Source of the DNA: Roseovarius sp. M141
GTDB taxonomy: Bacteria; Pseudomonadota; Alphaproteobacteria; Rhodobacterales; Rhodobacteraceae
DNA: 64,000 nt
NCBI RefSeq assembly: GCF_024355225.1
Contig: NZ_VCNH01000008.1
Coordinates: forward strand, 186,001 to 250,000
Reading direction: 5' to 3'
In this document: positions 1 through 64,000 of the stretch, one piece after another
How positions within the stretch are numbered: the first letter of the stretch is position 1
How the letters are laid out: each line of letters opens with the position of its first letter
Notes under the pieces: generated by a model
What the model was told of the DNA's origin: nothing
Databases searched by the model: none
Seen by the model: only the letters and a program-made list of their open reading frames with translations
Position numbers and translations under genes: made by a program

Positions 1-341
1 TCGACCCTTCGCGCGCCAGCCCCGCCACCTGGATCTTTACCATCGCGCGCAACCGGCGCATTGACGCGCTGCGCAAATCCCGCCGCCCCCAACCAGAGGA
101 AATTGACTGGACCCCCGAGGCGCCGCCGGACCAGGCAGATGTCCTGGCGCTGGAACAGGCCAGCGAAGATCTGACCCGGGCCATAGCCGCACTGCCAGTC
201 AAGCAGAAGACGCTGATCGAAGCCGCATATTTCCACGACCTCAGCCATTCCGAAATCGCCGATCAGACGGGCCTGCCGCTCGGCACGATCAAATCCCGCA
301 TTAGACTGGCGCTGGACCGTTTGCGCCACGCGATGAATTGA
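1..341 (+). CDS. ECF RNA polymerase sigma factor, C-terminal part
   Basis: The frame is open from the window edge (first whole codon at 3) to TGA at 339-341, giving about 112 residues. It shows the end of region 2 (TWIFTIARNRRIDALRK) and a full region 4 helix-turn-helix (LPVKQKTLIEAAYFHDLSH, then GLPLGTIKSRIRLALDRLR), as in group IV sigma factors. The next gene encodes a ChrR-type zinc anti-sigma factor and starts 9 bases after the stop, the usual arrangement for RpoE/ChrR pairs that respond to singlet oxygen in Rhodobacterales. The N-terminus lies outside the window. The family call is firm; the singlet-oxygen role is inferred from the partner gene. Confidence 0.9.
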   Translation, partial: DPSRASPATWIFTIARNRRIDALRKSRRPQPEEIDWTPEAPPDQADVLALEQASEDLTRAIAALPVKQKTLIEAAYFHDLSHSEIADQTGLPLGTIKSRIRLALDRLRHAMN

Positions 342-349
342 AGACAGCC

Positions 350-994
350 ATGACACAGACCATTCAACACCACCTGACTGATGCCCTGCTGATGGCCTAT
401 TCCGCCGGCACCCTGCCCGAGGCGTTCAACCTGACCATCGCCGCGCACATCACCATGTGCGATACCTGCCGCGCGCATCTGGGCGCGTTCGACAGCATCG
501 GCGGCGCATTGCTGGCAGGTCAGGACAGCGCCCCGATGGCAAAGGGTAGTCTGCAAGCCTGCCTGGCTGCGGCCAAGGCGGGGCGCCCCGCGCTCGCCGC
601 GCCGCAATGCCGCAGCGTCCTGCCCGCGCCGTTGCTCAGCTATATCGGCGGCGATCTTCAGGACGTCAAATGGCGCCCTGTCGGCATGGGGATCCGTCAG
701 GCGATCCTGCCCACGGATGGGCGCGCGACGGCACGCCTGCTGTATATCCCTGCCGGAAGCGCCGTGCCGGATCACGGCCATCGCGGAATGGAAATGACGC
801 TGGTCCTGCAAGGCGCCTTTGCGGATGATACAGCGCGCTTTGCCAAGGGCGACATTGAGATCGCGGACGAAGATCTGGATCATACTCCGGTCGCCGACAT
901 CGGCGCTGATTGCATTTGCCTTGCCGCGACCGACGCACCGCTCAGGTTTCGGGGGTTGATACCGCGCATCGCGCAGCCTTTCCTGCGGATCTGA
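350..994 (+). CDS. chrR: ChrR-family anti-sigma factor with cupin domain
   Basis: A 214-residue protein. The N-terminal zinc anti-sigma domain has H8, H33, C37 and C40 (HITMCDTC), the same spacing as the zinc ligands of Rhodobacter ChrR. The C-terminal half is a cupin with the DHGHRGMEMTLVLQG signature and a later histidine (LDHTPVAD), which in ChrR is needed for the singlet-oxygen response. It should bind and silence the upstream sigma factor in the cytoplasm. A TTG at 338 in the same frame could extend it by four residues, but the ATG at 350 aligns best with the family. It is very likely co-transcribed with the sigma gene. Confidence 0.88.
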   Translation: MTQTIQHHLTDALLMAYSAGTLPEAFNLTIAAHITMCDTCRAHLGAFDSIGGALLAGQDSAPMAKGSLQACLAAAKAGRPALAAPQCRSVLPAPLLSYIGGDLQDVKWRPVGMGIRQAILPTDGRATARLLYIPAGSAVPDHGHRGMEMTLVLQGAFADDTARFAKGDIEIADEDLDHTPVADIGADCICLAATDAPLRFRGLIPRIAQPFLRI

Positions 995-1091
995 ATCCGG
1001 GCCAGACACATGGATCAACAAGCGGCATCTATTTGATCTGCAATAGAATTTTAGTATTTACAGAACGATGAAAGCCCTTTGGGGGTATTCG

Positions 1092-1123
1092 TTCTTCTTG
1101 CACAAAATATCCTCGCCGAAGGC
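1092..1123. repeat. Intergenic repeated motif, copy 1
   Basis: TTCTTCTTGC followed by AAAATATCC and CGCCG. It is closely similar to the motif at 5183-5214 and shares a core (CTTG, 3-4 bases, AAATA, YCC) with motifs at 8328 and 13252. Its function is unknown. It lies downstream of chrR. Confidence 0.5.
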
Positions 1124-1160
1124 ATAAGATCTCTTTTGGCAAAGCGGTCGCGCCCTGTTG

Positions 1161-1553
1161 TCAGACGCCGACGTCCGGCCCCGGACAGGATAGCGGCTGC
1201 GCGCTGCGCTCGACTTCATAAAGCTCGTCCAGTGCAAGATCGTTGGCGAATTGGGCGATCAGGCCATCGGTGCCGTGCCGAAAGCTCCAGCATTGCGGAT
1301 CAGGCTCCAAGTCGTAGACAAAGCAGATCAGATCTCCACGTTCGTACCATTCACCCTCCAGGCACCGGCCATCCAGAAAGGACCAGCGCACCCGGCGGCC
1401 CTCCATGTATTGCTCGGCGCCGTAGGGCGTGCCCATGCTGCCGTAAACGAAGGTTTGACCGCGTGTGTAGGCGTCGAACTGCTCCGCCGTCAGGCGGTCC
1501 TCGGCCGAGGCCGGGGCAGCAATCATGCAACAGGCAAGTACGAGGGTGCGCAT
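1161..1553 (-). CDS. Small secreted protein of unknown function
   Basis: A 130-residue protein starting MRTLVLACCMIAAPASA, a short signal peptide with an AxA cleavage site, so probably periplasmic. The mature part is acidic and aromatic, with three cysteines (RCLEGEW, LICFVYD, QCWSF) and a fourth near the end (PLSCPGP). The start at 1553 was chosen because the open frame continues upstream without a signal peptide or plausible sequence. I cannot assign a function. It lies just downstream of the decayed alkB on the same strand. Confidence 0.6.
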   Translation of the reverse strand: MRTLVLACCMIAAPASAEDRLTAEQFDAYTRGQTFVYGSMGTPYGAEQYMEGRRVRWSFLDGRCLEGEWYERGDLICFVYDLEPDPQCWSFRHGTDGLIAQFANDLALDELYEVERSAQPLSCPGPDVGV

Positions 1554-1597
1554 CAGGCAATCTTGCCACAAGCACAGGGGCGCTGGCCAGCGATGTT

Positions 1598-2037
1598 TCA
1601 CGTCGCGCCCGGCGGCGGCGCCCAATTGTCCACGCGCCGATGAGCGCTGGCGTGGTGCCCGACCAGCAGGCTGGTATAGACCAACCGGCCCAGCAGACGG
1701 GCCGCGCGCGCGGGCTTGTGAATCACACTCTGCGCTACCGGATGCGCGATCTGACCAAAGATCAGCGCAGCCGCGAGCGCCAGCAGGATGAAAGGGACAC
1801 TTCCGAGAAGGGCCAGAATGGCACGGCTGCGGGAAAGTCGCCGTCCCCCTCCGTATCGTCGCGCGCAACGGCAGACAACAGCCGATCCAGCGCAGTAACC
1901 AGAACGGTCATGTACACGACCGCCAACGTCGGCCATGGGCCGCCAATCATAGCGCCCAGCGCAATCAACCCCGCAGGCGCAAGCGTGGCGCAGTAGAAAA
2001 GGAGCATTCCGACACCTCTGCCCGTCTCCGCAAACAT
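1598..2037 (-). pseudogene. Alkane 1-monooxygenase (AlkB-type) remnant
   Basis: Starting at 2037 the minus strand encodes MLLFYCATLAPAGLIALG and YMTVLVTALDRLLS, typical of the first membrane helices of AlkB-family di-iron hydroxylases. The frame then shifts near 1800-1830. The other frame continues with FGQIAHPVAQSVIHK and SLLVGHHASAHRRV, corresponding to the first and second histidine boxes, and ends at 1598. In intact enzymes the first box is HExxH and the second continues HHxHV; here both are eroded (QSVIHK; RRVDN), and the third box and C-terminal half are missing. This is a frameshifted, truncated relic and not a working enzyme. Confidence 0.7.
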
Positions 2038-2200
2038 CTACGATATCCCTATGGTATTAACAGAGGACACATATATCAGGAAAAACCCGCGCGGCGTTCC
2101 TGATCTACCGACGGCATCGCATGCCCGGTACGCATCGCATCCCTTCCATATCGGCGCCAAGCGGATTAGGTCATGTGAGGTCTGCAATTTCGGGGGCGTC

Positions 2201-3385
2201 ATGGCGTTTTTCAAAAAGCTCAAGGATCGACTGTTCAACTCCTCGTCCAAGCTGGACGAAGGACTGGACGCCATCATGCAGGACGCGGACCAAGCGCCGG
2301 ACCCGGCAGCTGCGCCAACACCTGCGCCAGCGCCGGAACCGGAGCCAGAGCAGCCTCCACAGGAGAGTCCCCCGCCGCCATCCGAGGTGCCGCCGACACC
2401 CCCGGCAGAAATCCCCATGGAGCGTGCGGTACCGCCACCAACCCCGACGCCTATCGAAATCCCGATCGAGACACCGCCAAGTACCGATACCGCGCCGCGC
2501 AAGGGCCTGATGGGCCGCCTTCTGGGCCGCGACTTGGCCAAGGCGCCACGCCGCTTGCTGGACGACGACATGCTGGAACAGCTCGAAGAGCTGCTGATCA
2601 CCGCCGACATGGGCGTCGACACCGCGCTGCGCGTCACTGCCAACATGGCCGAGGGGCGCATGGGCAAACGCCTGTCCGCGCAGGAGATCAAGGAGCTTCT
2701 GGCCCGCGAAATCGCCCGCATCATGGACCCTGTCGCCCGCCCTATGCCGCTCTACGCCAAGACGCCTCAGGTGGTGCTGGTGGTCGGCGTCAACGGCTCG
2801 GGCAAGACGACGACCATCGGCAAGCTGGCCAGCCAGTTCAAGGCGGCGGGCAAGACAGTGGTGATCGCCGCCGGCGACACATTCCGCGCGGCAGCAGTCG
2901 AACAACTTCAGATCTGGGGCGACCGCGCAGGCGTGCCGGTGCTGACCGCGCCCGAGGGTAGCGATCCGGCCAGCCTCGCGTGGGACGCGATGGAGCAGGC
3001 CGAGCGGGACGGCGTGGACCTGCTGATGATCGACACCGCAGGACGCCTGCAAAACCGTGCCGACCTGATGGAGGAACTCGCCAAGATCGTCCGCGTCATC
3101 CGCAGGAAAGACCCCACCGCACCGCACAACACCCTGCTGGTGCTGGACGCCACAACCGGCCAGAACGCGCTGAGCCAGGTCGAAACGTTCCAGAAACTCG
3201 CCGATGTTTCGGGCCTCATCATGACGAAACTGGACGGCACCGCGCGCGGCGGCGTTCTGGTGGCACTGGCTGACAAGTTCGGCCTGCCCATCCATGCCAT
3301 CGGCGTGGGCGAGCAGATCGACGATCTGTCCCCCTTCGACCCCGAGGAGTTTGCCGCCGCCCTGACCGGCCTCGGCCCCGAATGA
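2201..3385 (+). CDS. ftsY: Signal recognition particle receptor FtsY
   Basis: A 394-residue SRP receptor GTPase that docks SRP-ribosome complexes at the inner membrane for cotranslational insertion of membrane proteins. It starts MAFFKKLKDRLF, the amphipathic membrane-targeting helix. A Pro/Glu-rich acidic linker follows (about residues 30-100), then the NG domain. G motifs are clear: VNGSGKTTTIGK near 197, DTFRAAA, DTAGR near 277 and TKLDG near 343. The frame is open 50 codons upstream, but ATG 2201 matches the family start exactly. It is monocistronic or reads toward the EamA and yciB genes. Confidence 0.96.
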   Translation: MAFFKKLKDRLFNSSSKLDEGLDAIMQDADQAPDPAAAPTPAPAPEPEPEQPPQESPPPPSEVPPTPPAEIPMERAVPPPTPTPIEIPIETPPSTDTAPRKGLMGRLLGRDLAKAPRRLLDDDMLEQLEELLITADMGVDTALRVTANMAEGRMGKRLSAQEIKELLAREIARIMDPVARPMPLYAKTPQVVLVVGVNGSGKTTTIGKLASQFKAAGKTVVIAAGDTFRAAAVEQLQIWGDRAGVPVLTAPEGSDPASLAWDAMEQAERDGVDLLMIDTAGRLQNRADLMEELAKIVRVIRRKDPTAPHNTLLVLDATTGQNALSQVETFQKLADVSGLIMTKLDGTARGGVLVALADKFGLPIHAIGVGEQIDDLSPFDPEEFAAALTGLGPE

Positions 3386-3404
3386 ACGCGCTGATTTCGA
3401 CCGG

Positions 3405-3640
3405 GTCCGTCGCCCGGCACACCCCACCACCGCCTGCATCGTGACCATGACCACTAGGGCCGCCAGCGACATCTACCCAGATCCGCAAGCCAAACCGATG
3501 CCGCCTGCCAGCCACATGGATGCACCGGGGCCCGTGTTGCGCCCCTTGCCGCCCGAGGCAACGAGGATCCAGGCCGTCACCCCTTCGGTCAGCCGCATTG
3601 GGTTGATTTCCAACTTGCCGCCCGCGCCAAAGGGAATGGG
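3405..3640 (-). pseudogene. Probable MgtC/SapB-family membrane protein remnant
   Basis: On the minus strand a short frame reads MRLTEGVTAWILVASGG and then GASMWLAGGIGLACGSG before a stop at 3473. It continues in a neighbouring frame with SLAALVVMVTM. The series resembles the last helices of MgtC/SapB proteins (a WxxAxIGLACG segment followed by a hydrophobic helix). No intact start or C-terminus is present and the frame is broken, so I read it as a decayed fragment between ftsY and the exporter gene. The identification rests on memory of the family pattern. Confidence 0.4.
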
Positions 3641-3661
3641 CAAACGGTGCGGACGTCCCAT

Positions 3662-4564
3662 ATGAGCGACTGGCTTATATCGCTGGAAGGCACGCCATCG
3701 GGCCACCATCTGGCGCTCGCGCTCGCCCTGCTGGCCGCAGTCCTGCACGCAGCCTTTGGCGCGCTGCAAAAGGGGCGGCACGATCCATGGCTGACGCGCG
3801 GCGCGATCGACGCCAGCTATGCGGTGATGGCCGCGCCCTTCGCCCTTTTCGTGGTGCCATGGCCCGAACCGCATATGTGGCCCATTTTCGTCGGCGCCTG
3901 GGCGATCCATATCGTCTACAAGGTGCTACAGGCCATGGCCTACACGCGCGGAGCCTATACGGTGGTCTATCCCGTGGTGCGCGGCACCGGGCCGCTATTC
4001 GCGGTGATCGGCGCCTATCTGATCTTTGGCGAACAGTTCAACCTCATTCAATGGGCCGGCGTCGCGGTGCTTCTGACGGGCATCTTCGGGCTGGCCGCCT
4101 ATAATCTGATGTATCTCACGGCAGAACGCAGCACCCTGCACGCCGCGCTGACGCTGGCCCTGATGACCGGCCTGCTGGTCGCGGCCTACACCACCTACGA
4201 CGCCTACGGCATTCGGGCGACCGCCAATCCGTTCACATTCCTCGCGTGGTTTTTCCTGATCGACGGGCTGACCATGCCGGTGATCGCGCTGCGCCGCTGG
4301 CGCGCGATGCCTGCGCCCCCCGCCCCCGGTCCGCTGATGGTGCGCGGTGTTATCGGCGGCATCGTCGCCTTCTTTTCATTCGGGTCGATCATGATGGCCA
4401 CCCGCCTGGGCAATGTCGGCGAGGCCGCAGTGCTGCGCGAAACCTCGACCGTGTTTGCGGCCCTTATCGGCTGGCTGGTGCTGGGCGAAACGGTAGGCCC
4501 GCGCCGCACCGCGCTGATGTGCTTGATTGCCATCGGCGCCGTGATAGTAGAAATGGGCGGATAA
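3662..4564 (+). CDS. EamA/DMT-superfamily transporter
   Basis: A 300-residue integral membrane protein with about ten hydrophobic segments in two repeated halves, as in drug/metabolite exporters (RhaT/EamA type). Recognisable features are the GAYTVVYPVVRGTGPLFAVI segment at the end of the first half and REtSTVFAALIGWLVLGE at the end of the second. The start ATG at 3662 precedes the first helix; an in-frame GTG upstream adds only five residues. The substrate cannot be predicted. The gene ends 10 bases before yciB and the two are likely co-transcribed. Confidence 0.85.
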   Translation: MSDWLISLEGTPSGHHLALALALLAAVLHAAFGALQKGRHDPWLTRGAIDASYAVMAAPFALFVVPWPEPHMWPIFVGAWAIHIVYKVLQAMAYTRGAYTVVYPVVRGTGPLFAVIGAYLIFGEQFNLIQWAGVAVLLTGIFGLAAYNLMYLTAERSTLHAALTLALMTGLLVAAYTTYDAYGIRATANPFTFLAWFFLIDGLTMPVIALRRWRAMPAPPAPGPLMVRGVIGGIVAFFSFGSIMMATRLGNVGEAAVLRETSTVFAALIGWLVLGETVGPRRTALMCLIAIGAVIVEMGG

Positions 4565-4574
4565 AGGAGACGAC

Positions 4575-5174
4575 ATGAACGAACGCAAGATCAACGGCAG
4601 CCTCAAGACCGCGCTCGAACTCGGCCCGATCCTGGCCTTCTTCGTTGCGTATATCTGGCTAAAGGACCGCACGTTCCTGATTGCCGGCACCGAATATGAC
4701 GGCTTCATCGTCGTCACCGCCGGGTTCATCCCTGTCTTCCTGATCTCCATCGGCATCCTGTGGGGGCTGACCGGCCACCTGTCAAAAATGCAGGCGATGA
4801 CGGCAATCCTCATCACCGTGTTCGGTGGGCTCAGTATCTGGTTCAACGATCCCAGGTTCTTCAAGATGAAGCCGACGATCATCTACCTGCTGTTCGGTGG
4901 CATCCTCGGCGCCGGATTGTTGCGAGGGCGGTCCTACCTGCAATCGGTCATGGATACCGTCATGCCGCTGACCCATGAGGGCTGGATGATCCTGACCCGC
5001 CGCCTGATGCTGTTCTTTTTCGGCCTTGCCCTGTTGAACGAGATCATATGGCGCACCCAGTCCGAGGAAACATGGGTTTACTTCAAAACCTTCGGCCTCA
5101 CGGCAGCGATCTTCGTTTTCTTCGTCACCCAGTCCAAACTCTTCTCCGAACACAGCTCCCAGCCCAAAGACTGA
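4575..5174 (+). CDS. yciB: Septation protein A / inner membrane-spanning protein YciB
   Basis: A 199-residue polytopic membrane protein of the YciB (IspZ) family, linked in other bacteria to septation and cell-envelope synthesis. Characteristic segments are LELGPILAFFVAYIW at the N-terminus, FGGLSIWFNDPRFFKMKPT in the middle and ALLNEIIWRTQSEETWVYFK near the end. A strong ribosome binding site (AAAGGAG) lies 6 bases before the ATG. It follows the EamA gene by 10 bases in an apparent operon, an arrangement seen in related genomes. Confidence 0.93.
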   Translation: MNERKINGSLKTALELGPILAFFVAYIWLKDRTFLIAGTEYDGFIVVTAGFIPVFLISIGILWGLTGHLSKMQAMTAILITVFGGLSIWFNDPRFFKMKPTIIYLLFGGILGAGLLRGRSYLQSVMDTVMPLTHEGWMILTRRLMLFFFGLALLNEIIWRTQSEETWVYFKTFGLTAAIFVFFVTQSKLFSEHSSQPKD

Positions 5175-5182
5175 CCGCCCGT

Positions 5183-5214
5183 TTCTTCTTGCTTAAAATA
5201 TCCCCGCCGGAGGC
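5183..5214. repeat. Intergenic repeated motif, copy 2
   Basis: TTCTTCTTGC, AAAATATCC, then CGCCGGAGGC. It is the closest relative of the motif at 1092-1123. It lies just after yciB and merges into a short inverted repeat (CCGGAGG/CCTCCGG). It could act as a transcript end or be a selfish repeat; nothing in the sequence decides. Confidence 0.5.
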
Positions 5215-5222
5215 TCCTCCGG

Positions 5223-5251
5223 TTGACGCAAGCACACGGCAAGAGTAAGCG
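5223..5251 (+). promoter_or_regulatory. Putative sigma-70 promoter of metZ
   Basis: TTGACG at 5223-5228, a 17-base spacer, then a weak -10 TAAGCG at 5246-5251. This would start transcription just before the SAM-II aptamer at 5256. The -35 is good and the -10 poor. Confidence 0.4.
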
Positions 5252-5255
5252 GAAA

Positions 5256-5309
5256 CCGTGGTGATTTGTTACCGGATTGCGGACCACGTTAAACATATCC
5301 GCTAAAAGG
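5256..5309 (+). promoter_or_regulatory. SAM-II riboswitch (metA-type leader)
   Basis: The P1 stem is CGTGGT (5257-5262) paired with ACCACG (5283-5288). The conserved GATTTGTTACC follows the first strand and ATTGCGG precedes the second. Downstream, TTAAACAT and GCTAAAAGG supply the pseudoknot strand. This order matches the SAM-II consensus (GAUUUaaCC, UUGC, stem, AAAnnU, GCUAAAaAGG). Known SAM-II elements bind S-adenosylmethionine and control methionine genes in alphaproteobacteria, including metZ. The start codon lies about 70 bases downstream, so control may be transcriptional or translational; a weak AAAAGG/CCTTTT stem follows at about 5315. Confidence 0.9.
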
Positions 5310-5380
5310 TCACGGAAAAGGCCCCCTTTTTCGCATGACCGGCTGGGGTTTTATTGGGGCGTCGCCCCCGGAGGTCGAAC

Positions 5381-6559
5381 ATGACAGATGATTGGAACAC
5401 ACGCACCGCGATGGTGCATGGCGGTACGTCCCGCAGTCAGTGGGGCGAGGTGAGCGAGGCGATTTTCCTCACCCAAGGGTTTGTCTACGACACGGCCGAG
5501 GCCGCGCAGGCCCGCTTTGTCGAGGCCGGGCCGGACGAGTTCATCTACGCCCGCTACGGCAATCCGACGGTGTCGATGTTCGAAAAACGCATCGCCCTGC
5601 TGGAAGGGGCCGAGGACGCCTTTGCCACCGCCAGCGGCATGGCCGCGGTATCGGGCGCGCTGATCTCGATGCTCAAGGCCGGCGATCATGTCGTCGCAGC
5701 GCGCGCGCTGTTCGGCTCGTGCCTTTATGTGCTCAGCGATATTCTGGTGCGTTACGGTGTCGAAGTCACCTTTGTCGACGGCACCGACCTGGACCAGTGG
5801 CGCAGCGCCATCCGCCCGGATACCACGGCCGTCTTTTTCGAAACCATCGCCAACCCCACGCTTGAGGTCGTCGATATCGAAGCGGTTTCGCAGCTGGCCC
5901 ACGAACACGGCGCGCTGGTGGTTGTCGACAACGTCTTTGCCACCCCTGTCTTTTCCCGCGCCATCAGTCAGGGCGCCGATGTCGTCGTCTATTCGGCGAC
6001 GAAACATATCGACGGTCAGGGCCGCGCGCTCGGCGGTATCATCCTCGGCACGCGCGATTTCATCCGCGGTACGCTTGAACCCTACATGAAGCACACCGGC
6101 GGCTCCATGTCGCCCTTCACCGCCTGGATCATGCTCAAGGGGCTTGAGACGATTGACCTGCGCGTACGCGCACAGGCCGCGACCGCGCTGGCACTAACCG
6201 AGGCGCTGCAGGATCATCCCAAGCTAACCCGCGCGATCTATCCCGGCCATGCCAGCCACCCGCAATTCGATCTGGTCACGCAAATGATTGGCAAGGGCGG
6301 CACGGTCGTCGCGCTGGACCTGGGCGATCAGCCGCAGGCATTCCGGTTCCTCAACGCGCTGAAAATCGTGCTGATATCGAACAACCTAGGCGATACTAAA
6401 TCCATCATCACCCATCCGGCAACCACAACCCATCAACGCCTGCCCGAAGATCAGCGCGCGGCGCTTGGTATCACACCGGGGTTGGTGCGGCTGTCGCTGG
6501 GAATCGAGGATACCGATGATCTGATCGCCGATATCCTGCAGGCGCTCGACGCCGTCTAA
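5381..6559 (+). CDS. metZ: O-succinylhomoserine sulfhydrylase
   Basis: A 392-residue PLP enzyme of the Cys/Met metabolism family that condenses O-succinylhomoserine with sulfide to give homocysteine in methionine synthesis. The opening (TRTAMVHGGTSRSQWGE), YARYGNPTVSMFEKR, the PLP-lysine region SATKHIDGQGR (lysine 208) and the C-terminal LGDTKSIITHPATTTHQRL are typical of MetZ. ATG 5381 follows GGAGG by 8 bases. It is controlled by the SAM-II riboswitch upstream, so it should shut off when SAM is plentiful. The length is normal. Confidence 0.95.
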   Translation: MTDDWNTRTAMVHGGTSRSQWGEVSEAIFLTQGFVYDTAEAAQARFVEAGPDEFIYARYGNPTVSMFEKRIALLEGAEDAFATASGMAAVSGALISMLKAGDHVVAARALFGSCLYVLSDILVRYGVEVTFVDGTDLDQWRSAIRPDTTAVFFETIANPTLEVVDIEAVSQLAHEHGALVVVDNVFATPVFSRAISQGADVVVYSATKHIDGQGRALGGIILGTRDFIRGTLEPYMKHTGGSMSPFTAWIMLKGLETIDLRVRAQAATALALTEALQDHPKLTRAIYPGHASHPQFDLVTQMIGKGGTVVALDLGDQPQAFRFLNALKIVLISNNLGDTKSIITHPATTTHQRLPEDQRAALGITPGLVRLSLGIEDTDDLIADILQALDAV

Positions 6560-6691
6560 GATGTACTCGCCTGACCGGCATCGTCACGCCGCTTCTGACG
6601 TCTGAAAAGGACATTGTCAGTAGCGGCGGGCGGCCTTCATGTCGAACACGCAGCCGTCCAAGCTGATCGCGGGCGCGGCTGTCGCCCCGAA

Positions 6692-6976
6692 TCAGACTGG
6701 CATCGCGTGTGTTCTCTTGGCCATTTGCGGCATTTTCTGCGGCCGCGCGGACTGCACGCGCGGTCGGCGCGCTGGTGTCGTAAAGGTCGGGGATGCCGGA
6801 TGCGGTATCTTGACCGCGTCGGAGCCATCGGTCGCAGTTCGACGACTCAGCAACGGGTTGCTCGCAAGCGCAACAGCGCCAAGCGTCTGCGCAATGCGCA
6901 CTTGTTGTTCGAACATGCGACCCATCATCTGGATCCCAACGACGGTATAGTGGGGCGGAACGTATGAGCGGGACAT
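6692..6976 (-). CDS. Small hypothetical protein (roseobacter type)
   Basis: A 94-residue protein beginning MSRSYVPPHYTVVGIQMMG, with a helical stretch RMFEQQVRIAQTLGAVALASN followed by a low-complexity Pro/Thr/Lys tail. AAGGGAG sits 7 bases upstream of the ATG at 6976. The helical part resembles small phasin-like or 'antifreeze'-annotated proteins of roseobacters, but I cannot name a function. It reads toward the metZ 3' end. Confidence 0.45.
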   Translation of the reverse strand: MSRSYVPPHYTVVGIQMMGRMFEQQVRIAQTLGAVALASNPLLSRRTATDGSDAVKIPHPASPTFTTPARRPRVQSARPQKMPQMAKRTHAMPV

Positions 6977-7109
6977 AGTTTGTCTCCCTTGGCAGAGGGT
7001 TAAACTCGAATCACTATCGCATAACGTGTGCCGTCCCCCAAGCGATATGAACGCCACCGGCCATTTGAACGGAAATCCGCCTGTCCGCCTCATTCCCCCA
7101 AGGCGTGGC

Positions 7110-8210
<1,101 letters not shown>

Positions 8211-8327
8211 GCCCGGATCATCCTTCCCCAACGACCGTCCCACCAATACTTAAGGCGATGATCCGATGATTGCCACGCCGCAACGGCGCAAATTGCCAAC
8301 GGGCCAGTCCGACATGCGCGCCCGCTG

Positions 8328-8356
8328 CTTTTTCTTGGTAAAAATACCCAAATCCC
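8328..8356. repeat. Intergenic repeated motif, copy 3
   Basis: CTTTTTCTTGGT, AAAAATACCC, AAATCCC. It is nearly identical to the motif at 13252-13280 and shares a core with those at 1092 and 5183. It lies between folE2 and the DUF2853 gene. Confidence 0.5.
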
Positions 8357-8393
8357 AAGGCTCGAAACGAACAGGAACGCCGGAAAAGGGGCC

Positions 8394-8735
8394 TCAGCCG
8401 AAAACAGATTCTTTTCCGAAATGTTTGGTCAGCATGTAATAGACAACCGCGCGATACTTGTTCCGCTCGGACCGGCCATAGGTGTCCAGCACGCTGTTAA
8501 TCGCCTCCATCAATTGCGGACCATCGGCCAGACCCAGCTTCTTGACCAAGAAGTTGTTCTTGACCGTCTCCAACTCGCCTGACTGGCTGCCGGCCACGGT
8601 CGACGAATCCGCATTGTAGATCGAGGGGCCACAGCCGATCGTGACCTTGGTCAGCAGATCCATGTCCGGCGTGATGCCGCACTTGTTCTTCAGATCCTCT
8701 GCATAGCGCGCAATCAAATCATCACGTTTGCCCAT
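8394..8735 (-). CDS. DUF2853 family protein
   Basis: A 113-residue soluble protein starting MGKRDDLIARYAEDLKNKCG, with YNADSSTVAGSQSGELETVK in the middle and RAVVYYMLTKHFGKE at the end, matching the DUF2853 pattern. No function is established for the family. AGAGGAG precedes the ATG by 6 bases. It is a single gene flanked by divergent and same-strand neighbours with clear gaps. Confidence 0.8.
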   Translation of the reverse strand: MGKRDDLIARYAEDLKNKCGITPDMDLLTKVTIGCGPSIYNADSSTVAGSQSGELETVKNNFLVKKLGLADGPQLMEAINSVLDTYGRSERNKYRAVVYYMLTKHFGKESVFG

Positions 8736-8876
8736 CTCAAATCTCCTCTGCCGCAGGGTGCGTCCTGCTGTCCACTCTGTATGGCCTCGCTCCGGCCTGC
8801 CCAGACACTACTGAGTCGCGACACCATGACCAAGAAAAAATCCCTGCTGCGTATTTTGCAGCAGATCTGCGCACGA

Positions 8877-8905
8877 AAAACCCCCGGCCGCAGGGGCCGG
8901 GGGTA
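8877..8905 (-). terminator. Rho-independent terminator after the PRC-barrel gene
   Basis: On the minus strand CCCCCGGCC, a 4-base loop region and GGCCGGGGG are followed by TTTTT. It lies 35 bases past the stop of the 8940-9647 gene. Confidence 0.85.
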
Positions 8906-8939
8906 AAGTTTGCCTCAAAAATCGCGTGCCATCACCGCG

Positions 8940-9647
8940 TCATTCGGTGGTGGTGTTTTCTTCGACCGCAGTGTCGTCTGTCATCGTATCGGCCTCTGCG
9001 GGGGCCTCCATCGACGTTGCGCTGTCATCCGTGACGGCGCCACCTGTGACGGAGGTGTCATCACTCATATCGGCGCCCTCATCACTCATATCGGCGCCCT
9101 CATCCGGCACCACAGGGTCTACAGCCATGGTGTCGTCCGACATGTCATCCACTACCGCGTCGCTGCCAGTCGCGTCCGCGCTGGCAATCAGACTGGCCAG
9201 CGGCGTCTCGTCGGGCAGGCTCTCGACATCCGATTCGTCGAACTCGACCTGCTCCTTCAGCGCCTCCTTGGTCGTGTCCAGAGTCACCATCTGCTGCGAT
9301 GCATCATAAGTGAAGTCGCTCAATGGCAGGCCGACGGTATATTCGCCCAGCCCCAGAAAGCCACCGATGCCGATCACAGCCAGCGCACCGCCGTCCCTGC
9401 CAACGACGTAATCGATATCGCCGATCGTCTCGCCATTGGGTTCGTAGACATTCTGACCGACCAGATCGCCAACCGTCATCTCGCTGATCGACGTGAATTG
9501 CGGCGCAATCACGGCGGCATCCGTGTCGCCGGTTGCGGCGACAGTGCCATCAGCGGCGGTGGTGTCCGTGGTCTCTGTTTGCGCGACCGCGCTGCCTGCA
9601 ATCAGGGCGGAGATGGCGGCGCTCATCATAAGGGTCTTGAGTTTCAT
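8940..9647 (-). CDS. Secreted PRC-barrel domain protein
   Basis: A 235-residue protein with a signal peptide (MKLKTLMMSAAISALIAGSAVAQ). A PRC-barrel lies at about residues 52-125 (ISEMTVGDLVGQNVYEPNGE, IGDIDYVVGRDGGALAVIGI, LGLGEYTVGLPLSDFTY). A very acidic, Asp/Thr/Ser-rich tail contains a tandem GADMSDE repeat, from a 21-bp duplication at 9060-9101. Such proteins are periplasmic or outer-membrane associated in roseobacters; the role is unknown. A strong terminator follows. GGAGGACG lies before the start. Confidence 0.8.
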   Translation of the reverse strand: MKLKTLMMSAAISALIAGSAVAQTETTDTTAADGTVAATGDTDAAVIAPQFTSISEMTVGDLVGQNVYEPNGETIGDIDYVVGRDGGALAVIGIGGFLGLGEYTVGLPLSDFTYDASQQMVTLDTTKEALKEQVEFDESDVESLPDETPLASLIASADATGSDAVVDDMSDDTMAVDPVVPDEGADMSDEGADMSDDTSVTGGAVTDDSATSMEAPAEADTMTDDTAVEENTTTE

Positions 9648-9730
9648 GGTACGTCCTCCTTGGTGTCACGTTACGAACGGATAAGGCGTGCCGCGCATGT
9701 TTGGTTCCCGTCTACGGGGCGCAAAGCAAA

Positions 9731-9763
9731 ACAGGCAGGCTTCCTGCGCGGAAACCTGCCTGT
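9731..9763 (-). terminator. Rho-independent terminator of ahcY
   Basis: ACAGGCAGG pairs with CCTGCCTGT, with an inner TTCC/GGAA stem and loop TGCGC. On the minus strand the hairpin is followed by TTTT. It is placed 30 bases past the ahcY stop. Confidence 0.8.
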
Positions 9764-9792
9764 CTGCATGGTAGTAAACGGAAATTTTCCGC

Positions 9793-11184
9793 TTAGTAGC
9801 GGTAATGCTCGGGCTTGTAGGGGCCTTCCGGCGTCACGCCGATATAGGCGGCCTGCTCGGCGCTCAGCGGGGTCAGCTTGACGCCGATGCGGTCCAGATG
9901 CAGGCGCGCGACCTTCTCATCCAGATGCTTGGGCAGGATATAGACCTGACTTTCGTACTGCCCGCCATTCTTCCACAGCTCGATCTGCGCCAGCACCTGA
10001 TTGGTAAAGCTGGCCGACATGACAAAGCTGGGATGCCCGGTGGCATTACCAAGGTTCAGCAGACGCCCCTCGGACAGCAGGATCAGACGATTGCCCGAGG
10101 GCATCTCGATCATGTCCACCTGTTCCTTGATGTTGGTCCATTTGTGGTTTTTCAGGCTGGCAACCTGAATTTCATTGTCGAAATGGCCAATATTGCCGAC
10201 GATGGCCATGTCCTTCATCTCGCGCATATGCTCGATGCGGATCACGTCCTTGTTGCCGGTCGTTGTGATGAAAATGTCGGCAGTTGCCAAAACATCCTCC
10301 AGCAGGACCACCTCGTACCCGTCCATTGCCGCCTGAAGCGCGCAGATGGGATCGACCTCGGTGACCTTGACGCGCGCGCCAGCACCGCTCAGCGATGCGG
10401 CGCTGCCTTTGCCCACGTCGCCGTAGCCCATGACGACGGCAACCTTGCCGGCCATCATCGTATCGGTCGCGCGGCGGATGCCGTCGACAAGGCTTTCCTT
10501 GCAGCCGTACTTGTTGTCGAATTTCGACTTGGTCACAGAATCGTTCACGTTGATCGCCGGGAAGGGCAACTGGCCCTTCTTGTGAAGATCGTAGAGGCGG
10601 TGAACGCCTGTCGTCGTCTCCTCCGATACGCCCTTGATCGCATCGCGCGTCCTGGTGAACCAGCCGGGGGTTTGTGCCATGCGCTTCTTGATCTGGGCGA
10701 AAATCGCCTCTTCCTCTTCCGAGGTGGGCGTTTCGATCAGGCCCGTCTCGCCCGCCTCGACGCGGGCGCCCAGCAGGACGTAAAGCGTCGCATCGCCGCC
10801 ATCGTCGAGGATCATGTTCGCGCCATCAGGGAACTGGAACGAGCGATCCAGATAATCCCAATGCTCGGTCAGGGTCTGGCCCTTGATGGCGAAAACGGGC
10901 GTACCGCCCTCGGCAATCGCGGCTGCCGCGTGGTCCTGCGTCGAGAAGATGTTGCACGAGGCCCAGCGCACATCGGCGCCCAGCGCATTCAGCGTCTCGA
11001 TCAGTACCGCCGTCTGGATCGTCATGTGCAGGCTGCCAACGATGCGCGCCCCGCTCAGCGGTTTTGTCGCGCCGAATTCCTCGCGCAGCGCCATCAGTCC
11101 GGGCATTTCAGTTTCTGCGATATCCAATTCCTTGCGGCCATAGGCGGCCAGATTGATATCCTTGACGATATAGTCTTGTGCCAT
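9793..11184 (-). CDS. ahcY: Adenosylhomocysteinase
   Basis: A 463-residue NAD-dependent enzyme splitting S-adenosylhomocysteine into adenosine and homocysteine, recycling the product of SAM-dependent methylation. Signatures are [28 protein letters not shown], the NAD fold [43 protein letters not shown] and the C-terminal KPEHYRY. The start at 11184 ([16 protein letters not shown]) is preceded by AAGGAGC; the open frame extends 41 codons further without similarity. I saw no convincing SAH riboswitch in the leader. Confidence 0.97.
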
Positions 11185-11327
11185 CTTGAACGGCTCCTTG
11201 AGAAAATTTGGTTGAGGCGCAGATAGCACTTGGCTGCCCATGCAGCAATGCGCGGCTGCGCCGAGGCGCTGGAAACCCGCGCGCGCCGGCCTTATGGGTG
11301 GTCGCAAAGAGTCGGCGGAGAAAAATC

Positions 11328-11921
11328 ATGCCCAAACCCCGCGCCTGGCAGAAAATGCTTTCGGGCCGCAGGCTGGACCTGCTGGACCCCACCCCGGTGG
11401 ATATCGAGATTGCCGATATCGCCCACGGCCTGGCCTTCGTGGCGCGCTGGAACGGTCAGACGCTGGGTGATTACGCCTATTCGGTTGCCGAACATTCGCT
11501 GCTGGTCGAACAGATTTTTGGTCGAATCGCCCCCAAGGCACCGCCGAAATGGCACTTGGCCGCACTGCTGCATGATGCACCCGAATACGTGATCGGCGAC
11601 ATGATATCGCCGGTCAAAAACGCCGTCGGCCCCGGCTATGAGGAACTGGACAAACGGCTGACAGTCGCCATTCACATCCGTTTCGGCCTGCCTGCCGCCA
11701 TCCCTCAATCGGTCAAGAAACAGATCAAGAAGGCCGACAGGGTCAGCGCATGGATGGAGGCCACCCAGATCGCCGGATTTGAGGCAGGCGAGGCTGACCG
11801 CTTCTTTGGCCGCCCCGATCCGGCGCTGATGGAGGGGCTGACAATCCGCCTGCGCCCCCCGCTGGAGACGCGCGGCGCCTATACCGCGCGCACCGCCGAA
11901 TTGCTGGAGCATATGGGATGA
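11328..11921 (+). CDS. HD-domain phosphohydrolase (YfbR-like)
   Basis: A 197-residue HD-superfamily protein: histidine in YSVAEHSLLVEQI, the paired HD in LAALLHDAPEYVIGDMISPVK, and a later aspartate in KKADRVSAWMEA. These resemble YfbR/HDDC2-type 5'-nucleotidases that act on deoxynucleoside monophosphates; the substrate here is inferred only. The start at ATG 11328 follows GGCGGAG. It overlaps the next gene by four bases (ATGA), so the two are translationally coupled. Confidence 0.8.
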   Translation: MPKPRAWQKMLSGRRLDLLDPTPVDIEIADIAHGLAFVARWNGQTLGDYAYSVAEHSLLVEQIFGRIAPKAPPKWHLAALLHDAPEYVIGDMISPVKNAVGPGYEELDKRLTVAIHIRFGLPAAIPQSVKKQIKKADRVSAWMEATQIAGFEAGEADRFFGRPDPALMEGLTIRLRPPLETRGAYTARTAELLEHMG

Positions 11922-12403
11922 TCACCGTGCGCCGCGCCACCACGCTCGATGCCGCGCCGCTGGCCGAACTGCTGAACGAAATCGTCGCGGCAGGTGGCAC
12001 CACCGCCCGCACCCGCCCCATCTCGACCGGCGACATGGCCCGGATGATGCAATCGGCGCCGGGCCGGTCCGCCTGGCATGTCGCGCTGAACCGCGAAGGC
12101 GCCCTGCGCGGGTTTCAGTATATCGAACCCTCCGCCGCCCTGCCGCCCGAGGCCTGCGATATCGCGACCTTCGTGCAGATCGGGCGCACCGGGCTCGGGA
12201 TCGGCTCGGCCCTCTTCACGGCAACGGCGCAGGCCGCCCGCGCGCTGGGATATGTCTGGATCAGCGCCGACATCCGCGCTGATAACGAGGGCGGGCTGAT
12301 CTATTACCAAAGCCGCGGCTTTCGCGACTATGCCCGCCGCGCAGATGTCGCGCTGGCCTCTGGACAGCGCGTGGACAAGATCCTGAAACGCTACGAGATC
12401 TGA
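11918..12403 (+). CDS. GNAT-family N-acetyltransferase
   Basis: A 161-residue acetyltransferase. The opening ITVRRATTLDAAPLAELLNE and the acetyl-CoA-binding region IGRTGLGIGSALFTATAQAA are typical of GNAT enzymes, as is IRADNEGGLIYYQSRGF for the final strands. Similar proteins include phosphinothricin-type acetyltransferases, but the acceptor is unknown. It is coupled to the upstream HD protein gene by an ATGA overlap. Confidence 0.82.
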   Translation: MITVRRATTLDAAPLAELLNEIVAAGGTTARTRPISTGDMARMMQSAPGRSAWHVALNREGALRGFQYIEPSAALPPEACDIATFVQIGRTGLGIGSALFTATAQAARALGYVWISADIRADNEGGLIYYQSRGFRDYARRADVALASGQRVDKILKRYEI

Positions 12404-12519
12404 AACCGCCGCTTGGCGCCGGTAACCTGATCTCACCCTTGCGTGAGACCGTGTTTCGCAGGCTTGGCGGAGGCGCTGCCTTGCGCCATGGTCGCGCAGA
12501 ACTTCAGGAGGAGACCCCC

Positions 12520-13185
12520 GTGACAAAGGCCATGACGAAACTCAAGACATCCCTGCTGGGCGCGCTGATCGTCGTCGGCTTTGCCACCCAGGGCAATCAG
12601 GCCCATGCGGCCGCCACCGAAACCCTGACCGTCGCCGGTGGCTGCTTCTGGTGCGTCGAGGCAGACTTCGAATCCGTCAAGGGCGTGTCCGAGGTCGTGT
12701 CCGGCTACACTGGCGGCACCACCAAAAATCCAACCTACAAACAAGTCACACGCGGCGATACCGGCCACTATGAGGCGGTAGAAATCATGTACGATCCCGC
12801 CCAGGTGTCGCGCCAACAGCTTCTGGCGATGTTCCTGCGCTCGGTCGACGTCACTGACGCGGGCGGCCAGTTCTGCGATCGCGGCGACAGCTACCGCACC
12901 GCTATATTTGCCGATGGGCAGGCGGCCGAGGATGCAAAACAGGCCATCGCGCAGGCCCAGCAGAAACTGGGGCAAAAGATTGTGACGCCCGTCCTGCCGC
13001 TTCGGACCTTCTACGAGGCCGAAGATTACCATCAGGGCTATTACAAGGGCGGCGACCTGCAAATCACCCGTTTCGGCATCAAGAATCAGGCCGAAGCCTA
13101 CAAGCGTTACCGTAGCGCCTGCGGCCGCGACGCACGCGTGCGCCAATTGTGGGGCGATGCCGCCCCCTTCGCCAAGGGCCACTGA
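12520..13185 (+). CDS. msrA: Periplasmic peptide-methionine (S)-S-oxide reductase MsrA
   Basis: A 221-residue protein with a signal peptide (MTKLKTSLLGALIVVGFATQ, cleaved after QAHA) and the MsrA active site GGCFWCVEADFE. YTGGTTKNPTYKQV, GHYEAVEIMYDP and FYEAEDYHQGYY also fit. It reduces methionine S-sulfoxide in oxidised proteins; the signal peptide puts it in the periplasm, unlike the common cytosolic form. GTG 12520 has AGGAGGAG 6 bases upstream; ATG 12532 is an alternative. A stable hairpin follows the stop. Confidence 0.92.
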   Translation: MTKAMTKLKTSLLGALIVVGFATQGNQAHAAATETLTVAGGCFWCVEADFESVKGVSEVVSGYTGGTTKNPTYKQVTRGDTGHYEAVEIMYDPAQVSRQQLLAMFLRSVDVTDAGGQFCDRGDSYRTAIFADGQAAEDAKQAIAQAQQKLGQKIVTPVLPLRTFYEAEDYHQGYYKGGDLQITRFGIKNQAEAYKRYRSACGRDARVRQLWGDAAPFAKGH

Positions 13186-13194
13186 AACCATCCT

Positions 13195-13222
13195 GTAAGG
13201 GGCTCCTTCAGCGGCCCCTTAC
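13195..13222 (+). terminator. Probable terminator hairpin after msrA
   Basis: A perfect 9-bp stem, GTAAGGGGC with GCCCCTTAC, and a 10-base loop, 10 bases after the msrA stop. The T-run is weak, so termination is likely but not certain. Confidence 0.55.
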
Positions 13223-13251
13223 TTGGCCACCAGCCCCTGCCGCGCGCTTGG

Positions 13252-13280
13252 CTTTTTCTTGGTGGAAATACCCAAATCCC
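13252..13280. repeat. Intergenic repeated motif, copy 4
   Basis: CTTTTTCTTGGT, GGAAATACCC, AAATCCC. It is the near-identical partner of 8328-8356, lying between the convergent msrA and 2-dehydro-3-deoxygalactonokinase-like genes. Confidence 0.5.
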
Positions 13281-13310
13281 TCAGAATCCAGTCGCGCCGC
13301 ATCTGACAGT

Positions 13311-14033
13311 TTATTCAACCAAACCCACCGCACGTCCCAGCGCCGCCAGCCCCGCGCGCCAAGCCAGCATCTGAGTCACCGCTTCGGCCTGCACGCCCTG
13401 CTCTGCCAGCGCTGCGCCATAAGGCATCGCCCCACCGACGATCACCACCTGCTGGCCCAGCCAAAAGGGGCGCATCGCCGCCAGCTCCGCCCCGATCAGA
13501 TGCCCGATAATCGCCGCAGTATCGCCCATCAGGCTGGCCGACTGTAACTGCACCGCCAGACGCTCGGGCCGGGCCAGTGTATCGCCCAGCGCATCGCGGT
13601 CCATAGGCCCACCACCGGCGCCGAATGCCGCGGCCAAACGATGCGTCGCCGCCCCCTGAAAGCTGACGATTTCGCGCGCACTGACATGCACCCACAGCGT
13701 CTGCCCGGCGCCCGGCAGGCAGATGATGCCATCCCAATCAGGCCGCTCGGCCAGCGCACCGGCGATCAGAATACGCGCGGCAGCAGGCACCAAACCATAG
13801 GGCGCGCGCTGCCGTACCGCGCCCAAGGCGCCCGGCGCCGTGGGCAGGATCGGCGCGGGAACCTCGGCGTCCGGCGCCGCCTTCAACCCCACCAGCCTGC
13901 CGGCCGGCACCCCCGATCCGGTTTGCGCGGCCTCGATCGTCGCGAAATCGCGGGTGCGCAGCCTGTCACCCTGAAATTCATGCAGAGTGACGCGTCCGCC
14001 CTCTTCGCTCAGGACACCCCATGGCTGATCCAT
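13311..14033 (-). CDS. 2-dehydro-3-deoxygalactonokinase-like protein
   Basis: A 240-residue protein beginning MDQPWGVLSEEGGRVTLHEF. Segments such as DWDGIICLPGAGQTLWVHVSA and the C-terminal IGAELAAMRP, QQVVIVGGA resemble DgoK, which phosphorylates 2-dehydro-3-deoxygalactonate in galactonate breakdown. DgoK is usually near 290-300 residues, so this one is short, lacking the typical N-terminal phosphate-binding strand (DWGTTxxR). It may be a divergent or inactive relative. Its start overlaps the stop of the preceding gene by one base, suggesting coupling, although the two functions have no obvious link. Confidence 0.6.
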   Translation of the reverse strand: MDQPWGVLSEEGGRVTLHEFQGDRLRTRDFATIEAAQTGSGVPAGRLVGLKAAPDAEVPAPILPTAPGALGAVRQRAPYGLVPAAARILIAGALAERPDWDGIICLPGAGQTLWVHVSAREIVSFQGAATHRLAAAFGAGGGPMDRDALGDTLARPERLAVQLQSASLMGDTAAIIGHLIGAELAAMRPFWLGQQVVIVGGAMPYGAALAEQGVQAEAVTQMLAWRAGLAALGRAVGLVE

Positions 14034-14464
14034 CAGCCTTGGCGACCAGTCTGGCCCGACATCTGCGCGACGACACCGCGCATGTCATATCCGGCACCCG
14101 CCGCCGCTGCAACGATCTGATCCGCTGGCATCTGGCCGATCTGGCTTATGCTCCACAACATTGTGCAGCGTGTACCGCTGCGACAATAGGCCAGCACCGG
14201 ACCGGGCATTTCGGCCAGAGCGGCGTTGAAATCATCCATATCTGCGCCAGTGACACCGCCCGAGGTGATCGGCACGCTGCGAAATGCCAGTCCCGCCTCC
14301 TGCGCTGCGGCCTCGATCTGGGCATGGTCGCACTGTCCCGCCTCCTCGCCGTCCGGACGGTTGCACAGGATCGCGCGAAACCCCGCTGCCTTGATGCCGG
14401 GCACATCGCCCGGATCAATCTGGGGCGAGACGCTGAAAGTGTCGGAAATCCTGCGCAGGTCCAT
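14033..14464 (-). CDS. TIGR01244 sulfur-transferase / BLH-type phosphatase family protein
   Basis: A 143-residue protein of the DSP-like family: MDLRRISDTFSVSPQIDPGD at the start, GFRAILCNRPDGEE, then the active-site loop PVLAYCRSGTRC (CxxGxR, as in cysteine phosphatases). This is the family annotated 'TIGR01244 family phosphatase', in other proteins fused to a sulfide-detoxifying ETHE1-like hydrolase (Blh). The start at ATG 14464 was preferred to one 14 codons upstream. Confidence 0.8.
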   Translation of the reverse strand: MDLRRISDTFSVSPQIDPGDVPGIKAAGFRAILCNRPDGEEAGQCDHAQIEAAAQEAGLAFRSVPITSGGVTGADMDDFNAALAEMPGPVLAYCRSGTRCTMLWSISQIGQMPADQIVAAAAGAGYDMRGVVAQMSGQTGRQG

Positions 14465-14621
14465 GGGGTCGCTCCTTGGGTTATGACGCCGCCAATATGG
14501 GGGCAAACCCGGACCGGTATCAATGCCCCGACCGGGTTTGAAAACTGAGGGAGGCTGCGGATGCGGCCAAGGCTGGGTGATATTAACCGTGCGTTAATCA
14601 GTTTCGGCAATTCTACCTTGC

Positions 14622-15386
14622 ATGAGCGGTTATTCCCATTTCAGCGAGGCTGCCCTGCCCCTCTTTGGCGGCGACGAGGCGCCGGACACGGTGGTCACGC
14701 CCGGCGCGGCGCAGCCGTCCTATATCCGCGACCACCGCGCCCGTCTGCGCGCCCGCTTCATGCAAGGCGGCGCCGGACCGATGCCCGATTACGAGCTGCT
14801 TGAGCTGATCCTGTTTCGCGCCATCCCCCGGCGCGACGTCAAACCGCTGGCGCGCGCCCTGCTGGACCAGTTCGGGGATTTCAACGGCGTGGTGTCGGCC
14901 TCTGCCCAACGCCTGCAAACAATATCCGGCGTGGGCGAGGCTGTCATCGTCGAACTCAAGATCATCGAGGCCGCCAGCCAGCGTCTGGCGCGCGCGCGCG
15001 TCATGCGGCGGCAGGTGATTTCCTCTTGGGACGCCCTGCTGGATTATTGCCACACCACCATGGCCCATCGCGACACCGAACAGTTCCGACTGTTCTTTCT
15101 GGACACAAAAAACGTGCTGATCGCGGACGAAGAGCAGGCAACCGGCACCGTCGATCACGTCCCGGTCTATCCCCGCGAGGTCGTAAAACGCGCGCTGGAG
15201 CTGAATGCCTCGGCCCTGATCCTGGTTCATAATCATCCATCAGGCGATCCGACCCCGTCGGAAGCCGATATCGTGATGACGCAAAAAATCAAGGACGCCG
15301 CCGAGGTCATGGGAATCACCCTGCACGACCATCTGATCATCGGCAAATCCTGCGAGCTGAGCTTTCGCACCGAAGGCTATCTGTAG
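14622..15386 (+). CDS. radC: RadC family JAMM-domain protein
   Basis: A 254-residue protein with an N-terminal helix-hairpin-helix region (LLDQFGDFNGVVSASAQRL, then ISGVGEAVIVELKIIEAA). The C-terminal JAB/MPN metalloprotease-like domain carries HNHPSGDPTPSEADI, the JAMM metal site. The biochemical role of RadC is unsettled; the original repair claim was not upheld. The N-terminal extension and length are usual for Rhodobacterales. It begins about 160 bases from the divergent phosphatase gene. Confidence 0.93.
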   Translation: MSGYSHFSEAALPLFGGDEAPDTVVTPGAAQPSYIRDHRARLRARFMQGGAGPMPDYELLELILFRAIPRRDVKPLARALLDQFGDFNGVVSASAQRLQTISGVGEAVIVELKIIEAASQRLARARVMRRQVISSWDALLDYCHTTMAHRDTEQFRLFFLDTKNVLIADEEQATGTVDHVPVYPREVVKRALELNASALILVHNHPSGDPTPSEADIVMTQKIKDAAEVMGITLHDHLIIGKSCELSFRTEGYL

Positions 15387-15494
15387 CGATTCATGTGACG
15401 GATTGACCCACTTGGCATGCGGCGCCCTATTGAGGCAAATGGACATGCTCGGCGAGCGAAGCATTTTGTTCAATCAGTGTAATTGGGGTTTGAC

Positions 15495-16949
15495 GTGAAA
15501 ACATCGCAGTCCTGTGTAACTCTCAAGACCTTTTCCAGCATACTTGCGTCCGCCGTCCTGTCGAGCGGCAGTCTGAACGACGGGCTGGCGCTGCTACGTC
15601 TCTATGCGCGGCTGCACTGGGACAATATTTCGGGCCATTTCGGCAACGAGAGCCTCGAAGAGTCCTTTTTCGAGAAATGGGCAGACAGTTCCCTGAAATC
15701 CACGCAGCCCGCCTTGCCCAAGGCCGACTTTCTGCACATCGCCACGCAGACCCATGTCCAAGGGGGGCATTCGCGCCTGATTTGGCGATTGAGCGCCGGG
15801 CTATCTGGCCATGGGACGCAGGCGCTGCTGCTGACCGACGCCCGCAAAGGCAATCATGTGGCCGAGTTTCCGGGCCCCGTTACCAGATTGAAAGGCAAGC
15901 CATCCGCGCGGGCAGCGGCCATCGTTGCAGCGGCGCAGAACGCCGGGACGATCCTCCTGCATACGCATCCCGATGATGCTGCGGCGGCCTTTGCCGCGCG
16001 CGTTTTGTGGGCGCAAAACAAAAAGATCCTATTCGTTAATCACGCCGATCATGTCTTCAGCCTAGGGCCGGGAGCCGCCGATGTCGTGTTGGAAATCTGC
16101 ATGACAGGATGGAAGACGACCCGCGACCGCCGCGCGGCGCGCACGCAGAGCTTCATGGGCATCCCGATCGTTGATGATGATGTCGCCTCTGTATCAAGCC
16201 ACATAGCTCCGCGAAACGGCCCCATCGTCTCCATGGGCGGACCGGGAAAGTTCCGCCCGACACCGGGTCTGAGCTTTCCTGATTTTCTAATGGAGCTACT
16301 GCCGCACGTCGCCAACGATGTCATCCTGATCGGCCCATCGCACAAAGATGACTGGTGGGCAGACGTCACGACCGCCTATCCGGACCGCGTTCATCTACGC
16401 GGCCCATTGCCGCAAGGTGAGGTCGAGGACATCCTAAAATCCGCATCTTGCTATATTGACAGTTTCCCCCTCGATGGGGGGACGGCCTATCCACAGGCAG
16501 CCGCACTTGGCGTTCCCTGCTTTGCGCCCAACGCCAGCAATGCATCAGGGGTTAGCCCTTCCGAAAAGTTGAGGTTCGAAACCGTCGATGCGCTTGCGTC
16601 CGCGCTTAAGACATTCTTGAACGGAGGGGCCTATCCTTTCGATCTGGGGGCAGTCCAGAAAAGCCTCGTTCAGGATTTTTCTAACGCTGCGGTGGCCGAG
16701 CGCGTTATATCTGCCGCGCAGGGCAACGTCGTCGCGCCGCTCGACTACCTACCGCCGCTCGGTCGTCGCGACTCTGACTACAATGCGCGCAGATGGGTCG
16801 ATCAGCATGAGATTGCCCTGCCCAAGCGGCTTTGGCGGGATCTCTCTGCTGGTGCACGGCTTCACTTGTACCTGCAAATCAGGCGCGCCGCCTTGCCAGA
16901 GGACATCAAGAGCAGGATAAGCAAGGAATTGGCGACTCGATGGGTTTGA
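15495..16949 (+). CDS. Putative glycosyltransferase (GT-B fold)
   Basis: A 484-residue protein with no signal peptide. The N-terminal half has HIATQTHVQGGHSRLIWRL, and the C-terminal half has GPIVSMGGPGKFRPTPGL and SFPLDGGTAYPQAAALGVP. The last segment matches the nucleotide-sugar-binding loop of GT41/GT4-like glycosyltransferases (DxFPxxGGTTxxxALxxGVP). The acceptor is unknown. GTG 15495 has GGGGT upstream; TTG 15483 in frame is an alternative. It is first of three same-strand genes with a flavoprotein and a methyltransferase, hinting at surface glycan or natural-product modification. Confidence 0.65.
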   Translation: MKTSQSCVTLKTFSSILASAVLSSGSLNDGLALLRLYARLHWDNISGHFGNESLEESFFEKWADSSLKSTQPALPKADFLHIATQTHVQGGHSRLIWRLSAGLSGHGTQALLLTDARKGNHVAEFPGPVTRLKGKPSARAAAIVAAAQNAGTILLHTHPDDAAAAFAARVLWAQNKKILFVNHADHVFSLGPGAADVVLEICMTGWKTTRDRRAARTQSFMGIPIVDDDVASVSSHIAPRNGPIVSMGGPGKFRPTPGLSFPDFLMELLPHVANDVILIGPSHKDDWWADVTTAYPDRVHLRGPLPQGEVEDILKSASCYIDSFPLDGGTAYPQAAALGVPCFAPNASNASGVSPSEKLRFETVDALASALKTFLNGGAYPFDLGAVQKSLVQDFSNAAVAERVISAAQGNVVAPLDYLPPLGRRDSDYNARRWVDQHEIALPKRLWRDLSAGARLHLYLQIRRAALPEDIKSRISKELATRWV

Positions 16950-16996
16950 GCCATATCCGACTCACTAGATCCAACATCAAAACCGATTGAGGCGCG

Positions 16997-18232
16997 ATGA
17001 CAAGGCAGAGTGACTTCAGCGATCTTCTCATTCTGGGAAACGGATATTCCGCGCATCTGGCGGCGATCGCACTGGATCCCGTTCTGCCGGTCAGGTCGAT
17101 GATCGCGCCGCCGAAAAGGAACGTGGGGGCTGAAACGCTTGACGGTTTGGTGGGGCAACATGCGCATAGTCACATCTTTTTGCCGCGCCTTGAGCAGGAA
17201 CTGGAGCGCATTGATCAAAGCCTGTTACCTGCCATGGCTGACCATGGCTGCCGGTTTGTTCCCGGCTCCTACCGCCTGAGCGGTGACGCCCCCGCCGGGT
17301 CCCGCCGGATGTTCGCAACCCGTTGGCAGTTTGACGAGGTTGTCGAAACGCTTTTCAGACAACGGATCCAAACACGCCATGTCGACGCCACCGTTTCCGG
17401 TGCAAAAACAGAGGCTGACAGAATAACGGCCATTTCGTTGACGTCTGGTGATCCTATTCCGATTTGCCCGTCGACACTGGTATTGGACGCAACCGGGACC
17501 AAGTCGCCCATCATGACCACGCTGGCCGACACGGAGAGCGGTGTGATCAACCAGCCCGGTAATGTCGTGTATATCACCCAGTTCTTTCGCGGCCTTGATA
17601 CGCGCGCGCGGCCTCTTCCAGATCCGCTGATCGAATGCCCCCACGACTTCGGCGCCATCGCCATGATGCTCTATCCCGGTGCCGGGGGCTGGTTTTCGAT
17701 CTCTCTGGCCATTGACGCCGCACACAAGGCGCTGCTGCGTGAAATGCGCGACCGCGAGGCGTTTATGTCGTTTTGTCGCCAAAGCCCGCATGTCGCGGCC
17801 TGGATCGAGGCGGCCGAGCCGGTCGGCCCCAACAAGATCTACATCAACCCGCGCAACACATGGAATGTCAGCGTTTTTGAAACCGGGGCCGCGCCTGCAA
17901 ACTATCTGGCCGTCGGTGACGCCCTGACGACGATGCTGCCAACACTTGGCGCCAACTGCTCTTTCGCCGCCACGCATATCCGAATCATCCGTGATCTTCT
18001 GGCGGACCGTGCTCCGCACCTTCATCACGCCTTTTCAACGGCCGTAAACGCAGAGCAGTTCGCCTTCTTTCAGAAGGCGCTTGTCGGCAAGCAGGCCGCG
18101 GACGGGGTCACGCCTTACGAGGCCTCGTCTCAGAACCGCCCCATCAAAAGGTTCAAGCGCAGGCTTCGCCGGTTGCTCGGTCAGGACCGCGCGCGTATCA
18201 TCAAACAGCTTTCGGACTCATCAAGCCTTTAA
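16997..18232 (+). CDS. FAD-dependent oxidoreductase, halogenase/hydroxylase-like
   Basis: A 411-residue flavoprotein. The N-terminal dinucleotide-binding strand is LLILGNGYSAHLAAIAL, LVLDATG marks the middle, and NYLAVGDALTTMLPTLGANC is the FAD ribityl-binding GD motif. The set is typical of the group A monooxygenase / tryptophan-halogenase / geranylgeranyl-reductase superfamily. The first motif is GxGxxA and not GxGxxG. The substrate cannot be deduced. It follows the glycosyltransferase by 47 bases and precedes the methyltransferase by 30. Confidence 0.7.
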   Translation: MTRQSDFSDLLILGNGYSAHLAAIALDPVLPVRSMIAPPKRNVGAETLDGLVGQHAHSHIFLPRLEQELERIDQSLLPAMADHGCRFVPGSYRLSGDAPAGSRRMFATRWQFDEVVETLFRQRIQTRHVDATVSGAKTEADRITAISLTSGDPIPICPSTLVLDATGTKSPIMTTLADTESGVINQPGNVVYITQFFRGLDTRARPLPDPLIECPHDFGAIAMMLYPGAGGWFSISLAIDAAHKALLREMRDREAFMSFCRQSPHVAAWIEAAEPVGPNKIYINPRNTWNVSVFETGAAPANYLAVGDALTTMLPTLGANCSFAATHIRIIRDLLADRAPHLHHAFSTAVNAEQFAFFQKALVGKQAADGVTPYEASSQNRPIKRFKRRLRRLLGQDRARIIKQLSDSSSL

Positions 18233-18262
18233 ACCCCGATCAGCTTCACGCAGAGGGTTGGA

Positions 18263-19000
18263 ATGACAAAAAGTATCACGTCCTACACGACCGAATACCT
18301 GGATGATTTTGGATTTGAGGCTGAAATGGTGCGCTACCGCCGCCAGCTTGTGCTCGAGCGTCTGGCCCATCACAGCCCGCAAACGGTCATCGAACTGGGC
18401 TGCGGCGCCGATTTGCAGGCCAAGGGATATTGGGATGCCGGGGGACGCTGGAGCGATTGGACCATTATCGAGCCCTCGCAGTTTTTTTCCGATCATGCCC
18501 GCGCAAGCCCCCTGCCCGGCCTGCGGGTGATCCAGGGTTTCTTCGAGAACGTGACCGAGCAGGTTCCGAATGCGGCTGATCTGATGCTCTGTTCAGGTTT
18601 GCTGCATGAAGTCCCGGACTCGGATCAGCTGATCTCTGCCATGCGCCAGCGGATGGGCCCCGAAACCGTCCTGCACATCAACGTGCCCAATGCCCAGTCC
18701 ATCCATCGCCAACTGGCGCAGGCGATGGGTTTGATCGATGACGTCAAGGCGATAAGCCCCCGCAACGCGAGCCTGCAACAACCCCGCGTATACGACTTGC
18801 CTGATCTGGTCGCCCAACTGGAGGATCACGGCCTGTCGGTCACGGCCACCGGCGGACATTTGGTCAAACCGTTCACGCATCAGCAAATGGAACCCTTGGT
18901 CAGCGACCTGGGGCGGGAGGTGATGAACGGACTATACGAGCTGGGCAAACGACTGCCCAATCTGGCCAGCGAGGTTTTCGTCGAAGCAAGGATTGCCTGA
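18263..19000 (+). CDS. Class I SAM-dependent methyltransferase
   Basis: A 245-residue protein with motif I VIELGCGADLQAKGYWD and a following acidic strand WTIIEPSQFF. It also has DLMLCSGLLHEVPD (motif IV region) and LHINVPNAQSIHRQLAQAMG, the pattern of Methyltransf_23-type enzymes that act on sugars or small molecules. It is the third gene of the trio from 15495; the short gaps suggest one transcript. The acceptor is unknown. Confidence 0.75.
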   Translation: MTKSITSYTTEYLDDFGFEAEMVRYRRQLVLERLAHHSPQTVIELGCGADLQAKGYWDAGGRWSDWTIIEPSQFFSDHARASPLPGLRVIQGFFENVTEQVPNAADLMLCSGLLHEVPDSDQLISAMRQRMGPETVLHINVPNAQSIHRQLAQAMGLIDDVKAISPRNASLQQPRVYDLPDLVAQLEDHGLSVTATGGHLVKPFTHQQMEPLVSDLGREVMNGLYELGKRLPNLASEVFVEARIA

Positions 19001-19199
19001 TATTTCCTTCGGACGACGACACGCGCGACGCCAAAACCAATAGCGTCCTATCGAAAAATGCGGCGGCGGCCGAGATAGCACCACCAGTCCGACGTACACA
19101 TCTGCACCGCATATTTTCGACGGGCGCAAGGCGCTTCCCGTCGCGTAGGTACGAGACACATCATAGGCGTGCGAACTAGACAGCGTGCCCGCCAGACCG

Positions 19200-19560
19200 T
19201 CCGCAAGATCGCCTAACGCCTCCTGGAAGGCATCTTCGCTGTACCGGCCAGCGTTGCCTGCGGATAACGCGGGCGTTTTATGCCGAATGGGCGAAGTCGG
19301 GCGCGCCACCAAAAAGCGACGACCGCCCGCTCGGCTCCCCCGCCAACTGCTCGGACACGTTCGCCGCTGGCATGCGCTCGGCGATATTTGGGCCGTGTCT
19401 TGGAGAGGCCAGCGCGTAACACCAATCAAAACCGCATGGGCGCAAATCATGATCAAGGTCGACCTGAGATGGCGCCCGGCACCGCACACGCTCAACCACC
19501 CCGCGATCACTTAGGCGCTTGAAGCGGCGCCAGCATTGCCGACGCCTCTGGCTTCTTTTC
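19200..19560 (-). pseudogene. Possible IS5-type transposase remnant
   Basis: Between the methyltransferase and tRNA-Arg (19001-19701) there is no convincing gene. On the minus strand one broken frame reads RRRQCWRRFKRLSDRGVVERV, similar to the helix-turn-helix segment of IS5-family transposases (cynRFxRWxxxGvxerI). It then dissolves into other frames with no intact catalytic motif. I take it as an old insertion-sequence relic; the match is short and could be chance. Confidence 0.3.
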
Positions 19561-19701
19561 AACGAGCATCGTGACCAAAGAACGTGTCTATTGGCCCCAC
19601 AGCCCGCACACCAATCAGGGGCGCTGGGGGCGCTAGAAAACAGGAAATCACCCCAGCCACGGGTGCAGCAAATGACGCGACACAACAATACCCATAAAAC
19701 T

Positions 19702-19778
19702 TGGTGACCCCGATTGGATTCGAACCAATAACCTGCCCCTTAGGAGGGGGCTGCTCTATCCAGTTGAGCCACGGGGCC
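19702..19778 (-). tRNA. tRNA-Arg (anticodon CCT)
   Basis: A 77-base cloverleaf on the minus strand. The acceptor is GGCCCCG/CGGGGTC with one G-T pair, the D arm GCTC..GAGC, and the anticodon arm GCCCC-CTCCTAA-GGGGC with anticodon CCT. The T arm is ATTGG-TTCGAAT-CCAAT, and a CCA end is encoded. It reads AGG codons. Confidence 0.96.
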
Positions 19779-19908
19779 GTAGGCGTTTGAATAGCGTGGT
19801 GAACCAAGATTGTCATGTTAGAATTCGCCGTGCAGCATGATCTTGCAGGGTGCTTGATCCGGCACAGATGTTCGCGGTAACATCAAAAAAAATAGCAGGA
19901 TCCATAAA

Positions 19909-20934
19909 GTGACTTCCAGCCATGATCGCCCCCTGACTTTGCGTGATGTGTCCGAAGCGTCGGGCGTGTCGGAAATGACCGTTAGCCGCGTGCTGCGGAA
20001 CCGCGGAGACGTATCCGAGGCCACCCGCGAGCGGGTGCTGGCCAGTGCCAAGGCGCTTGGCTACGTGCCGAACAAAATCGCCGGCGCATTGGCGTCGAGC
20101 CGTGTCAATCTGGTCGCCGTCATCATCCCGTCGATGTCCAACATGGTTTTTCCCGAGGTAATGACCGGCATCAATGAGGTTCTGGAAAAAACCGAACTGC
20201 AGCCCGTCATGGGGCTGACCGACTATACCCGCGAGAAGGAAGAGAAGGTCCTGTACGAGATGCTGTCATGGCGCCCCTCTGGTGTCATCATCGCGGGGCT
20301 GGAACACTCAGAGGCATCGCGCACCATGTTGCGGGCGTCCGGTATCCCCGTCGTCGAGATCATGGATGTCGACGGCACGCCCGTCGATTCGGTCGTTGGT
20401 ATTTCGCATCGTCGGGCGGGCGAACAGATGGGGCGTGCTATCCTCAAGGGGGGGTATCGGCGCATCGGCTTCATGGGGACGACGATGCCGCGCGACCACC
20501 GGGCACGTAAACGGTACGAGGGCCTGACCAGCGTGCTGGCCAAGGCCGGTGTCGAGATCACCGAGCGCGAGTTCTACTCTGGCGGTTCGGCGCTGGTCAA
20601 AGGGCGCGAGATGACCCAAGTGCTGCTGGAGCGCGACCCAGAGCTGGATTTTCTCTATTATTCCAATGATATGATCGGCGCAGGCGGATTGCTTTGGTTG
20701 CTGGAGCATGGCTATGATATCCCGAACCAGATCGGGCTTGCCGGGTTCAACGGTCTGGATATGATCAAGGGACTGCCGCGCGAATTGGCGACGATGGACG
20801 CGTGCCGACACGAGATCGGACGCCGCGCCGCGCAGATCATAGCGGACCGTGTCCAGCCGGACGCCGATCAATCGCCGGTGCATGTCGCGCTGGAGCCGAC
20901 GATCAGCTATGGGGACACGCTGCGCAGACCCTGA
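19909..20934 (+). CDS. LacI-family transcriptional regulator
   Basis: A 341-residue repressor-type regulator. The N-terminal helix-turn-helix (LRDVSEASGVSEMTVSRVLR, then YVPNKIAGALASSR hinge helix) precedes a periplasmic-binding-protein-like effector domain (VAVIIPSMSNMVFPEVMTGI; DFLYYSNDMIGAGGLLWLLE; IGLAGFNGLDM). The style is that of gluconate repressor GntR of the LacI family, so a sugar-acid effector is plausible but unproven. The start is GTG 19909; no ATG precedes the HTH in frame. There is no adjacent transport or sugar gene to name a regulon. Confidence 0.88.
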   Translation: MTSSHDRPLTLRDVSEASGVSEMTVSRVLRNRGDVSEATRERVLASAKALGYVPNKIAGALASSRVNLVAVIIPSMSNMVFPEVMTGINEVLEKTELQPVMGLTDYTREKEEKVLYEMLSWRPSGVIIAGLEHSEASRTMLRASGIPVVEIMDVDGTPVDSVVGISHRRAGEQMGRAILKGGYRRIGFMGTTMPRDHRARKRYEGLTSVLAKAGVEITEREFYSGGSALVKGREMTQVLLERDPELDFLYYSNDMIGAGGLLWLLEHGYDIPNQIGLAGFNGLDMIKGLPRELATMDACRHEIGRRAAQIIADRVQPDADQSPVHVALEPTISYGDTLRRP

Positions 20935-20947
20935 GCCCGGGCTTCGA

Positions 20948-21679
20948 TCAGGTCAGCAGCATCCAGAAGCCCATGCCCAGCATCATCAGGTTTTCCGTCA
21001 GCGAAACAAACCCCAGCGGCACATCGCTATCGCCGCCCGCGCAGGCGCATTTCAACTCGCGCTTGTCGATATAGACGGCCTTGATGACCGATACGGCACC
21101 GATACCCCCGATGAAGATCGCGACCGGCGATGCCAGCCAGATCGCCGTGCCCGACAACATCAACACGCCTGCGAGCGCCTCGCCGAATGGATAGAGATAG
21201 GCGTAGCGTACCCATCGACGGGCCAGCAGATCGTAATTCAGGAACATCGTGGAAAAGCGTTCGACATCCTGCAGCTTCTGGATCGCCAGAACCGTCATGG
21301 ATAGCGCGATGAACCACTCCAATGTACGGATGGTGAGCAACGTGTCAAACGCCGCCCATGACAGCGCCAGCGCCATAAGGGCAGTCGTGGTGAAGATCGC
21401 GACGATCGGCGTATAGCTCGTTTCGCCTTCCTCGCGCACATGCTGACCAAAGTGGCTGCGCAACAGGTCATGGCCACCGATTCGGTCACCGTCGATATAG
21501 GTTTGCGGCGTTGTGTCGACGCCCGCCTCTTGCATGAAGGCGTCCGTTTCATCACGGGTCGTCAGCTTGTGATCTTCGACTTGGTATCCCCGTCGCTCCA
21601 AAAGGGCCTTGGACTTCAGGCCGAACGGACAGAGATGATCCGGCATGGCCATTCGGTATAGTTTTGCTGTCTTGGGCAT
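20948..21679 (-). CDS. Glutaredoxin-like domain fused to MauE-type membrane domain
   Basis: A 243-residue protein. Residues 1-80 form a glutaredoxin fold (KLYRMAMPDHLCPFGLKS, TTPQTYIDGDRIGGHDLL) with a single-cysteine-pair variant CPFG in place of CPYC. Residues 95-243 hold four or five hydrophobic helices as in MauE/DoxX-like proteins, ending in a Cys pair (LKCACAGG). It probably works in thiol-disulfide transfer at the inner membrane; this is inference. The start at 21679 has GGAGAAAT upstream. It is convergent with the LacI gene, separated by 13 bases. Confidence 0.75.
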   Translation of the reverse strand: MPKTAKLYRMAMPDHLCPFGLKSKALLERRGYQVEDHKLTTRDETDAFMQEAGVDTTPQTYIDGDRIGGHDLLRSHFGQHVREEGETSYTPIVAIFTTTALMALALSWAAFDTLLTIRTLEWFIALSMTVLAIQKLQDVERFSTMFLNYDLLARRWVRYAYLYPFGEALAGVLMLSGTAIWLASPVAIFIGGIGAVSVIKAVYIDKRELKCACAGGDSDVPLGFVSLTENLMMLGMGFWMLLT

Positions 21680-21759
21680 TTCTCCATCCTTTACATCACT
21701 GAAGGAGCAACGACGCCCCAGCGCGGGAGAGTTCCGACATTTGGACAAAAAATACGAAA

Positions 21760-21786
21760 AACCCCGCTCGCCGGGGCGAACGGGGT
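21760..21786 (-). terminator. Rho-independent terminator of petABC
   Basis: On the minus strand ACCCCGTTCGCC pairs with GGCGAGCGGGGT, followed by TTTTTCG. It is placed 30 bases past the petC stop. Confidence 0.85.
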
Positions 21787-21816
21787 GTGATTCGGTGCCG
21801 GAAAGGCGTGTCCGTA

Positions 21817-22689
21817 TCAGTGCTTGCGTTTCTTACCTTTGATCGGCGCCCAAAGACGCTTGTTCGTCAGGTAAAGCAGGACGGACAGGAGCGTCAGGAA
21901 CAGAACACCGGTCAAGCCGGCATACTTGCGTGCCATCAGCTTGGGCTCGGCAGTCCACATCAGGAACGCAGCGACATCCTTGGCCTCGTTATGCATGTCA
22001 GCGGGATGGCCGTCGTCGAATTCGACGTCGTCCCCCCACAGCGGCTGGCCCATCGAGATCCAGCTGCCGGGTGTGGTGTGGTGGCCGGCTTCGTCCTTGC
22101 ACTCGTCCGGATACCCGCCAACGGCGAAGGCCGTATTATAGCTGCCCGGGAAGTCTTCGGGGGCACATTCGGGGGGATCCTCATAGGCGGTCAGCAGGGT
22201 GTAGATATACTCGGGCCCGCCGATGCCCTTGACCAGTTGGTTGATGCCGGTGCCGTACGGCCCGTGGAAACCAGCCCTCTTTTTCGCCATCAGCGACAGA
22301 TCGGGCGCGGTTTCCAGACCCGAACCGGGAAAATGGTCCGACGCCTTTGCCTCGCGGTAATCGTCCAGCTCGGGGTCGAAGATCTCGAATTGGGACGCAT
22401 AGGCGCGCACCTGATCTTCTGGCAAGTGCGGACCACCCTCGTCATGCAATGTGCGGATGGGCACATATTGCAGGCCATGGCAGGCTGCGCAAATCTCGGT
22501 GTACACCTTCAGGCCGCGTTGCAACTGCAGCGTGTCAAACTTGCCGAACGGTCCCTCGAAGGAGAAATCGATATCGTCAATGTGCGCCTCGGCACCTGCG
22601 GCATAGGCCACATTCCCCGAGACTGAAGCAACCGAGAGGGCGACGGCGACGGCCAGAGGCGCGCCAATTTTACTGAACATTGGTTTCAT
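21817..22689 (-). CDS. petC: Cytochrome c1 of the bc1 complex
   Basis: A 290-residue haem protein of ubiquinol:cytochrome c oxidoreductase. The signal peptide is [20 protein letters not shown], and the haem site CAACH is at residues 67-71. The methionine-ligand region lies near [18 protein letters not shown], with a C-terminal membrane anchor ([20 protein letters not shown]). ATG 22689 has AGAGAGG upstream; an ATG at 22701 overlapping the petB stop would add four residues. It is the last gene of petABC, followed by a terminator. Confidence 0.95.
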
Positions 22690-22697
22690 GTCCTCTC

Positions 22698-24041
22698 TCA
22701 TTCGGCAGGTTTGACGGTGGTATGGGTACCACCGGTCGGCGCGTCGTAATGCGCATTGAAGTCGTCTTCGATCGTCACGGGCTGCGCCTGCGGTTTCTCA
22801 ATCACACCCAGTAGCGGCAGGATGATCAGGAAGTAAACGAACCAGTAGGCCGATGCGATCAACGAGATGATCGCATAGATCCCTTCCGCCGGCATGGCGC
22901 CTGCCCACATCAGCACCATGAAATCCAGGCACAAGAGGCCAAACCACCACTTGAACATCGGGCGGTAGCGGCCCGACCGGATGCTGGAGGTATCCAGCCA
23001 CGGTGCCAGAGCCATGACCGCAATCGCGCCGAACATCGCCAGCACGCCAAAGAACTTGGCGTCGACGATACCGCCGGTGATCCAGCTGGCCGCCATCACG
23101 ACCCAGACGTCAGAGGTGAAGGCACGCAGGATCGCGTAGAAGGGCAGGAAGTACCATTCCGGCACGATATGCGCAGGCGTCGATAGCGAATTCGCCTCGA
23201 TGTAGTTGTCAGGGTGGCCCAGATAGTTCGGCATGAAACCGACGATCGCAAAGAAAACAACCAGGATAACAGCCAGCGCAAAGAGGTCCTTCATCACGAA
23301 ATAGGGCCAGAAGGGGACGGTGTCCTTTTCGGCTTCGGCTTTGGACGTGCGGCGCACTTCGACACCGGTCGGGTTGTTGTTGCCCGTGCTGTGGAAGGCC
23401 CAGATGTGGACAGCCACCAGCGCCGCGATGATGAACGGCAGCAGGTAGTGCAGGCTGAAGAAACGGTTCAGGGTGGCGTTGTCCACCGCCGGTCCGCCCA
23501 GCAGCCATGTCTGAATCGGCTCGCCGATGAACGGGATTGCACCGAAAAGGCCGGTGATGACCGTGGCGCCCCAGAACGACATCTGACCCCATGGCAGAAC
23601 ATAGCCCATGAAGGCGGTGCCCATCATGCAAAGGTAGATCAGCATGCCGATGATCCACGTAATTTCGCGCGGGGCCTTGTAGGAGCCGTAGTAGAGACCG
23701 CGGAAGATGTGCAGATAGACGGCGACGAAGAACAGCGAGGCACCGTTCATGTGCAGATATCGGATAAAGTGACCGCCGCGCACGTCGCGCATGATATGCT
23801 CGATCGACGCAAAGGCGTAATCGACATGCGGTGTGTAATGCATCGCCAGGACGATGCCCGTGATGATCTGAAGCGCGAGGCAGAAGGTCAGAACGATGCC
23901 CCAGATCCACATCCAGTTGAGGTTCTTGGGGGTCGGAAGCATCAATGTGTCATACAGCAGCCCGACAATGGGCAAGCGGCTGTTCAGCCACTTTTCGCCC
24001 CGCGTGCCGGGTTCGTAATGATCGTGCGGAATACCAGCCAT
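22698..24041 (-). CDS. petB: Cytochrome b of the bc1 complex
   Basis: A 447-residue membrane protein with eight hydrophobic helices and two pairs of haem histidines ([10 protein letters not shown] region and [12 protein letters not shown]; later [10 protein letters not shown] and [14 protein letters not shown]). The quinol-site [15 protein letters not shown] is intact. It transfers electrons between the Qo and Qi sites in the inner membrane. The start [20 protein letters not shown] is the usual roseobacter opening. It is 12 bases downstream of petA and overlaps the alternative petC start. Confidence 0.97.
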
Positions 24042-24053
24042 CTATTTCTGTCC

Positions 24054-24638
24054 TTATCCCAGTTTGATCGTTGAGTCGTCGACGAATTCGGCGACAGGGA
24101 TCCACAGGTTCTCGGGCGCGGGCCCTTTGCGGATGCGCCCGGCAGTGTCGTAGTGCGATCCGTGGCAGGGGCAGAACCACCCGCCGAAATCGCCGGCGCC
24201 ATCGCCGATGGGAACGCAACCCAGATGGGTGCAGACCCCGATCATCACCAGCCACTCTTCGGCAGCGTCGCCTTCGGCGCCCGGCATGGCAAGCGTGCGG
24301 TTCGCGTCGGTCGCGGGCTGAATGCCGTTCAGGTTCGGGTTTTGCGACGTGGGATCGATCAGATTGGCGACATCCACGTCGCGCGCGGCGTCGATCTCGG
24401 CCTGAGAGCGGCGGCGGATAAAGACAGGCTTGCCCAGATACTTGACCGTGATCTGGGTGCCGACCTCGACATCCGCGACATCGACCCGGATCGAGCTAAG
24501 CGCCTGAACGTCAGCCGAAGGGTTCATCTGGTTGACCAGCGGCCATACGGCAGCGCCGACTGCGACAGTGCCGGCGCCGGCAGTGGCATAGTAGAGGAAG
24601 TCCCTCCGGGTGCCTTCGTGATCGTCTGCGTGGGACAC
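24054..24638 (-). CDS. petA: Rieske iron-sulfur subunit of the bc1 complex
   Basis: A 194-residue protein with a twin-arginine signal-anchor ([20 protein letters not shown]), the flexible hinge ([16 protein letters not shown]) and the [2Fe-2S] ligands CTHLGC and CPCHGSH. It carries electrons from quinol to cytochrome c1. The start is GTG 24638 with GGAG 9 bases upstream; upstream in-frame TTG/ATG-like codons lack a good site. It is the first gene of petABC; no clear promoter was identified in the 200-base leader. Confidence 0.95.
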
Positions 24639-24847
24639 GAGGTTTACTCCATTCTCAAGGGCCAAAAAAAAGACCCGTACGGTTTTTGGGCCACAGAAGA
24701 CCCGCGACCTTTACGTTGCGTGGTTTTAGCGAGGGTTTTCCAGCGCGTCCAGTGTCCAATGGCCCAGCGCGCATGTGTCGCGCTTGAGACAGCGGCCCGG
24801 GAGGTATATGTGACGGGCAAATCCCGTCCCAGCAGAAAGCGCCCGAC

Positions 24848-25528
24848 ATGCATAAGACACTCCCGACCGCAGCCGCAGCGATTCTGCTGATGGCCTCCCC
24901 CGCTGCCGCCGAATTCGAACTCAGTCTCTATCTGGGCGCCCAGAGCGCGAATGACAGCGACGCGTCCGGTTATCTGCCAAACGGCGGCGCGGCGTTTGAT
25001 CGCAACGTCAGTTGGAAGGGCAAACCCTTTGACAACCCGTTCTACTATGGCGGCCGTGCGATGTGGTGGACCAGCGGCAATCTGGGGTTCGGCATCGAAG
25101 GGACCCATACCAAGGCCTATGCCAGTGCCGCAGATCAGGCCGCGATCGGCGTCAGTCGGCTGGAGTTCACCGACGGCCACAACATCATCACCGCCAACGT
25201 GATGAAGCGTTTCCCCGGCGCGCTCGAGGGCAGCAATTTCACCCCATATGCCGGTGCAGGCATCGGGGTCGCCATTCCGCATGTCGACATTCTGGCCGTC
25301 GGCGCGACGAACCGCACCCATGATTACGAGATGACCGGCCTTGCCCTGCGTGGCATTGCGGGCATGAAATATGCGCTCAGCGACAACTGGGCGCTGTTCG
25401 GTGAATATCAGATCACCTGGTCGGACAATGACGTGACGATCAATGGCGACCCCGGCGGGGCGAACGGCAAGCTGCGCACCAAACTGGTGACGCATGCCGT
25501 GAATGTCGGCGTCAGCTATAGTTTCTGA
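24848..25528 (+). CDS. Outer-membrane beta-barrel protein
   Basis: A 226-residue protein with a signal peptide (MHKTLPTAAAAILLMASPAAA). Alternating strands are rich in aromatic and glycine residues (FELSLYLGAQSAND, TPYAGAGIGVAIPHVDIL, MTGLALRGIAGMKYALSDNW) and the C-terminus is VGVSYSF, ending in phenylalanine as outer-membrane barrels do. Similar proteins in this group are often annotated as lipid A oxidase-like (LpxQ) or porin-family; I cannot choose. It is divergent from petABC and followed by a terminator. Confidence 0.75.
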   Translation: MHKTLPTAAAAILLMASPAAAEFELSLYLGAQSANDSDASGYLPNGGAAFDRNVSWKGKPFDNPFYYGGRAMWWTSGNLGFGIEGTHTKAYASAADQAAIGVSRLEFTDGHNIITANVMKRFPGALEGSNFTPYAGAGIGVAIPHVDILAVGATNRTHDYEMTGLALRGIAGMKYALSDNWALFGEYQITWSDNDVTINGDPGGANGKLRTKLVTHAVNVGVSYSF

Positions 25529-25555
25529 TCTGCCATTGGCGACCAGATGTACCGA

Positions 25556-25583
25556 AACCCGGCTTATTCAGGCCGGGTTTTTT
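25556..25583 (+). terminator. Rho-independent terminator after the beta-barrel gene
   Basis: AACCCGGC and GCCGGGTT flank an 8-base loop, followed by TTTTTT. It overlaps the last codons of the convergent GST gene. Confidence 0.9.
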
Positions 25584-26166
25584 GCATGCTGGCGCGCTGC
25601 GAGAACCCATCCAGCCACGCCGCCAGTTGCGGGCGCGCATCGCGCCAGCCGCGATCGCCCTGCCGGAAATCGATATAGTTGAGCGCGCAGGCAACGGCGA
25701 TCTGCCCCATGTCCAGCGGCCCCGCCAGATGGCTGATCCAGCGCGCCTCCAGCGCGTCCATGGCGGCGGTGACCTTGGTCCATTGCGCATCGAGCCAGCC
25801 GTCCCACTGCTTGTCTTCGGGGCGCACCCGCATCTCGTAGATCATCAGCACACCCGCATCCATGATGGCATCGCCCGTCGCCTCCAGCGTCAGCGTCTCC
25901 CACAGGCGCGTCTGCGGATAAAGCGTGCCGCCCGCCAGCGAATCGAGGTATCGGCAGATCACCCGGCTGTCATAGAGCACCGGGCCATCGGGGCGAATCA
26001 GTGCCGGGATCTTGCCCAGCGGATTGGCGACGACGACGGCGGGGTCGCTCTGGATCGGGGTGGTGGACACGACCTCCTGCTCGACTGCGTTGGTCATGTC
26101 CAGCTCGTGCAGAACAACAGCAACCTTGCGGGCAAAGGGCGACGTGGGCCCCATCAACAGCTTCAT
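25564..26166 (-). CDS. Glutathione S-transferase family protein
   Basis: A 200-residue GST. The thioredoxin-like N-domain has MKLLMGPTSPFARKVAVVLH and a cis-proline region PLGKIPALIRPDG, then DSRVICRYLD (glutathione gamma-glutamyl site, DS). An all-helical C-domain follows. The substrate is unknown; such proteins are common in roseobacters. It lies 70 bases downstream of paiB on the same strand, so it may be the last gene of the dapF-mtaB-paiB transcript. Its 3' end carries the opposite-strand terminator. Confidence 0.88.
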   Translation of the reverse strand: MKLLMGPTSPFARKVAVVLHELDMTNAVEQEVVSTTPIQSDPAVVVANPLGKIPALIRPDGPVLYDSRVICRYLDSLAGGTLYPQTRLWETLTLEATGDAIMDAGVLMIYEMRVRPEDKQWDGWLDAQWTKVTAAMDALEARWISHLAGPLDMGQIAVACALNYIDFRQGDRGWRDARPQLAAWLDGFSQRASMQKTRPE

Positions 26167-26236
26167 CTCGGTGCGCTCCTTTTGCTGGCGTCACGCGGCG
26201 CAGCGTAGAAGGCCACCCAAGGCCTGTCCATAGCGC

Positions 26237-26851
26237 TCAGGCGCCGCGCATCAGCGCCGCCAGCAGCCGGATCTCCTGCCCCATGCCGTAGGCATCGACA
26301 TGGTCCGCCGCCGATTCGCGTACCGGATCGGGCTTGTTCTGGTTCAACTTCCAGGTGCCATGCACTTCGGCGATGCGCATACGGCAGGGCACGATCTGGC
26401 GCATCATGCGGTCCAGCACCTCGGGCGTCATCTTGGCCGTGGTCCATGGCGTTTTGGGCGCCAGCCGGTCCTCGAATACCGCCGATTGCCGGTCCAGCAA
26501 ATCGCGCAGTTCACCCTGTGGCCGCAATGCGATCTCGCCCACCAGATGCACCGCGACATAGTTCCACGTCGGCACCTGATCCTCGGCCCCATACCAATCG
26601 GGCGAAATGTAGGAATGCGGGCCCTGCACCGCCAGTCGCGCAGGCGTCGGCGTCTTGATCATCCGCGCGATGGGATTCGAGCGGACAAGGTGGAAATCGG
26701 CCACGTCACCGCCAGCGTTCAGGATGAACGGAATATGACTGATCAGCGGCGCACCATCTGCCGCGACAGCCAACATGCCAAAGCCCTGATGCCGCGCAAA
26801 ATCGAGGTTAAAGACAGCGCTGGCACCGCGATAGACAGGGTTCGGATGCAT
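26237..26851 (-). CDS. PaiB-type FMN-binding negative transcriptional regulator family protein
   Basis: A 204-residue FMN-binding split-barrel protein. [54 protein letters not shown] and GTWKLNQNKPDPVRES are the conserved segments of the PaiB family, first described in Bacillus. A regulatory role is doubtful outside Bacillus; it may be a flavin oxidoreductase-like protein. Its ATG shares a base with the mtaB stop, so the two are translationally coupled. Confidence 0.85.
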   Translation of the reverse strand: MHPNPVYRGASAVFNLDFARHQGFGMLAVAADGAPLISHIPFILNAGGDVADFHLVRSNPIARMIKTPTPARLAVQGPHSYISPDWYGAEDQVPTWNYVAVHLVGEIALRPQGELRDLLDRQSAVFEDRLAPKTPWTTAKMTPEVLDRMMRQIVPCRMRIAEVHGTWKLNQNKPDPVRESAADHVDAYGMGQEIRLLAALMRGA

Positions 26852-28101
26852 CAGGCCGCGATCAACCGGGTGTCGCGCGCCCCGGTGATATGCGCCGGCA
26901 CGATCTGCCCTTCGGGGCGGGGATCGTCAAAGGCGACTTCGGCAAACTGCTCGGTCCGACCCATATGCGGGCTTTCCATCAGGACCGCATGATCGCGTCC
27001 CACCTGCCCCGCCAGATGCCGCGCCACCTGCGCATCGCCCGCCGCGCGCAACTGTGCCGCGCGCGCCTTGATCGCGGCGCCGTTCACCTGCGGCATCCGC
27101 GCGGCGGGCGTGCCGGGGCGCGGAGAATACGGGAACACGTGCAGCCATGTCAGATCGCAGTCAGTGACCAACGCAAGGGAGTTTTCAAAATGCGCCTCCG
27201 TCTCGGTCGGGAAACCGGCGATGATGTCGGCGCCAAAGGTCATGTCGGGGCGCAGGCGCCGCGCCTCTTGGGTGAACGCAATCGCGTCGTCACGCAAATG
27301 GCGCCGCTTCATCCGCTTGAGAATCAGATCGTCGCCATGTTGCAGGCTCAGATGCAGATGCGGCATCAGCCGCGATTCGGTCGCGATGGCCTGCATCAGG
27401 TTGTCATCCACCTCGATCGAATCGATCGAGCTGATGCGCAGGCGCGGCAGATCCGGCACCAGCCGCAGGATGCGCATCACCAGATCGCCCAGCCTTGGCA
27501 GGCCGGGCAGATCGGCGCCCCAGCTGGTCAGATCGACGCCGGTCAGCACCACCTCGTTATAGCCGCGCTGCACCAGCCTCTTGATCTGGTCCACCACAAC
27601 GCCCGCAGGCACAGAGCGCGAATTACCCCGGCCATAGGGTATGATGCAAAACGTGCAGCGATGGTCACAGCCGTTCTGCACCTGCACATAGGCGCGGCTG
27701 CGCGTGCCGAACCCGTCGATCAGATGGCCCGCGGTTTCGGTGACGGACATGATGTCGTCCACCTGCACCGGCTCGGTCCCGAAATCACCCGCCAACCCGG
27801 CCCAGGTGTCTGCCTGCATCTTTTCAGTGTTGCCGATGACGGCGTCGACCTCGGGCATCGACGAAAACGTTGCGGGTTCGGTCTGGGCGGCGCAGCCGGT
27901 GACGATGATTCGCGCGTTTGGGTTGTCGCGGCGCAGGCGGCGGATGTCCTGACGCGCTTTGCGCACGGCCTCGGACGTCACGGCGCAGGTATTGACCACC
28001 ACGGCCGCTTCCAGCCCGGCCCCTGCGGCCAGTTCCTTCATCGCTTCCGTCTCATACGCGTTCAGGCGGCAGCCATGGTTGGAAAAGATCGGCGCGCTCA
28101 T
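26851..28101 (-). CDS. mtaB: tRNA t(6)A37 methylthiotransferase MtaB
   Basis: A 416-residue radical-SAM enzyme that adds a methylthio group to t6A37 of tRNAs reading ANN codons. The N-terminal UPF0004 domain has [19 protein letters not shown] and VTGCAAQ, with three cluster cysteines. The radical-SAM CxxxCxxC is in [15 protein letters not shown], and a TRAM-like tail ends the protein. It overlaps dapF by four bases (ATGA) and couples to paiB, the usual dapF-mtaB order in Rhodobacterales. Confidence 0.94.
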
Positions 28102-28931
28102 CGCAAGCTCTCCAGAAATTGCGGCGTCAGGGTGCCGCTGGCCACATGCATTGTCGGGCCGGTCATCCAGACGCCATCATCGCGCCAGTCGATCATCAGC
28201 GTGCCGCCGTCCAGATCAATCCGCACCGCCCGCCCCGTCAGCCCGCGCCGCGCCGCCGCAACCGCCACTGCGCAGGAGGAGGAGCCAGAAGCCAGCGTCA
28301 GGCCGACCCCCCGCTCCCAAACCCGCATGCGAATGTGATCGGGGCCGATGATGCTGGCCACTTGCACATTCGTGCGCTGGGGGAACAGCGGATGGTGTTC
28401 GTAACGGGGGCCGAACTGGTCCAGCGGAACTGCCTCGGCATCGGGGACGAAAAAGGTGCAATGCGGGTTGCCCATGCCGCTGGCAACCGGCCCGCCCTCG
28501 ATGGGTAATTGCAGCGTATCCATCGCCTCGGCCAGCGGAATATCCTGCCAATCCAGCTGTGGCGCGCCCATGTTGACCGCCGTCAGACCGCCGCCCGCGT
28601 CCCGCGCATACAGATCGCCGCGTGCGGTCGTCAGGTGGAGCGCGTCCTTGCCGCCTTCGTCCATCAGATAGCGCGCGATGCAGCGGGTGGCATTGCCGCA
28701 CGCGCCCGCGATGCTGCCATCGGTGTTCCAGAAGGTCAGATGTGCATCCCCGGCGCCCTTCGTTATAACCGCCAATTGATCAAACCCGATCCCGCGCCGC
28801 CGATCCCCCAAGGCCCGCGCCAGCGCCGCATTCATCGGCACATCGCGCGTGCGCGCGTCAAAAACGACAAAGTCGTTTCCCAGCCCATGCATCTTCATGA
28901 AGGGCAGACCGATGTGCGCGCGCATATCCAT
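28098..28931 (-). CDS. dapF: Diaminopimelate epimerase
   Basis: A 277-residue enzyme interconverting LL- and meso-diaminopimelate for lysine and peptidoglycan. [17 protein letters not shown], then the first catalytic cysteine in GACGNATRC and the second in [11 protein letters not shown] (usually GTGSCA, so a slightly altered context). ATG 28931 ([16 protein letters not shown]) was chosen; ATG 28925 is equally possible and the open frame extends further. It is the first gene of a dapF-mtaB-paiB operon. Confidence 0.93.
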
Positions 28932-28999
28932 GCGGCGGCATATAAACCCCTGCCCGAAATGAATCCAGAGATTGCGCAGGATTAGTGGCAGAATTGGGG

Positions 29000-29027
29000 T
29001 TGACCCCCGGCCCATGTCTTTCTAATT
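29000..29027 (+). promoter_or_regulatory. Putative promoter of tRNA-Lys
   Basis: TTGACC at 29000-29005, a 16-base spacer and CTAATT at 29022-29027, ending 12 bases before the tRNA. The position fits a tRNA promoter; the -10 is imperfect. Confidence 0.5.
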
Positions 29028-29039
29028 ACGCCACCTAGT

Positions 29040-29115
29040 GGGCCGGTAGCTCAGTTGGTAGAGCAACTGACTTTTAATCAGTAGGTCTCGGGTTCGGATC
29101 CCGACCGGCTCACCA
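29040..29115 (+). tRNA. tRNA-Lys (anticodon TTT)
   Basis: A 76-base cloverleaf: acceptor GGGCCGG/CCGGCTC, anticodon arm CTGA-CTTTTAA-TCAG with anticodon TTT, T arm TCGGG-TTCGGAT-CCCGA, and encoded CCA. It marks the border between core genes and the transposase relics that follow. Confidence 0.97.
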
Positions 29116-29237
29116 CTTTTCTTGTTTGTGACTAATCACGATAGTTGACCAGTTTGCGCATGCTGTTGGTCATTTGGGTCGCTTAGCTTGGTCATTTGCC
29201 GAGGTATGAGCTCTGTTCGACGAAGGAACTGAACCAC

Positions 29238-29447
29238 TACTGGCTGGCGCCGGTAGGATCGTCGATGTGTTTTTCCAAGTACTGGAAGTACGATGTCTTC
29301 CGTGATGGCACCGTTAGTGGGCGAGAAATACCCGCGACCCCAGCACCTGCGGCCCCAATAGCGCCTGCGCAGCCCAGAGAACTCGCGCTGCACCTTGTGG
29401 GACGAACGACCCGTCATCGATACTGAAAAACGCTCGCCGCATCGCAA
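29238..29447 (-). pseudogene. IS200/IS605-family TnpA remnant
   Basis: The minus strand reads SSHKVQREFSGLRRRYWGR followed by CWGRGYFSPTNGAITEDIV. This is the conserved middle of IS200 Y1 transposases (a LRRRYWG, then WARGYF, then G-N-V-T-D series). A frameshift follows; the continuation HIDDPTGASQ is in another frame. Neither the N-terminal HUH motif nor an intact catalytic tyrosine segment is present. It is a dead fragment just downstream of tRNA-Lys. Confidence 0.7.
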
Positions 29448-29533
29448 CCCGCTACGACAAAACCGCCGAAAGTTTCCTTGGCTTCATAGACATCACGTCC
29501 ATCCGCCTCTGGGTGCGCCTTTTGTCAACATGA
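29423..29533 (+). pseudogene. IS5-family transposase C-terminal remnant
   Basis: On the plus strand a 36-codon frame reads LKNARRIATRYDKTAESFLG then FIDITSIRLWVRLL and TGA at 29531. This is the typical C-terminus of IS5-group transposases (RRIATRYDKxxxxFxxFI). No upstream part survives; the IS200 relic abuts it. From 29534 to 30420 I see no recognisable gene apart from the open frame listed at 29805. Confidence 0.65.
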
Positions 29534-29804
29534 CCTAGACAAGCCATAGAAACCGACACTCAGCAGTGCGAATGTTGTCGGCCCACTGAATCAGCGGTCA
29601 ACTGGCGTACTGCCTATTATTGTTGACCCTGACCGTCTCAGGTGTACCGCGCCATTGATGGGTAGTGGGTCACTTTCGCATGCCGATTCACAAACTGGAG
29701 GGTTGAGGCGGGTGGAGAACTACACCCAACTGAGGAGGTGCGAGCGCAGGTCGCAGAATTCCGGTTGGGACCTATCCGGGTGACCGACCGGGATATTCCC
29801 GGTA

Positions 29805-30200
29805 TTGAGGCGCAAATTAATTTTTGCAGGGCAACCGCAAGTTTACCTGAAACTGAGACCGGCGATTGCAGGTGCGTTGGAGGGGTTTACTGCGCAATCG
29901 ATTGGTCGGAATTTGAACATATGGATTCACGGTGAGCAGGTCAGTTCTGTCCAAGTCGCGGAAGCCATAGAAGGCACGGAGCTTGTTATCGCGCTGCCGG
30001 AGGCGCAGGTTGAAAGCCTGATCGCGCTGCTTGCCCCGACCGTCACTATAGCGGGCAGGGAACAGTCCCTGCCGCTTTTCTTCCACTTTACATTCCATCA
30101 GAAACCTTTCCTGACCAGCTACTTGATGGCATTGGCAACCTCTCGGCGTGAAGGGTTCATTTGCAGGACACGCTTGTTCAACATGCCAACTCGTTTATAG
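29805..30200 (+). CDS. Unrecognised open frame, doubtful
   Basis: A 131-residue frame with a weak TTG start. The middle (LNIWIHGEQVSSVQVAEAIE, LVIALPEAQVESLIALLAP) looks protein-like, with amphipathic helices, while the C-terminus is rich in Arg/Phe and looks random. No ribosome binding site is evident and neighbours are relics. It may be a fragment of a decayed gene. Confidence 0.2.
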   Translation: MRRKLIFAGQPQVYLKLRPAIAGALEGFTAQSIGRNLNIWIHGEQVSSVQVAEAIEGTELVIALPEAQVESLIALLAPTVTIAGREQSLPLFFHFTFHQKPFLTSYLMALATSRREGFICRTRLFNMPTRL

Positions 30201-30420
30201 GATCGCTCGTTTATAAAGGCGAGGCACCTACGCCGCCCTGCGCGGGGGGGGCTCCGGCGCGCTTGGGGGACGGGTTCTGGATTGATTGACTTTTTTGTGA
30301 TATGCTTGGATCAGATTTGTAGCGGCTCATTATAGCTCAACCAGTTGCGCGTAAGTGCTTCGATGCAGCACGCTTTCCCAGTTTCCGATTAATTTTCTGG
30401 ATCGTTGCAGACCACTGCCG

Positions 30421-30543
30421 CCTAAAGCGTTTCGCTTTAAACTTGAGGCGCTCACTTGAGGCGGAAACGCGCGCAACGCCAACATGTTGCGCAGCGTTTC
30501 GCGAAAAGCTGCGCGTCAGGTTTTTCGCGAAACGCTTTAGCGA
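30421..30543 (+). repeat. Palindromic interspersed repeat, copy 1
   Basis: The segment 30423-30495 matches the inverted copy at 45957-46035 along about 75 bases, including an identical 20-mer GCAACGCCAACATGTTGCGC and a shared CTTGAGGCGCTCACTT. The unit here is bounded by inverted arms TAAAGCGTTTCGC and GCGAAACGCTTTA (30528-30540). It lies before the secreted-protein operon and can fold into a long imperfect hairpin. Confidence 0.7.
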
Positions 30544-30655
30544 ATTGCCAATGTATTGTCCGTTCCAAATGGCGGGCGCGTGGCTTGGCACACCGCCGAA
30601 TTGCCGCCTATTGCACGACTCGTGATTTACACGCGGATCCCACAAGGAGCCAGTC

Positions 30656-31531
30656 ATGTTCAAACAGATTTTCACACATTGCTTTCTGACCGTTCCCGCA
30701 ACGCTTTGTATGTTGGCCTCACCGGCCTCTGCTCAATCGGCTGACAGCGCGGCTGACACGGCCGTCTATCCTATACAATTCCTCTGTGGTCCCTCGGTCG
30801 AAGGCTTTCAGGAGGGGGTGGTGCGTGGTGTCCACGCCACGTCGATCCTGCTGTTCAATCCGGCGCCTGCACGGACCGTCGCGTTCTCCAAGAATGTGGC
30901 CAGAGCACTGCCGTTTCAGACAGCTGGCACGGTTGGCGATCCGGCAAGGGACAGAATAGGCCCGCAGCAGGCGATCGGTATCGAATGCGATGAATTGCGG
31001 ATGATGCTGCCGGCCTCCATGACGACTCAGTTTCGGACCGGCATCCTGCACGTCGTCGCGAACGGCGATCTTGTCGTCACCGTGACCTATTCCTCGCGCC
31101 CGCATGATGGCGACGTGTCGACGATCGACGTCGAGACAGTCGAGGCGCAGCGGATTAAAACCCCTCCATCCGAACCGGAGGAGCTACCGGATCTTGTGGT
31201 GCGCTCGATCAACTCCATCAATGTTCGTTGCCCGACCGGAACAGGAAGCTGCGTGACGACCGCACGTATCAGTCTGGCCAATATCGGCGCCGGGGATGCT
31301 GGCGCATTCACGACCCGGGTGTTGCTGGACCCCTCGCAATCGGTTGCTGTTACGCTGGATCAACCCGGCGGTCTGGCGGCGGGCGCCACGGTGAAGGTGC
31401 CGCTTACGTCACCTCCGGGCGGAAATTGCTTTGACCCCAATTGCCAGATCTGCGCCACCGTCGACGCGCCCCCGATGGTGATCGAAAGCGACGAGACCAA
31501 CAACATGCTTTGCGTTGAGCGTCAGGAGTAG
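30656..31531 (+). CDS. Secreted protein: unknown N-domain plus CARDB domain
   Basis: A 291-residue protein with a signal peptide (MFKQIFTHCFLTVPATLCML, cleaved after ASA). Residues 37-165 form a domain shared with the next gene: FLCGPS at 42, EGVVRGVHAT near 53-62, RALPFQ at 83, ECDELR at 110, and SRPHDGDVSTID at 147-158. Residues 178-288 are CARDB-like, an Ig-type adhesion-related fold (LPDLVVRSINSINVRCP, VESDETNN-like IESDETNN at 277). It is probably periplasmic or surface exposed. AAGGAG precedes the ATG. It is first of three tightly packed genes. Confidence 0.7.
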   Translation: MFKQIFTHCFLTVPATLCMLASPASAQSADSAADTAVYPIQFLCGPSVEGFQEGVVRGVHATSILLFNPAPARTVAFSKNVARALPFQTAGTVGDPARDRIGPQQAIGIECDELRMMLPASMTTQFRTGILHVVANGDLVVTVTYSSRPHDGDVSTIDVETVEAQRIKTPPSEPEELPDLVVRSINSINVRCPTGTGSCVTTARISLANIGAGDAGAFTTRVLLDPSQSVAVTLDQPGGLAAGATVKVPLTSPPGGNCFDPNCQICATVDAPPMVIESDETNNMLCVERQE

Positions 31532-31536
31532 GTGCG

Positions 31537-34389
31537 ATGCGGCATGCTTTTGGTATTTTCGCGCTGCTGCTATTTCCCTCAGGTGCTGCCGCGCAAGAAG
31601 CACTGACCGGCAGTGCCATCTATGCGGCGAGCTTTCTTTGCGGCCCCTCCGACGAGACAAAGCAGGAAGGTGTGGGACGTGGCGTCTATGCCACCATGGT
31701 GCAGATCTACAATCCATCCAGTCAGCCCGTCGCAATAGCCAAACGGTTCGTGCGGGCGCTGCCATTTCAATCGTCCGGAGATACCAGCGACACCATCGAG
31801 GACAGCGTGCCAGCCGGGGCCGGCCTGTCGGTCGAATGCGACGAGATCCGCAGCGCGCTGGAATTGTCGGCGGTGGAACAATATCGCGCAGGCACTCTGC
31901 TGATCGCGGCCGATGCCCCGCTTGAGGTCGACGTTACCTACACCGCGCGCCCACATGGCGGAGACGTCAGCGCGATTGACCGGCTTCGGCTGACCGCCGA
32001 GGCGATGCTTTGTGTGCCCACCATTGATGACAGCGGCTGCGTGGCACAGTGGGATCCGTTCGATCCTGACCGTGACTGGCCACCGGGCGGACCGGCGGGA
32101 CCGCCGGTTCTGACACCTGAGGAATGCCTGCCGGGCCTGGAGCTGATATTCGACGAAGACGGCAATCTGGTGGATACCGCCGAGCGCGCGCCGGGAGAGG
32201 ACTGCGTTGAGGAGCCACGCTATTGCCGGGAAGTGGACGGCCAGTTCACCGAGGTTTCGCTGGACGAGGCAAGCCAGGAGGGTTGCGAGGGGTTTGCAAC
32301 GACCGTTTGCCAGCCGCTGTTTGGCGGCGCCCTTCCCGTCGCGTGCGGCAGCGCGCCGCCGCTGGCCGAATGCACTGCGATCACTGTCTGCCCCGACGAA
32401 AACGATATCGGCGGCGCTTCGGCAGCCGATCAGACGGATGACCCGTCATTTCCGGCGCTTCAACCTCTGCCACCGCCCACCGGGCCGACGCCGGGGACGG
32501 ATCTGGGCACTGACGGAACACGGCTGATTTGGCCCTGCATCTGGGACAGCGTGCAAGAGCGCGCCGACAGCGCGTTCGACATAGGCACCAACGCGGCCAA
32601 TTTCAGCCAGTTCTCGCCGGTGCCGGTAGAACCTTACAACTTCGTCGGCTTGCCGCTGGGTGACGATTGCCGGTTCGACCAAGACTGCCTCAGCGGCACA
32701 TGTGATCTTGAGGATCCGCTAGATGTCCAGCAGATCTGCCTGCCCGGACAGGCAGCGGACAACCCGTTTGACTGGGATTTCGAGAAAGGCAACGATCGGT
32801 GGTTCATCCGCGGGCGCGGCGGGCTGACCGATGCCCATCTGCGGCTTCAGGGCCTTTACTATCCATCCATCGGCTATAGCGCCCGCGCGGGGGCCGAATA
32901 CAGGATCGACTATCGCGCCGACGGGCTGGCGCGTGAGTTGTTCGAGGTCCGCGCGCGTGTCGATCTGCGCAATTGTGGCTGGTCGCGTGACTATGAATTG
33001 CAGATCGACGATCAAAGCGAATCCTTCGACGGCATCGTGCTTGGCGCTGGCGGCGGATTCGTTGAAATCAGTGGGCTGGGGTCGGACAGCGGCGCCACCG
33101 CACCCGCCTTGCGCGCACAATGCGAAGCCGCATTGCAAACCCTGCGCGACGAGGAGGAGGCGACCAACCAGGCGTTCTGGGATGCCCTGATAGCGGCGGA
33201 CCTGCACAATCGTTACGGCCCCGCAGGCGACCGGTCGATTACCACACGCGCCGACGCGGTCGCCATCCTCGCCACCTATCGCGACCGGGTGCAGGATGGC
33301 TATCTTCCAGCCCTCGCCGCCTATGAGGCGGTACAGCCGCAAGCGTCAGAAAATGCCTGGGTGCAGTCAATCATCGAACTCGATATCGGCTACAGCCGGG
33401 CCGCGCAGCGGATCGAGCACAATATCGGGCCGTTCCGTATCGGGGTCGAACTGGATGTCGTCGGCAAGATCGGTTTCGAAGCAACCGCCAAAAGCAAGAC
33501 CGACTGGACCGCGCCGGACAACGCGCCGGTCATCGAACCCGAGATTGCCGCCGGGGTTCAGGTGACGCCGCGGGCCGGTCTGTGGACCTATATGAGCCTC
33601 TATGGCGGGCTGGACATCCTGATCGCGGCTGTCACGGCGGGTATTCAGGGCGAATTGCTGCTGGCGGGAGTCGAACTGCCCACGGTCGCGGATTTCGGGC
33701 TTGACCGGGCCCTGGTGCCGATCGACCCGGGAGGGTTCCCCGTCAGCATCCCCATTCCCGGTTCTCCGCTGGCACTTCCGACGCCGGCCGGTCTGGCCGG
33801 GCAGTCGGCACTTGTCCCGCCGACCGGCGCACAATGGCGCGGCACATGGGGCTACAATATCGCGGGCGACGGCGCATGGCTCGACGGGCGGATCAAGGCA
33901 TTCCTGCGTGCACGGTTCCTGTTCGTGACGCGGCAATGGGACAAGACGCTGGCCAGTTGGGAAGGTCCGCGCTCGCGTTTTCTGTCGATCACGCCCAGCC
34001 TGCCTACTTGTGGCGCCACGGTGCAGCCCGGCAACCTCTGTGGCGCAATACCGGCCTCGGGGTGCTGCTTGCCAGACGGACGGGGCCTGTCCTGCGGGGA
34101 TGGCGGCACGGTTGATGTCAGCGATCCGCTGGGCGCCACCTGCGGCGGTCGGATGTTCGATGCATCCGGCACAGTCATCGCTGGCACCCTGCCGGGCTTT
34201 GGCATGGCCGGTCTGCCGCTTGGCGAACAGCGCAACGGGCCGTTCTTCGCCGCCATGCCGGACACAATTCTGACCAATCCGTCCCCCGATTCCGTTCCGT
34301 TCGATGTTCTGGGCGAGGAGTTCAATGCCAACATCACCGATCCCGACCGCTGGGATGTGCTGGGTTTCTGTGGCACCCCGGTTCCATAG
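31537..34389 (+). CDS. Large secreted Cys-rich protein sharing the N-domain of its neighbour
   Basis: A 950-residue protein with a signal peptide (MRHAFGIFALLLFPSGAAAQ). Residues 28-156 repeat the domain of the upstream protein (FLCGPS, EGVGRGVYAT, RALPFQ, ECDEIR, ARPHGGDVSAID). A Pro/acidic Cys-rich stretch (about 158-320) follows, then DWDFEKGNDRWFIRGRG opening a beta-rich region with a helical insert. A C-terminal section contains CCLPDGRGLSCGDGG. No enzyme motif is seen. It starts 5 bases after the upstream stop. I do not recognise the full architecture; export to the periplasm or surface is inferred from the signal peptide. Confidence 0.65.
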   Translation: MRHAFGIFALLLFPSGAAAQEALTGSAIYAASFLCGPSDETKQEGVGRGVYATMVQIYNPSSQPVAIAKRFVRALPFQSSGDTSDTIEDSVPAGAGLSVECDEIRSALELSAVEQYRAGTLLIAADAPLEVDVTYTARPHGGDVSAIDRLRLTAEAMLCVPTIDDSGCVAQWDPFDPDRDWPPGGPAGPPVLTPEECLPGLELIFDEDGNLVDTAERAPGEDCVEEPRYCREVDGQFTEVSLDEASQEGCEGFATTVCQPLFGGALPVACGSAPPLAECTAITVCPDENDIGGASAADQTDDPSFPALQPLPPPTGPTPGTDLGTDGTRLIWPCIWDSVQERADSAFDIGTNAANFSQFSPVPVEPYNFVGLPLGDDCRFDQDCLSGTCDLEDPLDVQQICLPGQAADNPFDWDFEKGNDRWFIRGRGGLTDAHLRLQGLYYPSIGYSARAGAEYRIDYRADGLARELFEVRARVDLRNCGWSRDYELQIDDQSESFDGIVLGAGGGFVEISGLGSDSGATAPALRAQCEAALQTLRDEEEATNQAFWDALIAADLHNRYGPAGDRSITTRADAVAILATYRDRVQDGYLPALAAYEAVQPQASENAWVQSIIELDIGYSRAAQRIEHNIGPFRIGVELDVVGKIGFEATAKSKTDWTAPDNAPVIEPEIAAGVQVTPRAGLWTYMSLYGGLDILIAAVTAGIQGELLLAGVELPTVADFGLDRALVPIDPGGFPVSIPIPGSPLALPTPAGLAGQSALVPPTGAQWRGTWGYNIAGDGAWLDGRIKAFLRARFLFVTRQWDKTLASWEGPRSRFLSITPSLPTCGATVQPGNLCGAIPASGCCLPDGRGLSCGDGGTVDVSDPLGATCGGRMFDASGTVIAGTLPGFGMAGLPLGEQRNGPFFAAMPDTILTNPSPDSVPFDVLGEEFNANITDPDRWDVLGFCGTPVP

Positions 34390-35959
34390 ATTACTGGCCC
34401 TAACAGGCCTGCTGGCGCTTGCCGATCCCTCGGCAGCGGGTGAGATTTATACATTCACCTACCGGGCGACGTTGTCGATTGCGGGCACCGAAATTTCCGG
34501 CGGCTTTCGCGTGGAGGGCGCGCTTGAAATCGAGCAAGCCGCATTCGCTTTGTCGCAACTGACTTGCACAGATGCCGTGGGCGGCGCTCCGGGTCCGCAG
34601 ATGCGGGCGGCCTGTGACGAGATCGCAGGCACAGTGGGCTGGGCATTCCTTGACGATGGTGCGCTGGCCTCGGTCCGGCTGCCCAGCGGGATTTCAGCGG
34701 GGGGCGGAACGCTCCTTTCGGGGCTCGCGGCGATGGTACCATTTATCGTGCGGGAATCATCGGATTGGACCACGATCGAGCCCGATACGGTCGGTCTCGC
34801 GCGGGCACATTACCGGCGAAACGGATCGACTATATCCCGGCGAAAGGATCAATATCTGATGATCGCCAGCAACGGGGCCTTGCGTGCTGTGCGGCCCGGT
34901 GAGGCGGGTCTGGTGTCGCACAGCGAGGCGAGGCTCGACGAGGGCCGCATCGTCTTTCAACAGACCGACGAGACTATATCGCGCCAAGCGTCGGGTTCGA
35001 ACATACCTGACGCCGAGGCCCGGTCGCACATGACAATGACATGGCGCGAACACCGACCCGAGCATCTGTCACCGACGGCGGGCGCCTCGCAGCGCCTCTT
35101 TGATCCACCGACAGAGGACGCGCGGCGTCATGCGGCGGCCATGGCAATTCTCGGCGGACGGGATCTGGCCGATCTACGTGCGACGCTCGCCGACGGAACC
35201 CTGAACGATACAAAAAAACGGCAGGCGCTCATCGCCTTGCGGTCGTTGCTTTCAATCGATCACAAGGCCGCAGAGGATCTGGCCGCTACCTGCACGTCAG
35301 GCGGGGAGCAGACCTGCGCAATCTATATCCATGCGCTTGGACAGGCGGGCACGGACGCGGCGCAGACCGCGCTTCGACGTCTTTTTCATGACCTGGCGGG
35401 CGATGGTACGCTCGGTGCGGCCAAACTGCGGCGCGAGGTCGTGCGCGCGCTGGGCACGCGGCTTGCAGGTAGGATGACCCCCGCAACGCGCACCTTTCTC
35501 GTAGACCATATCGACGACACGCTGGTCGGCACCCAGGCAGCATATGGTCTGGGCGCGGAGGCCTATCGCAGGCGCGGCACTCTGGACGGGCACCGGGCGC
35601 TGGCCCCCTTGCTGTCGCGGTGGTCAGGAGATCGCGTCCGCTGGTTTAACGCGCTGGGCAATGCCGGTGCCCCCGAAGCGGTCGATGAAATCGCCGCGGC
35701 CATCGCAAACGGCGATCCTGCTGCAGTCGCGGCCATTCGAGCATTGCGCCGGATGCCGCAGACGGGCGCGGTCGACGCTGCGTTTCTTGCGGCGTTGTCG
35801 GCAAAGCGCACGGGTCTTCGCAGAGCCGCCCTGGACAGCCTCGCTTCCCGTTCTCTTCGCGGTGACCTTATGGACCGGATCGCAGAAATTGCCGTGGGCG
35901 ACACGCAAGAGGCGTCGATGGCACGTGAACTGCTCCGCGACGCGGCCAAGGCGAAATAA
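34355..35959 (+). CDS. Secreted protein resembling the N-terminal module of large lipid-transfer proteins
   Basis: A 534-residue protein (from ATG 34355) with signal peptide APRFHRLLALTGLLALADPS ending near SAAG. Residues 31-235 are beta-rich, opening IYTFTYRATLSIAGTEISGG FRVEGALEIE. Residues 250-530 are an all-helical repeat array with IYIHALGQAGTDAAQTALRR near 324-342, WFNALGNAGAPEAVDEIAAA at 430-449 and AIRALRRMP at 460-468. The order of barrel, then helical superhelix with ALGQAGT and ALGNAG turns, is that of Vitellogenin_N/MTP. Plain HEAT repeats are the main alternative. It overlaps the preceding gene by 35 bases, so the exact start is uncertain (GTG 34370 possible). Confidence 0.55.
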   Translation: MCWVSVAPRFHRLLALTGLLALADPSAAGEIYTFTYRATLSIAGTEISGGFRVEGALEIEQAAFALSQLTCTDAVGGAPGPQMRAACDEIAGTVGWAFLDDGALASVRLPSGISAGGGTLLSGLAAMVPFIVRESSDWTTIEPDTVGLARAHYRRNGSTISRRKDQYLMIASNGALRAVRPGEAGLVSHSEARLDEGRIVFQQTDETISRQASGSNIPDAEARSHMTMTWREHRPEHLSPTAGASQRLFDPPTEDARRHAAAMAILGGRDLADLRATLADGTLNDTKKRQALIALRSLLSIDHKAAEDLAATCTSGGEQTCAIYIHALGQAGTDAAQTALRRLFHDLAGDGTLGAAKLRREVVRALGTRLAGRMTPATRTFLVDHIDDTLVGTQAAYGLGAEAYRRRGTLDGHRALAPLLSRWSGDRVRWFNALGNAGAPEAVDEIAAAIANGDPAAVAAIRALRRMPQTGAVDAAFLAALSAKRTGLRRAALDSLASRSLRGDLMDRIAEIAVGDTQEASMARELLRDAAKAK

Positions 35960-36735
35960 TCCGCATTCGGATAACGCAGGATACTCCGCACTGCTCCGCC
36001 GGGGCGAGGCGGACGGATGCGTGTTCCCGACCTTCGAACTGCCAGCGGCTGCAACTACGCCCAACTGGCGGAGAAACCGCCAAAAGGAACCAGATCCTGA
36101 CACGACAGGCAAATAACCTGACTGAAGGCGCGGGTCGTCATAGCGCGCCTTTCCGAATTCGGAGCCTGCCCAGAAGGCGGTCGCACCGAACACAACAGCC
36201 ATCAAAAATCCGGCCAGTACTCCTGTCATCACTTTCAGTTATCCGCCTGAATTTAATGAAAACTTCCCATGTTCAAATATTCATGCCATTTTTCAAATTC
36301 AAGCGTTGTTGCGGCGCTTGGGTTTGTCACAATTTGACTCCTGTCACTAAAAGCGACACTTGCCGCCACGCGCTGCTCCGTCGCAGATGGCCTGTTCAAC
36401 AGTAACCCGGCGGACAGCCTCGGACTTGTTTCTTCCACCGATATGGCACCTGCAAGTGAAGCCTCGGCAGCCCAGAGCGCGTTTGCGGTTCTACCCCTTG
36501 ATGAGAATCATATTTTTCATACCGGGCATTCGGCTTTTCCAAAGGGTCGAACGCGTCGGCCTTGGCCGACCGCCCCAAGCATGGGATGGTCAAGCTCAGG
36601 TCGCGAGGCGGGGACGATCAAGCGCCGACAGTGGCTTGCAGACAAAACTAGTGGAAAGTGAGATACTACCCAGACGAGTTGACCACGCGGGACTTGCGCT
36701 TCAGCGTGAATTCACCCCCAAAAGGAGATGTCGTC
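35960..36735. other. Gene-poor stretch
   Basis: No convincing gene. On the minus strand a short frame from ATG 36229 starts MTGVLAGFLMAVVFGATAFW, a possible membrane helix. It then runs on antisense into the upstream gene without family resemblance; it could be a truncated gene end. On the plus strand, 36360-36700 has open but unrecognised frames. I see no RNA gene or clear terminator. Confidence 0.4.
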
Positions 36736-37380
36736 TTGACAAATCAACCCAGGATCACACCCGTCTCTGATGGCCCGTTGATGGTCACGGGCGTGCCCAA
36801 CCTACGCGACGGTGCGGGCAACATGATTGACGCTGGCGAGAAGGCGGCGCTTTGCCGATGCGGGCATTCGTCGAAAAAGCCATTTTGCGACGGCTCTCAT
36901 AAGGCGGCTGGATTTTCCAGCACGTCAGACAGATCCAGAATACGCAACACCCCGATCAAATATGACGGCAACGTCGAAGGCACTGATGTGACCGTGCACT
37001 ACACACCCGTCCTGTGCTCGCATGCTGCTGAATGTGTGAAAGCATCCCGTGCGATATTTGATCCAAGCCGCAAGCCGTGGGTGATACCCGAGAACGGCAA
37101 GATCGCCGATCTGCTCGCGGCGATATCAAACTGCCCATCTGGTGCCCTGCGGCTTGAAGTCAGCAAAACCGATCCTCAGCACATGGTGAACGGCGACATT
37201 GATGTGATGGTAGAACGCAACGGGCCCTATCGCGTCAAAAATGTCGCCCTTGGTGCGGACTTCAATGGCGCCGGGGCAAGCCAGGCCAAATATGTCCTGT
37301 GCCGCTGCGGGCTTTCGAACAACAAACCGTTCTGTGACGGATCACACCTTGATGAAGGTTGGGAGGATGATTCCCAATAG
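36736..37380 (+). CDS. Protein with two CDGSH iron-sulfur domains and a Fer4_19-type domain
   Basis: A 214-residue protein. CDGSH motif 1 is CRCGHSSKKPFCDGSH and motif 2, near the C-terminus, is CRCGLSNNKPFCDGSH; each binds a [2Fe-2S] cluster by three Cys and one His. Between them is a divergent 4Fe-4S-like domain (CSHAAECVKAS, then ISNCPSGAL). The start chosen is TTG 36736, with AAAGGAG 8 bases upstream; a GTG 78 bases earlier lacks one. Such proteins are thought to act in redox or iron/ROS homeostasis; the partner is unknown. It overlaps the next start by 14 bases. Confidence 0.85.
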   Translation: MTNQPRITPVSDGPLMVTGVPNLRDGAGNMIDAGEKAALCRCGHSSKKPFCDGSHKAAGFSSTSDRSRIRNTPIKYDGNVEGTDVTVHYTPVLCSHAAECVKASRAIFDPSRKPWVIPENGKIADLLAAISNCPSGALRLEVSKTDPQHMVNGDIDVMVERNGPYRVKNVALGADFNGAGASQAKYVLCRCGLSNNKPFCDGSHLDEGWEDDSQ

Positions 37381-37705
37381 AAGCATCCAACAGGGCGTAA
37401 CTGGACAACCTGCAATCTCCGTTCATTCAGTGTGGGCACATGAATTGGGGAACCCGGAACAAGGAACCGTCAATACAACTTCTGACAGGACGCTGGCGTC
37501 CCGCACAAACCACGCTGGCGACAAGGAAAGCTATATCTACAGCCGGTTGAGCGATGATATCGTCCTGCTGACCTGGGTCGAGGCGGACGGCTTGGGTGCC
37601 ACCAATACGCTGCGCTTTTCTGACATGACCATTTTGACCAATGGTAACATAGAGCACAATATATTCGATAATCCAGGCAAGCTGGAGCATCTGCCCGCGC
37701 CCTGA
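37367..37705 (+). CDS. Small lipocalin/MoaF-like protein
   Basis: A 112-residue frame beginning at ATG 37367 inside the end of the CDGSH gene. The C-terminal two thirds reads SYIYSRLSDDIVLLTWVEAD then TNTLRFSDMTILTNGNIEHN, a strand pattern like MoaF-type lipocalin-like proteins. The N-terminal 40 residues look less regular, so the gene may be truncated or start later. The function is unknown. Confidence 0.45.
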   Translation: MIPNRSIQQGVTGQPAISVHSVWAHELGNPEQGTVNTTSDRTLASRTNHAGDKESYIYSRLSDDIVLLTWVEADGLGATNTLRFSDMTILTNGNIEHNIFDNPGKLEHLPAP

Positions 37706-37900
37706 CTGGCCTTTCTCACGACAAGTTAGAATGAAGTGGCCCGTTTCTGGGATAGTTTGACAAGAGTCTTTGCGTTGTGATTGACAGTATGGCCTCTCCC
37801 TTCACAGCCCGAAGCCATCGCTGCCCCCGGCCCCGGGCGCGTTCATACCTCAGTTCCTACGCCCGCTGGCCCCTGATTTCATGGCGCGGGCATTAACCCG

Positions 37901-38641
37901 ATGGAGGACAACATCGCACAGAACATTTATGACAACCCTGATTTTTTCGCGGGCTACAGCCAGCTTCCCCGGCAGGTTCGGGGCCTTGATGGCGCGCCCG
38001 AATGGCCCGCCATCCGCGCGATGCTACCTGCGCTATCCGGCAAGCGCGTCGTCGATCTTGGCTGCGGCTTCGGTTGGGCCTCGCGCTGGATGCGCGAGCA
38101 GGGTGCGGATTCGGTGCTGGGGCTGGATGTCTCAGAGAAGATGATTCAACGCGCGAAGACGGATACGACCGATCCCGCGATCGAATACCGCATCGCCGAT
38201 CTCGATACCCTGGACCTGCCGCCGGCGGCGTTTGACGTCGCATATAGTGCCCTGACCTTCCACTATATCCACGACTTCGCCCGCCTCGTCCGTGTGATCC
38301 ATCAAACCCTCACGCCGGGCGGCGATTTCGTTTTCACCATAGAGCATCCGATCTTCATGGCGACATCTCACCCGGATTGGATTGTAGGTGACGATGGGGA
38401 CAAGATTTGGCCTGTCAACGGCTACTCTGTCGAAGGTGAGCGCCGGACGGACTGGTTTGCCAAAGGTGTCCTCAAACATCATCGAACACTAGGCACGACG
38501 CTCAATACGTTGATCGGCGCCGGATTCCAGATTGTGCAGGTCAAAGAATTCGCCCCGACACCTGAGCAGATCGCGGAGAATCCATCGCTGGCCGACGAAA
38601 TGGAACGGCCGATGATGCTTCTGGTGTCAGCGAAACGATAA
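37901..38641 (+). CDS. Class I SAM-dependent methyltransferase
   Basis: A 246-residue enzyme: motif I VVDLGCGFGWASRWMREQGA, acidic strand VLGLDVSEKMIQRAK, motif IV FDVAYSALTFHYIHD and the post-motif LTPGGDFVFTIEHPIFMAT. It belongs to the Methyltransf_11/25 type, often acting on small molecules. The substrate cannot be named. ATG 37901 is the first plausible start. It is isolated: about 195 bases after the upstream gene and convergent with the ferredoxin gene. Confidence 0.8.
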   Translation: MEDNIAQNIYDNPDFFAGYSQLPRQVRGLDGAPEWPAIRAMLPALSGKRVVDLGCGFGWASRWMREQGADSVLGLDVSEKMIQRAKTDTTDPAIEYRIADLDTLDLPPAAFDVAYSALTFHYIHDFARLVRVIHQTLTPGGDFVFTIEHPIFMATSHPDWIVGDDGDKIWPVNGYSVEGERRTDWFAKGVLKHHRTLGTTLNTLIGAGFQIVQVKEFAPTPEQIAENPSLADEMERPMMLLVSAKR

Positions 38642-38801
38642 GGTGTCGTTTGCCACCAAAGGCTTCAGCAAGGGTCATAGACGGGTTACGACGGTCCGGT
38701 TTCCCAGGCACAACCCATCCAGCCAGATGCGATCAAACTGAACGACAACTTCGCAATGGCGCCATTCCTGCGATCGAACACATTGCCATTGGGCCAGAGC
38801 G

Positions 38802-39155
38802 TCACTTCACGCGCACCCGCGCAAGCTGCTTAACGGCGGCGGCGCTGGCAAATGGGTTCACATAAAGACGGTCGTGGCTTTCGACGCCCACGTCCAAAGT
38901 GCAATCCTCGTTCGGGCGGGCGACGCAAAGCAGCACGTAACCCTCGGATGCCTGCCGCTTGTTCAGCGCTGTGCCCTTTGGCTGACGCACAGACCCCGAA
39001 ATCAATTTGGCCGCGCACGTGATGCAACCGCCATATCGGCAGGCGATGGGCAGGACGTAACCTGCCGCCTCGACCACATCGATAATTGCCTCGTCCTCGC
39101 CAACGTAAAAAGACAGGCCATCGCGGTTACGGAATGTGACTTTGTGTTTACGCAT
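38802..39155 (-). CDS. 2Fe-2S ferredoxin
   Basis: A 117-residue plant-type ferredoxin: KVTFRNRDGLSFYVGEDEAI opening, cluster ligands in CRYGGCITC and later YVLLCVARP (C-x4-C-x2-C ... C). It should donate electrons to a monooxygenase or reductase. It lies 63 bases downstream of mtoX on the same strand, at the end of the DMSP/methanethiol gene series, so it may serve that pathway. The start at 39155 has GGAGG upstream. Confidence 0.88.
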   Translation of the reverse strand: MRKHKVTFRNRDGLSFYVGEDEAIIDVVEAAGYVLPIACRYGGCITCAAKLISGSVRQPKGTALNKRQASEGYVLLCVARPNEDCTLDVGVESHDRLYVNPFASAAAVKQLARVRVK

Positions 39156-39218
39156 ATGACCTCCGTGCAAAGCAGCCCCGGCCAAACGGTGCAGGCCGGG
39201 GAATGGTAAAGTGCCGCG

Positions 39219-40583
39219 TCAGATCCAGATGTCGGACGAACAATCGCCGCCGGGATAGCGCGTTTCGTGGGCGCGGGACGGTCCATGCGGTTCGTCGTTG
39301 AAATCCACCAGAAAATCATCGCGGATCTTCATGCCGCCATTCACATTGTCGCAATCGACCACCACCATCAGGCCGCCCTTGTCCTTCATCGATGGGTAGA
39401 ATTGGTTGTCCCAGGTCGAGAACAGCGACGTGGTGACGTACATGCGCTTGCCGTCCAGCGATAGCTGGATCATTTGCGGCGCCCCGTCCACCGTCCGGCC
39501 GTTGACCTCTGGCGCCTTGCCAAGCAACCCGCCGATCCACACCTGACCGGTCAGCTGGGGGTGCGCCGGATCCGAAATATCATACTGGCGCAGGTCGCCG
39601 TGCAGCCAGTTCGAGAAGTAGAGATATTTGTCATCCATCGATATCAGGATGTCCGTGATCAGGCTGGGCATCGGCACGGGGAACCCCTCGACATCCACTG
39701 TGGGCACGTCGATGACCTTGGTGATCTCGACCTTGCCGTTATCCTTGTGATAGTGAAAGATGTTCGACGCCAGCGCCGCCCCGACGAAGCCATGCGTGCT
39801 GTCCGGGTTGTGAAGAAAGCGCGCCTCAAGCGGGATGAGGCCCTCAGAGCCGAGATCGACCGATTGCTCGACCTTGCGGTTCTTGAAATCCCAGAAATGG
39901 ACGTGCTGGCCGTATTTTCCGCGCGCCACATCCTCCAGATCAAACCCCGGCATGAAGGTGTTGGGCGACGCCCATTCAGTCGAGATCATCATGTTGTGGC
40001 GTGGCTGATACCAGAAGTCATAGTTGTACTTCATCTCGCCGAGGTCGTTTTCCCAGCGGCCGATGATGTTGAAGTCCTTGTCCAGATGCAGGAAGCCACC
40101 CGGCCCGTTTCCGTCGGCGTCACCCAGCATTGACACGATGATATCCGCGCCCAGACAATGCACCGTGTGCGGGGCGGAAAGATTGGTTTTCGCCTTGATC
40201 TCGTCCCCGTCGATCGTCTTGTGCAGGGTCGGCTTGCGCGGATCGGTGGCGGTATCGACGATATAGAAATTCGTGGTGCGAACGCCGGGAATGATCAGGT
40301 ATTTGCGTTCCATGCTGCCGTCTGTGTTGCACGATGAGCAGGCATTCCAACCCATGTGATGCAACTCGTCGCCGACGATGGGCATTTCGGTGCGATGAAT
40401 GACCTTGCCATAAGTGGGACTGCCTTCATCAACATCGATGGTGGCCAGGTAGTCAGGCTTTTCAACTCCGGTGCCGGTGTAGATACAAATCGTGTAGACG
40501 ACTTTCTCGCGTGGCGCCTTTATGGCGTCTTGCGGCGATGCATAGCCGGGGCCTGCGCAGCAGCTTCCATTCGATCCAGACAT
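39219..40583 (-). CDS. mtoX: Methanethiol oxidase / selenium-binding protein SBP56 family
   Basis: A 454-residue beta-propeller protein of the SBP56 family. Segments typical of MtoX are ICIYTGTGVEKPDYLATIDV, HHMGWNACSSCNTDGS, PHTVHCLGADIIVSMLG, STEWASPNTFMPGFDLEDV and SNWLHGDLRQYDISDP. MtoX oxidises methanethiol to formaldehyde, H2O2 and sulfide in methylated-sulfur degraders and needs copper. Characterised enzymes are periplasmic; here I see no signal peptide in the first 40 residues. Its place right after dmdA supports the MtoX reading over a generic selenium-binding role. Confidence 0.85.
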   Translation of the reverse strand: MSGSNGSCCAGPGYASPQDAIKAPREKVVYTICIYTGTGVEKPDYLATIDVDEGSPTYGKVIHRTEMPIVGDELHHMGWNACSSCNTDGSMERKYLIIPGVRTTNFYIVDTATDPRKPTLHKTIDGDEIKAKTNLSAPHTVHCLGADIIVSMLGDADGNGPGGFLHLDKDFNIIGRWENDLGEMKYNYDFWYQPRHNMMISTEWASPNTFMPGFDLEDVARGKYGQHVHFWDFKNRKVEQSVDLGSEGLIPLEARFLHNPDSTHGFVGAALASNIFHYHKDNGKVEITKVIDVPTVDVEGFPVPMPSLITDILISMDDKYLYFSNWLHGDLRQYDISDPAHPQLTGQVWIGGLLGKAPEVNGRTVDGAPQMIQLSLDGKRMYVTTSLFSTWDNQFYPSMKDKGGLMVVVDCDNVNGGMKIRDDFLVDFNDEPHGPSRAHETRYPGGDCSSDIWI

Positions 40584-40795
40584 ATCGTAACCTCCCTTTA
40601 ATGTTGACGTTTTGATGCCGTTCCGTCTTCTTTTCCTGGCTTGAGAAAAGGCAGATCAGTGCCTTGACTATCCCCGACGTTGCATAACGTCAGCGCATGA
40701 TTGGCCTTGGGTCCCAGCAGGGCCAGCGCGCGCAAGCCCATTACACAGTGGGGCTGATAGGCTTTGGAGTGCTTTCGCCACAACGCTCCATGACG

Positions 40796-41896
40796 CTAAA
40801 TCCAGAACGTCTCTTGGACCACCCCTTGGATCGTGCCCTCGGGCGTATCGATTTGTAACGTGGTGCCGGGGTCCCAATGGGTCATCCGCACCATCCCGAT
40901 CGCGACGGTGCAATCGAAATCCGGCGACCACGCGGCTGAGGTGATCTGACCGATGTTCTGCCCCTTGGCCATTATGGGCCACGCCCGGTCGCAGGGGGCC
41001 ACACGCCCCTCTATCCTGATGGGGCGCACTTGCTGAATGGGGCCGTCTTTGGCGACACGCAATAACGCGTCGCGCCCGATGCACCCGATGGCCGTCTGCG
41101 TATCGCAGAACTTGCCCAAACCACATTCATGGGGGGTATTTTCGCGAGTCATGTCATTGCCATAACTCAGCAAACCGCCCTCGATCCGTTCACTGGCATT
41201 GGGGCACCCGGCGCGGACGTTCAGATCCTCGCCCGCAGCAAAGAGGGCATTCCAGAGGGGCATGCCCAGCTCGGATCCTTCGACATAGATCTCGAACCCG
41301 CCTTGCTTGGAATAGCCGGACCGCGCGACAATCACGTCATGACCTTCAAAGCTGAAAATACCAAACCGGAAGAAACGCAGAAGGCGGATATTCTCGCCAA
41401 AGACCCGCGCGGCGAGATCATCCGACTTGGGCCCCTGGATCGCCAGTGGGCTGATGTCCGGCTCGTCCACGAGCACCTGATAGCCGTGGGCGTTGGCGAT
41501 GCCCTTCACCCATAGCAACAGGTCCGAATCCGCGATCGAGATCCAGTAGCGCTCGTCAGAGATTTTTACTGCAACGGGATCGTTCAGCATTCCGCCAGTT
41601 TCGTCCACGATCGGGATATACAGACACTGCCCGGGCAGCATTGCGCGCAGATCGCGGGGCGTCAGGCGTTGCATCAGGCGCGCGGCGTCCGGGCCGCGCA
41701 GTTCGACCTGCCGCTCGCAGGCCACGTCCCAAACCTGCACATGCATCTTCAGGTGGCGATAGTCAGCCTCGGGGCTTTCGAAGAATGTCGGCAAAAGCAT
41801 ATGGTTATAGACGGTGTAGCCGCCAACCCCGGCGGCTTCGACCCCGTCCGAGAAGGGGGTACGGCGCAACCGCCGCGAAGGGGAGATCAAGGCCAT
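40796..41896 (-). CDS. dmdA: Dimethylsulfoniopropionate demethylase DmdA
   Basis: A 366-residue GcvT-like, tetrahydrofolate-dependent enzyme that removes a methyl group from DMSP to give methylmercaptopropionate. The opening SPSRRLRRTPFSDGVEAAGV, YTVYNHMLLPTFFES, RSGYSKQGGFEIYVEG, GLLSYGNDMTRENTPHECGL and TSAAWSPDF match roseobacter DmdA and not generic aminomethyltransferases. It begins 6 bases after dmdB. It marks a marine DMSP-using bacterium. Confidence 0.92.
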   Translation of the reverse strand: MALISPSRRLRRTPFSDGVEAAGVGGYTVYNHMLLPTFFESPEADYRHLKMHVQVWDVACERQVELRGPDAARLMQRLTPRDLRAMLPGQCLYIPIVDETGGMLNDPVAVKISDERYWISIADSDLLLWVKGIANAHGYQVLVDEPDISPLAIQGPKSDDLAARVFGENIRLLRFFRFGIFSFEGHDVIVARSGYSKQGGFEIYVEGSELGMPLWNALFAAGEDLNVRAGCPNASERIEGGLLSYGNDMTRENTPHECGLGKFCDTQTAIGCIGRDALLRVAKDGPIQQVRPIRIEGRVAPCDRAWPIMAKGQNIGQITSAAWSPDFDCTVAIGMVRMTHWDPGTTLQIDTPEGTIQGVVQETFWI

Positions 41897-41902
41897 CGGG
41901 CG

Positions 41903-43522
41903 TTATCCTTCTGCACGCGCTTGCTGGCGCAACTCGAACTTCTTGATTTTGCCGGTCGCGGTCTTGGGCAGCTCGCCAAACACCACTGCCTTGGGGGTCT
42001 TGAATCCCGCCAGATGACCGCGACAGAATCTGATGATGTCCTGCGCGCTGGGGGCTTTCCCCTCACGCAGTTCGACATAGGCGCAGGGCACCTCGCCCCA
42101 TTTGGTGTCAGGTTTCGCGACCACGGCGGCGGCCAGTACATCGGGATGGCGATAGAGCACCGCCTCCACTTCGACGGACGAGATGTTCTCGCCTCCGGAG
42201 ATGATCACGTCCTTCAACCGGTCCCGTATTTGCATGTAGCCATTTTCGTGGACGACAGCGGCATCGCCCGACCAGAACCAGCCATTCGCGAAGACCTTCG
42301 CGCTTGCGGCCTCGTCCTTGTGGTAGCCCTTCATCACCGTGTTCGCGCGAATGGCCACCTCTCCCTGGGTCTCGCCATCCATCGGCACAGGATCGCCGGT
42401 CTCGCGATTAAGGACAGCGACCTCTTCCACCATGGGGAAGGCAATGCCCTGATGGGCTTGCAACTCGGCCTGCTCGGCGGGGGTCAGACGGGCCCATTCT
42501 TCTTGCCAGAGGCACTGGGTGATATGGCCGAAAGTTTCCGTCAGGCCATAGACGTGCATGACATCAAGGCCCATCGCGCCGGTCTTTTCAAGGATGGCGG
42601 GCGGGGGCGGCGCCCCGGCTGTCATCACCCGCAGGCGGGGGGCATAGGGTGTTTTTGGCGCGTGCGGGCTTTCTGCAAGCATTTGTAGCACGATCGGGGC
42701 GGCGCCCAAATGCGTCACGGTCTCGGCCTCGATCGCGTCGAAAATCCGTTGCGGGACCGGATCGCGGGTAAAGACCATCTTTGCGCCCATAAGTGGAAGC
42801 ATCCAAGGATGACACCAGCCGTTGCAGTGAAACATCGGCACCACCGACAGATACGAGGCAAAGTGCGGCATCTGCCATGCGTTTGCGGTGCCCATGGCCA
42901 TCAACGCAGCACCGCGATGGTGATAGACCGCACCTTTGGGCAGCCCCGCCGTGCCGGAGGTGTAGTTTAGCGCCAGCGCCTGCCATTCATCTTCGGGCAG
43001 GCCCGATCCGGCAAAGGCCGGACCGTCAAGGAGGCGGCCATAGTCGGATGTGCCCACCGATCCCGCATCGGGGCCTTGCCCATCGCGAATCGTGACCAGC
43101 GGCAGGGTAGTGCCCGAGATGTCAAACGCAGCGTGGACGAGGCTGGTGTAAACGCTATCGGCGATGACCAGTTTGGTGTCGGCATTGTCGAAGATATAGG
43201 CAATGGTCTGCGCTTCGAGTCTGGTATTGACTGCGTTCAACACCGCCCCGATCATCGGGACGGCATAGTGCAACTCGTAAAGTTCGGGAATGTTGGGGCA
43301 GATGACCGAAACGGTATCGCCCCGCCCTATGCCGCGCGCCTGCAACGCCCCGGCGACGGCGCGCACCCGCGTGGCAAGCGTCCGATAATCATAGCGCAGG
43401 TCGCCATAGACGACCGCAGGCCGTGATCCGTGGACCTTGGCCGCGCGGTTGAGATGTGAGATCGGCGACAGTGGCACGTAGTTTGCTGCATTCGCCGCCC
43501 CGGCTTCGAAATGAACCCGCAT
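41903..43522 (-). CDS. dmdB: Methylmercaptopropionyl-CoA ligase-like acyl-CoA synthetase (DmdB)
   Basis: A 539-residue AMP-forming ligase. The P-loop-like motif is YTSGTAGLPKGAVYHHRG (an unusual Ala-Leu where Thr-x is common), with HVYGLTETFGH, GWFWSGDAAVVHENGYMQI and the catalytic lysine in KTATGKIKKFELR. DmdB activates methylmercaptopropionate to its CoA ester, the step after DmdA. The adjacent position to dmdA supports this assignment; medium-chain fatty acid use cannot be excluded. dmdC and dmdD are not in this window. Confidence 0.82.
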   Translation of the reverse strand: MRVHFEAGAANAANYVPLSPISHLNRAAKVHGSRPAVVYGDLRYDYRTLATRVRAVAGALQARGIGRGDTVSVICPNIPELYELHYAVPMIGAVLNAVNTRLEAQTIAYIFDNADTKLVIADSVYTSLVHAAFDISGTTLPLVTIRDGQGPDAGSVGTSDYGRLLDGPAFAGSGLPEDEWQALALNYTSGTAGLPKGAVYHHRGAALMAMGTANAWQMPHFASYLSVVPMFHCNGWCHPWMLPLMGAKMVFTRDPVPQRIFDAIEAETVTHLGAAPIVLQMLAESPHAPKTPYAPRLRVMTAGAPPPPAILEKTGAMGLDVMHVYGLTETFGHITQCLWQEEWARLTPAEQAELQAHQGIAFPMVEEVAVLNRETGDPVPMDGETQGEVAIRANTVMKGYHKDEAASAKVFANGWFWSGDAAVVHENGYMQIRDRLKDVIISGGENISSVEVEAVLYRHPDVLAAAVVAKPDTKWGEVPCAYVELREGKAPSAQDIIRFCRGHLAGFKTPKAVVFGELPKTATGKIKKFELRQQARAEG

Positions 43523-43549
43523 CGCGTCTCCTCCTCCGCTAAAAGTCGC

Positions 43550-44185
43550 CTACTTGGGTCCGTGCCAGTCGATCTGGCAAATCTCGGCCGAGCGCCCTTC
43601 AAAGTCCCAAACCCGCCCGAAGGCACGCAAACGGCCCTGATTTGCCGTAGCGACGGTGATGTCCGCGCCCATCCAGTACTGGGTATTCGTCACCACCAGA
43701 TCGTCCTCGGGGTTCTTGCCCGCGACAGGCACGACCTCGCCCTTGATGCGTTTGCCGACCACAAGGCGGCGGGTCTTGCCTTCGGTCTCATAGGTGACCG
43801 GCTGGCGCTCGTGACCCAGCAGTTCGCCTACCAGAATGCTGAACAGGCCCGTGGTGCCGCGCGCCTTGCCCGACATGATGGTGACGAGGGCGTCATAGGC
43901 ATCGTCGCTGGCACGGTCGTCGATAAAGAGGGCGACTTTCCAGTTGCCGCGCGCCATGCGCTCGGGGATTTCGATCATCAGACCGACATTCAGGCCCGCC
44001 AGATCCACATCGCCATATTGGCCCGTATCAATGCGAATGCCCCCCCAGGTTTGGCAATGCCCTTCGGTCGGCGGGTGCTGGCCCAGCGAAATCACGCAAG
44101 GGCAAAAGACCGTGCAGTTGCAGTTGAGGATCAACTCCCCCTTCATTGTCCACGGGACCGTCCCGATCTGTCCGTCCAACGCCAT
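43550..44185 (-). CDS. DUF1326 domain protein
   Basis: A 211-residue protein starting MALDGQIGTVPWTMKGELIL, followed by a Cys-rich motif LNCNCTVFCPCVISLG and later GHCQTWGG, the DUF1326 signature. The clustered cysteines suggest metal binding. There is no signal peptide. It lies 27 bases upstream of dmdB and 14 bases downstream of the DUF2182 gene; DUF1326 and DUF2182 genes are commonly neighbours. The function is unknown. Confidence 0.85.
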   Translation of the reverse strand: MALDGQIGTVPWTMKGELILNCNCTVFCPCVISLGQHPPTEGHCQTWGGIRIDTGQYGDVDLAGLNVGLMIEIPERMARGNWKVALFIDDRASDDAYDALVTIMSGKARGTTGLFSILVGELLGHERQPVTYETEGKTRRLVVGKRIKGEVVPVAGKNPEDDLVVTNTQYWMGADITVATANQGRLRAFGRVWDFEGRSAEICQIDWHGPK

Positions 44186-44199
44186 GTGTAATCCTCCCG

Positions 44200-44961
44200 T
44201 TAAAGTCCCGTGACGGCCAGCCAACCGGCCCCGCCCAATAATGCATAGCCCGACGGTCGACTGAGCCAGCGCCCGATTTCAGGCAATTTTTCAAGTATCA
44301 TGAACAGGGTCGCGATCCCCATGAAGGCAAGACTCATGACACCGCCCACAAACGCCAGCAGCATCAGCGCCCAGCAGCACCCAAGGCACGCCGCGCCAAG
44401 GCGCAGCCCCATGCCCCACGGGCCGACGTCCCAGTGCTGTAGAAAGAAGGTCAGCGGCGCGCGGCATTTGCTCAGGCACGCGTCCTTCAGCGGTGTGAGC
44501 TGATACCCCCCGGCGATTGCCAGAAGCGCGACCGACAGCCAGTACGAGCGGCTGTCGCCAAAGCTGCTGACCAAATCGAAGCGAAAGAGGGCCATCTGAA
44601 GGCCGGCAGCACCCAGCGCAAAGCCCCCCCAAACCGCCAAAAAGCCTGCAACGAGCGGAAAGAGCGCTGTATGCGCCCCCGACTGTCCGATGTCGTCATA
44701 GGCGGCGAAGGCCGGCAGTGCGGTGGGCAACATCATCGCAGTAGACATCAACAGCCACATCAGCATGACGCGCCCGAACCCGGCCAGATCAGGGGTGACG
44801 TTGCAAAGCGTAACCCAGAACTCGGACCCGAAAATGCGCGATGCTTCGCGCAGATCCGACGGTATCGCCATCGCGTATAGCGTAGCCCATGACAGCATGA
44901 TCACTCCGAAAAGCATCAGCCAATGCACGCCAAGCATGGATCGAATGCGGTCTGCGAGCAC
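44200..44961 (-). CDS. DUF2182 integral membrane protein
   Basis: A 253-residue membrane protein with about six hydrophobic helices (MLFGVIMLSWATLYAMAI; RVMLMWLLMSTAMMLPTALP; WGMGLRLGAACLGCCWALML) and a conserved YQLTPLKDACLSKCRAPLTF loop with two cysteines, as in DUF2182 proteins ('predicted metal-binding'). The start is GTG 44961 with GGAGG 5 bases upstream; the open frame extends far upstream over the divergent regulator. It is the first gene of the leftward series, directly downstream of the palindromic operator. Confidence 0.82.
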   Translation of the reverse strand: MLADRIRSMLGVHWLMLFGVIMLSWATLYAMAIPSDLREASRIFGSEFWVTLCNVTPDLAGFGRVMLMWLLMSTAMMLPTALPAFAAYDDIGQSGAHTALFPLVAGFLAVWGGFALGAAGLQMALFRFDLVSSFGDSRSYWLSVALLAIAGGYQLTPLKDACLSKCRAPLTFFLQHWDVGPWGMGLRLGAACLGCCWALMLLAFVGGVMSLAFMGIATLFMILEKLPEIGRWLSRPSGYALLGGAGWLAVTGL

Positions 44962-45012
44962 AATGACCTCCGGGTCAGGGATTGCTGTCAAAACCAGTGG
45001 TTGCTTTTTAGA

Positions 45013-45036
45013 TGTCAGACTTTTAAACGTCTGACA
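45013..45036. promoter_or_regulatory. Perfect palindromic operator at the divergent promoter
   Basis: TGTCAGAC (45013-45020), eight AT-rich bases, GTCTGACA (45029-45036). It ends one base before the regulator ATG and lies 50 bases from the DUF2182 start. The GTC-n-GAC arms are the kind of site bound by FadR-subfamily GntR regulators. It probably serves autoregulation and control of the leftward operon. Confidence 0.8.
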
Positions 45037-45037
45037 A

Positions 45038-45775
45038 ATGAAAATTGATCCTGACAAGTCAGTGGGCCTGCCTGCGCAGATTGCGAAAGCCATTCGAGAC
45101 GCGATCGTTTCGGGCGATCTGATCGTCGATGAGCGCCTGCCCTCCGAGGCCGAATTGGCCACCCAATTCGGCGTTTCGCGCCCGACCATCCGGGAGGCGC
45201 TCAAACGCTTGGCCGCACAGTCCCTGATCCGCACGCAGCGCGGCGCTTTTGGCGGGGCTTTCGTCCAGCGATTGTCCTACGCAGAGGCGCGCGCGCAACT
45301 GATCACGACATCGACCCTTCTTCTCAGCATGAACCGGGTCAGTTTCGACACCGCCTGCGAAGCCCGTTTTGCGCTTGAACGGGCCTGTGCGCCGCTGGCG
45401 GCAGCGCGCCGAACGCCTGAACACCTGACCCTCATGCGCAACGAGATCATGCGACAAGCGACGCCCGAGCTGACCGACGAGGCGTTCTGCGCTTCGGACG
45501 TGGCATTTCACCGGGCGCTGGTCGATGGCGCACAGAACCCGGTGCTGTCCTACCAGCTGTCAGGCTCCATCGAGGCGATGCAGCCCTTGATGAACATGAT
45601 CACCTTCACCGCCCGGTCGCGGGCCGAGATTGTCGCGATCCACTCGGCTATCATCACGGCATTGGAGCATCGCGACAGCACAAACGCGATCGAACAACTG
45701 GAGCGGCTCGAAACCTATACCAAGCAACTGGCGCACACGATCATGGCCGCGAAACGCGCTGCGCACGGCGGCTGA
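45038..45775 (+). CDS. FadR-subfamily GntR transcriptional regulator
   Basis: A 245-residue regulator. The winged helix-turn-helix is QIAKAIRDAIVSGDLIVDER then LPSEAELATQFGVSRPTIRE ALKRL. A C-terminal FCD all-helical effector domain follows (FDTACEARFALERACAPLAA, AFHRALVDGAQNPVL, HSAIITALEHRD), with the metal-binding histidine pattern of the FCD group. Divergent placement beside the DMSP genes mirrors the GntR gene next to dmdA in other roseobacters. The effector is unknown; a DMSP-derived acid or acrylate is a guess. The ATG immediately follows the palindrome. Confidence 0.88.
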   Translation: MKIDPDKSVGLPAQIAKAIRDAIVSGDLIVDERLPSEAELATQFGVSRPTIREALKRLAAQSLIRTQRGAFGGAFVQRLSYAEARAQLITTSTLLLSMNRVSFDTACEARFALERACAPLAAARRTPEHLTLMRNEIMRQATPELTDEAFCASDVAFHRALVDGAQNPVLSYQLSGSIEAMQPLMNMITFTARSRAEIVAIHSAIITALEHRDSTNAIEQLERLETYTKQLAHTIMAAKRAAHGG

Positions 45776-45956
45776 TTTTTGCGGCCGTTCCGCTGCGGTG
45801 GCCCGGCGATCAATAGCCGCTGTGATGTGTGGTGGCAGGTTTGCGCAAGGCTGGATTTGCGTTGGCGGCGATCACGCTGTTTGCGCCTCGCCGGGCATCA
45901 GACCTCCGCCCCACGACGTGAGCAGGCCGGGCGGCTTGGGGGCCGCCCGGCAATTT

Positions 45957-46035
45957 ACGTTAAAGCGCAACATGTTGGCGTTGCACGCGTTTCGCCGTAA
46001 GTGAGCGCCTCAAGCTTGAGGCGAAACGCCTTAAT
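45957..46035 (-). repeat. Palindromic interspersed repeat, copy 2
   Basis: This is the inverted counterpart of the repeat at 30423-30495: reversed, it carries AAGGCGTTTCGC, CTTGAGGCGCTCACTT and the identical GCAACGCCAACATGTTGCGC. It begins at the ggt stop codon and lies between two convergent genes. The rest of 45776-45956 shows nothing recognisable. Confidence 0.7.
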
Positions 46036-47758
46036 AGCCGCGCGCAGCTGAACTGGTCTGGCGTGTATCCGCGCCACCCAGCAACAGACCGGCGTCGCCG
46101 TCGACGACGATAGACTGGGCCGATCCCATAGTATCCATCACTTCGACGACATGACCCTTGGCTTCCAGCGCCGCGACTGTATCAGCGCTGATCCCCTCTT
46201 CCACGCGCAGCACTTCCGGCAACCACTGGTGGTGGATGCGCGGCGCGACGGTGGCTTCGGCCACGTTCATACCATGGTCGACCACATTCATGATGATCTG
46301 AAGCACGGTCGTGATGATCCGCGACCCACCCGGGCTGCCCGTGACCATAAAGACTTCACCGTCTTTCATCACAATTGTCGGGCTCATCGACGACAAAGGA
46401 CGCTTGCCCGGCTCGACCGCGTTCGCATCGCCACCAATCAGGCCATAAGCGTTCATCACGCCCGGTTTGGCAGCAAAATCGTCCATTTCGTTATTCATCA
46501 AAACGCCGGTGCCGTCCGCAACCATGCCCGACCCGTAGGAGAAGTTGATCGTATAGGTGTTGGAAACGGCGTTCCCATCTTTGTCGACAATCGAGAAATG
46601 CGTGGTCTGATCGCTTTCATATGGGGTTAGATCGGCGGGTTTGATCTGATCCGACGGGGTTGCCCGGCTGCGCGATATGCCGTCGCGCGTATCAGCAGCG
46701 TATTCTTTCGAAATCAGCTCGGCCTGTGGCACATCATAAAATTCCGGGTCGCCCAGATATTCGGACCGGTCGGCATAGGCGCGTTTCATCGCCTCGGCCA
46801 TCAGGTGAATTGTTTCAGCCGAATTATGCCCCAGAAAGCTGATAGGATATTCCTCAAGCGTGTTGAGGATCTGGACGATGTGGATACCACCGGATGACGG
46901 GGGCGGCATCGAGACGATCTCGTAACCGCGGTAGGTGCCACTGACAGGATCGCGACTGACGGCCTCGTAGGCTGCCATGTCTTCCATCGTGATACGGCCC
47001 CCTGAGGCGCTCACTGCATCCACGATAGCCTGCGCCGTTTCACCTGTATAAAAGCCGTCAGGCCCCTGATCGGCAATCAGCTGAAGCGTCGCGGCCAGAT
47101 CGGCCTGAACGATGGTATCGCCCGGTTCAAAGAACGCACCGCCTTCCTTGTAAAAGATCGCCTCTGACGACGGCCATGCCTTCAGCCGCTGCTCAAGTCC
47201 GATAAGGCTATCCGCAAGATCCGCAGTGACGACGATCCCATCGCGCGCCAGTTCGATGGCAGGGGCGATCACCTCGGCCAAGGTCATGGTGCCGTATTTC
47301 TCCAATACCATTTGCATCCCTGCCACAGTGCCCGGCACCCCCGTGGCTAGACCGGAAAAGCGGGATTTCTGGCTGTCTGCGTTACCTTCATCATCAAGGA
47401 ACATGTCGCGGTCGGCACTCATGGGCGCGATCTCGCGGTAATCAATGGCCTTTGTTTCGCCGGAGTCTGCGTCATGCACAATCATGAAACCACCGCCGCC
47501 AAGGTTGCCTGCACGGGGTAACGTGACCGCCAATGCAAACGCCACGGCCACGCCAGCATCGGCCGCATTGCCGCCTGCCGCGAGAATGTCACGACCAACC
47601 TCTGCGGCGATTTGTTCCTGGGCCACGACCATGCCGTTTTCGGCCCATGCGGGGTGAATTCGGTCCATCCCGCTGTAAATCGCGGCCTCTTGTGCCAGGC
47701 TTGCGACAGGGATCAGCGCCAGTGCGCTACCTGCAAGTAATGCGAGTGTTTTCTTCAT
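46031..47758 (-). CDS. ggt: Gamma-glutamyltransferase
   Basis: A 575-residue secreted enzyme cleaving the gamma-glutamyl bond of glutathione and related peptides. The signal peptide is MKKTLALLAGSALALIPVAS, and GGGGFMIVHDADSG is present. The autoprocessing/nucleophile threonine is in QTTHFSIVDKDGNAVSNTYT, and the glycine-rich PGGSRIITTVLQ follows. The precursor should self-cleave before that threonine into large and small subunits in the periplasm. The start at 47758 has GGAGAGA upstream; 14 extra codons are open further up. The length is normal. Confidence 0.95.
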   Translation of the reverse strand: MKKTLALLAGSALALIPVASLAQEAAIYSGMDRIHPAWAENGMVVAQEQIAAEVGRDILAAGGNAADAGVAVAFALAVTLPRAGNLGGGGFMIVHDADSGETKAIDYREIAPMSADRDMFLDDEGNADSQKSRFSGLATGVPGTVAGMQMVLEKYGTMTLAEVIAPAIELARDGIVVTADLADSLIGLEQRLKAWPSSEAIFYKEGGAFFEPGDTIVQADLAATLQLIADQGPDGFYTGETAQAIVDAVSASGGRITMEDMAAYEAVSRDPVSGTYRGYEIVSMPPPSSGGIHIVQILNTLEEYPISFLGHNSAETIHLMAEAMKRAYADRSEYLGDPEFYDVPQAELISKEYAADTRDGISRSRATPSDQIKPADLTPYESDQTTHFSIVDKDGNAVSNTYTINFSYGSGMVADGTGVLMNNEMDDFAAKPGVMNAYGLIGGDANAVEPGKRPLSSMSPTIVMKDGEVFMVTGSPGGSRIITTVLQIIMNVVDHGMNVAEATVAPRIHHQWLPEVLRVEEGISADTVAALEAKGHVVEVMDTMGSAQSIVVDGDAGLLLGGADTRQTSSAARGY

Positions 47759-47809
47759 GATATTCTCTCCAGTTGCGCGGTATAAGAACAGCCTACTCAA
47801 CCCCTGCCG

Positions 47810-48147
47810 TTACGACAACTTTAAGTTTAAATCTCTTGGATTGCGCGATATGTCGCGCCTTGCAGAACGGTAGAATGCCGACCGTTTTCGGAGATAAAAG
47901 CGGCCTGGGTTCATCTGAAAGAGGTCGGGCAAGAACTCCGAATAGTCGACATCAGCGAAATGCGTGGCGTTGTGATCGCCATCCGGGCAGGTATGAATGC
48001 CAATATTGGCTCGCTCGTCCTCAGAGAACCGGCTGAAAACGGTGAGCGGGCGGTCAGAGGTCACAGATCGCAGGAAATCGGCGCAGCGGCCACCAAGCGC
48101 GGCACGATCAACGCCCTTGTTGTCTCTTACTACAAGAGCCCTGAGTT
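47810..48147 (-). pseudogene. Cobalamin-independent methionine synthase-like fragment
   Basis: The minus strand reads RFSEDERANIGIHTCPDGDH then NATHFADVDYSEFLPDLFQM. This is close to the Meth_synt_2 segment RIGVHTCPGGDxxxTHSADVDYAELLPSLF of MetE-like proteins. The text before and after is garbled and ends at a stop at 47810; upstream it is cut by the IS3 element at 48148. So only about 60 credible residues remain. It is the left edge of the scrambled mobile region. Confidence 0.55.
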
Positions 48148-48185
48148 TGGACCTGTCGCGCTTTAGTGCCGGCCCAAGTGCTCGT

Positions 48186-49043
48186 TTAAGCGACCTTTCG
48201 TTCGAAAGCGACAGGGCTTTTCCAGCCCAGTGCTGAGTGTCGGCGGCGCGGATTGTAGAAGCCATTGATGTATTCAAAGATTGCCATCTCGGCCTTCCGC
48301 CGTGTTTCCCACGGATGTCGCCAGATCAGTTCAGCCTTGATGGATTTACAGAAGGTCTCGACAGCTGCATTATCATGGCAATTGCCTTTGCCACTCATCG
48401 ATACCTTGAACCCATGTTGGCGTAGGATTTTCTGGTAGTCGTGTGAACAATACTGACTGCCACGGTCCGTGTGATGAATGCAGCCCTGGGGCGGTGACCG
48501 GAACGCAATTGCCATCTTCGATGCCCGGATCGCCAGATCACGCTTCATCCGATTTGAGACGGCCCAACCGATGATACGCCGCGAATGCAGGTCAAGGATC
48601 CCAGCGAGATACAGCCAACCCTCACGGGTCCAAACATACCTGATGTCGCCCGCCCACTTTCGATTGGGCTTGTTCGCGCTGAAGTCACGATCCAGCAGGT
48701 TTGGCGCGATGTTAAACTTGTGATCGCTATCTGTTGTCACCTTGTGCTTGCGGGTTCTGACAACGGATATGCCATTCTCACGCATCAATCTGCCGACGCG
48801 ACGGTGGCCAACATCTAGGCCGATCTCCTTCAACTCCTCCGTCATCCGTGGCCTGCCATACCTGCCCAGGCTGAGGCGCGACTGCTCTTTGATATGAGCC
48901 AACGTGACCAGATCAGATCGCTGCCTACGGCTGGCAGGGCGGGTGCGCAAAGCACGCAAGCCGCGTGGACCGACATCCATGACATGGCACATCCGGCCAA
49001 TGGAAAACGTAGATTGGGGCTCCTCGATGAACTTAAACCTCAC
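48186..49043 (-). CDS. IS3-family transposase OrfB
   Basis: 285 residues with an HTH_21-like region and the rve/DDE integrase core: first Asp in WAGDIRYVWT, second in HHTDRGSQYCSHDY, Glu in NAAVETFCKSIKAELIWR, and the usual end FYNPRRRHSALGWKSPVAFE. It starts at GTG 49043, overlapping the orfA stop, for translational coupling or frameshifting into OrfAB. It appears intact. Confidence 0.92.
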   Translation of the reverse strand: MRFKFIEEPQSTFSIGRMCHVMDVGPRGLRALRTRPASRRQRSDLVTLAHIKEQSRLSLGRYGRPRMTEELKEIGLDVGHRRVGRLMRENGISVVRTRKHKVTTDSDHKFNIAPNLLDRDFSANKPNRKWAGDIRYVWTREGWLYLAGILDLHSRRIIGWAVSNRMKRDLAIRASKMAIAFRSPPQGCIHHTDRGSQYCSHDYQKILRQHGFKVSMSGKGNCHDNAAVETFCKSIKAELIWRHPWETRRKAEMAIFEYINGFYNPRRRHSALGWKSPVAFERKVA

Positions 49044-49315
49044 GGCTTTTGGCGCGCGAAGAACACCGTGGCCCTTTTTAGGATTTCCCTTTCCTCCTTG
49101 AGAATACGGTTCTCGCGCCGGAGGCGGTCATTCTCTTGAGCCAGTCCCAAATCCTCTTTCGACACCACATCAGTGTCTCGGTGTGCTGTGATCCATTTGT
49201 TCAGCGTCGACATACCGACACCAAGATCATCAGCCACCTGCTTACGCGTCAACCCACTGGTCAGTGCGATCCGCACCGCATCTTGCCTAAATTCGTCTGT
49301 CCGCTTCAGTCCCAT
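49040..49315 (-). CDS. IS3-family transposase OrfA
   Basis: 91 residues: helix-turn-helix (MGLKRTDEFRQDAVRIALTS, then VADDLGVGMSTLNKWI) and a leucine-zipper-like coiled coil (ENDRLRRENRILKEEREILK) ending ATVFFARQKP, the classic OrfA layout. It binds the IS ends together with OrfB. Confidence 0.92.
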   Translation of the reverse strand: MGLKRTDEFRQDAVRIALTSGLTRKQVADDLGVGMSTLNKWITAHRDTDVVSKEDLGLAQENDRLRRENRILKEEREILKRATVFFARQKP

Positions 49316-49380
49316 AGTCAGTCTCCCTTGTTGCAGTAAATGCTATCAAAGGAGCGGCACTAAAGCGCGACAGGTCCAGT

Positions 49381-49640
49381 ATGTGTCGCTGAGTGACAGC
49401 ACAAAGGCGACATATCGGCGCGAGATCGAACGGTTGCGCGATGAGCATGGGCACCGGCTGGTCGAGCAGATGAAACGTCAGCACGTTGTGAAGCTCTTGG
49501 AGCCGCTGACAGATCGGCCCTCAGCTCGCAACAACCGCCTGCGGATGTTGCGCATGTTGCTCAACCACGGCGTTGAAATCGGCTGGCGGCCTGACAATCC
49601 AACGGCGGCGATCAAGAAAATGCGCACCGGGTCGCAGGGG
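49381..49640 (+). pseudogene. Tyrosine recombinase N-terminal fragment
   Basis: Directly after the IS3 end the plus strand reads LSDSTKATYRREIERLRDEH, HVVKLLEPLTDRPSARNNRL and RMLLNHGVEIGWRPDNPTAA. This is the core-binding (SAM-like) domain of a phage-type integrase. Both ends are cut by insertion sequences (48148-49380 and 49641-51011), and the catalytic domain is absent. It is not the same gene as the intact integrase at 55340. Confidence 0.7.
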
Positions 49641-49842
49641 TTAGAGGTGGCCTGACAAATCTGAACAGTTGAGTTAGGTGGATTTTCTGCTCCCAATCCG
49701 GCAGCTTTGTCGGGATTAAGGAGCGAAGATGACAAGACGTCCCAGACGGAACCACAGCCCAGCCTTCAAGGCGAAGGTCGCATTGGCGGCGTTGAAGGGC
49801 GACAGAACGATGAGCGAGCTGGCGACACAGTTTGATCTGCAT

Positions 49843-49883
49843 CTATTACCGGCAGTGCATTCGCACAGCGAATGTCATGAGAG
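49843..49883 (+). repeat. 41-bp hairpin element, copy 1
   Basis: It is inserted between the codons for FDLH and ANQIK of orfA. The left part CTATTACCGGCAG is followed by a stem CATTCGC-ACA-GCGAATG and a right part ending GAGAG(G). It shares flanks, but not stem sequence, with the elements at 50067 and 54115. Confidence 0.75.
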
Positions 49884-50066
49884 GCCAACCAGATCAAGCA
49901 GTGGAAGGACCGGCTCCTGGACGGCGTGTCAGATGTGTTTGACGATAAGCCCAATGCGTCGAGGGAGCCGGAGATCGATGTCAAATCTCTGCATGCGAAG
50001 ATTGGCCAGCTAGCGCTGGAAAATGATTTTTCAGAAGGAGCGCTCGACAAGGCCGGTCTGTTGTCC

Positions 50067-50106
50067 CGCTGCCCGGCAGGCGATTGCATAGCAATCTGCC
50101 GAGAGG
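50067..50106 (+). repeat. 40-bp hairpin element, copy 2
   Basis: It is inserted at the end of orfA, between LLS and ERKEMT codons. Left part CGCTGCCCGGCAG, stem GATTGC-ATA-GCAATC, right part TGCCGAGAGG. It is the copy closest to a consensus. Confidence 0.8.
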
Positions 50107-50118
50107 GAGCGCAAGGAA

Positions 50119-50949
50119 ATGACGGACCCGAACCACAGGCTGAGCCTTACACGGCAGGCTAGGCTTCTCGGGATCAGCCGAGGGAGTCTCTACTATGAAC
50201 CACGCCCGACCAGCGACGCGGACCTCAAGCTGATGCGCCGGATCGACGCGCTGCACATGGAATATCCGTTTGCTGGCAGTCGGATGATGAAGGGCCTGCT
50301 CAGGCAGGAAAGCTTCACCGTCGGGCGGCTGCATGTCGCGACCTGCATGAAGATCATGGGCATCGAGGCGCTCTATCGCAGGCCAAACACGTCGAAACCG
50401 GCACCCGGCCACAAGATATATCCCTATCTGCTGCGCAAACTGGCCGTGACCCGCCCCAATCAGGTCTGGGCGATGGACATTACATACATCCCAATGGCCC
50501 GAGGGTTCGTCTATCTGGTTGCGGTTCTGGACTGGTTCAGCCGCAAAGTGCTGGCCTGGCGGCTGTCGGTGACGCTGGAAACCGCACCGTGCCTGGAGGC
50601 TTTGAATGAAGCCATGCGCAGATATGGCAAACCGGAGATCATGAATACGGATCAGGGGTCACAGTTCACATCCATCGACTTCATCAAGGCGCTGAAGGAC
50701 GCCGACATCCAGATCAGCATGGACGGCAAAGGGGCCTGGCGCGACAACGTCTTTGTCGAACGCCTCTGGCGGAGCATAAAATACGAAGAGGTCTATTTGC
50801 ACGCCTACGACAGCGTGTCGGCAGCCCGCAGCGGCATTGCCCGCTACCTGACGTTCTATAACACAAGGAGACCGCATTCATCGCTGGACGGGCAGACGCC
50901 CCATCAGGCATATCACATCAAGCCGCAGCCAATCCCGGTGGCGGCATAA
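50119..50949 (+). CDS. IS3-family transposase OrfB
   Basis: 276 residues from ATG 50119: HTH region LSLTRQARLLGISRGSLYYE and DDE core (Asp in VWAMDITYIPMARGF, Asp in MNTDQGSQFTS, Glu in NVFVERLWRSIKYEEVYL), ending RPHSSLDGQTPHQAYH. It is intact, but its partner orfA is broken upstream. Confidence 0.92.
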   Translation: MTDPNHRLSLTRQARLLGISRGSLYYEPRPTSDADLKLMRRIDALHMEYPFAGSRMMKGLLRQESFTVGRLHVATCMKIMGIEALYRRPNTSKPAPGHKIYPYLLRKLAVTRPNQVWAMDITYIPMARGFVYLVAVLDWFSRKVLAWRLSVTLETAPCLEALNEAMRRYGKPEIMNTDQGSQFTSIDFIKALKDADIQISMDGKGAWRDNVFVERLWRSIKYEEVYLHAYDSVSAARSGIARYLTFYNTRRPHSSLDGQTPHQAYHIKPQPIPVAA

Positions 50950-51139
50950 CCGAGCGGGAAATCCACCAAGAAACGGCGCGGAACTGTTCAGACACACCGA
51001 ACCACCTCTAAGTATCAGTTGAAACTCAGATCAGGTCTCCAAAGCAAAAGGGCTTTAATATTGCGGTCCATATTTAATGCTAGTCACCCGGAACCAAATT
51101 TGCCATCATTGATATGAGGCAAATTTTGGGGGGTACGGC

Positions 51140-51667
51140 ATGCGGGGTCGGGCATCTGTTGCGATTTCACTCAGCGATGAGGAGCGCGGTTTTCTGGAAG
51201 CGCAGTTGCGCAGGCACAAGGCGGCGCGGTCGCTGTCCGACAGGTGCCGGATCGTGTTGAGGTGCGCTGACGGCCTGACCAGCAAGGAGATCGCCGCCGA
51301 ACTCGGCCATTCCGAGCATACGGTCGGCAAGTGGCGGCGGCGGTTTGCCGAGCAGCGCATCGAAGGCCTTTCTGACGAGTATCGCGCGGGCCGCCCACGA
51401 ACGATCTCGGACGAACAGGTTGCCGATGTGATCAAACGAACGCTGGAAACCACGCCAAAGGATGCAACCCATTGGTCGATCCGGTCGATGGCCGAAGAAA
51501 TCGGCCTGTCACACACCACGATTCGCCGCATCTGGAACGCCTTTGGGCTGCAGCCGCACCGCGCTGAAACCTTCAAGCTGTCCACCGACCCGCTGTTCGT
51601 GGACAAGGTGCAGGACGTGGTCGGCCTCTACATGTCGCCGCCGAACCGGGCTATCGTATTGTGTGTA
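51140..51667 (+). pseudogene. IS630-family transposase, N-terminal half
   Basis: About 176 residues: ISLSDEERGFLEAQLRRHKA, helix-turn-helix GLTSKEIAAELGHSEHTVGK WRRRF, winged region EEIGLSHTTIRRIWNAFGL, up to YMSPPNRAIVLCV where the reading frame meets the inserted element. Joined to 53175 by one copy of TGTGTAG, the frame continues as LCVDEKSQI, restoring the first catalytic aspartate. Confidence 0.88.
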
Positions 51668-53174
51668 GTCCAATCTGAACAACTTCCAGACATCTGATTT
51701 TGCTGGGAAACAGGTCGATTTTGTTGAGTCATAAGTGCAGGGTTTGGTATTGTGTGGGCAGAAACTCTGCAATTATGAGCCGTGATATGAAGCCGCGAAA
51801 ACCGCCCCCGGAACAAGACGATCTTCTGCGCGCCCGATTGGTCGAGATGATCGACATGCGCCATGAGCTGGTGAAGCTGGCCGCCCTGATTGACTGGGAC
51901 ATCTTCGAGCGGGAATGGGCCGGGTTCTTTCCGTCCCATACCGGCCGCCCGGCGACGCCGCCGCGGCTGGTTGCGGGGTTGTGCTACCTCCAGCATGCCT
52001 TCGCGCTCTCGGACGAGGCGGTCGTGGCCCGGTGGGCCGAAAACCCGTATTGGCAGCATTTCTGCGGCGAGACGTTCTTTCAGCACCGCCTGCCAATCGA
52101 CCCGTCGTCGCTGACCCGGTGGCGCAAACGGATCGGCGAGGAAGGTGTCGAGTGGCTGCTGACCCAGACGATCGAGGCCGGGAAACGCGCCGGGGCGGTG
52201 AAGAGCGATGACCTCAAGCGGGTCACGGTGGATACCACGGTGATGGAAAAGAACATCGCACACCCGACGGATGCGCGGCTGTATGAGACGGCGCGGCGCA
52301 AGCTGGTCGGGCTGGCCCGCGAGGCCGGGATCGGCCTGCGCCAGAACTACAACCGCCTCGCACCCCGGCTGGCCGGCCAGGTGGGCCGCTATGCCCATGC
52401 CCGCCAATTCAAGCGGATGCGCAAGGCACTGCGCCGTCTCAAGGGCTACACCGGTCGCGTGCTGCGCGACGTCGAGCGGCAACTGGACAAGGTTCCGGAA
52501 GGGGCGTTGAGGGCGCGCCTGGTGGAGATGATCGTGCTGGTGAGCCGGCTGCTGGCGCAGAAGCCGAAGGACAGGGGCAAGCTCTACAGCCTGCATGAAC
52601 CGGCGGTGGACTGCATCTCCAAGGGCAAGGCGCACAAACGCTACGAGTTCGGCACCAAAGTCAGCGTGGCCACGACCAACCGAGGCGGCTTCGTGGTCGG
52701 GATGCGGGCGCTGCCGGGGAATCCCTACGATGGCCACACGCTGAGCGAGGCCTTGGAGCAGGTCGAAATCCTGACCGACCAGCGGCCCGAGATGGCCTTT
52801 GTCGATCGCGGATACCGTGGCCACGGCGTCGAGAATGTGAAGGTCTTCCTCAGCGGTGCCAAGCGTGGCGTAACCCGAACCATCGCCAGGCTCCTGCGAC
52901 GGCGAAGCGCAATCGAACCGATGATCGGCCACATGAAGAACGACGGACGCCTGACGCGAAGCCCCTTGAAGGGAACCGCCGGAGATGCCCTCTTCGCCGT
53001 CCTTTGCGGCTGTGGTCACAACATTCGCATGATCCTCAGGCACCTTAGGGTCCTTTTGTCTCAACTGATTTGGCTGATCTGCCAAGCATGCATGATCGTT
53101 CACGCGGAAATGGCACGTGATCGAAGAGGTCAGGGCGGCAAACTGGCAACCTGATGGCGATGTTCAGGACGGAC
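51668..53174 (+). mobile_element. IS5-like insertion sequence with 7-bp target duplication
   Basis: 1507 bp inserted in the IS630 transposase gene. TGTGTAG occurs directly before (51661-51667) and after (53175-53181). The ends show an imperfect inverted repeat, TCCAATCTGAACAAC against GTCCGTCCTGAACATC. One intact transposase gene fills it. It is the youngest insertion in this cluster by stratigraphy. Confidence 0.85.
51775..53154 (+). CDS. IS5-family transposase
   Basis: 459 residues. The N-terminal DUF772-type region has FFPSHTGRPATPPRLVAGLC and HFCGETFFQHRLPIDPSSLT. The DDE domain has Asp in VTVDTTVMEKNIAHPTD, Asp in MAFVDRGYRGHGVENV and Glu in AIEPMIGHMKNDGRL. A long Arg/Lys-rich insert sits between the first two. 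ATG 51775 is preferred; 25 codons upstream are open but reach into the terminal repeat. It appears functional. Confidence 0.88.
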   Translation: MSRDMKPRKPPPEQDDLLRARLVEMIDMRHELVKLAALIDWDIFEREWAGFFPSHTGRPATPPRLVAGLCYLQHAFALSDEAVVARWAENPYWQHFCGETFFQHRLPIDPSSLTRWRKRIGEEGVEWLLTQTIEAGKRAGAVKSDDLKRVTVDTTVMEKNIAHPTDARLYETARRKLVGLAREAGIGLRQNYNRLAPRLAGQVGRYAHARQFKRMRKALRRLKGYTGRVLRDVERQLDKVPEGALRARLVEMIVLVSRLLAQKPKDRGKLYSLHEPAVDCISKGKAHKRYEFGTKVSVATTNRGGFVVGMRALPGNPYDGHTLSEALEQVEILTDQRPEMAFVDRGYRGHGVENVKVFLSGAKRGVTRTIARLLRRRSAIEPMIGHMKNDGRLTRSPLKGTAGDALFAVLCGCGHNIRMILRHLRVLLSQLIWLICQACMIVHAEMARDRRGQGGKLAT

Positions 53175-53181
53175 TGTGTAG

Positions 53182-53750
53182 ATGAAAAATCCCAGATTCA
53201 GGCGCTGGATCGCGAACAGCCGGTGTTGCCCATGGCCCCCGGCGTGGCCGAGCGGAGAACCCATACCTACACCCGAAACGGCACGACATCGTTGTTTGCC
53301 GCCCTCGACATTGCCACCGGAGCGGTGATCGGGAAGTGCTACAAACGCCACCGCGCGACGGAGTTCCTCGACTTCCTCAAGGAACTCGACCGCAGGATAC
53401 CCAAGGGGCGGGACGTGCATATCGTCATGGATAACTACGCCACCCACAAGACGCCGGGGGTCAAGGCATGGCTGGCGCGCCGCCCGCACTGGCATGTGCA
53501 TTTCACACCGACATCGGCAAGCTGGCTGAACCAGGTCGAACGCTGGTTTGCCGAGTTAACCCGCAAACAAATCCAGCGCGGCGTTCACCGCTCTGTCGCG
53601 GAACTCGAAGCCGATATCGCCGCATTTATCGATGCCCACAACGAGAACCCCAAGCCCTACAAATGGGTCAAGTCCGCCGACGAAATCCTAGCCTCCGTCA
53701 AAAGGTTCTGTCAGAAAACACTGGCAGGAACTTCAGATTCAGGTGACTAG
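53182..53750 (+). pseudogene. IS630-family transposase, C-terminal half
   Basis: It continues the interrupted gene: SQIQALDREQPVLPMAPGVA, LFAALDIATGAVIGKCYKRH, the second aspartate in DVHIVMDNYATHKTPGVKAW, and the glutamate in SWLNQVERWFAELTRKQIQR. The stop TAG at 53748-53750 uses the duplicated TA target, so the element borrows its last bases from the insertion site. Confidence 0.88.
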
Positions 53751-54190
53751 GCTCTGGACCCATTGATTGGCTTGAAGCTACGAGTCCTTGATGATTCAAG
53801 CTCCCGGAGTGATGGGGGGTGCTGATGAGCAATTTTTACGGGCTGAGCGAAGATTAGATAGCGCGGTTTCGGCCATATTTTCCGAAGAGCCATGGGGTAC
53901 CGCGTGTCGGTGACCAGCGCGTTCTGAGTGGCATTATCTTCATAAATCGCAATGGGTTGCGCTGGCGCGATGCTCCCCGGGAGTATGGTCCGCACAAGAC
54001 CCTCTACAACCGCTGGAAACGGTGGAGCGACATTGGGGGTGTTCGCGCGAATCATGACGGGCCTGGCCGCCGAGGCACCCGACCACAAGACAATCTCGAT
54101 TGATGCAACCTATCCGCTGCCCGACAGGGGTTTGCCTACAAACCACGAGAGGGTCAAAGCACACCGCACGGCCTCGAGCCTGAGATCCTA
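53751..54190 (+). pseudogene. IS5-family transposase remnant, N-terminal
   Basis: From ATG 53824 the plus strand reads MSNFYGLSED, a TAG stop, then IARFRPYFPKSHGVPRVGDQ, VLSGIIFINRNGLRWRDAPR, YGPHKTLYNRWKRWSDI and a shift into TISIDATY. A hairpin element then interrupts it, and KAHRTASSL follows. It ends abruptly at about 54190 in a mobilisation gene. In intact copies the stop codon is Gln and the text reads IDATYLKAHRTASSL. It is dead by nonsense, frameshift, insertion and truncation. Confidence 0.8.
54115..54153 (+). repeat. 39-bp hairpin element, copy 3
   Basis: It is inserted in the codon for Leu of IDATY-L-KAHR. Left part CGCTGCCCGACAG, stem GGTTTG-CCTA-CAAACC, right part ACGAGAGGG. Removing it restores TAT-CTC-AAA-GCA. 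The flanks match copy 2 at nearly every base while the stem differs, yet stays fully paired. Confidence 0.8.
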
Positions 54191-54342
54191 GAGCGCGCCG
54201 TCGCGCGTCGATCGAGCAGGTAGCTCGAGACGCTGAGACCCGCCTCCTCGGCTTCGGCCTTCACGGCCTTCCATTCGGCATCGGTCGCTGAGATTTCGCG
54301 CCGCTTCACCTTCATACTGTCGTGTTTGCGTGGACGTGCCAT
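54188..54342 (-). pseudogene. Truncated MobC-like mobilisation protein
   Basis: From ATG 54342 (GGAGGAG 4 bases upstream) the minus strand reads MARPRKHDSMKVKRREISAT, then DAEWKAVKAEAEEAGLSVSS YLLDRR. This is the ribbon-helix-helix start of plasmid relaxosome accessory proteins (MobC/TraJ type). It is cut off at the IS5 remnant after about 50 residues. It indicates that a mobilisable plasmid or integrative element once lay here. Confidence 0.6.
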
Positions 54343-54407
54343 CCGCTCCTCCTTCGGGGATCAACATGGCTCCAGCGGGTTTTACCCCCGGCGTTAGAGG
54401 AGCCTTG

Positions 54408-54587
54408 ATGTCAAGATCAACGAGGACCGTGAAAATCGAAAATGCTAATTTTGAGTATCTGGCATCAAATCCGACTTCCTCAAAAGGGAGCGCGGCGCGT
54501 TTCCTTTACAAGCAAGCGGAGCTTAGGTCGGGCAATGTTAAGTCAAACGTGAATCTTGCAGATTTCCCATATTTTTCCACAGGTTAA
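54408..54587 (+). CDS. Small open frame, unrecognised
   Basis: 59 residues from ATG 54408 (MSRSTRTVKIENANFEYLAS). There is no family resemblance and no strong ribosome site. The 3' part overlaps a duplicated segment (see 54875) on the opposite strand, so it may be a shadow. Confidence 0.2.
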   Translation: MSRSTRTVKIENANFEYLASNPTSSKGSAARFLYKQAELRSGNVKSNVNLADFPYFSTG

Positions 54588-54608
54588 TTGCCTTCAGAGG
54601 AAGTTAGG

Positions 54609-54929
54609 TCACCCTGCGGCAGACGGGTTCTGGTAGATGCCACCAGCGGCGGCAGATCCGCGCGTCGGCTTGGACACGCAATGTAGGGCATGGCTCATCT
54701 CAAACATTGCCAGCCCCATGCCCAGCTGAGCGGCAGAGTGATCCCCAATTGTAATAGGTGCGCGCTCATCAACTGCGTCGGCAGCCGGGCCGCTCCATGG
54801 CCGCACATCAATAATGTACCCCTGCCTGCAGCCCCGGTTGATCGTGTCTTGGGCGGATAGAGGGCATCGCGGTTTCAAATCTCCGAAAGCGGCGCTCTCC
54901 CAAGCGCGAGTCTTCCGTATTTTTGCCAT
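54609..54929 (-). CDS. Hypothetical protein of the mobile region
   Basis: 106 residues: MAKIRKTRAWESAAFGDLKP, then GYIIDVRPWSGPAADAVDER and SAAQLGMGLAMFEMSHALHC. It is unrecognised. GTGGAAA is the only ribosome-site-like sequence. It overlaps the 54875 frame on the same strand; at most one of the two is likely to be the translated one in the overlap. Confidence 0.3.
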   Translation of the reverse strand: MAKIRKTRAWESAAFGDLKPRCPLSAQDTINRGCRQGYIIDVRPWSGPAADAVDERAPITIGDHSAAQLGMGLAMFEMSHALHCVSKPTRGSAAAGGIYQNPSAAG

Positions 54930-55159
54930 AGTTTTCCACAGGTTTGACGCTCCGACCCGGATTTAGGAGGCGCAATCATGATGCCGTCTGCGGTAATGTA
55001 AACCCAGCCCGGTCCCACAGACCTCACAACCAGACACATCAAGAACGCCCCCGCTTTCAACAGCTTGCGGCGCACGGAGACGGCACGCCATGGCGCGCAA
55101 GCGGAAGACATACATGCAGAGGGAGTCACTGCCAACAGCATTGCCTTCCACCGCTGCAT
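54875..55159 (-). CDS. Hypothetical small protein, possibly exported
   Basis: 94 residues; the middle has a hydrophobic run (LLKAGAFLMCLVVRSVGPGW) followed by VYITADGIMIAPPKSGSERQ and TCGKLWQKYGRLALGRAPLS. The TCGKLW text recurs in mutated form (TCGKIWEICKI) at about 54550-54592 on the same strand, which points to a local duplication. The function and true start are unknown. Confidence 0.35.
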   Translation of the reverse strand: MQRWKAMLLAVTPSACMSSACAPWRAVSVRRKLLKAGAFLMCLVVRSVGPGWVYITADGIMIAPPKSGSERQTCGKLWQKYGRLALGRAPLSEI

Positions 55160-55413
55160 CTTCCGACGCCGTTCATATCACGCGCATCGAAGCCGCAATG
55201 TCCAAGATCGCTCGCGCCCTCCCTCATGATCCAGCCCTAGGCCCTGTGTGGGCACGATTGGAGGAAATGCGTGCAGAGGCCGTGACAAGACAGGCAAAAG
55301 AGACAAAGGCTCAGATCAGCGCCCGCACGTGCTGGCAGCTCAGAACGAGATGCTGTCCAACAGTGCCGCCATGTCTGCCAGCGGCAAACCCGCACCATAG
55401 CGTTCACGGTTGA
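55090..55413 (+). CDS. Hypothetical protein, probably 3'-truncated
   Basis: 107 residues from ATG 55090. The first 80 (MARKRKTYMQRESLPTALPS, IEAAMSKIARALPHDPALGP, VWARLEEMRAEAVTRQAKET) read like a real helical protein. The end (after about 55325) runs antisense into the integrase 3' end and looks random. It is probably cut at an element junction. Confidence 0.35.
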   Translation: MARKRKTYMQRESLPTALPSTAASSDAVHITRIEAAMSKIARALPHDPALGPVWARLEEMRAEAVTRQAKETKAQISARTCWQLRTRCCPTVPPCLPAANPHHSVHG

Positions 55414-56632
55414 TATCATGCCCCATGAGGTCCGCTTTGACACGCTCCGGGAAGTTGGCCTTCAGCATCCGGCCTTCAAATGAATGGCGCAGACTGTAGA
55501 TAACATGATCCTCTGTCTCCATCAGGCCGTTGTTGCGCATGTATTTGAGTTGGATACCGGATAGCGATGACGGGGTATCGCGATACCGTGGAAACCCATT
55601 GGAAAACTTCCGGGCGGCCTCCAGGGCGACACCGACAAGTGGAATGTCGCGAACAGCTCTCTTGGTCTTCACCACACGCCCGTCTGCCCGAATCTGAATA
55701 TGCGGGGTGTTTGCACTCAATGCGATACGCTCAGGCATGAGGGTCGCGACTTCGGAAGGACGTGCTCCTGTATTTACGCAAATCAATAGGATTGCGCGCG
55801 CTTCATCGTTGAGCCCATCGAGCGCTCGGAGAGCAAGAATCTTGTCCTGAATCCACTCCGAGGAAAACGGCGGCGGCGAAACCGGATCGACTTTCGGTAG
55901 TCGCCAATTGCGCTTGGGGATGGGCAGAATCAGATCCAACCCCAAACCGTCCATCACCGTATGAAGGGCGTTGGTTAGTTTATCAAAGTCCTTGTTCGCC
56001 GTATTGTTGGAACGGTCCTCAAGATCGACTTTTTCAATCCAGAAAGACCGGAACGATAGAAAGTCGTCCCGCCTGACGGCGGTCAACGCACCGTCACCGT
56101 TTACCGCAATCCAGCGGTTAATCGCCCGCTTGAATGGATTTTCCCACTTCCTGATCTGGTCGCGGGATTTTCCCAATCTTCGGTCCGGCGTCAACTTGTA
56201 AAACTCCTTCCAGATCTCGGACATAAGGAGCGGAGGATCTTCGACCGTCCCCATCAAGGCTTGAACTTCGATCGGGTCGAAGCTGCCGTCTGTTTCCGTG
56301 ATGGCATCTATCCGATTCAACAACGTGTCGTCAGGAAGATTCGCAACCCGCGACACCGGAAGATAGTTGTAGCCCCGTCCCTGTGCCACCTTGCGGACTG
56401 CCTCATATGCAATACGGGCATCCGCGGACCGCCCATCAAGCTTGGCCTGCCAATGGTCAAGCTGCGCCTGCCAGACGCCAGCCGCCTTGTCCCGTGCTAG
56501 TCGGTGGGAGTCCGTTTCAAGTGAGATTGACACGATACGTTTACGGGTCTCGACGGGTTCAAACCGCTTCGGGATGCGCCTCACAAGATACCAGACACCG
56601 CCCCGGTTGGTCAGCTTCAAGTCTTTTTGCAT
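55340..56632 (-). CDS. Site-specific tyrosine recombinase (integrase)
   Basis: 430 residues from ATG 56632. The N-terminal DUF6538-like arm is KLTNRGGVWYLVRRIPKRFE, a core-binding domain lies in the middle, and the catalytic domain has Arg in ICVNTGARPSEVATL, HxxR in YSLRHSFEGRML and the Tyr in NRERYGAGLPLADMAAL. It starts 154 bases from the 3' end of tRNA-Arg(ACG), the usual place for an integrase that inserts into that tRNA. The open frame extends nine codons further. It appears intact. Confidence 0.9.
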   Translation of the reverse strand: MQKDLKLTNRGGVWYLVRRIPKRFEPVETRKRIVSISLETDSHRLARDKAAGVWQAQLDHWQAKLDGRSADARIAYEAVRKVAQGRGYNYLPVSRVANLPDDTLLNRIDAITETDGSFDPIEVQALMGTVEDPPLLMSEIWKEFYKLTPDRRLGKSRDQIRKWENPFKRAINRWIAVNGDGALTAVRRDDFLSFRSFWIEKVDLEDRSNNTANKDFDKLTNALHTVMDGLGLDLILPIPKRNWRLPKVDPVSPPPFSSEWIQDKILALRALDGLNDEARAILLICVNTGARPSEVATLMPERIALSANTPHIQIRADGRVVKTKRAVRDIPLVGVALEAARKFSNGFPRYRDTPSSLSGIQLKYMRNNGLMETEDHVIYSLRHSFEGRMLKANFPERVKADLMGHDINRERYGAGLPLADMAALLDSISF

Positions 56633-56785
56633 CGCGAAACCCCATGACATCGGCTCCACACTTATAGACCAATGTCATGCAATTTGTCATGCGAAACGTC
56701 ATGCAAATAGTTAGAGTCAAGACGCAAGAATCGCGATATTATCTATTGTATTCAGATGCTTACCTGGATTTTCAGGGGGAAATTG

Positions 56786-56862
56786 TGGCGGACCGAGGAG
56801 GATTCGAACCCCCGACCCCCTGATTCGTAGTCAGGTACTCTATCCAGCTGAGCTATCGGTCC
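56786..56862 (-). tRNA. tRNA-Arg (anticodon ACG)
   Basis: 77 bases on the minus strand: acceptor GGACCGA/TCGGTCC, anticodon arm CTGA-CTACGAA-TCAG with anticodon ACG, T arm TCGGGGG-TTCGAAT-CCTCC region, and encoded CCA. It is the likely attachment site of the adjoining integrative element, its 3' end facing the integrase. Confidence 0.95.
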
Positions 56863-56925
56863 ACGCGGCAGGGATTACCGGCTGGGATTGGGCTTTGCAA
56901 GAGGGGATCGGCAGAAAATATGGCG

Positions 56926-58305
56926 CTAGGCCAGATCACCTTTGGGCAACACGATCAGGAACGACGTACCGCCCTCTCCGGTGTGCTCCAGCGTCAGGGT
57001 GCCGCCGTGGCCGCGGACCAGTTCGGCCGAGATGGTCAGGCCCAGCCCCGATCCTCCCTTGGTCGCGCCGCCCTGGAAGGGGGTGAACAGATGCTCGCGC
57101 GCCTTGGGCGGCAGGCCAGGGCCGGTGTCGCTGATACGGATCAGCACGGCATCGTCGGTGTCGTCCGCCTGAACAGAGATTTCGCCGGGTTTACCGCTTG
57201 CTACGATGGCCTGACGGGCGTTGCGCACCAGATTGGCGATGACACGGTACAGTTGCTCGGGGTCCGCGCGCAGCTGAAATCCCGCGCGTACATCTTCGGA
57301 GAAGCTGATATCGACATCCCCTGCCGACAGCCGTTCGCTGTCGATTACGTCCGTCACGATATCCAGCAGGGCGAACCGTGACAGGCGCGGCGCCGGTTCT
57401 TCGGCCTTGCCATAGGCCAGCGTCGATTCGCACAGGTTGACGGCACGGCTGATGGAATTGACCAGCTTGGGCGCCATGCGTTTGACCATCGGATCCTGTG
57501 ACGTCTCCAGCCGGTCGGTGAACAGTTGCGCGCTGGTCAGGATGTTGCGCAGATCGTGGCTGACCTTGGCCACCGCGCCGCCCAGGCCGGCCAAACGCTC
57601 CTTCTGGCGCAGGGCGCTGATCAGCTGGTTCTGCATCAGGGCCAGCGTTTCCTCGGCCTCGCGCAGCTCGGTTATGGACGAGCCCGGCACCATGACGCCG
57701 CGCGCGTCCTCCGGGGCGCCGGCATAGGTCTTCATCGAGGTGACGACGCGGCTGATGGGCCGCACGAGAAACACGCGCACGGCAAGGAACAGCATAACCG
57801 CGGTGATGATGGAAATGACGGCAGACAGCACCAGAATTCGCAGGCCATAATCTATCATCGCGGTGCGCAGGGTGCCCGTCTCCATCGTGACCTCGATCAG
57901 CATGCCGGCACTGCGCACGGGCGAGCCGATCACGCGTACCACCTCGTCGCCGCGACGCCATAGCCGCATCAGCGCATCGCGGATCAGGGTCACCGCACCG
58001 GCATCGCGCAAATCAAACGTCGCCGCGATGGCCGAGGGCAGCGGTGACGACAGCACCAGCTGGCGCGCATCATTGCGGCGCAGGACGACGTTGTAGACGC
58101 CGGCATTGGCCAGCAGCTCTTCTTCCAACTCGGGGCTGATGTCGTCGCCGGCCAGCCGGGCAAGCGATGCGATCTGCGCGCGCTCCAGCCTGGACAGCAG
58201 GAAATCCTCGCGAAAGCGGGCGATCGACGGCACAAAAATCAGCACCTCGGCCAGCATCACGAAGATCGCCGTCAGGATCAGAAAACGGCCGGAGAGTGTG
58301 TTCAT
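56926..58305 (-). CDS. Sensor histidine kinase
   Basis: 459 residues: first membrane helix LILTAIFVMLAEVLIFVPSI, a periplasmic domain (about 28-150), a second helix (ILVLSAVISIITAVMLFLAV), HAMP-like linker, HisKA with phospho-His in VSHDLRNILTSAQLF, and HATPase motifs NLVRNARQAI, DTGPGLPP and GGSGLGLTI. No response regulator gene is adjacent. It lies 19 bases downstream of the flavoprotein gene in a three-gene series, so it may sense an envelope or redox state; that is inference. The start at 58305 was chosen over an open extension of 36 codons. Confidence 0.9.
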   Translation of the reverse strand: MNTLSGRFLILTAIFVMLAEVLIFVPSIARFREDFLLSRLERAQIASLARLAGDDISPELEEELLANAGVYNVVLRRNDARQLVLSSPLPSAIAATFDLRDAGAVTLIRDALMRLWRRGDEVVRVIGSPVRSAGMLIEVTMETGTLRTAMIDYGLRILVLSAVISIITAVMLFLAVRVFLVRPISRVVTSMKTYAGAPEDARGVMVPGSSITELREAEETLALMQNQLISALRQKERLAGLGGAVAKVSHDLRNILTSAQLFTDRLETSQDPMVKRMAPKLVNSISRAVNLCESTLAYGKAEEPAPRLSRFALLDIVTDVIDSERLSAGDVDISFSEDVRAGFQLRADPEQLYRVIANLVRNARQAIVASGKPGEISVQADDTDDAVLIRISDTGPGLPPKAREHLFTPFQGGATKGGSGLGLTISAELVRGHGGTLTLEHTGEGGTSFLIVLPKGDLA

Positions 58306-58324
58306 CTGCCGCCTCGCCCCTTGC

Positions 58325-59743
58325 CTATGGCAGCCAGCGCTGAACCGCGCGCACCGCGCGCTTGACCCAGACGCTGTCAAACAAACGTGGGCTGAAATAG
58401 GCGCCGGCGGCACGCTTGTTCACCTCGCCGAGTGTTGGATAGGGCGCGACCATGGCTGCAATCTGGCTCATCTTCATGTCGTTTGCCAGCGCCAAAGCCC
58501 ACAGATTGATCAACTCGCCCGCTTGCGCCCCCACGATCGACGCGCCGACGGGGCGCCCGCGCACGACCATCACCTTGATCAGCCCGGCTGTCTTGCGCTC
58601 GGCGATGGCGCGGTCGTTCTCGGTGTATTCGTGCCGCACCACCTCCAGCCGGGCGCCGTGTTTCTCGCGTGCCTCGGCCTCGGTCAGACCGACCTGCGCC
58701 AGCTCGGGTGCGGTATAGGTGGCCCATGGGATGTGGCTGGTCTTTGCCTTGGCAGGCAGGCCCAGCACGGCCGAGCGGATGATGATACCCGCGTGATACC
58801 CCGCAACATGGGTGAATTGGAGGCCGCCCGCCACGTCGCCAATGGCGTAAACGCGGCTATTGGTGGTCTTCAGCCGCTCGTCCACCTTGATGCCACGTTT
58901 CGTCGTCTCGATACCCGCCGCAGTCAGGTTCAGCCGGTCCACGTTGCTCTTGCGCCCCACCGCCATCAACAGATGCGAACCTTTGAACACGCGCCCGTCC
59001 CTGGTTTCGACCTCGATGGCACCCGCCGTTCCGCGGATTTCACTGGCCAATGCATCCTCGGCGATCTCGACCCCCTCACCGCGCAGGGCATCCAGCACAA
59101 TAGCGGCGGTTTCAGGGTCGTCATTCAGCAGCGCCTTGGCGCCTTCGATCACCGTCACGGCGCAGCCCAGCCGCCGATGTGCCTGCGCCATTTCCATGCC
59201 AATCGGCCCGCCGCCGACGATCAGCAGATGTTCGGGGCGCTCGCGCAGATCGAACAGCGTCTCGTTTGTCAGGTAGGGTACGGTATCCAGACCGGGAATG
59301 GGCGGCACCAACGGGCTGGACCCGGTGGCGATCACGATGCGCCGCGCGGTAATAACGACCTCCCCCGCCTGCACTTCGCTGCCCGAGATAAACGCGCCGT
59401 ATTCCTGAATGACCTTCACCCCCAGCCCCTTGAACCGCTCGACGCTGTCGTTGGGGGCGATGGTGGCGATAACGTCCTGCACATGTTGCATGACGGCCCC
59501 GTAATCCACATCCGGCACAACATCGGCCACGCCAAAGCGGCTGGCATGGGCCTGCGCATGGGCCGACTTGCCCGCCGCGATCAGCGCCTTGGACGGCACG
59601 CAGCCGTAATTCAGGCAATCGCCGCCCATCTTGTGCCCTTCCAGCAGCACGACGCGCGCGCCCATCTGCGCCGCCCCCGCCGCAACTGACAGGCCGCCCG
59701 ATCCTGCCCCGATCACCAGAATATCCGTTTCGATGTTTTTCAT
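58325..59743 (-). CDS. Pyridine nucleotide-disulfide oxidoreductase (mercuric reductase-like)
   Basis: 472 residues: FAD site DILVIGAGSGGLSVAAGAAQ, redox-active disulfide GGDCLNYGCVPSKAL, NAD(P) site LLIVGGGPIGMEMAQ, second FAD motif RVYAIGDVAGG. The dimerisation domain lacks the C-terminal His-Glu pair of lipoamide dehydrogenases and the Cys pair of MerA. It is therefore one of the uncharacterised flavoproteins usually paired with TVP38 membrane proteins, as here (4-base gap). Confidence 0.85.
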   Translation of the reverse strand: MKNIETDILVIGAGSGGLSVAAGAAQMGARVVLLEGHKMGGDCLNYGCVPSKALIAAGKSAHAQAHASRFGVADVVPDVDYGAVMQHVQDVIATIAPNDSVERFKGLGVKVIQEYGAFISGSEVQAGEVVITARRIVIATGSSPLVPPIPGLDTVPYLTNETLFDLRERPEHLLIVGGGPIGMEMAQAHRRLGCAVTVIEGAKALLNDDPETAAIVLDALRGEGVEIAEDALASEIRGTAGAIEVETRDGRVFKGSHLLMAVGRKSNVDRLNLTAAGIETTKRGIKVDERLKTTNSRVYAIGDVAGGLQFTHVAGYHAGIIIRSAVLGLPAKAKTSHIPWATYTAPELAQVGLTEAEAREKHGARLEVVRHEYTENDRAIAERKTAGLIKVMVVRGRPVGASIVGAQAGELINLWALALANDMKMSQIAAMVAPYPTLGEVNKRAAGAYFSPRLFDSVWVKRAVRAVQRWLP

Positions 59744-59747
59744 TGGC

Positions 59748-60479
59748 CTAAATACCCTTCTTCTGGCGAAACGCCTTCAACACGATCGGCAGCGCGGCCA
59801 AGGCGCTGAGGCCCAGAAGCGGCCCGATCACCTGCGGCTCCCAGAGCAGGCTCAGATCCGGGCTACCACCCCGGTCGAACACCTCACCCAACCCGACGCC
59901 GATCCATGTGAACACCAGCGCGCCGGGGATGATCCCCAGCACCGTCGTCAGCACAAAGTTGCGGAATTTCACGCCAACCAGCGCCGGCAGCAGGTTCGCC
60001 ACGAAAAACGGCACCGCAGGCACCAGCCGCAACAGGAACAGAACGCTGATCTCATTCTCGTTCAACCCGTCCTTTATACGCTTCAGCGTACCGTCGCTTG
60101 CCTCCATCTTGGCGGCCAGCGACTGACCCAGCCCCATGCGGGCCGCCTGAAATATCGCGATGGCGCCCAGGGATGCCGCGACGACGTTAAACGTGGTTCC
60201 CCATGCGATCCCGAACAGGAACCCCCCGGTGACCGACGCAACCGCCGCGCCGGGCAATGAAAACGCAACGATCAGAACATAGACCCCGATGAACACTGCC
60301 ACCATCATCGCAAAATGCGCATCCCGATACGCCAGCAGCGCCTCGCGATTCTCGCGCAGCGTCTCAAAGCTGAGGTAGTCCCGCAAGGTGAACGCACCAA
60401 TGGCCGCTATCAGAACGATCAACGCCAGCGGCGCGTGGCGCAGCACCGGATGCTTGCGGGTCGGGCCGGCCTTTTGCAT
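59748..60479 (-). CDS. TVP38/TMEM64 (DedA/VTT-domain) membrane protein
   Basis: 243 residues, five or six hydrophobic segments. The VTT-domain core is VLIVAFSLPGAAVASVTGGF LFG, with FLLRLVPAVPFFVANLLPAL and VLTTVLGIIPGALVFTWIGV. VTT proteins are linked to lipid scrambling or transport; the bacterial role is not settled. It is the first gene of a TVP38-flavoprotein-kinase operon. The start has AAGGAAT upstream. Confidence 0.88.
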   Translation of the reverse strand: MQKAGPTRKHPVLRHAPLALIVLIAAIGAFTLRDYLSFETLRENREALLAYRDAHFAMMVAVFIGVYVLIVAFSLPGAAVASVTGGFLFGIAWGTTFNVVAASLGAIAIFQAARMGLGQSLAAKMEASDGTLKRIKDGLNENEISVLFLLRLVPAVPFFVANLLPALVGVKFRNFVLTTVLGIIPGALVFTWIGVGLGEVFDRGGSPDLSLLWEPQVIGPLLGLSALAALPIVLKAFRQKKGI

Positions 60480-60663
60480 GGAAATTCCTTTTCTGATACG
60501 CCTGCCTTCCTAGATGACCCCATCCCGGCCCGCTGAATAGCCATATCACGCGCCATTGATCACCTGTGACCACGGAGGCCGCTCCTAGGCGTACTTGGGC
60601 GTCCTTTGTAACATCGCGGCGGCGGGCGCTGCGATTTTGTTGCAATAAATGGCTGGCCGGGGT

Positions 60664-60692
60664 TTGACTTGGGTAAATGCCCCTACTATAGA
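60664..60692 (+). promoter_or_regulatory. Strong sigma-70 promoter of rpmH-rnpA
   Basis: TTGACT at 60664-60669, an exact 17-base spacer, TATAGA at 60687-60692. It lies 77 bases upstream of the rpmH ATG, as expected for a ribosomal protein gene. 60480-60663 shows nothing else. Confidence 0.85.
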
Positions 60693-60769
60693 CCGGGCTT
60701 CGGATATACCCGGATGCTGCGCGATTCCTCAAGAACGCGTCCATCCGCACAAAGTTTGGAGACGGAGCG

Positions 60770-60904
60770 ATGAAACGCACCTTTCAACCCTCGAACCTGG
60801 TTCGCAAGCGGCGCCACGGCTTTCGTGCGCGCATGGCCACCAAAGCCGGTCGCAAGATCCTGAATGCGCGCCGCGCCCGTGGCCGCAAGTCGCTGAGCGC
60901 ATAA
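60770..60904 (+). CDS. rpmH: 50S ribosomal protein L34
   Basis: 44 residues: [44 protein letters not shown]. This is the complete, very basic L34 sequence. GGAGACGGAGCG precedes the ATG. It is first of the conserved rpmH-rnpA-yidD cluster. Confidence 0.98.
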
Positions 60905-60927
60905 GCGCCTGTAGACTGGACGACGAG

Positions 60928-61365
60928 ATGACACCGCCGGAGGCCCCCGTTCCATCGACCGGGTGCACGTCCCCGGCGGTTTTGTCGTGTCCTGTTGCCA
61001 CAGATCAGGCGCAACGCCCGCTGACCGTGCTGAAAACGCGCAAGGATTTCCTGCGCGCGGCCCGCGCCGGTCGGCAAGGCACCGCCTCGATGATGGTTCA
61101 GGCCCGCCGCCGCCCCGATACCGAGGTTGCAGAGGGCATTCGCGTTGGCTTTACCTGCTCGAAAAAGGTTGGCAACGCAGTGGCGCGCAACCGTGCCAAA
61201 CGCCGCCTGCGCGAGGCCGCCCGCGCGGTTCTGTCTGACAAGGGTCTTCCCGGTTGGGACTACGTACTGATAGGCCGCGCAGATGCGACGGCCTCGCGTC
61301 CGTTTGACGCGCTCAAGGGCGATTTGGCCTATGCCCTGCGCAAACTTCACCAACCTCCCAAATGA
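60928..61365 (+). CDS. rnpA: Ribonuclease P protein component
   Basis: 145 residues. The core is [48 protein letters not shown], the RNR-type RNA-binding loop. It supports the catalytic RNase P RNA in tRNA 5' maturation. An N-terminal extension of about 28 residues (from ATG 60928) precedes the usual start; a later start cannot be excluded. It overlaps yidD by four bases. Confidence 0.93.
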
Positions 61366-61583
61366 CCCCGCTGGCGTGGTGCCTTGCGCTGCCGGTGCGT
61401 GGCTATCGTCTGATCTTCAGCCCATGGGTGGGTCATGGTTGCCGATACCATCCGACATGCAGCGCCTATGCGCTTGAGGCGCTTGCGCGACATGGCGGTG
61501 TCAAAGGCGGGTGGCTGACGCTGCGACGCATCGCGCGGTGCCACCCGTGGGGCGGATCGGGCATCGATAATGTACCCGACTGA
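61362..61583 (+). CDS. yidD: Membrane protein insertion efficiency factor YidD
   Basis: 73 residues: [50 protein letters not shown]. All three conserved cysteines are present. It assists YidC-dependent membrane insertion. An ATGA overlap with rnpA gives coupling. yidC is probably further along in other genomes but not here: sodC follows on the other strand. Confidence 0.94.
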
Positions 61584-61617
61584 GACGACCTGACTGACGC
61601 GCCTGCAAGCGCATCTG

Positions 61618-62130
61618 TTACTTGGTCTGCGTGATCACACCGCAGGCTACGCGCCCTCCGGCCCCTGCATCTGTCTGATAGGTGTCGGCATTTTCATGAA
61701 TCACGATGGCCGATCCGTCTTCGTCCATCAGCGGCGCCGCGCCTTCCGCCACCGTCAACCGGCTGCTGTAGAATTCGGCCATGGCCGTGCCATCCGATCC
61801 TGCGTGGATGTTGGGCAAATCACCCGCGTGGGCGCCGTCTTCGGCCAGCTGGCCATGGCCGTTGCCATCCGGCGCATAGTGATCGCCCGCAGCTTCAAAA
61901 CCTTCCTCGCAAGAGCCGACTTCGTGCACGTGAAGGCTGTGCCAACCGGGGGTGAGGCCAGACAATTCGGCGTGAAACAGCGTGCCGGCTGACCCTTGGC
62001 TGATGATGACATGGCCGACGTCCTGCCCGTCCTGCCCCTTAAGCATCGCCATTGCGCCGGGCTGCGCGCTGGCGCTGCTGGCGATTACCCCGGCCATGGC
62101 TGTTGCCATCATCAATCCTGAGCGGGTCAT
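61618..62130 (-). CDS. sodC: Periplasmic Cu-Zn superoxide dismutase
   Basis: 170 residues with a signal peptide ([20 protein letters not shown], cleaved after SASA). Copper ligands are in [16 protein letters not shown], zinc and bridging His in [14 protein letters not shown] and [12 protein letters not shown], and copper His in [15 protein letters not shown]. The cysteine pair is in GSCE and VACGVI. It dismutes superoxide in the periplasm. The start at 62130 has AAAGGAGA 5 bases upstream. Confidence 0.95.
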
Positions 62131-62227
62131 GGAGTCTCCTTTCATGATACATTCACGCCGACAACGCGCCACCGCAAGGCAACGTTCCCCCCTTGTTTGG
62201 CCGCCATGTGTGGATTACAGCAAGCCC

Positions 62228-63106
62228 ATGCTGGATGATGCCGACGACATTCACCCGCTCTTTTACGGGGCGCCCCGCAGTACGGAATTCCGCAAGCTGC
62301 GCAAACGCATCGTGCGCCTCGCGCGCGAGGCGGTGGACCAGTACGGCATGGTCGACCGCGAAGGTCCGCGCGCGCGTTGGCTGGTGTGCCTTTCGGGCGG
62401 CAAGGACAGCTATACGCTGCTGGCCGTCCTGCACGAGCTGCAATGGCGCGGCATGTTGCCGGTCGATCTGCTGGCCTGCAATCTGGATCAGGGACAGCCG
62501 GGATTTCCGGCGACGGTGCTGCCTGAATTTCTGGAAAAGATGCAGGTAAAGCACCGGATCGAGTATCAGGACACCTATTCCATCGTGGTTGACAAAATCC
62601 CGGCAGGGCGCACGTTTTGCGCGCTTTGCTCGCGGCTCAGGCGCGGCAATCTGTACCGCGTGGCGCGCGAGGAAGGGTGCAGCGCAGTCGTGCTGGGCCA
62701 TCACCGCGACGATATCCTCGAAACGTTCTTCATGAACCTCTTTCACGGCGGGCGCCTTGCCACGATGCCCCCCAAACTGGTCAACGAGGAGGGCGATCTG
62801 TTCGTCTTCCGGCCCCTCGCCCATGTGGCCGAGGCCGATTGCGAGCGATTTGCGCGCGCGATGAACTATCCGATCATCCCCTGCGATCTGTGCGGCAGTC
62901 AGGACGGGCTGCAACGCCAGCAGGTCAAACAGATCCTCGACGGATGGGAGGCGAACAGCCCCGGGCGCCGTCAAGTGATGTTCCGCGCATTGATGAACGC
63001 GCGGCCATCCCACCTTCTGGACCCTCAGCTATTTGATTTCGCCGGGCTTTCCTTGGGGTCTGTAAAAAGCGATGAAAATTTTGGGGATGTTCCACGTTTG
63101 CGTTAA
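62228..63106 (+). CDS. ttcA: tRNA 2-thiocytidine(32) synthetase TtcA
   Basis: 292 residues. The PP-loop ATPase motif is [14 protein letters not shown], with the [4Fe-4S] cysteines in [19 protein letters not shown] and [18 protein letters not shown], and the [19 protein letters not shown] segment. It thiolates cytidine 32 of certain tRNAs. ATG 62228 ([12 protein letters not shown]) was chosen; the longer open frame overlaps sodC. It is divergent from sodC with about 100 bases between. Confidence 0.93.
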
Positions 63107-63163
63107 GCGACTGTTGATAGGGCGTTCGTAGGGTGGCCGGGCAATCTGAGAAGGCGCTGCCCG

Positions 63164-64000
63164 ATGTCCCTGCCGTTCCGACCGTTACTGACTGCCCTGC
63201 GTGCCAGCCTGCGCGAGATGCAGACTGGCCCTGCGATCCTTGCGTTCCTGCCTGCGCTGGTGCTGTGCGGCTTCTGGCTCGGCGGCGAAGATATGCTGAT
63301 CATGATCGCGCTCGGCTTTCCCATATGCCTCGCCTTTTCAGGCGTATTTTGGCCCACATTATTCAGTCCCCGTCGGTCGCCCGCCTCGGAACCGGGCGAA
63401 GAAGGATTCGATCAGGCGATCAACGCGGCGGTCCGCAATGCGGTGGAAACGTCGCGCCGAACGGGCTGCATCTTGCTGGAACTGGACGAGTACGACGCCT
63501 TGCTGGGCAGGTTCGGCGACGGCACGTGCGATGCAATGATGACGCAACTGACAGACCGCCTGCGTTCGGCCCTGCGCAGCCGCGATGCGGTCTTTCGGGT
63601 AGAGCAGAATATCTTTGCCATCTGCGTGGCACCGGTGCGGCAACTGGACCTCGGCGACATGCTGCACATGGCCGGTCGCCTGCAATCCACGCTGGAGGAC
63701 CCCATCGCCATCGACGGCGCGACCGCCTATGTCACCGCCTCTGTCGGCCTTGCCATCGACACCGGGCTCAAAGATGCCAGCACGCAGGACCGGACCGGAC
63801 CGGCCCTGCTGAACGCGACCATCATTGCCCTGGCCGAGGCACGCCGCCACGGGCCATCGGCCACCCGCGCTTACAGTCGCGACATGACGCGACCATCGAC
63901 CACCTGCGATGCCGATCTGATACGCGAAGCCGCTGAGGCGCTGGAAAACGGCCAGATTCAGCCGTGGTATCAGCCGCAAATCTCGACGGATACAGGCCGC
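63164..64000 (+). CDS. Degenerate-GGDEF / EAL domain signalling protein, 5' part
   Basis: The frame is open from ATG 63164 to the window end (279 codons). Two membrane helices (ILAFLPALVLCGFWLGG; MIALGFPICLAFSGVFW) are followed by a GGDEF-fold domain (GCILLELDEYDALLGRFGDG, LTDRLRSALRSRDAVFRVEQ). The active-site loop reads VEQNIFAI where GGDEF should be, so cyclase activity is unlikely. The last residues, QIQPWYQPQISTDTG, open an EAL domain (YQPQ). It is probably a c-di-GMP phosphodiesterase or receptor; the EAL catalytic residues lie beyond the window. Confidence 0.85.
   Translation, partial: MSLPFRPLLTALRASLREMQTGPAILAFLPALVLCGFWLGGEDMLIMIALGFPICLAFSGVFWPTLFSPRRSPASEPGEEGFDQAINAAVRNAVETSRRTGCILLELDEYDALLGRFGDGTCDAMMTQLTDRLRSALRSRDAVFRVEQNIFAICVAPVRQLDLGDMLHMAGRLQSTLEDPIAIDGATAYVTASVGLAIDTGLKDASTQDRTGPALLNATIIALAEARRHGPSATRAYSRDMTRPSTTCDADLIREAAEALENGQIQPWYQPQISTDTGR

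Follow-up and report, generated by a model that had tools for sequence, protein, structure and literature searches.

Three short hairpins, here called E1, E2 and E3, lie within transposase genes of the window, the whole 64-kb stretch of DNA that was analysed, which raises the question of whether these bases are a normal part of the IS that carry them or members of a mobile family, and, in the latter case, of what could have moved them. The features concerned are the following:

49844..49884, + strand: E1 hairpin, 41 nt, a TATTA/ATGAGAGG variant, in sense in orfA of an IS3-type element
50067..50107, + strand: E2 hairpin, 41 nt, main type, in sense close to where that orfA ends
54115..54153, + strand: E3 hairpin, 39 nt, in sense in an IS5-type transposase relic
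49660..50992, + strand: IS3-family element that is the host of E1 and E2, apparently full length, hairpin-free relatives aligning across this span
53747..54182, + strand: truncated IS5-type element that is the host of E3
48186..49315, - strand: hairpin-free IS3-type element with orfA and orfB, its FI^EE site empty here and filled in related copies elsewhere

All three insertions reported by the first-pass annotation were found, two of them with ends that differ by one base. The ends of E1 and E2 were set by alignment to hairpin-free IS3 relatives on plasmids, at 76.5% identity for Phaeobacter inhibens and 69.8% for Ketogulonicigenium vulgare, which moved E1 from 49843-49883 to 49844-49884 and the end of E2 from 50106 to 50107. 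The ends of E3, annotated as 54115-54153, match an empty relative in locus L186. Comparison of filled and empty IS copies, which had been proposed as a check, thus shows the inserted bases to be absent from hairpin-free relatives at all three sites; hence, these IS do not normally contain them. Inspection by eye gave imperfect inverted repeats at the termini of the IS3 element carrying E1 and E2 (TCTGAACAGTT/AACTGTTCAGA).

Removing each hairpin had also been expected to restore the protein text. This is the case for E1, as orfA stops early in its presence and excision restores the orfA text, and for E3 locally only (ISIDATY^LKAHRTASSL), the host copy being a relic with a frame shift upstream of E3 and a truncation downstream. 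Three full-length copies of this host elsewhere in the genome hold a near-identical hairpin and a second one. It is not the case for E2 cut as 40 nt, which would merge orfA with orfB in a single frame of ~380 codons; read as a 41-nt gap, E2 would leave orfA to end at its overlap with the orfB start, as in relatives.

Members of the family share a layout of left block CRYTGCCCGGCA, hairpin and right block GAGAGGG, 34-45 bp in total, and the hairpin sequence varies across copies while its pairing is kept. A covariance model was built from 39 elements of 41 bases, with E2 included and E1 and E3 left out. The stem has 9 pairs, with 99.1% of 351 cells paired, and 59 double changes are spread over 7 of the pairs, a covariation matched by 0 of 500 shuffles. 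The first stem pair is an invariant G-C (39/39), its G being part of the search pattern and its C not. On the 64-kb window, the model found E1 (E=5.5e-4) and E3 (E=1.2e-4), the next match lying at E=0.24, and in the window's own genome a loose pattern gave 23 matches (5 for the reversed control) and a strict one 15 (0 for the reversed control). Since both kinds of scan exceed chance, the earlier proposal of shared ends around self-complementary, covarying stems describes a real family, and the size of the elements bears out the claim that they are non-autonomous. No Rfam match was found up to E=5 within 49700-54300, and no description of the family in the titles and abstract openings returned by literature searches. 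No long version with the same ends was seen in 361 loci, which total 1.68 Mb and were for the most part fetched around hairpins; a right end was in reach of 191 left ends there and missing for 9, 6 of these 9 resembling mutated hairpins.

Selection on the hairpin, also put forward from the sequence, is plausible and falls short of proof because arm-to-arm template copying can produce complementary stems as well. Template-switch mutation at quasi-palindromes is described in E. coli in an excerpt of PMC7202029, and near 1471 in L231 the left side holds an exact mirror of the right block CGAGAGG, as expected from arm copying. However, the left block and GAGAGGG remain unlike each other in the collected copies (partly due to the search pattern), and pure arm copying need not preserve the invariant first pair. 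Arm copying could lie behind part of the stem covariation; that the matched stem changes stem from such switching in a quasi-palindrome, and not from selection for a movement hairpin, is possible but doubtful.

The strict pattern gave 297 matches in 96 of 394 Rhodobacteraceae genomes, against one for the reversed-pattern control. Class-wide, 5 of 289 genomes matched, with convincing hairpins outside the Rhodobacteraceae in genome G620 only. Matches were also found in 97 plasmid records, including plasmids of Dinoroseobacter shibae, Ruegeria pomeroyi, Sulfitobacter, Leisingera and Phaeobacter, and the genera named in these 97 records are, as we take it, all Rhodobacterales. Among 50,697 phage records there were two partial, unconvincing matches, and viral contigs gave 22 bare pattern matches.

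Relative to empty homologues, the insertions are clean, lack a target duplication and take one orientation with respect to a CRTC^G-like target (T at -2 in 57%, C at -1 in 73% and G at +1 in 80% of 109 distinct sites). A target profile for which IS3 sites were left out of the training ranked the recurrent FI^EE site 2nd of 1760 positions, and five positions near filled IS3 sites only 125th to 431st. Insertion in transposase genes holds far beyond the window: of 79 distinct sites, 53 are within or next to such genes, from many IS families as assigned by Pfam or similarity, in a sample of loci fetched by the pattern in which IS may be over-sampled through copying. The other 26 sites have no transposase assignment by either means, and a minority of copies are intergenic (for example L060, L101, L132, L177, L238 and five copies in G435).

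In G072, 6/6 full-length copies of one IS3 element share the same four hairpins; likewise, 3/3 copies of one IS5 element in G000 hold two hairpins and 3/3 identical copies in G094 hold one. Filled and empty IS copies are mixed together on the tree, where L176 is sister to the empty L256 (support 1.00) and L178 to the empty L255 (0.98). Branch changes amounted to 67 replacement and 121 silent in filled copies and 60 and 118 in the empty comparison copies; these counts speak for a recent arrival of hairpins in filled copies. The six G072 copies already carrying four hairpins show no visible constraint, with 12 replacement and 3 silent changes over 870 replacement and 261 silent sites, a count from hairpin-carrying copies only, and IS copies that share a genome may drift anyway.

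Taken together, we think it likely that the hairpins form a 34-45 bp non-autonomous mobile family of Rhodobacteraceae that acts at the DNA level, nests in IS and is spread by its host IS. A putative host or IS enzyme would read both end blocks while the hairpin is single-stranded or extruded, and would join it precisely at the target. An IS in which a copy has landed would then multiply that copy and take it from genome to genome, and this would account for IS genes holding most copies. As insertion usually breaks the frame, it would be a dead end for that transposase gene and not for the micro-element. Counting against this reading, neither a moving enzyme nor an autonomous relative nor an observed transposition of the hairpin family was found. 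More speculatively, the family may represent a class of DNA hyperparasites with other elements' transposase genes as favoured habitat, a putative hairpin-reading recombinase as mover and the role of a widespread IS off-switch in the Roseobacter group. Short palindromic repeats are usually seen as intergenic and tied to Y1, whereas this family lies mostly inside mobile elements, lacks the expected Y1 enzyme in most carriers and is present on plasmids of well-studied marine bacteria. It raises two testable questions, by what means a 40-base hairpin is moved and to what extent nested insertions limit IS activity, and would also account for a class of split transposase genes left blank in annotation.

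A different history would make the hairpins old residents of IS lineages, ancestral at each site, kept for IS function and precisely lost in empty relatives. Identical 41-base hairpins (0/41 edits) occupy the same codon at the EPGS^P site of four IS3 elements with flanks 72-82% alike, which could also point to an old and strongly conserved inheritance; those of L126, L176 and L178 differ by 1-2 of 41, and two IS5 copies in G123 have two identical hairpins in common amid a remainder that differs by a fifth to a quarter. On the tree, by our own count, a single gain followed by several losses is only slightly more costly than repeated gains. Set against this are the empty sisters of L176 and L178, the rank of FI^EE as a top target from sequence alone, its occupation by quite different hairpins in L152, L188 and L278, and the poor fit of 0 changes in 41 bases to a constraint on pairing alone, and we regard ancestral residence as improbable. 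A micro-intron or ribosome-bypass element, removed from the transcript or hopped in translation so that the transposase stays functional, would suit IS genes that are otherwise intact once hairpins are removed (the window IS3, L133 and L176), the 0 stops in all six G072 copies after removal, the failure to find a full-length copy free of hairpins in G072 or G000, and the differences between same-site pairs, which in most comparisons fall mostly at one codon position. RNA processing is hard to reconcile with the orientation relative to the host gene, which is unbiased (20 sense versus 24 antisense, p=0.65) and gives no support to the earlier suggestion of an RNA-borne element; only 5 of these 44 elements have lengths that are multiples of 3. 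The 12 replacement and 3 silent changes after hairpin gain in G072, the G000 IS5 copies being broken elsewhere too, the empty sisters on the tree and the lack of an Rfam match for the window hairpins point the same way, so that the intron-like reading is disfavoured and, in our estimate, extremely unlikely. The byps of yeast mitochondria, mobile bypassing elements, are likewise short hairpins within coding genes; the family differs from them in being unbiased in orientation and in giving no hint that function survives the insertion.

As for enzymes, a structure-kept, sequence-variable hairpin between fixed end blocks recalls attC sites, which conserve structure over sequence and carry R boxes (RYYYAAC / GTTRRRY). 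These boxes are absent from the consensus of 39 elements, and we deem it unlikely that movement of the hairpins relies on reverse transcription or on a recombinase that reads structure, much as integron integrases do with attC hairpins. Elements of the IS200/605 (Y1) type insert 3' of a short motif, make no target duplication and have hairpin ends. Movement of this kind, or of REP-like repeats by a Y1 transposase (RAYT), would agree with a single hairpin inserted directionally after a short motif with no target duplication, and Y1 is somewhat commoner in carriers (elements in 16/39 Y1-positive genomes versus 96/394 overall). However, the family has one hairpin only, a PF01797 (Y1) match is missing in 80 of 96 carriers (including G072, G126, G134, G309, G321, G378 and G383), no GTAG or CGTC tag is found in the consensus of 39 elements, and the location is mostly intragenic and not extragenic. 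Y1 as the general mover is thus largely refuted, this search for Y1 gave no linked enzyme of the kind that the first pass proposed to look for, and it is very unlikely that the hairpins are REP-like repeats moved by Y1 or IS200/605-type elements.

The Rickettsia RPEs, also suggested at first, are palindromic in-frame coding insertions inside protein-coding genes. The family resembles them as palindromic insertions in alphaproteobacteria, but its lengths are multiples of 3 in only 20 of 109 cases (remainder 1 in 36 and 2 in 53, the last base being uncertain by +/-1 in some copies), its hosts are mainly transposase genes and its end motif differs, as compared through the CGTC description only; membership is not supported. 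PMC3733652 describes REPs of the GTAG and CGTC superfamilies as lone hairpins of 20-40 bp in which the stem varies and unpaired motifs at the ends are conserved. Those of the CGTC type are mostly alphaproteobacterial, seem to be without a dedicated transposase and are equated with RPE-6 and RPE-4 there, and the main text of the paper has 0 occurrences of "Rhodobacter" or "Roseobacter". Set beside this description, the family shares the short single hairpin, conserved ends and variable stem, and differs in its longer asymmetric end blocks, its lack of a tag and its location mostly in transposase genes. With MITEs it has in common that it is short, non-autonomous and multi-copy; its ends, however, are not mutual inverted repeats in the consensus and its clean empty sites show no target duplication, so that it was not assigned to them.

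Finally, comparison of hairpin sequences with their flanks at 86 sites gave no stem-target homology link, and links between element and target positions gave weak signals, the strongest joining base -6 with the third element base.

The first-pass annotation had claimed three 39-41 bp insertions in transposase genes, with ends alike and stems that differ yet are self-complementary, and all three (E1, E2 and E3) are present in the window. E1 and E2 share one IS3-type host (49660-50992), and their boundaries were set by aligning this host to two hairpin-free relatives, from a Phaeobacter inhibens plasmid and a Ketogulonicigenium vulgare plasmid, each of which lacks 41 bases at both places. E3 lies in an IS5-type relic (53747-54182).

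Hairpin elements of the window
49844-49884: E1, 41 bases, gap in two hairpin-free IS3 relatives
50067-50107: E2, 41 bases, gap in two hairpin-free IS3 relatives
54115-54153: E3, empty place in the IS5 relative of locus L186

Cutting 40 bases at E2 places orfA and orfB in a single frame of about 380 codons. In the hairpin-free relatives, orfB starts where orfA ends, and because their orfA stops there, we read 41 as the natural gap in the alignment. The downstream part of the gene hosting E1 and E2 matches IS3-type integrase-core families in Pfam. The IS5 relative in L186, 70% alike to the host of E3, has no insert at the E3 place, and the host itself is broken at other places as well. A covariance model scan of the window recovered E1 (E = 5.5e-4) and E3 (E = 1.2e-4), neither of which was part of the model. 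By eye, another IS, with an open frame at 51700-53154, apparently interrupts an IS630-like transposase gene at 51140-53750, which makes this part of the window look like a nest of mobile elements.

The anatomy of the family was drawn from 109 distinct sites. The left block reads C-R-Y-T-G-C-C-C-G-G-C-A and is followed by G, the stem, closed by a short loop, comprises roughly 6-11 pairs, and the right end is GAGAGG with an additional G in 92%; this invariance is partly by construction, as the collecting pattern fixed much of both blocks. The stem filter required only five consecutive pairs, and it lost some true members, such as the second hairpin of the IS5 in the window's own genome. Element length ranges from 34 to 45 bases, most commonly 41, and in the longer class a single base (T or G) bulges out of the 3' arm. 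Across 39 distinct 41-base members, standard pairs fill 99.1% of 351 cells, two-sided changes occur at 7 of 9 pairs, and 59 cells are changed on both sides versus a shuffled mean of 20; with the partner slid by one base, pairing is at most 36%, and by three bases, at most 57%. RNAalifold closed two extra outer C-G pairs between the blocks, both invariant. A variant type with TATTA at the left and ATGAGAGG at the right was seen in E1, L008 and L112. In L231, near 1471 (around 1425-1480), the right block CGAGAGG is mirrored exactly at the left to give a full palindrome, suggesting that copying of one arm produced the other. Part of the stem covariation may be a product of such arm-to-arm copying.

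A loose pattern (CCTCTC, gap, CTGYCGG) gave 23 matches in the window's own genome versus 5 for its reversed control, and a strict pattern 15 versus 0. A shorter strict pattern was found in 9 of 60 relatives (own genome included), although the matches in four of these nine (G001, G009, G038 and G039) look like chance since no proper hairpin is formed. With extended ends, 96 of 394 same-family genomes were positive, with 297 matches (the sum of our table) versus 1 control match. Class-wide, 5 of 289 genomes matched; beyond the family, hairpins were convincing in G620 only, the match in G039 lacking one. A 41-base member used as query matched 97 plasmid records, from Pseudosulfitobacter, Sulfitobacter, Leisingera, Phaeobacter, Dinoroseobacter, Sagittula, Roseobacter, Salipiger, Roseivivax, Antarctobacter and seven more genera, of which Pseudorhodobacter and Ruegeria are named among the 40 plasmid matches listed. 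The 50,697 phage records yielded two matches, both partial and unconvincing, and among the matches listed from a public genome scan, true members, mostly from Rhodobacterales, are mixed with chance matches.

To describe the habitat, same-site copies were grouped and one RHS-like gene excluded, leaving 79 distinct sites, 75 of which were scanned with Pfam (E ≤ 0.01, one flanking piece per site). The four outside the scan (L101, L132, L174 and L177) look intergenic, and three second-try pieces matched nothing. Transposase-associated families were found at 44 of the 75 sites, some under Pfam's own cut-off, and 28 of the 75 had no Pfam match at this threshold in the one piece scanned. The others are a phage-type integrase (L011), a RelE-like gene (L096, a rare non-IS host) and a weak DUF match (L112). 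Counting also flanks that, within 150 bases of the site, resemble a Pfam-positive piece from another locus, 53 of 79 sites lie in or beside transposase genes, a raw count in which IS over-sampling may contribute to the size of the preference. By reading alone, six more sites (L056, L076, L082, L084, L196 and L218) look like IS hosts. By Pfam, similarity or reading, all 15 strict matches of the window's own genome fall in IS genes or the single integrase. As we read the Pfam names, host families include IS3, IS5, IS66, IS256, IS21, IS91, IS630-like and IS6-like elements. By reading, the RHS-repeat-like gene of L171 is a rare non-IS host.

Intergenic-looking sites include L060, L101, L132, L177, L238 and five repeat copies in G435. 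The element of L132 lies between tRNA genes (around 3600-4100), where further short hairpins GCGTATTGCAAAGCAATGCGC without the left block adjoin it. The repeats at the five G435 places (L205-L209) are intergenic, about 200-300 bp long and 84-90% alike, with a near-identical hairpin mid-repeat, and may represent a separate larger repeat that took in an element.

The nearest described kinds are CGTC-type REP sequences and Rickettsia palindromic elements, from which the present family differs in ends, habitat and frame behaviour. Passages of PMC3733652 link the two kinds and indicate that CGTC repeats seem to have no dedicated transposase. Neither the main text of that paper nor that of the RepRanger paper (PMC12306157) contains the word Rhodobacter or Roseobacter. 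We place the family among the short palindromic mobile repeats.

Empty homologues align over many sites. In most alignments listed, the empty sequence is restored when the bases from the C of CRYTG through the third G are removed, and target bases are not repeated; L227 and L228 show a one-base difference in the G run. In element orientation, the commonest bases at the 109 distinct sites are: -5, C (40%) or T (38%); -4, C (58%); -3, A (49%) or G (31%); -2, T (57%); -1, C (73%); +1, G (80%). We trained a target profile on 77 sites, leaving out the IS3 group, and scored it over 1760 positions of the window's hairpin-free IS3 copy (48186-49315, minus strand). The recurrent site FI^EE (^ marks the insertion point in the transposase protein) ranked 2 of 1760, and the other filled positions had best ranks, within 0.7 codon, of 19, 59, 72, 125 (two hits), 177, 184, 245 and 431, as read in this copy, which is not identical in sequence to the filled ones. 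Target preference therefore accounts for the hottest site, not for every site.

This preference makes repeated gain the simpler reading of the shared IS3 site. In three copies (L126, L176 and L178) a near-identical hairpin sits at one shared codon, where L152 and L188 carry other hairpins; the distant copy L278, too short in the alignment to enter the tree, is filled at the same place. An old insertion followed by several precise losses in the empty relatives seems improbable: despite their near-same hairpin, L176 and L178 pair, in a tree built from the DNA of 21 IS3 copies, with the empty L256 (support 1.00) and the empty L255 (support 0.98), respectively. It would nonetheless accommodate the identical hairpins at a second site, EPGS^P, in hosts 72-82% alike, and the two hairpins common to two copies in G123, which are still the best evidence for inheritance or very specific re-insertion. 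L264 (G108), labelled empty, lacks this family, yet carries a different insert of ~37 bases between codons 147 and 148 of its IS3 orfB. This insert has its own palindrome CCATTGTCC..GGACCAATGG, lacks the CRYTG and GAGAGGG ends and may belong to another family of hairpins inserted in IS.

As to the mover, Y1 (PF01797) is present in 39 of 394 genomes; comparing our two tables puts it in 16 of the 96 carriers and leaves 80 without a match. Among 1.68 Mb of collected loci, no longer element sharing these ends was found. Given the fixed blocks, the maintained stem pairing and the precise, directional insertion, the mover could be an enzyme that recognises the end blocks on a hairpin strand.

In G072, one IS3 element is present in six full-length copies at different places, 99-100% alike. 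All six contain the same set of hairpins, four in number and 38, 40, 38 and 38 bases long, of which two are sense and two antisense; no full-length hairpin-free copy was found in this genome. Without the hairpins, orfA and orfB are open in 6/6, with the orfA start codon lost in one. Full-length copies of the E3 host in the window's own genome have two hairpins in 3/3, and the IS5 genes there are frameshifted at other places too. In G094, each of three identical copies has one hairpin, relatives being known at 73-75% identity, and NC_009958.1 (Dinoroseobacter shibae plasmid), an equally long molecule, has the element at the same place. Hairpin-bearing IS have therefore multiplied, either by themselves or with help in trans. 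In G309, L219, L220, L223 and L225 look like multiplied IS5-type copies with an internal deletion, at whose edge the hairpin lies, and L224 is apparently the undeleted form; these copies suggest that help in trans occurs.

Between diverged same-site copies, differences fall mostly at one codon position in most pairs, less clearly in L012-L015 and the frameshifted C2 pairs. Branches to filled copies hold 67 replacement and 121 silent changes, and empty-comparison branches 60 and 118 (five pairs, some not sisters on the tree, with 22 to 64 ambiguous positions excluded per pair). The host IS was thus functional for most of that time. After hairpin gain, the six G072 copies acquired 12 replacement and 3 silent changes (870 and 261 sites), so that, within these six copies alone, no constraint is visible. 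Given this, the orientations in host genes (20 sense, 24 antisense) and the lengths (5/44 divisible by 3 as cut by the pattern, which may be off by one in some copies), young, disabling DNA insertions fit better than removable introns. Exceptions to the disabling pattern are an IS30-like gene (by reading) on Sulfitobacter pontiacus BL28 plasmid p2 (AP027374.1; L298, 2790-3572), annotated as one open hypothetical protein with the element apparently in frame, and a hairpin within an annotated IS3 transposase of strain W028.
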